IMG/VR virus record: IMGVR_UViG_3300023184_000479
Location: 1 to 25,376 of that record
Source: a virus
Length of the DNA stretch: 25,376 nt
Reading direction: 5' to 3' (one strand)
In this document: positions 1 through 25,376 of the stretch, piece by piece
How the letters are laid out: every line of letters begins with the position of its first letter
Numbering within the stretch: position 1 is the stretch's first letter
Program-made: the position numbers and the translations under genes
The notes under the pieces: generated by a model
What the model was told of the DNA's origin: nothing
Databases searched by the model: none
What the model saw: the letters and a program-made list of their open reading frames with translations, nothing else

Positions 1-180
1 GATATCCACTTGTCATTCCCAAATAACGTTGTTATTGGAATCAAGCGTGATGTAACTGTTTACCGTTTCTTCTGGCCACGTAAGGACTCAATCGAGTACA
101 CAATGTATACTCGTGTTGGCGTCCAGATCGAACAAGCAGATGCTTGGGTTGTCGTAAAGAACGTTAAGGTTGCTTCTTAA
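1..180 (+). CDS. Major capsid protein, C-terminal end (partial)
   Basis: The window opens inside this gene; frame 1 is open from the first base and stops with TAA at 178-180, leaving 59 residues. The visible tail (VVIGIKRDVTVYRFFWP, then SIEYTMYTRVGVQIEQADA and a short VVVKNVKV end) has the alternating beta pattern typical of the C-terminal P/A-domain strands of HK97-fold capsid proteins. A strong terminator follows and the neck genes come next, which is where a major capsid gene normally sits in tailed phages. All four arginines are CGT and most phenylalanines are TTC, the same high-expression codon choice as the major tail protein and unlike the genes between them. The identification rests on position, codon use and a short fragment, so another capsid-associated protein is possible. 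Confidence 0.72.
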   Translation, partial: DIHLSFPNNVVIGIKRDVTVYRFFWPRKDSIEYTMYTRVGVQIEQADAWVVVKNVKVAS

Positions 181-205
181 TTAATTAAGAATTAGCCCCA
201 GGAAG

Positions 206-231
206 GCCCCCAATTAATTTTGGGGGCTTTT
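206..231 (+). terminator. Intrinsic terminator after the capsid gene
   Basis: Perfect 8-bp stem GCCCCCAA (206-213) with TTGGGGGC (220-227), 6-base loop TTAATT, then TTTT (228-231). It lies 26 bases past the capsid stop codon and would limit read-through from the strongly expressed capsid gene into the neck genes. Confidence 0.9.
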
Positions 232-256
232 CATTTTAATTTAACAATGCTATAAT
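228..256 (+). promoter_or_regulatory. Extended -10 promoter for the neck operon
   Basis: TGC-TATAAT at 248-256 is a perfect -10 with the extended TGn element. A weak -35 candidate, TTTTCA (228-233), is 17 bases upstream and overlaps the T-tract of the preceding terminator. The expected start is about 262-264, followed by AAGGAG (271-276) before the ATG at 282. Confidence 0.7.
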
Positions 257-281
257 TGAAGAACCTAACAAAGGAGAATAT

Positions 282-689
282 ATGTCATTTGAGACATTGA
301 AAGTAGCAGAACTCAGAAAAGTTGCAGAGGACTTTGCAGTTGATACTGATGGACTAAAGAATAAGGCCGATATTGTTGCCGCTCTTACCGAAGAGGGAGT
401 AACATGGTCTGTTTACCAAAAGACTATTAAAGATATTGAAAAGGCGGCAGATGAATTTAGCGAAGACGCCGAAGAGATTCTTCCAAGATTTAATCTTGAT
501 TCTCAACCAGAAAACACCATGCTAGTCAGAATGACTAGAGAGAACCACAGGTATGATATTCTTGGATTTACGTTTACAAAAGAGCATCCTTTTGTCGCAA
601 TGACATCAGATGACGCTCAAGAAATTTTTGACAAGGAGGAAGGTTTCCGCTTAGCAACTCCAAAGGAAGTTCAGGAGTACTACGCTTAA
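282..689 (+). CDS. SAP-like domain protein next to the capsid gene
   Basis: 135 residues. The first ~38 residues (LKVAELRKVAEDFAV, then a DGLKNKADIVAAL stretch) match the helix-turn-helix pattern of a SAP or HeH/LEM-like motif, in which a conserved Gly and Lys precede a second helix; such motifs often bind nucleic acid or mediate small protein contacts. A more acidic middle (about 50-70) links to a C-terminal mixed alpha/beta part (about 80-135: YDILGFTFTKEHPFVAMTSD) resembling the small capsid- or neck-associated proteins coded after the capsid gene in many actinophages. The start is clear: AAGGAG 5 bases upstream and a perfect extended -10 promoter. Arginine codons are mostly AGA/AGG, unlike the capsid fragment. 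Role in head assembly or in contacting packaged DNA is inference. Confidence 0.6.
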   Translation: MSFETLKVAELRKVAEDFAVDTDGLKNKADIVAALTEEGVTWSVYQKTIKDIEKAADEFSEDAEEILPRFNLDSQPENTMLVRMTRENHRYDILGFTFTKEHPFVAMTSDDAQEIFDKEEGFRLATPKEVQEYYA

Positions 690-699
690 CCTTTATTAA

Positions 700-1680
700 A
701 TGGAAATTCTAGTAGGTTCAAATTCACCAGTAACGCACAAAGTGTTTTGGCAGGGGCAGCTAACTGATTCAGATAGCATTCCAGTTGTTCGGTTATATGA
801 CATTACAGAAGATCCAGCAATATCTCCACCAATCAATCCTGGAACAATACTTGCAACATTGACGGCGGTAAAGTCTGAAGTAGATGCAGGTACATACATT
901 GTATATATTCCAGTAGCATATACAACAAGACAGAGACAGCTTAGACTAAATTGGTCATACACAGTTGGCTCAGTATCTACACAAAAAGATCATAAAATTT
1001 ATGTGCAGACTCCGTATACAGATCTGAGTCAAGCAATTGATTCTTTAGGGTTGGGGTCTGATTTTTCAGATCCTAACTCTAAATCATATTTTGAATTATG
1101 CAATGCTGAAAGATATGCCAGAAAGTTAATTGAATCATATACTCAGCAACAGTTCTACTTGTATGATGATGTTCAGATTGCATATGGATCAGGATCTGAT
1201 GTTTTACCTTTACCCTATAAGTTATCAGAACTTCATGAGCTATATCAAAATGATATATTGCTACTAAACACTTTAACCAATGTTAATAACTGGAACTATA
1301 ATACAATTATTTCAGAGAGCGGATTTGGAATAAGAATTAATAGAGCAAATATGCTTGATAATACTGTGTATACAGCAAACGGCATGGTTCCTCCTCCAAC
1401 TAATGATGTATGGAATGGCGTCTTTAAACAGGGAGTAACATATAGAATTCAAGGTAAATTTGGATGGGAAGAAGTTCCTGATGAAATTGATCTTGCATGT
1501 ATTGAATTAATGAAAGATTATTTTTCAAAAGATAAAATTTGGCGTAACAAGTACATGAAGTCAATTCAAACATTTGACTGGAAATTTGAGTATAATTCTG
1601 GTACATATTCAGGAACTGGCAATCTCTATGCAGATCAATTGCTTCTTCCATATGTTATCAACAAAATGGTTGTGATCTAA
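700..1680 (+). CDS. Head-tail adaptor (connector) with N-terminal Ig-like domain
   Basis: 326 residues. Residues ~110-326 look like a head-tail adaptor of the SPP1 gp15 / HK97 gp6 class: a helical opening (AIDSLGLGSDFSDPNSKSYF, then helices with AERYARKLIESYT), a beta-rich middle, and the typical end in which an ACIELMKDYFSKD helix is followed by DQLLLPYV. This ring sits under the portal. Residues 1-~105 form an additional beta-rich domain (strands around VVRLYDITED, GTYIVYIP, RLNWSYTV) with the look of an immunoglobulin-like or BppU-N-like sandwich, so the protein is longer than a minimal adaptor. The ATG at 700 is preceded directly by in-frame TAA, so it is the earliest possible start, and no Shine-Dalgarno is visible. 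The next gene overlaps it by one base (TAATG). Confidence 0.75.
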   Translation: MEILVGSNSPVTHKVFWQGQLTDSDSIPVVRLYDITEDPAISPPINPGTILATLTAVKSEVDAGTYIVYIPVAYTTRQRQLRLNWSYTVGSVSTQKDHKIYVQTPYTDLSQAIDSLGLGSDFSDPNSKSYFELCNAERYARKLIESYTQQQFYLYDDVQIAYGSGSDVLPLPYKLSELHELYQNDILLLNTLTNVNNWNYNTIISESGFGIRINRANMLDNTVYTANGMVPPPTNDVWNGVFKQGVTYRIQGKFGWEEVPDEIDLACIELMKDYFSKDKIWRNKYMKSIQTFDWKFEYNSGTYSGTGNLYADQLLLPYVINKMVVI

Positions 1681-2108
1681 TGTATGATCTTGTTGACTCC
1701 GTTATGCCTATGTTCATGGACGTTTACAAACAATTTGACCTACAGGATGTAGACACAGGATCAATAAAAAAAGAATGGCAGTTTGACAGAACCGTTCCGT
1801 GTAGCGCAAAAGGTATTATTAGTAACTCATCTTCAAGCAGAACTGGCGATAAGCAAATCTTGTCTAATAAGTATACCAATGATCAAATACTTCAAATTAG
1901 AACATCAGGCAAAATAACATTAAGAGAAAAAATTACAAATATAAGAGATGCTGAAGGAACTGTTATTTGGGAAGAATTAAATTTCCCTACCAATACTCCT
2001 ACAGTATATGAACTAATGGGAATAACACCAATGACAGATCCATTTGGCGGAGTAATCGGATATAACTCTACTGTCAAGAGATCGGAAAATCAAACAATTG
2101 GACAATAG
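1680..2108 (+). CDS. Head-tail stopper (head closure) protein
   Basis: 142 residues, starting in the TAATG overlap with the adaptor stop. The protein is beta-rich with short motifs (QFDRTVPCSAKGII, then KITLREKITNIRDAEGTVIW) and a C-terminal pattern (PTVYELMGITPMTDPFGGVIGY) seen in the SPP1 gp16 / HK97 gp7 class of stopper proteins, which plug the portal channel after packaging and form the surface for tail docking. Size, beta content and place between adaptor and gp10-like gene all agree. Identification is by gene order and fold pattern rather than a strong sequence motif. Confidence 0.65.
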   Translation: MYDLVDSVMPMFMDVYKQFDLQDVDTGSIKKEWQFDRTVPCSAKGIISNSSSSRTGDKQILSNKYTNDQILQIRTSGKITLREKITNIRDAEGTVIWEELNFPTNTPTVYELMGITPMTDPFGGVIGYNSTVKRSENQTIGQ

Positions 2109-2880
2109 CTCACTATTAGTTACAGCAGCCAGCGGTCTACAAAAGAATATGGCTGGAACTAAGGGTACCATTTTAAAAGACAGCACAGTTGCTCAAATAT
2201 CAGCAGCGATATATTATCATGCTCAAGTAGTATCTAAACTAACTACAAATAAAGCATTCGAGAAGAAGTTTCAATCTGTAATATTTAAACAAATTGAGCA
2301 GGACTTTGGGCTATATGTAGACTCTCAAGCAAGAATGAATCCTAAATCTTTGCACCACATGTATGAGTGGAAAAAAACAGGAAATAAGGGATCTAGATTG
2401 TTTGATTTAAATATATTATCTACAGATGGACTTTCATTTAAAATTACATCTAAATTTAAACCATCTAAATCAGCTGTTCCAAATAATTTTGGTAAGAGAA
2501 GACATGTATTTATTAATAAAGCATCTGTGATGGAAGCTGGAATGCCTCTAGTAATCCGTCCTAAGTCCGCAGAGCGTTTAGTATTTGAAACTAGTACTGG
2601 AGTAGTGTATATGCCTAAAGGAGCCTCTGTGACCGTTACAAGGCCTGGCGGAGGTAAAGCAACAGGAAGATTCCAAATAGCCTATGCACAATTCTTTACA
2701 GGCAATCTAGTAAATGGAGCAATTAAAAGATCTGGCTTCCAACAACTATTTAATTCATCACTAACTAAAGCAATGAGAGTTCCAGCAGATGTTAGAAAGG
2801 TTAAATATTCATTTAACGCAAATACATTAAATATGCAGGCAGAGTCAGCAGTTGCTGCAGCATTTGGAGGTGCAGTATGA
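2098..2880 (+). CDS. HK97 gp10-like neck/tail-completion protein
   Basis: 260 residues, using TTG at 2098 in an 11-base overlap with the stopper gene; the frame is closed by a TAA at 2053-2055, and the first in-frame ATG is 2149, so the real start could be 17 residues later. The protein is basic, with an N-terminal helical part and a middle region (MYEWKKTGNKGSRLFDLN, PNNFGKRRHVFINKASVM) characteristic of the HK97-gp10-like putative tail component family, in which a Y-W-x(3)-G-like segment and a later FINKA...G segment recur. These proteins sit at the head-tail junction and precede the tail terminator in gene order, as here. Ends with an ATGA overlap into the next gene. Confidence 0.7.
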   Translation: MDNSSLLVTAASGLQKNMAGTKGTILKDSTVAQISAAIYYHAQVVSKLTTNKAFEKKFQSVIFKQIEQDFGLYVDSQARMNPKSLHHMYEWKKTGNKGSRLFDLNILSTDGLSFKITSKFKPSKSAVPNNFGKRRHVFINKASVMEAGMPLVIRPKSAERLVFETSTGVVYMPKGASVTVTRPGGGKATGRFQIAYAQFFTGNLVNGAIKRSGFQQLFNSSLTKAMRVPADVRKVKYSFNANTLNMQAESAVAAAFGGAV

Positions 2881-3386
2881 CAGATTATAAAGCAGATATA
2901 ATGCTTGATTTAAGAAAGTACCTTTGGGCCCAATTAAAGTCTAATAATATATTTACTGCCACCGATTATTATTCAGATAATATTGGACAAGAAATTGTTC
3001 CAATTATTCCCGTCCAGCAATCTCCAGAAATGAATCAATTTTTGAGCGGGAAGAAGCACATAGTCTATGACAAGATAGGCCTATCATATGAGGACAACTG
3101 GGCTATATGCTGTGAGCAGATTTTGTTTACTATATATTCAACAGATGTTTCAGAGATCAATGAGATTAGAAACTTAATGACAGACCTATTCAGGAGAATG
3201 GATGATTCGGCAAGGGATGCAAATGCCTATTCTGGCATATCTCGGAAGTTTAAATTCTTTAGCATATTTGTTGCTGATATTTCTCCAACAGCTCCATCCG
3301 AAGAATTGGCAGGATTCCTATCATCAGATGTAATCCTTGAGGTCAAATACGCAAGACACCTAGACACTGCGGGCAGATTCGCTTAA
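2877..3386 (+). CDS. Tail terminator protein
   Basis: 169 residues, starting in an ATGA overlap (2877-2880). An N-terminal helix (DIMLDLRKYLWAQLKSNNIF) is followed by an IIPVQQ strand, a two-strand middle (EQILFTIYSTDVSEINEI) with a long helix (IRNLMTDLFRRMDDS), and a closing strand (SSDVILEVKYAR). This alpha/beta order is that of lambda gpU-like / Phi29-independent tail terminators, which cap the growing tail tube and join it to the head. It is the last neck gene before the major tail protein, the usual position. Codons are AT-rich with AGA/AGG arginine and no CGT. Confidence comes from order and secondary-structure pattern. Confidence 0.68.
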   Translation: MTDYKADIMLDLRKYLWAQLKSNNIFTATDYYSDNIGQEIVPIIPVQQSPEMNQFLSGKKHIVYDKIGLSYEDNWAICCEQILFTIYSTDVSEINEIRNLMTDLFRRMDDSARDANAYSGISRKFKFFSIFVADISPTAPSEELAGFLSSDVILEVKYARHLDTAGRFA

Positions 3387-3387
3387 T

Positions 3388-3427
3388 TTGCCTTTGGGCG
3401 CATTATACTCTATTATTATACATAGAG
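3388..3427 (+). promoter_or_regulatory. Candidate promoter for the major tail gene with overlapping inverted repeat
   Basis: TTGCCT (3388-3393), 17-base spacer, TATTAT (3411-3416); an alternative -10, TATACT, lies at 3404-3409. An inverted repeat CTCTAT (3408-3413) / ATAGAG (3422-3427) straddles the -10 and could be an operator or simply a start-site hairpin. The 117-base gap 3387-3503 otherwise holds an AT-rich leader and AGGAGG (3489-3494). Confidence 0.5.
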
Positions 3428-3503
3428 GGAAGGGCCTAGCCAGCCAAGATTTAATGATTTACAATAATATATATATATTTTTATAAATAGGAGGAAAATA
3501 ACT

Positions 3504-4211
3504 ATGGCACAATCCGTAGGTAATGCTAAAAATATTCTAGTTGGCGCATCTCCATTGTTCTTGTCGAACGTTGACATTAACGATTCAGATTATATCGCTA
3601 ACGCAGAAGCAGGTGTAGCAATTGCATCAGGTGCAACTACAGTAGGAGTTCCAGCTTTTGCAACTGGAGTTTCATACGCAACTACGCTTAATAACGTAAA
3701 CCAAACAGCAGGATTATTTGGATACCGTAACGTTGGTTTTACTAACAATGGTCTTCAAATTACATACAACCCAACATATGATTCAGTAACCGTTGACCAG
3801 TTACTTGATACAGCTAAGCTGTTCAAGTCTGCAATGGAAGTTATGATTGCAACAGAAATGTCAGAAGGTACTTTGGAAAACATTGTAACTGTATTCGGAC
3901 AATCAGCAGATTCACTTTCAACAACAGGAACTGGAACATCTAAGGTTGATACACTCAAGATTGCAGCAGGTTCCCTAGGAGCCGCTCCAACAGAGCGTCA
4001 ATTGATCGCAATTGGACAAGCTCCAACAGCGGGATCAACAGCATCAGAGCGTGTATATTATGCACGTCGTGTTTTGTCTGTACAACAGTCACAGCACTCT
4101 CTTGCACGTACTACTCCAACCACATTCCCAGTAACATTCCGTCTTCTACCAGATGCTAACTACTCTGGCTCAGAATACGGCAAGATTATTGACCGTGTAC
4201 TAGTAGCATAA
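3504..4211 (+). CDS. Major tail protein (tail tube)
   Basis: 235 residues, with AGGAGG nine bases upstream of the ATG. It has the features of siphovirus tube proteins: a small Ala/Thr/Ser/Val-rich beta protein with the NVGFTNNGLQITYNPTYD strand pair, a VDQLLDTAKLFKSAMEVMI helix and a C-terminal strand (PVTFRLLPDANYSGSEYGKI). Hundreds of copies are needed per virion, and the gene matches this: own promoter region, ideal ribosome site, its own terminator 20 bases after the stop codon, and all eight arginines coded by CGT with mostly TTC phenylalanine, against AGA/TTT in neighbours. Only one such gene is present and there is no sheath gene, which indicates a non-contractile tail. Confidence 0.85.
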   Translation: MAQSVGNAKNILVGASPLFLSNVDINDSDYIANAEAGVAIASGATTVGVPAFATGVSYATTLNNVNQTAGLFGYRNVGFTNNGLQITYNPTYDSVTVDQLLDTAKLFKSAMEVMIATEMSEGTLENIVTVFGQSADSLSTTGTGTSKVDTLKIAAGSLGAAPTERQLIAIGQAPTAGSTASERVYYARRVLSVQQSQHSLARTTPTTFPVTFRLLPDANYSGSEYGKIIDRVLVA

Positions 4212-4231
4212 TAAATTCAATTTATTAATGA

Positions 4232-4261
4232 AAACCCCCAGGAAACTGGGGGTTTCTCATT
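4232..4261 (+). terminator. Intrinsic terminator after the major tail gene
   Basis: Perfect 10-bp stem AAACCCCCAG (4232-4241) / CTGGGGGTTT (4246-4255) closed by a GAAA tetraloop (4242-4245), followed by a T-rich run. It separates the strongly expressed tube gene from the chaperone genes. Confidence 0.92.
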
Positions 4262-4289
4262 TGTGTAGATAATACCTATATGTTATAAT
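4261..4289 (+). promoter_or_regulatory. Extended -10 promoter for chaperone and tape measure genes
   Basis: TTGTGT (4261-4266), exactly 17 bases, then TATAAT (4284-4289) preceded by TGT (extended -10). The transcript would start near 4296, just before AGGAGG (4307-4312) and the TTG start at 4319. Confidence 0.75.
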
Positions 4290-4318
4290 AATTAAGACTA
4301 GATCCTAGGAGGATTAAA

Positions 4319-4651
4319 TTGGCAACAACAGTATATAGTGTAGAAGAAGTAACACTTCAAAACGGCTCAACGGTTAAGTTGAAGCCCCTAAGTATCAAAG
4401 AACTAAGAAAGTTTATGATTGTGCTACAAGGCGCAAGCGACTCAACTACAGAGGCGCAAACTCTTAATGTTCTAATTGACGCAGTTGCAGTAGCACTTGA
4501 AAAACAACTACCAGAATTGGTAGCAGATAGAGACGCATTAGAAGATGCGCTAGACGTTCCTACAATTAATCGCATACTTGAAGTATGTGGTGGGATTAAG
4601 ATGGACGACCCAAACCTTCTAGCGGCAGCGGTTCTGGCTGGTCAGAACTAG
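4319..4651 (+). CDS. Tail assembly chaperone, short (G-type) form
   Basis: 110 residues from a TTG start with AGGAGG six bases upstream, ending at TAG 4649-4651. The N-terminus (TVYSVEEVTLQNGSTVKLKP, then a SIKELRKFM helix) and the helical body (LNVLIDAVAVALEKQLPEL, VPTINRILEVCGGI) fit the G-type tail assembly chaperone family, which resembles lambda gpG in role: it binds the tape measure protein and recruits tube subunits. Its place directly between major tail protein and tape measure is diagnostic. Near the 3' end the gene carries a canonical -1 slippery heptamer, so a share of ribosomes make the longer fusion. The TTG start may hold down the amount. Confidence 0.88.
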   Translation: MATTVYSVEEVTLQNGSTVKLKPLSIKELRKFMIVLQGASDSTTEAQTLNVLIDAVAVALEKQLPELVADRDALEDALDVPTINRILEVCGGIKMDDPNLLAAAVLAGQN

Positions 4652-4986
4652 ATTTAGCCGCTTTAGAGGGTGAAGTTTTTCTTCTAGGTCACTGGAAGAA
4701 TTACGAAGAACTAGAAGAAAGTCTTTCAATGCCAGAACTAATTCAAACATTGAAATCTTTTAAGAAACAGAAGTCGGAAGACAGAAAGTTTACGGCAAGT
4801 CTTAAAGGAATCAATATAGATATAGATGAGGAAGACGCACAACCGCAAGGAAAAACTTTTGAAGATATACAAAGAAGAGCTCTTGGTATAAAAGCTTCAG
4901 GTGATGATATAGTTTCTTTACAGGGAAGTATGGCAGCACAAGCAGGGTTTGGAATCGGTGCAGGTCTAGGCTACACAGAGGAGTAA
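4319..4986 (+). CDS. Tail assembly chaperone, -1 frameshift fusion (GT-type)
   Basis: Joined reading 4319-4615 then 4615-4986: after decoding CCA AAC at the heptamer CCCAAAC the ribosome slips to CCC AAA and goes on in the -1 frame. The product is about 222 residues: 99 from the G part and 123 from the T part. The junction is a Gly/Ser linker (PSSGSGSGW), then EGEVFLLGHWKNYEELEESL and SMPELIQTL, the characteristic T-domain core. The T frame has no good start upstream of that core (first ATG 4729 lies inside it), so it must be reached by frameshifting. The end (4979-4986) supplies AGGAG upstream of the tape measure start. By family knowledge the T part binds tube protein while the G part coats the tape measure. 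Confidence 0.87.
4609..4662 (+). promoter_or_regulatory. Programmed -1 ribosomal frameshift signal
   Basis: Slippery heptamer C CCA AAC at 4609-4615, in the correct phase for X XXY YYZ. After a 5-base spacer an outer stem AGCGGC (4621-4626) pairs with GCCGCT (4657-4662). Inside it GTTCTG (4631-4636) pairs perfectly with CAGAAC (4643-4648) around the loop GCTGGT. The zero-frame stop TAG (4649-4651) lies within the structure. Confidence 0.85.
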
Positions 4987-4997
4987 CATAAAGATAA

Positions 4998-7900
4998 ATG
5001 GCTGATGAAAATATTGTAACTAATATAGTTGCCAATGCAGATTTCTCAGGTCTTATTGCAGATGTCAATAAGGTTGCAGCCTCTCTATCAAAACTCCAAG
5101 CACAAATAATTCAATCGGACGCAAGACTTGCAAGTCAAGTTGCTACGATGAACAGATCTTTTGGTGAAAACTTAAGAAGAACTGGGCAATTCTCAACACA
5201 CTTTGTTACACTAACATCAGATGTTGAAAAGTTTGGTACCAACCTAGACAAGGGCCAAATGAAGCTGAAGCAGTATTTTCAAACGTTTCAGACTCACACA
5301 AAAACACAAGGTGGATTAATTAGAGATCTTGCTAAGCAGCAAGTGGCTCTACAAAATGCAATCATACAGCCCATGGGTAAAAATGCTCAAGGGCTTATGC
5401 AATATAGCGTACATATTCCACAAGGACTTGATGCTGTAAAGAATAAAACTGCTCTTGCTAAACAAGAACTTCAAATCATGAATAAGGTTATTCAAGATGG
5501 TGGAGTTCAGATGATTAACTGGGGTAAGAATACTCAGTGGGCAGGCCGTCAGCTGACAGTAGGACTTACAGTTCCTTTAGCAGCATTTGGAAAAGCTGCA
5601 GCCGATGCTTTTAGAATGGCAGATGCTGAATTAACAAGACTTACAAAGGTTTATGGTGGAATTGCAGCAACATCAGCAACAGAGCTATCTAAGATAAGAA
5701 ATGAAGTTGCAGCTACTGCAAAAGATATTTCAAAGTCTTACGGTGTGTCATTTAAGGATACTATTAGTCTTGCAGCAGATATTGCAGCAACAGGCAAGCA
5801 AGGTAACGAGTTGCTAGCTTCTGTTAAAGAAACAAGCAGACTTGCAGTGCTTGGAGAAGTAGATAGACAAGATGCTATGAAGGCCACCCTGGCAATTCAA
5901 AATACATTTAAACAAAATACTGATCAGTTATCTGAATCTATTAATTTTCTTAACGCAGTTGAAAACCAGACATCAACAAGCCTTGGCGATTTAATTGAAG
6001 CAATTCCAAAAGCTGGTCCAGTTATTCAAGGAATGGGCGGAAGCGTAAAAGATCTAGCACTTTATCTTACAGCAATGAAAGAAGGTGGAGTCAATGCTGC
6101 AGAAGGAGCAAATGCCCTTAAGTCAGCACTTGCTTCATTAATTAATCCAACAAAAGTTGCAACAGAAAAGTTTGCGTCTATGGGAATTGATTTAGGCGGA
6201 ATTGTAACAAAGAATGCTGGAAACCTTACAGGAACAATATTAGAACTACAAAAGGCATTAGATCAGCTAGATCCACTAAAAAAGCAACAGGCTATTGAGC
6301 AGCTATTTGGTAAATTCCAGTTTGCTCGTATGAATGCATTATTTTCAAACCTAGGTAAGCAAGGAAGTCAAACTTTACAGGTAATGGATTTAATGAAAGC
6401 AAGCTCACAAGAACTAGCAGGAGTGGCTAGCCGAGAATTAGCAATGGTAACAGAGTCAGCTTCTGGAAAATATAGAAGAGCTCTTGAAGGCCTTAAAGCA
6501 GATCTTGCCACAATGGGAGAAGAATTTTTAAAGATACAAACATTTTTTGTTAATGTAACAGATGGAATTTTAAAGTTTATTAATAAATTGCCAGGCCCAG
6601 TTAAAACAATTTTAACATTTGTTACAGGGTTAACTGCAGTAATTGGCCCTATCATTATGTTAACTGGTGTACTTGCAAACTTCTTTGGATATATTATTAA
6701 AGGTGCTTCTCACTTTAAATCATTATTTAAAGGTGGAGAAGGCTGGAAAATGCTTACTCCAGAAATCCTTGCTGCTCAAAAAGCAGGATCACTTGTTGAA
6801 GCAACATTTTATAGTGATGCAAAAGCAGCAACAGTATTAAAAACAGCAATTGCAGGCCTTGTAACAGAGTTTGAATTACTTCAAAACAAAGCAATGACAG
6901 GCGCAGTATCTGTTGGACCAACACTTTCAACAATGGCTGGAAACATTGTAAGCCCTGGCGGAGGAAGAGTTGTTAATCCAAACCATCCATTAATTAGCGC
7001 AGAAGATACAAGATCAATGTCTCATCTTAATCCAGTTGCTGGAATGAGCACTGATTCAAGAGCAGCACAAACAATATTTGGAGTAGTTCCAGGAGCACCC
7101 AAAGTTAATCAAAAGATTGGAAATAATCCTCAGATGTATATGTCTGGAGATCTTCCAAAGATTCCAGGTCTTACATCAATAGGCGGAGCATCAACAGGAA
7201 TTGTAGCTGAAGAAGCAGCAAAGTGGCACGCAATGACAGGCGCACTTGCAATGCAATCACAAGCAGAAATTGCAGTATTGAAAAAAGAAGTAGCAACAAC
7301 GGGACTCATAACAGCAGAATTATCTGATTCATATCAAGCACTTCTTCCAACAATGACAAAACTTACACAAAATGCTGCAGCAGAATCTGCAGCAATTGTT
7401 GCAGAGTTGCAAGCTGGAAAAATAACAGTAGATGCAGCTAGATCTAAAATTATTACATTAAATGCACAAGTAGAGTCTATGATTGCACAAGCAGCTACAG
7501 ATATTGCTGGACAACAAGGCAGATCAATTGGTCTAACAACAGTGCCACTTCTAAATCAACCAGTTGTAAATAAAGATGGTAAGACTAATATGAAAGAGCT
7601 TACTCGTCCAGGAAGAACAAGAGATCTTCTTAATAAAATTGCTCGTGGTCTAGGCGTAAAAACATTTGGTGCTGGTTACAGCACAGAAACAACAATACCA
7701 AAAAGAATGTCAGAGGGTGGATCCGTATATCTTGCATCTGGAGATGAAGTTCCAGGATCTCCAAGAGGAAGCGATACTGTTCCAGCTTGGCTAACACCAG
7801 GAGAATTTGTTGTTAATGCAAAAGCAACAAAAGAAAATTTACCACTACTACGCTCCATAAATAACGGAGGATCTTTAGGCTCTTCTAGTGATGGATACAT

Positions 7901-9848
7901 GCCAGCAAGTGTGTCAAATAACATACTTAGTTCATTTGGGCACAATAGACTTGGAAGCAAAAAAGAAGCTAACCTAGTTGGAAGATGGGGAATGATTCTT
8001 CCTCAATCATTAAATGATGCACTTGCAGGAAAACTTGGAAGCGATGGAGCAAATGGTGCAGATATTATTGCTGCATTACAAGAGCCAGGTAGATTAATAG
8101 ACCTAGAAGACTTTTTATTGCACAATGGCGTTTCTCCAGAAGAAACAAAAGGCATTATGCAGGCAGCAGCAAAAGACATGGCTTCAAAAATTAGTCCATC
8201 AGGAAAGTATAAAGATGCTGGGTTGGGATCAATTGCATTTAATTCTATAGACTCAAAAATAAAAGCTTTAGAGTCAAAGTATCCAGGAATTAGTCTTGCT
8301 TATCAAAAAGATAGAATGACACCAGGAAGAAGAGATACAAGAAGAACTCCACGTCCTGGAGAAACACAAGCTCAAGCAAATAAGCGTGGAGGATCAAGCC
8401 CTACAGGAATTAATATCCCAGGACAGAGACCAAGTAACTACGGAGCTGGTGCAACAAGAGGTGCACAATTTGGCGAGAATCAAGTCTGGGCACATTTTAG
8501 TGATATGGAATTTCAAAAAAATACTTCTATGCTTTCTAGATCTATGGGATTCATAAGAGGTATTGCCAACCCAAGAGCAATAGCAGGAAGTCTTGCGGGC
8601 GCTGGAAGATTTGCACCAGGTAGAAGAATTCCAGGAGCAATAAGATTTAGTACTGGCGGAATGGTTCCAGGTGCACAATATTTTGAAGACGGAACAGATG
8701 GTCCAGTAGGATTTAGAGCAGGATATCAATCTCAAACATCTAAGGGATATTTAGGTAAGGGCTTAATGAGTAGACCAGAGGGCGGCGGGCTAGGTACTGG
8801 TGCTCAAATGGGTATTATGATGGGCGGAAGCATGGCAGGTCAAGCAATTGGCGGCACTGCAGGTAACATGACAATGTTAGCATCAAACATACTACCTTGG
8901 CTTCCATTTCAAAAAATATTACCACTATTAAAATCTGGAGAAAAGGGAGCAGGCGCACTTAAGAATGCGCTAACTCTAGCTGGAAGAGCGGCGGGACTAT
9001 TAACAAGACTACTCCCTGGAGCGGCAGTAATTGGCGCTATTTATGGTATATATAAAGGTTATCAAGCATGGCAAAAACAAATTGCCGAAACACGTAGAGA
9101 ACATATTATGCTTAATGGTATTACCGAAAAGGGTGCCAAAGAAGCTGGAATAAGTTATAAGAATATTGGAAACTCTATCAAGGATGTTAGAGAGCAATTA
9201 AGACTTCAAAAAGAAGCTGGATTATCTGCATATGATGCCATGACTCCTTCAGGAGTGCAAGGATTAACATTAACAATTACTCAGCTAAAAGAATTAAAGA
9301 AAACTGCAAAAGAAACAATGCCAGAGTTGGTTGGAACATTTAATAGTATTGATTCTTCTAAAGTTACTGATCTTGCAACTAATCTAAAGGCTCAATTTGT
9401 TGCTGCAGGAATGAGTGCCCAAGATGCAACAAATAAAATTTATGCAATTATAGAGGCTTCAAATAAAATTGGCCAAGGTTTTGGCGCTATTGCATCATCA
9501 GGATTTAAAGCAATTACAGATAGAGGATCTGCTGCAACAGCAATAATTAATACTCTTCTTGATAGCCTTAAGCAAATAGATACAGTTGATTCTAAAGCAT
9601 TTGCTTCAAATGTAGACACTGTAATATCTAGTCTTGACTCTGCAACAAATTCCCTAATAGGAACAAAAGATGCACAGGGCAAAACAATAACACAAGCGGA
9701 TGCGCTCATTGCTCAATTTGAAAAACTAAAATCTCTTGGGGCAGATAGGGAAAAGCTTGGTGAAAAGGGATTAGAAAACTTAAAGAAAGAAAGACCAGAG
9801 CTAGCAGGGATACTAGAGCTCAGATACAATTGCTGGAGTATATGCTAA
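4998..9848 (+). CDS. Tape measure protein, N-terminal portion (frame broken)
   Basis: 1616 residues, ATG 11 bases after the chaperone stop. Tape measure proteins set tail length and are ejected during infection. Residues ~175-500 form a PhageMin_Tail-type domain (RMADAELTRLTKVYGG, AADIAATGKQGNELL, EGANALKSALASLINPTKVA, QLFGKFQFARMNALFSNL). A hydrophobic segment at ~532-566 (ILTFVTGLTAVIGPIIMLTG) and a Gly-rich hydrophobic zone at ~1255-1350 may insert in the host membrane. The ~905-945 box with VPG, DTVPAWLTPGEFVVN and a KAT tail is a recurrent actinophage tape-measure motif. The last residues (after ERPELAGIL) degrade to an unconvincing LRYNCWSIC before TAA 9846-9848, while good coding sequence continues in another frame. 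Joined with the next ORF the protein is ~2150 residues, which at about 1.5 angstrom per residue predicts a tail near 300 nm. Confidence 0.88.
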   Translation: MADENIVTNIVANADFSGLIADVNKVAASLSKLQAQIIQSDARLASQVATMNRSFGENLRRTGQFSTHFVTLTSDVEKFGTNLDKGQMKLKQYFQTFQTHTKTQGGLIRDLAKQQVALQNAIIQPMGKNAQGLMQYSVHIPQGLDAVKNKTALAKQELQIMNKVIQDGGVQMINWGKNTQWAGRQLTVGLTVPLAAFGKAAADAFRMADAELTRLTKVYGGIAATSATELSKIRNEVAATAKDISKSYGVSFKDTISLAADIAATGKQGNELLASVKETSRLAVLGEVDRQDAMKATLAIQNTFKQNTDQLSESINFLNAVENQTSTSLGDLIEAIPKAGPVIQGMGGSVKDLALYLTAMKEGGVNAAEGANALKSALASLINPTKVATEKFASMGIDLGGIVTKNAGNLTGTILELQKALDQLDPLKKQQAIEQLFGKFQFARMNALFSNLGKQGSQTLQVMDLMKASSQELAGVASRELAMVTESASGKYRRALEGLKADLATMGEEFLKIQTFFVNVTDGILKFINKLPGPVKTILTFVTGLTAVIGPIIMLTGVLANFFGYIIKGASHFKSLFKGGEGWKMLTPEILAAQKAGSLVEATFYSDAKAATVLKTAIAGLVTEFELLQNKAMTGAVSVGPTLSTMAGNIVSPGGGRVVNPNHPLISAEDTRSMSHLNPVAGMSTDSRAAQTIFGVVPGAPKVNQKIGNNPQMYMSGDLPKIPGLTSIGGASTGIVAEEAAKWHAMTGALAMQSQAEIAVLKKEVATTGLITAELSDSYQALLPTMTKLTQNAAAESAAIVAELQAGKITVDAARSKIITLNAQVESMIAQAATDIAGQQGRSIGLTTVPLLNQPVVNKDGKTNMKELTRPGRTRDLLNKIARGLGVKTFGAGYSTETTIPKRMSEGGSVYLASGDEVPGSPRGSDTVPAWLTPGEFVVNAKATKENLPLLRSINNGGSLGSSSDGYMPASVSNNILSSFGHNRLGSKKEANLVGRWGMILPQSLNDALAGKLGSDGANGADIIAALQEPGRLIDLEDFLLHNGVSPEETKGIMQAAAKDMASKISPSGKYKDAGLGSIAFNSIDSKIKALESKYPGISLAYQKDRMTPGRRDTRRTPRPGETQAQANKRGGSSPTGINIPGQRPSNYGAGATRGAQFGENQVWAHFSDMEFQKNTSMLSRSMGFIRGIANPRAIAGSLAGAGRFAPGRRIPGAIRFSTGGMVPGAQYFEDGTDGPVGFRAGYQSQTSKGYLGKGLMSRPEGGGLGTGAQMGIMMGGSMAGQAIGGTAGNMTMLASNILPWLPFQKILPLLKSGEKGAGALKNALTLAGRAAGLLTRLLPGAAVIGAIYGIYKGYQAWQKQIAETRREHIMLNGITEKGAKEAGISYKNIGNSIKDVREQLRLQKEAGLSAYDAMTPSGVQGLTLTITQLKELKKTAKETMPELVGTFNSIDSSKVTDLATNLKAQFVAAGMSAQDATNKIYAIIEASNKIGQGFGAIASSGFKAITDRGSAATAIINTLLDSLKQIDTVDSKAFASNVDTVISSLDSATNSLIGTKDAQGKTITQADALIAQFEKLKSLGADREKLGEKGLENLKKERPELAGILELRYNCWSIC

Positions 9849-11454
9849 ATGGCGTGTCCTACTCTCTGGAGTAAATATTGATTTAAGAAACATAACATCA
9901 GAGCAAGCTATGGGTATTGCTGCGTATGAAGAAGCGCTAAATATGGCTGCATCTTCATCAACATCAAACGATAAGATAACTGGTGCTTTAGGAACCGCTA
10001 ATAAGGCAACTAAAACTTTAACAGATAGTATTAAGGCTGGCGAAACCGCAGTTAAGAATGCTTCAAAATCAGAAGCTGGTTATAGCAAGGCTAAGATTAG
10101 AGCAATTCAAGATGAAATTAAAGCAATAAGAGATCGAGCAGATGCAAAAAAGAAAGCATTAGCAGACTCTGTAAGCGCAGAAAATACAGAATTAGAATTA
10201 AAGAAACTTCAATTAGAAGCTCAATCAGCCCTTGCTCGTGGAGACAGGGATGCTTATGAGGCAGCAAATCTATCTATAGAGCAATTGACTAAAGAGACTC
10301 AGCTTAAAAAAGCGTCAGATAAAATTGATGAAAATGCTAAAAAAGAAATAGATGCTAAGCAAAAACTTCTTGATGATGATCAGGCAAAGAAAGACAGACA
10401 ACAAGAAACTATTAGCAAGTATACAAATAGTGGACAGTCAGCAGCAGAAACATTAAAACAAATCAATGATGTTAAATCGGCTCTTGCACAATTAGCAATT
10501 GATCAAATTGAAAATAATGCATTAAAAGATCCTGTTAAAAAAGCAGAAGGTCAAAAATCATTAGACGGAAGATTGCAGACTGTTGTGGCTGGCCTTGAAA
10601 AAGCATCAGATGTTGTTCAAAAAGCATTCCCAGAATATGTAGATTCAAAAACAAACAAGGGTAAGCTTGGTGGAGGCGTAACAACAATACCTGGGGCTGG
10701 ATCATTCCCAAATTCACCAGGAGAAGGAAATCAAGCATTCTCTAAGCTTGTTACAGAAATACAAGGCGGAGCAAAAGCAAACTTTGCAGCCATGGCTGAT
10801 AGCATAAAAGGTGGGGCAACTTTAAAAAATGTTGTAGAGGCTATGGGCGGTAAATTAGATAAGAGCAAATCTGTAACATCTGCAGACCTACAATCAGCAT
10901 TAGATAAGGGAACTTATAATAAAAATATTGATAAAACAGAATTATCAAAAGGATTCCTAGGAAAAGATAATTATTTAAAGGATGATGCAAGAGAGCTAAT
11001 AATTAGACAATATAAATTACAAGCAGGAGATACATTTAAATATGATGGTGTAGAATATATTGTAAAAGATGGTTTTGATAAGTGGACTGGACAGCCTAGA
11101 GCAGTAAGAAGATCTTTGGGTGGACCAGTAGTTGCTGGACAAACCTATGCTGTAAATGATAGACTTACTCCTCTAGGATATCAACAAGAAGGATTTACAC
11201 CATTCACTCCACAGATGAGTGGAATTATACGTCCAAATGCGGATACTATGCCTAAATATAATATTGCTAGCGGACAGGTGACTGGAATGCGTGGTGGAGT
11301 TAATAGCTCTTCTAGCAATAATAATTATTCTATTAATATTGCTTTGAATGGAACTAACGTAACCGCCGATGATGTTGTAAGAAGATTTAAGCAAGAGATG
11401 GCATTAGTTAATGCAAAAGAAGGAAGATCTAAGACCGTGGGAGGATCAATATAA
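9817..11454 (+). CDS. Tape measure protein, C-terminal portion (+1 frame relative to first part)
   Basis: The frame is open from 9817, just after a TAG at 9814-9816, and its first 30 codons (TIAGVYAKWRVLLSGVNIDL, then RNITSEQAMGIAAYEEAL) look like real protein, so the usable ATG at 9910 (no clear ribosome site) is probably not a true gene start. From 9910 the ORF gives 514 residues: long charged coiled-coil (KAKIRAIQDEIKAIRDRADA and after), a Gly-rich middle, then tape-measure end motifs GGPVVAGQTYAVNDRLTPLG and INIALNGTNVTADDVVRRFK. These ends belong at the C-terminus of a tape measure protein. A single +1 (or -2) shift inside 9817-9848 joins it to the first part. Alternatives are a natural lesion, a base-calling/assembly error, a programmed shift or a two-piece tape measure. 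Confidence 0.8.
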   Translation, partial: SSDTIAGVYAKWRVLLSGVNIDLRNITSEQAMGIAAYEEALNMAASSSTSNDKITGALGTANKATKTLTDSIKAGETAVKNASKSEAGYSKAKIRAIQDEIKAIRDRADAKKKALADSVSAENTELELKKLQLEAQSALARGDRDAYEAANLSIEQLTKETQLKKASDKIDENAKKEIDAKQKLLDDDQAKKDRQQETISKYTNSGQSAAETLKQINDVKSALAQLAIDQIENNALKDPVKKAEGQKSLDGRLQTVVAGLEKASDVVQKAFPEYVDSKTNKGKLGGGVTTIPGAGSFPNSPGEGNQAFSKLVTEIQGGAKANFAAMADSIKGGATLKNVVEAMGGKLDKSKSVTSADLQSALDKGTYNKNIDKTELSKGFLGKDNYLKDDARELIIRQYKLQAGDTFKYDGVEYIVKDGFDKWTGQPRAVRRSLGGPVVAGQTYAVNDRLTPLGYQQEGFTPFTPQMSGIIRPNADTMPKYNIASGQVTGMRGGVNSSSSNNNYSINIALNGTNVTADDVVRRFKQEMALVNAKEGRSKTVGGSI

Positions 11455-11924
11455 TGGCAATGACATTACCAAGAGGTTCAGTTTTTAGTATAGAGGCTAA
11501 AGATCTTCTTGCCACTCCAGCGGGAACCACAAAAGTATGGAACAAAGTTACAGAGCATAATAGAAGCGAGTTCAGCATAAATGTTGAAAGAATTGAGAAG
11601 GTTGTTAGAACTTCAAACGGAACACTAAGAAAAAATTTTGTAACTGATAAAAGAAAGTTTTCAACATCATGGAGCATGCTGCCTTCATATAGAAGTTTAA
11701 CCGTAGATGGAGCATGGGGAGCAGAAGACCTTAGATCTTTTTATTTAGGAGAAGAAGGGCGGGGTAGTTTTAAGATTAGAATTAACATAGCTCAAAATGG
11801 CGTTTCTCAAGAGTCATCAGGATATGAAGAGTATAATGTTATTATTACTGATTGCAGTTTTGCAATAGCCAAGCGTGGTATACAACCACACTGGAATGTC
11901 TCTTTAAGCATGGATGAAGTATAA
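11454..11924 (+). CDS. Minor tail protein, distal-tail-like
   Basis: 156 residues starting in a TAATG overlap with the tape measure stop. Beta-rich, with a conserved-looking core (NRSEFSINVERIEKVVRTSN, then RKNFVTDKRKFSTSWSMLPS) and closing strands (YEEYNVIITDCSFAIAKRGI, QPHWNVSLSMDEV). The RKNFVTDKRKFSTSW...L pattern and a W-x-V-S-L-S-x-x-E ending are those of small tail proteins that follow the tape measure in many actinophages and probably form the first ring of the tail tip, structurally related to tube/Dit proteins. Function is assigned by position and fold pattern; no catalytic motif is present. The next gene again overlaps by one base. Confidence 0.62.
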   Translation: MAMTLPRGSVFSIEAKDLLATPAGTTKVWNKVTEHNRSEFSINVERIEKVVRTSNGTLRKNFVTDKRKFSTSWSMLPSYRSLTVDGAWGAEDLRSFYLGEEGRGSFKIRINIAQNGVSQESSGYEEYNVIITDCSFAIAKRGIQPHWNVSLSMDEV

Positions 11925-13822
11925 TGCCAGTATCAGCAACCACATCAGCAAAAACTGCTCTTGAGCAAAACACATCTATCAAGTTAAATACTGGCTGCAC
12001 ATTTGAATATAATATGAACAGCATGGTAGATAACATTGTTGTCACTGGCGCAGATATTACAAAAAGCGATGGAAGCAAGCCTTTCAAAAAGCTTTTCCCT
12101 ATAGACTCAGTGATCAAGCCAGTTAGACCATTGGGGGCGGGAGTTAAGTATGGAATTACTGGAGATGTATCAACTGGTACATATAGAAACCCAAAGTCAA
12201 GCATATATTCAATTAACTATAGAACATATTATCCAGGCGCAGACACATACTACAAGTATTGGCTGGCAGCAAAAGGCGTTGGAGCAGATATAACTATTAC
12301 ATATCCAAAGACAATTCTTACTAATAAGATTATTGCAAGATTTGAAATATCCCATTCAACTCCAGGAACATGGAATATTTATGCAAATGGATCATCTATC
12401 GCAAGCGGAACAAGTTCACAAATAAAAGCATTTGTTTCTGGACAATATGATGCTGGAACATTAACAATTTATTATAATGGAACATCATGGGTTACTACGG
12501 AACCATCTACATTAGGAAGTCCAGTTAGCATAACATCTATGCGGCTTACTACAGGAGCAGTATCTGATAAATATATTGGAGTAATTGAATTTTCCCCAAG
12601 AATGGTTTTAGATGTAACTGATTATATGACAGATATTTCAATTTCAAAAGAATCTTCTACAAGCGCCGAGGATATACTTCCTATTGGAAAAGTTTCAGCT
12701 AACTCATTATCAATGAATCTAGTTTCATATGAAGCAGCAAGAAAAATTATATCTTTTGATAAAACGTATACATTTGATTCTTCAAAAATTTACCTATACA
12801 AAAAAATAGAAATCAAGCCATACTTTAAGATGTACGGATCTTTTGGCACACTAACAGATTCAGGCGGAACCTATGAAAAGATTAATCAGGGAACATTCTA
12901 CCTAGATAATTGGTCATCATCTGAATTTGGAGACATATCAATTACAGCACTAGATGGAGCAAAAATTCTTCAAGAAGTTATAGCCCCAAGCATTATATGT
13001 GAGGGGTACTCAGCAATAGCTATAGTTAGAAGACTGCTGGATTCAGTTGGATTTACTAATTATAACTTTAATTCATCTGACACAGATACATCAGTATTTT
13101 CGCCAAGATTTTGGTGGACAGATGATTCTAAGACAGTATGGAATTCAATTCAAGAACTATGTAGAGACTCTCAAATGACTGCGGTATTTGATGAGAATAA
13201 CGTGCTTCAGTTTTATACAAGAGACTATATGTTTAATTCATCAAAAGCAATAGACTGGTCATTTAGATATGATGCAGACGGATCTAACCTTTCTAATATT
13301 CTTTCTTTATCAAAAAATGATTTAGCATCTGCTAATCAAGTAAAGGTTTTATGGAGTAGCGTTACTACATCAGAGTATACTGGAAATTCCCAGCCGCTAT
13401 GGAAGTCTGGCACATCATCAATGGGAGCACTTTCTCTTGAGCAAGACCTGCTTTCCAGCGTAGGAGCAGGGGGATACATTGCTCTTTCTCCAATTACAAT
13501 TAATACTTATCAGGCAAAAATTAAAGTCCTTTATGAGTATAGTGGTTATCTAGTAATTGATTCAGAAATTATTGAGTACGATGCAATTCAATATGAATAT
13601 TTAAATGAAAACAATACAAAGACGCAGGTTTGGATTACAAGTGAATCTGATGTGCTAAAATATTTAGGTGCTGGAGTTGTCGGCTCTAAAAATTATCAGC
13701 CAAGTGGTAAGTATAGAATTAAATCCAGAGGTGCATTTAATACAACTCCCGCAAATCATTATGCAGCAGCAGGAACAATATTAAATTCATGGAGCGGATA
13801 TGAAGTTAGGTGGATAGGTTAA
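11924..13822 (+). CDS. Tail-tip hub protein with galactose-binding-like insertion
   Basis: 632 residues, TAATG start. After a short N-terminal segment, residues ~95-215 look like a discoidin/galactose-binding jelly-roll (YWLAAKGVGADITITYPKTI, IARFEISHSTPGTWNIYANG, then VSITSMRLTT). From ~225 the sequence (VTDYMTDISISKESSTSAED, then KVSANSLSMNLVSYE) and later blocks (FYLDNWSSSEFGDISITALD, ILQEVIAPSIICEGYSAIAI, TVWNSIQELCRDSQMTAVFD) fit a gp27/Tal-like baseplate hub in which a ring of beta domains is followed by a helical 'AI...LL..vG' domain. It would close the tube and carry the distal tip. Such proteins also appear under the label minor tail protein. No peptidase or muramidase motif was recognised. 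Confidence 0.65.
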   Translation: MPVSATTSAKTALEQNTSIKLNTGCTFEYNMNSMVDNIVVTGADITKSDGSKPFKKLFPIDSVIKPVRPLGAGVKYGITGDVSTGTYRNPKSSIYSINYRTYYPGADTYYKYWLAAKGVGADITITYPKTILTNKIIARFEISHSTPGTWNIYANGSSIASGTSSQIKAFVSGQYDAGTLTIYYNGTSWVTTEPSTLGSPVSITSMRLTTGAVSDKYIGVIEFSPRMVLDVTDYMTDISISKESSTSAEDILPIGKVSANSLSMNLVSYEAARKIISFDKTYTFDSSKIYLYKKIEIKPYFKMYGSFGTLTDSGGTYEKINQGTFYLDNWSSSEFGDISITALDGAKILQEVIAPSIICEGYSAIAIVRRLLDSVGFTNYNFNSSDTDTSVFSPRFWWTDDSKTVWNSIQELCRDSQMTAVFDENNVLQFYTRDYMFNSSKAIDWSFRYDADGSNLSNILSLSKNDLASANQVKVLWSSVTTSEYTGNSQPLWKSGTSSMGALSLEQDLLSSVGAGGYIALSPITINTYQAKIKVLYEYSGYLVIDSEIIEYDAIQYEYLNENNTKTQVWITSESDVLKYLGAGVVGSKNYQPSGKYRIKSRGAFNTTPANHYAAAGTILNSWSGYEVRWIG

Positions 13823-15639
13823 TGGTATTAACATATAATATGGTAGATGGTGGCGGTGGAATTGGTACTGCTCCAGTGCCAGCAGACTATACAATTCCGT
13901 GGATAAGTGTAGAAACTACATCTTTAACATCTATAAAAATTATTATTAAGCACCCTGTCGCAACACCAGGAAGCTTTGGCGGTGCGGGAACTAGTTATAC
14001 ATTTAATGATCCAGATTTTGTATTTCCAACATTAGCGGATACAATTGTAGTATCTTCAGATCGGACTACAATAACAAAAAGCGGACTGATCCCAGGAACT
14101 CAATATAACATTAGAGTAAGAGCATATAGCGGAGCAGCACAGTCTGGAGTATATGGTCCTTATATTACAGATACATTTAAGATGCCAAGTTATAATCCAC
14201 TATCAGGTGTTACATCAACAACCACAACAGTTCTAGTCCCCCCAGGATCAACAGCAGATGCGGCTGGTGCAACCTCATCATCAAAATCAAGTTCAGGTGT
14301 AACTTTAAATAACGCTACTGTAGATACAGGCCCAACTGAAGATATTGTTGAGCAGACAGTAACGGGCTCCTCATTTGCCACAAGCGGCAATAGGCAGGTA
14401 GAAAAATCTTTATTTAGAGTCAGCAATAATTCACCAGACCCCACCGCTTACTCAATTGCTACAAAAAATACTGGGATATCAACTTCATATAGTCACTATT
14501 CTTTTGGCACAGGAATGTTTTTTCAGAGCAGCGTTTCTAATGTCAGTGCTGCTGGAGGTATAGGATTCTTTACAGACACACTTGGAAAATCTGGGTATTA
14601 TGTCCTTATGCAAACAACATCTAACCTATCAAGCACCTCCGATAGAGAAGTAAAGATTTTAAAAATTGTAAATGGAAAAAGAGTTGAGCTGAATGACAGT
14701 CAAAAAAATAATCCTTCTAAAACTTTGACTGGTATTTTAGGAGCAACTGCCTATAAAGTTGATATAAAGGTTAAGGTTACTTCAGGAGTTAGAGTAATTG
14801 ATGTATATATAAATAATTTTAAGATAAGTGCAGTTGACTCAGATTCTGCAACAAGTACAGATCCAGTAAATAAAGTACTTCCAGTCACATCTAATATATC
14901 AATGTGTGCTACAACTGGCTCAGCTTATTATGACTATGTGTATGCTATGCCACTTGAAGAGAGTCAGTATAATTCTGGCATTATGCAAAATGTATATAAC
15001 GGACAATTTAATGATACCGTTTTAAACTTCCTTTATGGAGATAAAGTTTTAAGTAATTTTACTAAAACAGATTTAAAAAATGGATACCTTGAAGAATTTG
15101 GAACAGTTGCTCGTGAGCTTAGAAAAGTAAATGTTAAATATGAATCAAGACCAGGATATCCTCTTTACCCAAGTTTAGGCATAAATAAATTTGTTAACGT
15201 GCTTGGCTCTAGACTTACATCATTTGGAGCAGAGATTTATTTAATAAATAATGCTGGAACCTGGGTTCCACTGGATGACTCTTCTACAAATTCATTTAGC
15301 GTTATAGGTAATTACCTAGTAACATCTGGGCAGCATGAGTACATGGATACAACAATTAATGAATATACTAATCCAGAACCAGTAATTTTTGAGTCTAAGT
15401 GGATTCAGAAAGAGTCTGACGCCAAGGCTATATCTACATGGATCAAAAATTTGTGGTCTAATCAACAATCTGTAGTTTCTATGCAGGTATTTGGAAACCC
15501 ATTGATTTCAGTTGGAGACATAATTACAATAAATTACCCTTCAAATAATTTAGACGGAACAAAGAAATTTGTAGTTATGAATGTAAATAATTCATTTAAT
15601 CAAGGATTGGAGACATCCATTACAGCTAGGACTCTTTAG
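13822..15639 (+). CDS. Tail-tip protein with FN3-like, lectin-like and hub C-terminal domains
   Basis: The ATG at 13822 sits in the TAATG overlap pattern used by neighbouring junctions, so I prefer it (605 residues) to an in-frame GTG at 13810. Residues ~25-110 resemble fibronectin type III (PWISVETTSLTSIKIIIKHP ... SGLIPGTQYNIRVRAYSG). About 195-380 is a beta sandwich like a LamG/concanavalin domain (YSHYSFGTGMFFQSSVS, GGIGFFTDTLGKSGYYVLMQ). The C-terminal ~85 residues (SDAKAISTWIKNLWSNQQSV, MQVFGNPLISVGDIITINYP, LETSITARTL) are typical of the end of a phage tail hub. Together with the preceding gene this suggests a hub split over two genes with binding domains inserted in the second part. 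Confidence 0.65.
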   Translation: MVLTYNMVDGGGGIGTAPVPADYTIPWISVETTSLTSIKIIIKHPVATPGSFGGAGTSYTFNDPDFVFPTLADTIVVSSDRTTITKSGLIPGTQYNIRVRAYSGAAQSGVYGPYITDTFKMPSYNPLSGVTSTTTTVLVPPGSTADAAGATSSSKSSSGVTLNNATVDTGPTEDIVEQTVTGSSFATSGNRQVEKSLFRVSNNSPDPTAYSIATKNTGISTSYSHYSFGTGMFFQSSVSNVSAAGGIGFFTDTLGKSGYYVLMQTTSNLSSTSDREVKILKIVNGKRVELNDSQKNNPSKTLTGILGATAYKVDIKVKVTSGVRVIDVYINNFKISAVDSDSATSTDPVNKVLPVTSNISMCATTGSAYYDYVYAMPLEESQYNSGIMQNVYNGQFNDTVLNFLYGDKVLSNFTKTDLKNGYLEEFGTVARELRKVNVKYESRPGYPLYPSLGINKFVNVLGSRLTSFGAEIYLINNAGTWVPLDDSSTNSFSVIGNYLVTSGQHEYMDTTINEYTNPEPVIFESKWIQKESDAKAISTWIKNLWSNQQSVVSMQVFGNPLISVGDIITINYPSNNLDGTKKFVVMNVNNSFNQGLETSITARTL

Positions 15640-15647
15640 CCTAGAAA

Positions 15648-15656
15648 TGGTATAAT
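15648..15656 (+). promoter_or_regulatory. Extended -10 promoter giving a probably leaderless mRNA
   Basis: TGG-TATAAT at 15648-15656, eight bases past the previous stop. Only six A residues separate it from the ATG at 15663, so the usual start point (about 7 bases past the -10) falls on the ATG itself. No Shine-Dalgarno could fit. No good -35 is visible at 16-18 bases. Confidence 0.72.
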
Positions 15657-15662
15657 AAAAAA

Positions 15663-16061
15663 ATGGCACTAGAAAAACCATCAACAACAAGCGTAGCGGC
15701 AGATGCCCCTATTGCTATATATTCTAATTCTCCAGAGGCCACAGACCTGGGACCAAACTATAGAAGACTGATCCCTGGAAATACCGTAGGGCCACTTTAT
15801 CTAGGATCTCCAGATGTAAATTATAGTGAAATTGATGTAACTCTATCTATTGCAGAAGATGCAACGGCAGAAGCAAAAGCGGCAGAAGAAGCTTCAGTTG
15901 TAGTATATCCATCAGCTCCATCTTTATCTGATATACAAATAATTTCAAATAATGTAGTATATGACGCAACAGGAAATCCATCAGTGGAAGTAGTTTTTAA
16001 AGTTAAAAATTCAAGCGGGCAAAATTTAAAGGGAATAAACGCAAGACTGGAGCTATTATGA
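15663..16061 (+). CDS. Small tail-tip protein with C-terminal Ig-like strand pattern
   Basis: 132 residues. I do not recognise a family. The N-terminal half (PLYLGSPDVNYSEIDVTLSI) is followed by an Ala/Glu-rich helix or linker (EDATAEAKAAEEASVVV, ~70-86) and a beta C-terminus (IQIISNNVVYDATGNPSVEV, then VFKVKNSSGQNLKGINARLEL) resembling a single immunoglobulin-like or BppU-type domain. It opens the second tail-tip operon and its gene overlaps the next by ATGA, so the two products probably assemble together. Its mRNA is likely leaderless (perfect extended -10 six bases upstream). A structural role at the tail tip is inference from context. Confidence 0.55.
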   Translation: MALEKPSTTSVAADAPIAIYSNSPEATDLGPNYRRLIPGNTVGPLYLGSPDVNYSEIDVTLSIAEDATAEAKAAEEASVVVYPSAPSLSDIQIISNNVVYDATGNPSVEVVFKVKNSSGQNLKGINARLELL

Positions 16062-17143
16062 TAACAAAATTTGGTAAAAGATTTTTAACTAGCTATATGG
16101 CTGGCATAGTAGATTTTTCTACAAAAGATTTAGCATTGGGAATAGGAAGTACAACACCTAGCTCAGATGGCAATGACACAAAGTTAAATTTTGAATTTTA
16201 TAGACTTCCAGCAACTTTAAGTAGCGTAGATATCAGATCTGCAAATATAACAGGAGCGGCAGGAAGTGGAACAGTTATTACATATACTGCTGATAATAAT
16301 TTTAGCGTAGGTCAAACAATAAAGATAACTGGTATATCTCCATCTCAATATAATATATCAAGTGCAACAGTTGCAACTGCAACAAGTTCTCAATTTACTG
16401 TAAATAATTCAGCAACAGGCACCTATACCTCTGGAGGATATGCATCTTCTTATTCTGTTGTATATAAAGCAACAATTCCTCAAGATGTATCAGGAGTAAT
16501 ATCAGAAGTTGGATTGTATCCAGGATTTAGAAAATCAATCAATAATTATGATAGCAAGTTTATAACATCATTTGATAATAATTTATCGTGGACAGACGGT
16601 GCATATAACCCAGTTGTAGCATATAAGACTGATTCATTTATTCCAAAAATTGGTGACAATATGATTGCGGTTACAACTCCATTAAGCACAACAAAAGAAT
16701 ATACAAATTCAAATGCTACCTATGACCTATCAGGATACAGTGTTAATGATAGCCTTGCAATTGCATATAAAAAAGCAGATGCAAACGTTTCTAAAATAAG
16801 AATTAAGTTTTATAGTTCAGACTCCTCATACTGCTGGATTGATTTTACACCAGAGTCAGGAACTGGGGATAAAATACAATCAGCCACATTAAATAATTTA
16901 TTCTCTAACTTAACATCAACTCCACCAGATTTAACATCAATTATTAAAATTGGAGTAGAGGTAACAGCATCCTCTGGCGGAGCTACAACTGTTTATTTTG
17001 ACGGAATAAGAATTAATGACGAAGATACTTTTGATCCTTACTTTGGGCTTATTAGTAGATCAGTTCTAACTGGAGGGGATATCCTTACAAAGCCTTCTGG
17101 AAGACAAGTAGATATAGAATATAAGCTAGCGTTGGAGTTTTAA
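16058..17143 (+). CDS. Minor tail protein with inserted beta module
   Basis: 361 residues from an ATGA overlap. The ends look like a virion tail protein: MITKFGKRFLTSYMAG and FEFYRLPATLSSVDIR at the front, then YSVVYKATIPQDVSGVISEV with GLYPG, and SRSVLTGGDILTKPSGRQVD at the back. Between residues ~60 and 132 a Thr/Gly-rich block (GTVITYTADNNFSVGQTIKI, then TGISPSQYN and GTYTSGGYAS) interrupts this core; it is a compact beta module that recurs in structural proteins of aquatic phages. The C-terminal half (~195-320) is another jelly-roll-like segment (IRIKFYSSDSSYCWIDFTPE). Likely a tail-tip or fibre-attachment protein; exact function not known. Ends directly at the next ATG. Confidence 0.6.
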   Translation: MITKFGKRFLTSYMAGIVDFSTKDLALGIGSTTPSSDGNDTKLNFEFYRLPATLSSVDIRSANITGAAGSGTVITYTADNNFSVGQTIKITGISPSQYNISSATVATATSSQFTVNNSATGTYTSGGYASSYSVVYKATIPQDVSGVISEVGLYPGFRKSINNYDSKFITSFDNNLSWTDGAYNPVVAYKTDSFIPKIGDNMIAVTTPLSTTKEYTNSNATYDLSGYSVNDSLAIAYKKADANVSKIRIKFYSSDSSYCWIDFTPESGTGDKIQSATLNNLFSNLTSTPPDLTSIIKIGVEVTASSGGATTVYFDGIRINDEDTFDPYFGLISRSVLTGGDILTKPSGRQVDIEYKLALEF

Positions 17144-19279
17144 ATGGCAGATACACCTAATGATTTAGCTACAGTTCCTCAAACAACCCCAGACAAAAAT
17201 TATTTTAATGTATCTGTTAAGGGATTAAAATTAAGTAAGACTTATGCAATTCAATTTCAATGGATTTATACAGATGAAACCAAAGGCGATTGGTCTCCAT
17301 CTTATGTTTTTACAACATCAAATGAGCTAGCTCCCTCCGTTCCGTCTGGATCTGTACCTTCAACTGCAACTGGTAGCATACCAGTAACCCTTGCATCTTT
17401 TCCAGCAAAAGCTAAAAGAGTTGATGTTTATGTAATTGGCGGAATATTTGGTATAGGTAAAATAGCATATTCATTTTCCACAGCTGGAACAGCAACAATT
17501 GCTGCACCAGCAGGATCTTATACTGTTGAAATGAGATCAGTAACTGCAGCTGGAATAACTAGTACAGTTGGAGAAACATTTTCAATTACAATTGCAGATG
17601 TTGGTGAAACAATACAGGCACCAACAAATCCTAATGGATTCTCAATAGATAGAGTACTTAGTGGAATTCAAGTTAACTGGGCAGGCACATACGCAAATGG
17701 AACATTTACTGGATTTGAAGCAATTAAAATATATGTTGGAAACTCTGCAACCTTTACAAATGGAACCTATCGTGAAGCTGGGGTAATGACTGGCAATAAT
17801 GTTAAAAATACAATTACAATACCAGTAGATGGAACATACTTAAGATATGATTTACCAGTTTACATACATGCAGCTGGTGTTAATAAATCTGGGACACTAG
17901 GAACAGTTCAGGTAAATGTAGCAAATAATAGTTTAGGTGCAAGATCTGCAATTGCATCAGATTTATCAGATCAAATTATTACAAATGCTAAATTAGTTGA
18001 TGATGCAGTAACTGCTGCAAAAATTGCAACATCAGCAATTACTACAACCAAAATAGCAGATGACGCAATTACTACACCTAAGCTTGTTGCAAATGCTATT
18101 ACTGCTGATAAAATAGTTTCTTCTGCAATTACTGCAGATAAGATTGCAACTAATGCAATTACAGCAGGCAAAATTCTTGCAGGAACAATTGATGTAACAA
18201 AGTTAGCAGCTGGAACAATATCAGTAAATAATTTAGAAGCTGGTTTGATTACAGCTACATCTTATATTCGTGCTGGAGGATCTACTGGAGCAAGAGTCGA
18301 GTTGTCTAGTTCTAATATTTCTGGTGGTCCATCTGCAGGATTTTATATTTATAACTCAGAAGGAACTGCTATATTAAGTGCTCCCTTAACTGGCGGCCTT
18401 TCAATAACTGGTGGTGGATCATTTACTGGAGACATATCTGGAGCAAGCGGAACATTTTCTGGAAATCTTTCTTCAAGCAATGGGCAGTTTTCTGTAACAA
18501 GCGGCAACCTATCAGCCCTTTCTGGATCAATTGGTGGATGGGTAATCAATAGCCAAGCATTAAAAAATTCAGCTGTGGCATATCCAAACATTATGCTTGA
18601 CCCAAGTGGGGCTAAAATTGAATTAAGAGCAACAGCATCTAATTCTTCTGATACTGGAAACTACATTAAAATGGACACCACTTCTGGATTAAGAATTGGA
18701 ACAACAGGAGCAACGTATACAAATTTTACAGTCGACATGACTGGTAAAATGACAGCAAGGGATTCAACTATTTATGGTAAAATTATTGCTGCAAGCAACG
18801 GAACCTATTCTGGAACGTTAACAATAGATGGCGGATTTATGAATCACAATGCTGGAATGTATATAGAAACAGAAAGTGGATTTACTATATACACCAGAAA
18901 AACTTCTGGTGGAAGCCAGGACACATCTGGATACTTTTTTGTAGCAAATACTGGAGATTCATGGATGGGGTCTGGTGGAACTTACTCTGCATATATAAAT
19001 GGATCACTTAATTCATTAAACTTTTCAATTTTACACACCGATCCAGGTGACGGATATCGAGCAAGAGGTTATAATTTATTGAACCTAGATGCTACTGAGT
19101 TTAGACAAGCAAATATTAATAATCAATATACCGCTTCAAAAACAGTTGTAGTAGATTACTACGGACATTTAAGTAATGGCAGAGCACTTTTTTATGGACC
19201 AAGAGGAACATCTTCTACAATAAATTCAGACCTTGGTGGATCCGCTGCCATAGGAGATTTGTACTTCAGTACATCTTGA
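17144..19279 (+). CDS. Tail fibre with tandem 10-residue repeats
   Basis: 711 residues; ATG follows the previous stop with no gap. Residues 1-155 and 160-275 read as two FN3/Ig-like domains (SKTYAIQFQWIYTDETKGDW; QVNWAGTYANGTFTGFEAIK). Residues 280-369 are nine 10-residue repeats of the form T-x-x-K-[IL]-x-x-x-A-I, a pattern of trimeric coiled/beta-helical fibre shafts. Then a Gly/Ser-rich shaft of short strands (GGGSFTGDISGASGTFSGNL), typical of phage and adhesin stalks, and a beta-rich tip from ~440 (GWVINSQALKNSAVAYPNIM ... YYGHLSNGRALFYGPRG). It should be a trimeric tail fibre contacting the host surface. No intramolecular chaperone motif was recognised at the C-terminus, so folding may depend on a helper. 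Confidence 0.72.
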   Translation: MADTPNDLATVPQTTPDKNYFNVSVKGLKLSKTYAIQFQWIYTDETKGDWSPSYVFTTSNELAPSVPSGSVPSTATGSIPVTLASFPAKAKRVDVYVIGGIFGIGKIAYSFSTAGTATIAAPAGSYTVEMRSVTAAGITSTVGETFSITIADVGETIQAPTNPNGFSIDRVLSGIQVNWAGTYANGTFTGFEAIKIYVGNSATFTNGTYREAGVMTGNNVKNTITIPVDGTYLRYDLPVYIHAAGVNKSGTLGTVQVNVANNSLGARSAIASDLSDQIITNAKLVDDAVTAAKIATSAITTTKIADDAITTPKLVANAITADKIVSSAITADKIATNAITAGKILAGTIDVTKLAAGTISVNNLEAGLITATSYIRAGGSTGARVELSSSNISGGPSAGFYIYNSEGTAILSAPLTGGLSITGGGSFTGDISGASGTFSGNLSSSNGQFSVTSGNLSALSGSIGGWVINSQALKNSAVAYPNIMLDPSGAKIELRATASNSSDTGNYIKMDTTSGLRIGTTGATYTNFTVDMTGKMTARDSTIYGKIIAASNGTYSGTLTIDGGFMNHNAGMYIETESGFTIYTRKTSGGSQDTSGYFFVANTGDSWMGSGGTYSAYINGSLNSLNFSILHTDPGDGYRARGYNLLNLDATEFRQANINNQYTASKTVVVDYYGHLSNGRALFYGPRGTSSTINSDLGGSAAIGDLYFSTS
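17981..18250 (+). repeat. Nine tandem 30-bp (10-codon) repeats in the fibre shaft
   Basis: Units run TNAKLVDDAV, TAAKIATSAI, TTTKIADDAI, TTPKLVANAI, TADKIVSSAI, TADKIATNAI, TAGKILAGTI, DVTKLAAGTI, SVNNLEAGLI, with decay in the last two. At DNA level the units share CTAAA/ACTAAG-like and GCAATTAC cores, so the copy number could change by slippage or recombination. Confidence 0.85.
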
Positions 19280-19283
19280 TAAC

Positions 19284-22121
19284 ATGACAGTGTGGAATAA
19301 AACTGGAAACAGTTCTTGGACAGAAATTAAATCTATATTTAATAAAACAGGTTCTTCATCTTGGACAGAAATTCTTGGTGTTTGGGTTAAAACTGCATCT
19401 AGCACGTGGACAAGAGTATTTACAAGAGTACTAGTTCCAGCTAATACTGTAGAGCCAAGTGTTACTGGAAGTCAATATCTTTATGGTACTTTAACTGGGT
19501 CTTTGGGAACATGGACTTCTCCAAATGGAACAAATAGTTATGCTCGTCAATGGCAAAGGTCAACACCAACAGGCACACCAATTTCTCCAGGCTCGTGGGG
19601 AAATATATCTGGGGCTACATCATCAACATATACAACAGTTGATGCTGATAATGGAAAATATATTAGACTAAATGTTACAGCAACCAATTTAAGCGGATCA
19701 TCAACAGCCGCTTCTTATGAAACTTTAATTACAAAATATTCTCCTGTAGCATTAAGCCTGTATTCTCTTACGGGATCTTCTATAGTGGGAGCAACACTAA
19801 CGGCAACCGAACAGGTAGGGACTTGGAAACAAACAACAACAATATCTGGAGACACATATCCAGATACATTTGAATATGAATGGAGTTACTCAGATGGAAC
19901 TATTAAACAATCCACTGCATTTAATTCAACTAATAGCAATACATATACAATAGTTGCAGGTGATTTAGGTAAAATAATTAGAGTTAGAGTTACTGGAAAA
20001 ACTTCTGCTTATTTAGATGACCCTAATAGAGGATCAGGATATTCAACAACTGGCTATACTTCATCTGGAACTGTTACATCAACTTATTCTTTTAATTTTG
20101 GCAATACTTTATATGTTGGGTCTAATGGATATATAGGATTAGACAGTGGCGGAAGTTTTGCAAGTAGCCCAGGGTCTGGAAGAATTATAAATATATATAG
20201 TGGTGATTTAGTTCAATATAAACTTCAAGAATATTCTGATAGTAGTAATTATTATTTATACTTTAGATCTTATAATTACCAATCGCCATTAGTAAGAGCC
20301 GCAGCAAATGCGGTTGACTACCAAATTAAATTTTATACAGGTCAGCCCTATTGCGATATTTATATAGTAAGAAAAGGTGCTTCAGTTCCCACTCAAACGC
20401 AAGGTCCAGGTTATTACAGTAGCGGATTTACTGGATATGCTGGAATTCCTGGCCCTTATGTATGGTCGGCAGGATCAGTTTTAAGATCATATTTTAATGG
20501 AGCTACTGGCAGCCAGTCGGCGTTTACTTGGACTACAATATCAGATACAGTATGGAAAGATATTACGGCTGCTGATATAGATGATAGCTTTACATCAGTA
20601 GTGACATCTGCAAATCAACAAGCTCCTATATTAACAGCTCCAACAATTACATCTGTAACCCCAGGTCCACAAGGCGGAGCGGTCTCTGTTTATTTTACTG
20701 GTGGATCTGGACCATACTATCAAGCATATTGGACAACTGGAGCTGCTCCAACAACTGCAGTTACACCAGATGCATCTGGCTCTTCAAGTCCATTAACGGA
20801 TAGCACGGGTCCCAATTATACTCAAACAGCTTATATGTATGTAAGATCTGTTGCAGTGCAAAATGATACAGCAGTAGGTCCATCAACCACAGCAAGTGCT
20901 TGGAGTGCTGGAGTATCATTTAATATGACCTCTACCGCTGTTTCACAAAGCACTGCACCATCTGCAACGGCAACAAGTAGTGGCTCTACTACAACAGTTA
21001 AATATGGGGATTCAATTACTTGGTCAGCTGGTACATATACTAATGCTGCATCTATAACATCAGTGCTTTTATATAGCACAAACACGGCATATCTTGCCTC
21101 TACACTGGGAGATACCAGCACTTCTTATAGAACATCAAATCCGTACTCAATAGTTACAAATGATCCAACGGGAACCCCCTACGTATTTGCAGTAAGAGAC
21201 ATAGTGGTTGGAACAAATGGAACTACATATTATTTTTATAGTAATCAAATTACTTCTGCCTTAGCAGACGCAGTAGCATTTTCATATGGTACAGCAACAT
21301 CAACAAATGGAGGTTGGACAGCTTCAGTTAATAGCGGAACTCAGACGGGAGCAACATACTCATATGTTTCAGCAACTGTCGGATCTGGATCAGTAAACTC
21401 ATCTACTGGCGCAGTTACTGCATCTGGTTTATCTTCTGCACAATCTTCTACAATTACAGTTAGCAAATCTGTTTCTGGATATAATAACGCCTCAGCAACA
21501 GCAACAGGTACATCTAACACAGTATCAGTTATACCTACAATTACCATGGGTTCAAACACTGGTGTTGGAACTGGAGGAGCTACTATTAACTGGTCTTCTA
21601 CAAATCAATCATATGCTTATGTAGACGGAACATATGTTGGAAATGTTAATAGTTATACGTTTACTGGTAAAGCATCCAGCACAACTTATTCTGGAACCGT
21701 TACAGTTTATTCTTCAACTGGTAACACAGCTTCAGCTAGCTATAGTTTTACAACTACTACCCCATTTACACCACCATCTTCTGGGGCACCAGCTTTGCAA
21801 TTTTTAAGAACATCTGGTTCATCAAGACTTGATTGGTATTGTGACTACCCTGGAATTTCTGGAAATGGTTCAATAACAGGTATGGATTTTGAAATTAGAA
21901 CAACTGCAGGTGGTGGAACATTATTAGCAAGTGGAACAAGATCTTATCCAGGAGCATTTACATACCCTTATTCCGCTGCTGGAACCATCTGGGCATTTAG
22001 AATGGGTACAGCAAATGGAGATATATCTTATAGTTCATCTGCAAGATATGGAAGAGCCAGAGTTGTAATGCTTGGAACAAATGGAACCACTTATTACGGT
22101 ACTTGGTCATCTTGGATATAA
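19284..22121 (+). CDS. Large multi-domain tail adhesin / receptor-binding candidate
   Basis: 945 residues, Ser/Thr/Gly/Tyr-rich, almost free of cysteine. Residues 3-47 are three 15-residue repeats (pattern [VI][WF]xKT[GA]xSSWT). Two Ig-like modules follow (~50-150 and ~155-262), each ending with the pattern Y-T-x-V-D-A-D-N-G-K-Y-I-R-L-x-V. About 265-375 looks like a nidogen-type domain (FGNTLYVGSNGYIGLDSG; NAVDYQIKFYTGQPYCDIYI). Several more FN3/Ig-like modules run from ~450 to 830 and a Tyr/Ser-rich tip ends the protein. Such mosaics sit at the outer end of phage tails and change quickly between relatives. It lies between the fibre gene and small coiled-coil genes. Surface binding is inferred; the receptor cannot be told from sequence. 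Confidence 0.68.
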   Translation: MTVWNKTGNSSWTEIKSIFNKTGSSSWTEILGVWVKTASSTWTRVFTRVLVPANTVEPSVTGSQYLYGTLTGSLGTWTSPNGTNSYARQWQRSTPTGTPISPGSWGNISGATSSTYTTVDADNGKYIRLNVTATNLSGSSTAASYETLITKYSPVALSLYSLTGSSIVGATLTATEQVGTWKQTTTISGDTYPDTFEYEWSYSDGTIKQSTAFNSTNSNTYTIVAGDLGKIIRVRVTGKTSAYLDDPNRGSGYSTTGYTSSGTVTSTYSFNFGNTLYVGSNGYIGLDSGGSFASSPGSGRIINIYSGDLVQYKLQEYSDSSNYYLYFRSYNYQSPLVRAAANAVDYQIKFYTGQPYCDIYIVRKGASVPTQTQGPGYYSSGFTGYAGIPGPYVWSAGSVLRSYFNGATGSQSAFTWTTISDTVWKDITAADIDDSFTSVVTSANQQAPILTAPTITSVTPGPQGGAVSVYFTGGSGPYYQAYWTTGAAPTTAVTPDASGSSSPLTDSTGPNYTQTAYMYVRSVAVQNDTAVGPSTTASAWSAGVSFNMTSTAVSQSTAPSATATSSGSTTTVKYGDSITWSAGTYTNAASITSVLLYSTNTAYLASTLGDTSTSYRTSNPYSIVTNDPTGTPYVFAVRDIVVGTNGTTYYFYSNQITSALADAVAFSYGTATSTNGGWTASVNSGTQTGATYSYVSATVGSGSVNSSTGAVTASGLSSAQSSTITVSKSVSGYNNASATATGTSNTVSVIPTITMGSNTGVGTGGATINWSSTNQSYAYVDGTYVGNVNSYTFTGKASSTTYSGTVTVYSSTGNTASASYSFTTTTPFTPPSSGAPALQFLRTSGSSRLDWYCDYPGISGNGSITGMDFEIRTTAGGGTLLASGTRSYPGAFTYPYSAAGTIWAFRMGTANGDISYSSSARYGRARVVMLGTNGTTYYGTWSSWI
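19290..19424 (+). repeat. Three 45-bp repeats at the adhesin N-terminus
   Basis: Residues 3-17, 18-32 and 33-47: VWNKTGNSSWTEIKS, IFNKTGSSSWTEILG, VWVKTASSTWTRVFT. Tryptophan, Lys-Thr and Ser-x-W-T keep the same spacing. Probably a virion-attachment segment. Confidence 0.82.
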
Positions 22122-22122
22122 T

Positions 22123-22287
22123 ATGGATATAGAAAAAGAATATAGGTTATATATAATTGAACAAAGGATTAAATCATTAAACGGGAAAAAACAACTAATT
22201 TTAGAGGGAACTCCAATGGATTCCTATACAAAAGAAGACATAGATAGTCAAATTCAAGTATTGACTAATATGCTTAAAATGCTATAA
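22123..22287 (+). CDS. Mini coiled-coil protein 1
   Basis: 54 residues (MDIEKEYRLYIIEQRIKSLN and on) starting at the ATG just after the adhesin stop TAA (22119-22121). An in-frame upstream ATG at 22072 would run through the end of the adhesin gene and is not credible as the start. The sequence is helical, with two amphipathic helices split by a TPMDSYTKED turn, ending in a leucine-rich IQVLTNMLKML. It resembles the next gene in layout: an II-x3-I-x-SL helix, then a second helix with Q-I-x-x-L. Function unknown; a fibre-assembly helper or small virion component fits the position. Confidence 0.62.
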   Translation: MDIEKEYRLYIIEQRIKSLNGKKQLILEGTPMDSYTKEDIDSQIQVLTNMLKML

Positions 22288-22288
22288 T
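22261..22288 (+). promoter_or_regulatory. Promoter for the small coiled-coil genes
   Basis: TTGACT (22261-22266), 16-base spacer, TATAAT (22283-22288) with TGC extended -10. It is embedded in the 3' end of the preceding gene. The start would be near 22295, so the leader would be very short, with AGGAGG (22294-22299) near its 5' end. Confidence 0.7.
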
Positions 22289-22304
22289 ATGAAAGGAGGC
22301 AAAC

Positions 22305-22532
22305 ATGACAATTCAATTAACCAAAGATGAGAAGGCACAGATTATTAATAATCATATTCAAAGCCTGTCTTACACAAAGTATAATCTAGAAATAGATATT
22401 TTGCAGGAAAATGCAAAAGCTGCTCCAGTAGCATCTAGCATTACAGCATTTGAAACGCAAATAGAAGATATACAAGGACAAATTACAGCTCTTAACACAG
22501 AGTTAACAGCAGTTAAAGCACTAGCAGAATAG
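22305..22532 (+). CDS. Mini coiled-coil protein 2
   Basis: 75 residues with AGGAGG five bases before the ATG, the best ribosome site in this part of the window. Two helices: KDEKAQIINNHIQSLSYTK and, after an Ala-rich turn, a regular heptad coil (ITAFETQIEDIQGQITALNT). It shares with the preceding 54-residue protein the order I-I-x3-[RH]-I-x-S-L-x3-K and a final Q-I-x-x-L helix, suggesting a diverged duplicate. No known family recognised. With its own strong promoter and ribosome site it is probably made in quantity. A trimeric or dimeric helper for fibre folding, or a structural cap, would be consistent. Confidence 0.68.
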   Translation: MTIQLTKDEKAQIINNHIQSLSYTKYNLEIDILQENAKAAPVASSITAFETQIEDIQGQITALNTELTAVKALAE

Positions 22533-22541
22533 GTATTAAAA

Positions 22542-22715
22542 ATGGCAGATAAAGCCGAATTAGTTATAACTGCGTTACAGCAACGCATTGGCGAAATTGT
22601 CTCAAATTATGAGACTCAAATTGCTATATTACGTGCTGAACTTACGCAGCAAATGCAAGAAAAAGAAGATAAAGAAAAAGCAATAAAGGATTACGAAGAT
22701 TCTTTACCAGCATAA
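22542..22715 (+). CDS. Mini coiled-coil protein 3
   Basis: 57 residues read directly from the sequence: ATG at 22542, TAA at 22713-22715. Nearly all helix: AELVITALQQRIGEIVSNYE, TQIAILRAELTQQ, then a Lys/Glu-rich tail. A similar Q-R-I-x-x-[IL]-V-x-N-Y-E-T-Q-I-A-x-L-R-A-E-L segment is familiar from small uncharacterised proteins of tailed phages near the tail-fibre genes. Nine bases separate it from the previous gene and 12 from the next, so it is part of the same transcript. The upstream ribosome site is weak. Function unknown. Confidence 0.66.
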   Translation: MADKAELVITALQQRIGEIVSNYETQIAILRAELTQQMQEKEDKEKAIKDYEDSLPA

Positions 22716-22727
22716 GGAGAAAACATA

Positions 22728-23147
22728 ATGGCATTTAATGATGGAGATCCAATTGACGCTGCACAATTAGGCGCACTAGAGACTTCGCTAGCTGAAATTA
22801 AATCTAGAATTCCTCAATTGGGGTCTTCGACAACCAATATCTCTATAGACAATAGCACCATTCAAACAGCAGTTGTCCCTAAGATTTTTGGTGGAAAAAC
22901 AAAATCTATTAAATTAACTGCAGGCGGAACAGTATCTTTTCCAGTTGATTATTCGGCTGCTTCATTTACCGCCGCTCCAACTTCTATTACAGTAACTCCC
23001 GTTAGAGGAACTGGAATGGCAGCCTACGAGGCTTATGTTGTGCAAAGCTCAGTTACAGCCTCGGGAGCAACAGTTAATGTGTATTTACCTTCAGGTAATA
23101 CTGCAATAAATACAGCCTTTTATTTCTTAGCTATACAGCACTCCTAG
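22728..23147 (+). CDS. Small fibre protein with coiled-coil base and beta head
   Basis: 139 residues, TAAGGAG upstream. The N-terminus (MAFNDGDPIDAAQLGALETS, then LAEIKSRI) is the attachment/coiled-coil opening of many small phage fibres. Residues ~50-139 are a single beta domain (SIKLTAGGTVSFPVDYSAAS, PTSITVTPVRGTG, then FYFLAIQHS) with strand spacing and a final F-x-x-L-A-I-x-H reminiscent of H-type lectin-like or head-fibre heads. A second receptor-binding or decoration protein is likely; this is by pattern and not certain. It is the last structural gene before the terminator at 23191. Confidence 0.6.
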   Translation: MAFNDGDPIDAAQLGALETSLAEIKSRIPQLGSSTTNISIDNSTIQTAVVPKIFGGKTKSIKLTAGGTVSFPVDYSAASFTAAPTSITVTPVRGTGMAAYEAYVVQSSVTASGATVNVYLPSGNTAINTAFYFLAIQHS

Positions 23148-23150
23148 GCC

Positions 23151-23178
23151 TTGACAGGCTATACAAATATGCTACAAT
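23151..23178 (+). promoter_or_regulatory. Strong promoter upstream of the phosphoesterase cluster
   Basis: Perfect -35 TTGACA (23151-23156), 16-base spacer ending in TGC, and TACAAT (23173-23178). The start is expected near 23185, which lies before, not after, the terminator hairpin at 23191-23215. Confidence 0.78.
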
Positions 23179-23190
23179 TACTGTAACATC

Positions 23191-23215
23191 AAAGTCACGT
23201 ACCCGTGACTTTTTT
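23191..23215 (+). terminator. Terminator-like hairpin in the phosphoesterase leader
   Basis: AAGTCACG (23192-23199), loop TACC, CGTGACTT (23204-23211), then further Ts to 23215. An extra A-T pair (23191/23212) extends the stem. It can end the fibre transcript and would also attenuate the promoter just upstream, leaving an RNA of about 30 bases. Confidence 0.8.
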
Positions 23216-23232
23216 ACATATTAAGGTAGAAA

Positions 23233-24033
23233 ATGAGCAACGATTTAAAATGGATGCTTTCATCCGATCAGCAGTTCCCGTATCAAGATGATAAGATGAT
23301 TGCCCTATGGTTTAAGGTCATGAAGTGGTTTAAGCCAGATGTTGTTGACTATTTAGGCGATACAGATGATCAAGCTTGCTATAGCAAGTATACAGAAGGA
23401 AGATCAGCAGAGTTTTTAAACTATCATAAAAATGATAGCAAAGATTTAATTGTTCCAATGATGCGACATGAAGCAAAAGGAGCAAGAGATTTTTATGCTA
23501 AGACTAGAGAGATGCTTCCAGATGCTCAACTATTTTCAGCGCTAGGAAATCATGATATTAGAGTATTTAATTATGTTGATGCAAAGCTACCAGATTATAT
23601 TACTGAAGTTACACCAGAATCTCTTTGGAGTCTAGACTCATTGGGATATGAATACATCTATTATAATGAATTGCCAAAGCGTCGCTTTGGAGATATTCAC
23701 GTACACCACGGACTTTCTATTTCTGCTACAGGCGCAGTAAGAAAAGATATGGAAGACCTACAGGTTTCCCTTATTCGTGGACACTCACACAGAATTGCTT
23801 CACATATGGTAACATATGAACTTAGAAACGGCGGAGAAGGAGAAACCCTTCGCGGCTATGAAATTGGACATATGTGTGATGAGAAGAGTGATGGAATGAA
23901 GTATAGCCAGCACCATGATTGGCAAAAGGGATTTGCCGTTGCCCATATTGTAAATGATTATCCACATATTCAGATGATTCATATTGCACCAGATTACTCT
24001 TGTGTAGTTGATGGCAAGGTATTTACTCTATAA
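23233..24033 (+). CDS. Calcineurin-like metallophosphoesterase
   Basis: 266 residues with the ordered metal-site motifs of the family: motif I SSDQQFP (10-16), GD at 42-43 (YLGDTDD), GNHD at 105-108, H158-H159 (HVHHG) and GHSH at 183-186. The first motif is normally D-x-H; here D12 is kept but the histidine position is Gln14, so one metal ligand is altered. Similar genes are common near tail or replication modules of actinophages and are often labelled Mre11-like, though the nuclease capping domain is not evident at this length. The substrate could be DNA ends or a phosphomonoester/nucleotide. It starts a new transcription unit and its stop overlaps the next gene (TAATG). Cytoplasmic: no signal peptide. 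Confidence 0.83.
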   Translation: MSNDLKWMLSSDQQFPYQDDKMIALWFKVMKWFKPDVVDYLGDTDDQACYSKYTEGRSAEFLNYHKNDSKDLIVPMMRHEAKGARDFYAKTREMLPDAQLFSALGNHDIRVFNYVDAKLPDYITEVTPESLWSLDSLGYEYIYYNELPKRRFGDIHVHHGLSISATGAVRKDMEDLQVSLIRGHSHRIASHMVTYELRNGGEGETLRGYEIGHMCDEKSDGMKYSQHHDWQKGFAVAHIVNDYPHIQMIHIAPDYSCVVDGKVFTL

Positions 24034-24218
24034 TGTGGTGTGGCAAATGCGGAGGCAGAGTTTTTGTAGATAGGGTATTCTCTCAAAAACTACATATGGA
24101 ATTATTTTGTATCATGTGCGGCAGACGCTGGATGTGCAATAAAGAGACGAGTGCTTTCGGAAGATGGCTAGATCAAAAAGAAACCAGAAATTTAAAAAAC
24201 TACGGTATTTCTTCTTAA
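24033..24218 (+). CDS. Small zinc-ribbon protein
   Basis: 61 residues, TAATG start on the phosphoesterase stop. Two cysteine knuckles, C3-x2-C6 (CGKCG) and C26-x2-C29 (CIMCG), separated by 19 residues with beta-hairpin character, define a four-cysteine zinc ribbon; R31-R32-W33 after the second knuckle adds a basic, aromatic patch often found in nucleic-acid contact. The basic C-terminus overlaps the next gene by 55 bases in another frame. Function (transcription or DNA-metabolism accessory) is inferred only from the fold and its neighbours. Confidence 0.7.
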   Translation: MWCGKCGGRVFVDRVFSQKLHMELFCIMCGRRWMCNKETSAFGRWLDQKETRNLKNYGISS

Positions 24219-24646
24219 ACGATAAAATACATAAGGTTATTAAGTCATCCAGATCAAAGGATGAAATAGTTGCTTGGTGCTACCCAGATAAAAAGAGAGT
24301 AATGTATTCTTATTCCCAAGTTGAAAAATACATGGGGAAAGCTTATGGAATGAAAGATGTATCTGCATTATTAAATAAACATACTGTTACTCTGCACGAT
24401 TATATTTTGGACGGGAAGATAAAAGCCCCTCAGAAGATATATCCTATAGGGGATCCAGATAATAAGAACTGGTCTAAATATATGTTTAATGAAAAAGATA
24501 TATTGGCTTTGCATGAGTTTATATTAGATTCAGGACACTCTGGAAATGTTCCTTCAAGAACAGAGCTTTTAGGTCTTCTCAAACACAACATTATATTGTA
24601 TACTAAGACAGAAAGCGGATTTATACCAGTATGGAAGGCGGAGTAA
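24164..24646 (+). CDS. Putative helix-turn-helix DNA-binding protein
   Basis: 160 residues. A very basic N-terminus (MARSKRNQKFKKLRYFF) is followed by a helical region at ~50-90 (YSYSQVEKYMGKAYGMKDVS, then LLNKHTVTLHDYILDGKIKA) with the order of a MerR/excisionase-type winged helix-turn-helix: recognition-like helix, then 'ILDGKIKAPQ' as the wing. A second helical unit (NEKDILALHEFI) follows. Comparable genes lie beside phosphoesterase genes in actinophages and are labelled helix-turn-helix proteins. Start ATG 24164 lies within the zinc-ribbon gene; no obvious ribosome site, so coupling to the upstream gene is likely. Regulator or DNA-metabolism role is inference. Confidence 0.6.
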   Translation: MARSKRNQKFKKLRYFFLNDKIHKVIKSSRSKDEIVAWCYPDKKRVMYSYSQVEKYMGKAYGMKDVSALLNKHTVTLHDYILDGKIKAPQKIYPIGDPDNKNWSKYMFNEKDILALHEFILDSGHSGNVPSRTELLGLLKHNIILYTKTESGFIPVWKAE

Positions 24647-24783
24647 TGACATTCAATGCTCAATATACCCTTGAAACGGGAGCAGCAAAGAAGCGTAAGA
24701 GAGAAGAAGAGGTTGCCTACTGGAACTCATTGAATGGTCCAGTGGTAGTAAAGAATTCTAAAGGTGATGACGATGGCGAGTAG
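24646..24783 (+). CDS. Small basic protein, unknown function
   Basis: 45 residues, starting in a TAATG overlap with the preceding stop and ending at TAG 24781-24783. Composition is odd: a central Lys/Arg/Glu block (AAKKRKREEE), then a YWNSLNGPVVV patch and an acidic end (GDDDGE). No family recognised. Evidence for being a gene is the coupled start, the tight fit between neighbours and the lack of any alternative in this interval. Confidence 0.5.
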   Translation: MTFNAQYTLETGAAKKRKREEEVAYWNSLNGPVVVKNSKGDDDGE

Positions 24784-24883
24784 TCGTATTGTGATTTGCC
24801 CAATTTGTAATAAAGAATTAGAAGTTAGATCAGATTTTGCCTACATGACATTATCTAACCATACAAATAAGGAGCATAAGTGA
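24773..24883 (+). CDS. Tiny C2H2-type zinc-finger-like protein
   Basis: 36 residues, read directly: ATG 24773, TGA 24881-24883. C9-x2-C12 (CPIC) near the start and H30-x4-H35 at the end (SNHTNKEHK), with an F/Y/L core between, give a complete C2H2 zinc-finger layout with almost nothing else. It overlaps the previous gene by 11 bases and the next by 4 (GTGA). Stand-alone single-finger proteins of this kind are known in actinophages; the target is unknown. Confidence 0.6.
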   Translation: MASSRIVICPICNKELEVRSDFAYMTLSNHTNKEHK

Positions 24884-25083
24884 CAACGAGAGTTAAGGTG
24901 GACCTATCGTTCACACGAAATTTAGGTAATTACGAAAGCATTAAGATTGGCGTAGGCGTTGAAGATGATCTTCGAGACGGAGAGAATGTAGATACAGCCA
25001 CAGAGAGAGTTTATAAGTTTGTTGAAGATAAACTTATTGAAAAGACTCGTGAGGTGGAAGAAGAATTAAAACGTGGCAAATGA
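24880..25083 (+). CDS. Small conserved-type phage protein, unknown function
   Basis: 67 residues from GTG 24880, with AAGGAG (24869-24874) five bases upstream, and a GTGA overlap with the zinc-finger stop. The N-terminal strand pair (VKVDLSFTRNLGNYESIKIG, then VGVEDDLRDGENVD) and a C-terminal charged helix (VYKFVEDKLIEKTREVEEEL) are a layout familiar from small uncharacterised phage proteins located near replication genes. No catalytic motif. Cytoplasmic. Function not assigned. Confidence 0.68.
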   Translation: MTTRVKVDLSFTRNLGNYESIKIGVGVEDDLRDGENVDTATERVYKFVEDKLIEKTREVEEELKRGK

Positions 25084-25376
25084 AAAAGAGCCATATGTAC
25101 TAATTGGATTATACCTATCTCTGTACAAGGAGAAGTATAATAAATCACTTACTGTAAACAAGTTTAGAGAGAAGTGGGCTATGAATGATGTTATAGAGAG
25201 CGTTGGGTTTCAACGTGCTCAGGAACTATTAATATACTATTTCTCTACTAATAAGACAGGGCACCCATTAAATTTCTTTTATAATAACTTTGATAGAATT
25301 GATGCCTTAAATAAAGAAATTAAGAAAGACAAGTTTAACCGTAGCATTCTATTGAATGAGACTAAGAAGATGGTGG
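25073..25376 (+). CDS. Unknown protein, 3' end beyond the window (partial)
   Basis: Open from a GTG at 25073 (11-base overlap with the preceding gene) to the window edge, 101 codons without stop. The sequence is helical and basic: VLIGLYLSLYKEKYNKSLTV, NKFREKWAMNDVIESVG, RAQELLIYYFSTNKTGHPLN, then FFYNNFDRIDALNKEIKK. It may be a DNA-binding or replication-loader-type protein given its length, charge and position at the edge of the next module, but I do not recognise the family. The next in-frame ATG (in WAMNDV) would remove 36 residues that look coding, so GTG is preferred. Confidence 0.6.
   Translation, partial: MANEKEPYVLIGLYLSLYKEKYNKSLTVNKFREKWAMNDVIESVGFQRAQELLIYYFSTNKTGHPLNFFYNNFDRIDALNKEIKKDKFNRSILLNETKKMV

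Follow-up and report, generated by a model that had tools for sequence, protein, structure and literature searches.

A two-base gap interrupts the tape measure protein gene of an uncultured viral contig

Gene layout and the interrupted tape measure gene

The window, which is the whole stretch of DNA analysed here, is a record of 25,376 bases from uncultured viral contigs and has a series of virion genes on its plus strand. The tape measure protein (TMP) gene is located between the tail assembly chaperones and the distal tail genes, a position that fits a TMP. The features relevant to the analysis are:

Virion gene run (+): head-tail adaptor, Ig-domain protein, chaperone pair, tape measure, minor tail proteins and fibres, metallophosphoesterase
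4319-4986 (+): tail assembly chaperone pair with a canonical-looking -1 programmed frameshift (heptamer, hairpin, conservation)
4998..9815 (+): N-terminal part of the TMP, about 1606 codons in the original frame
9812..9818 (+): lesion site, two bases fewer than in every relative, with the gap aligned at about 9814/9815
9816..9848 (+): out-of-frame tail of the first ORF, ELRYNCWSIC plus the stop at 9846-9848, absent from all relatives
9817..11454 (+): C-terminal part of the TMP, about 545 codons in the +1 frame relative to 4998

The first TMP ORF (4998-9848) codes for 1616 aa and ends with ...KKERPELAGILELRYNCWSIC followed by the stop. Its N-terminal part matches the tail length tape measure proteins of PHROG 10030 (E 4.7e-120, residues 86-838) and the Pfam family PF10145 PhageMin_Tail (E 1e-28), and it shows 64-90% identity to the TMPs of relatives. 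The nearest annotated relatives with such TMPs are found in Streptomyces phages such as Wofford, Tomas, and Angela. The N-terminal 600-840 residues (approximately) can be aligned with PHROG 10030 TMPs and the gene follows directly after a frameshifted chaperone pair, as is typical for TMPs of PHROG 10030 / PF10145, but the window gene differs in being interrupted by a two-base gap.

The +1 frame, which carries SSDTIAGVYAKWRVLLSGVNIDLRNITSEQAM..., becomes open directly behind the TAG at 9814-9816 and ends at the stop at 11454. It is open from 9817 and its initial residues are SSDTIAGVYAKWRVLLSGVNIDL. No ATG occurs in it before 9910, and the listed ORF of 514 aa (9910-11454) covers only the portion of this frame from that codon on. 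Over about 30 bases (9817-9846) the +1 frame and the first ORF overlap, and no stop intervenes. The positions of the frame opening (9817), the stop (9846) and the ATG (9910) had been given correctly in the initial annotation. The window thus has a split gene where a single long ORF is the mark of a TMP; this split is a sign that the TMP copy is broken and does not move the gene to another family.

A nucleotide match to the window sequence was sought among annotated phages and none was found. For the C-terminal 540 residues (approximately) of the TMP, there were also no matches in annotated phages and all matches were to uncultured viral contigs. A search for RNA families over the window gave no matches.

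Comparison with related contigs

A total of 23 related contigs could be recovered with a 200-residue alignment that spans the break site, and for eight of these the downstream part of the TMP was recovered as well. One open frame continues across the junction in all 23 contigs. As the set ranges from about 40% to about 90-92% identity near the site (in the 200 residues preceding it), a single frame is the rule and presumably also the ancestral condition. From stop to stop, the TMP ORFs of the eight contigs studied in more detail have about 2130-2390 codons (2131-2392). When the single intact proteins of relatives are compared to the window by tblastn, they match frame 3 up to 9818-9845 and then frame 1 from 9817 onwards, the downstream frame showing 62-77% identity to the C-terminal 540 residues (approximately) of the relatives' TMPs. 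That intact proteins match two window frames is well beyond chance, and the break in the TMP gene, as first reported, is real in the sequence as given.

At the nucleotide level, each of the eight aligned relatives is two bases longer than the window at the break. Within the region 8900-11000 (2.1 kb aligned), the gap at about 9814/9815 is the only one that the window has in common against all eight relatives, while all other gaps are multiples of three, with the exception of one at the alignment edge. The sequences flanking the two-base gap are otherwise closely similar to those of the relatives. Alignment to the full TMPs of relatives had been proposed in the initial annotation, which also considered a 2-base loss as one option; this option is borne out, with an intact ORF in all relatives and the two-base gap in the window only. 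A short stretch in the third frame (TRAQI), which had been taken as protein-like, is not encoded by the proteins of the relatives and is attributed to chance.

The exact junction sequence was searched in all other viral contigs without a match. None of the relatives found exceeds about 80% nucleotide identity in the break region, so that a break common to a narrow clade is possible. A chimeric join of the contig at the break was also considered but is unsupported, as none of the relatives shows a switch in identity there.

Pairwise dN/dS amounts to about 0.2 on either side of the break. This value, which averages both lineages and cannot detect a very recent loss, indicates that the downstream frame has not long been abandoned and was used as protein until very recently.

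Nature of the interruption

We are confident that a TMP gene of about 2150 codons, normal in other respects, is split by one two-base deletion that only this contig has, and that the interruption is not programmed. The deletion may be an error in the sequence or may be genuine. Since the remainder of the TMP is intact and constrained, as are the other conserved genes, we attribute the gap either to an error or to a very recent mutation. In our judgement, it is somewhat likelier that the metagenomic contig contains an error of consensus or assembly. What an assembly shows is the majority sequence, and it is unlikely that an allele which disables an essential gene is in the majority, from which we infer that an error is to be preferred. 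On the opposite side, no further frame error was seen in the contig, so that it is not error-ridden as a whole, and the break is not located in a long homopolymer, where sequencing indels are commonest. When larger stretches of four related contigs were compared with the window, none of its other conserved genes proved to be broken; the fibres encoded at 17144-22121 are too diverged for a full judgement.

A real and recent deletion, probably a disabling one, is in our judgement the less probable of the two but a serious candidate. Taken at face value, translation would stop at 9846-9848, resulting in a TMP without its C-terminal 540 residues (approximately), which would be expected to interact with the tail-tip/initiator complex. 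A phage encoding a TMP without this C-terminus probably would not form infectious tails. In phage TP901-1, deletion of the C-terminal 30 residues of the TMP abolished both plaques and tails (PMC5099701). As these residues are essential in TP901-1, the allele would probably be disabling in the present phage as well.

Programmed ribosomal frameshifting could be judged against a positive control from the same window. The chaperone ORF at 4319-4651 overlaps with a -1 frame that is conserved up to 4986. The ORF listed at 4729-4986 covers only part of this T-like frame, whose open and conserved stretch starts at about 4609. A slippery heptamer, C CCA AAC (CCCAAAC), is found at 4609-4615, the surrounding stretch of about 35 bases is nearly invariant across 8 genomes, and a strong hairpin follows 3′ of the heptamer (z -2.85). 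As this pair was scored by the same tests, these are able to detect the signature of a programmed shift when it is present. The window thus provides a clean contrast between a programmed shift in the chaperones and a lesion in the TMP. It has a chaperone frameshift of the lambda G/GT type (4319-4986) immediately upstream of the TMP gene, while the TMP break, unlike that type, has no heptamer, no conserved site and no hairpin, and does not occur in the relatives.

A programmed +1 or -2 shift, by which a short and a long TMP would be made from one gene, is considered very improbable. It is true that a +1 shift within the overlap of about 30 bases (9817-9846) would restore almost the whole TMP, and programmed shifts are known from phage tail genes, including a -2 shift in Mu (PMC5009743). 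However, none of the 23 relatives requires a shift, and their other frames are full of stops. Synonymous-site identity, determined for 13 close relatives in a 21-codon window at the break, is not raised: it is 0.69 compared to a gene-wide mean of 0.66, and 31% of the windows have an equal or higher value. Neither a slippery nor a shifty-stop sequence could be recognised at the break, and there is no RNA structure downstream of it (9816-9900, z +0.14), which sets it apart from the conserved heptamer and hairpin of the chaperone site. Shifting driven by rare codons was also considered: the frame-0 CTC codon near the break is indeed rare (2% of Leu codons), but the site is not conserved, and the AGA at the break is the common Arg codon (77%), so that a rare-codon-driven +1 shift was rejected. 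The literature on split or frameshifted tape measure genes, as far as it was covered, contains no programmed case in the TMP itself. The initial annotation had offered a lesion, an assembly error or a programmed +1/-2 shift; the first two of these stand, whereas the shift, by the refuting condition set in that annotation, is refuted by the single frame of all relatives together with the lack of a conserved shift motif.

There is also little reason to believe in a TMP that is truly split into two cooperating proteins, the second one starting from the ATG at 9910. This codon does exist and the 514 aa ORF downstream of it is intact, but its Met is an internal residue which is retained in most of the intact relatives (SEQAMGIAAYE), and conserved residues encoded ahead of it (9817-9909) would be lost. 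A separate start at 9910 was rejected as there is no ribosome-binding site upstream, and a split TMP is found in none of the 23 related contigs.

Even less probable is a pseudogene of long standing within a prophage that is decaying. Such prophages typically have essential structural genes that are broken, but here both the rest of the TMP gene and the conserved tail genes besides it have stayed intact and under constraint, a search of bacterial genome contigs for a host or prophage copy found no relative, and no further damage to other genes was seen within the fragment. We find it hardly credible that a narrow, unsampled lineage has fixed the two-base loss and produces full TMP through +1 shifting, weak and of a non-canonical kind, within the overlap of 30 bases.

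With a one-off deletion or sequence error as the preferred explanation, both ORFs should be annotated as one disrupted TMP gene, rather than as two proteins or a recoding event. Beyond annotation the break has little significance and is ordinary.

Distal tail genes

Two long tail-fibre-like genes, coding for proteins of 711 and 945 aa, are located at 17144-22121 on the plus strand. They are only about 50% conserved, compared to 75-99% for their surroundings, and the 945-aa protein has neither a PHROG match nor a Pfam match above the cut-off. They may form a host-recognition module that is diversifying. The stretch of about 600 bases that separates them from the ORF at 22728 (22122-22727) is devoid of ORFs of at least 80 aa and of Rfam matches. 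In a related contig of 86.8 kb, several further large genes (at about 55330-75105) match short stretches of the tail protein encoded at 16058-17140, with 36-57% identity. This suggests a domain that recurs in several large proteins.
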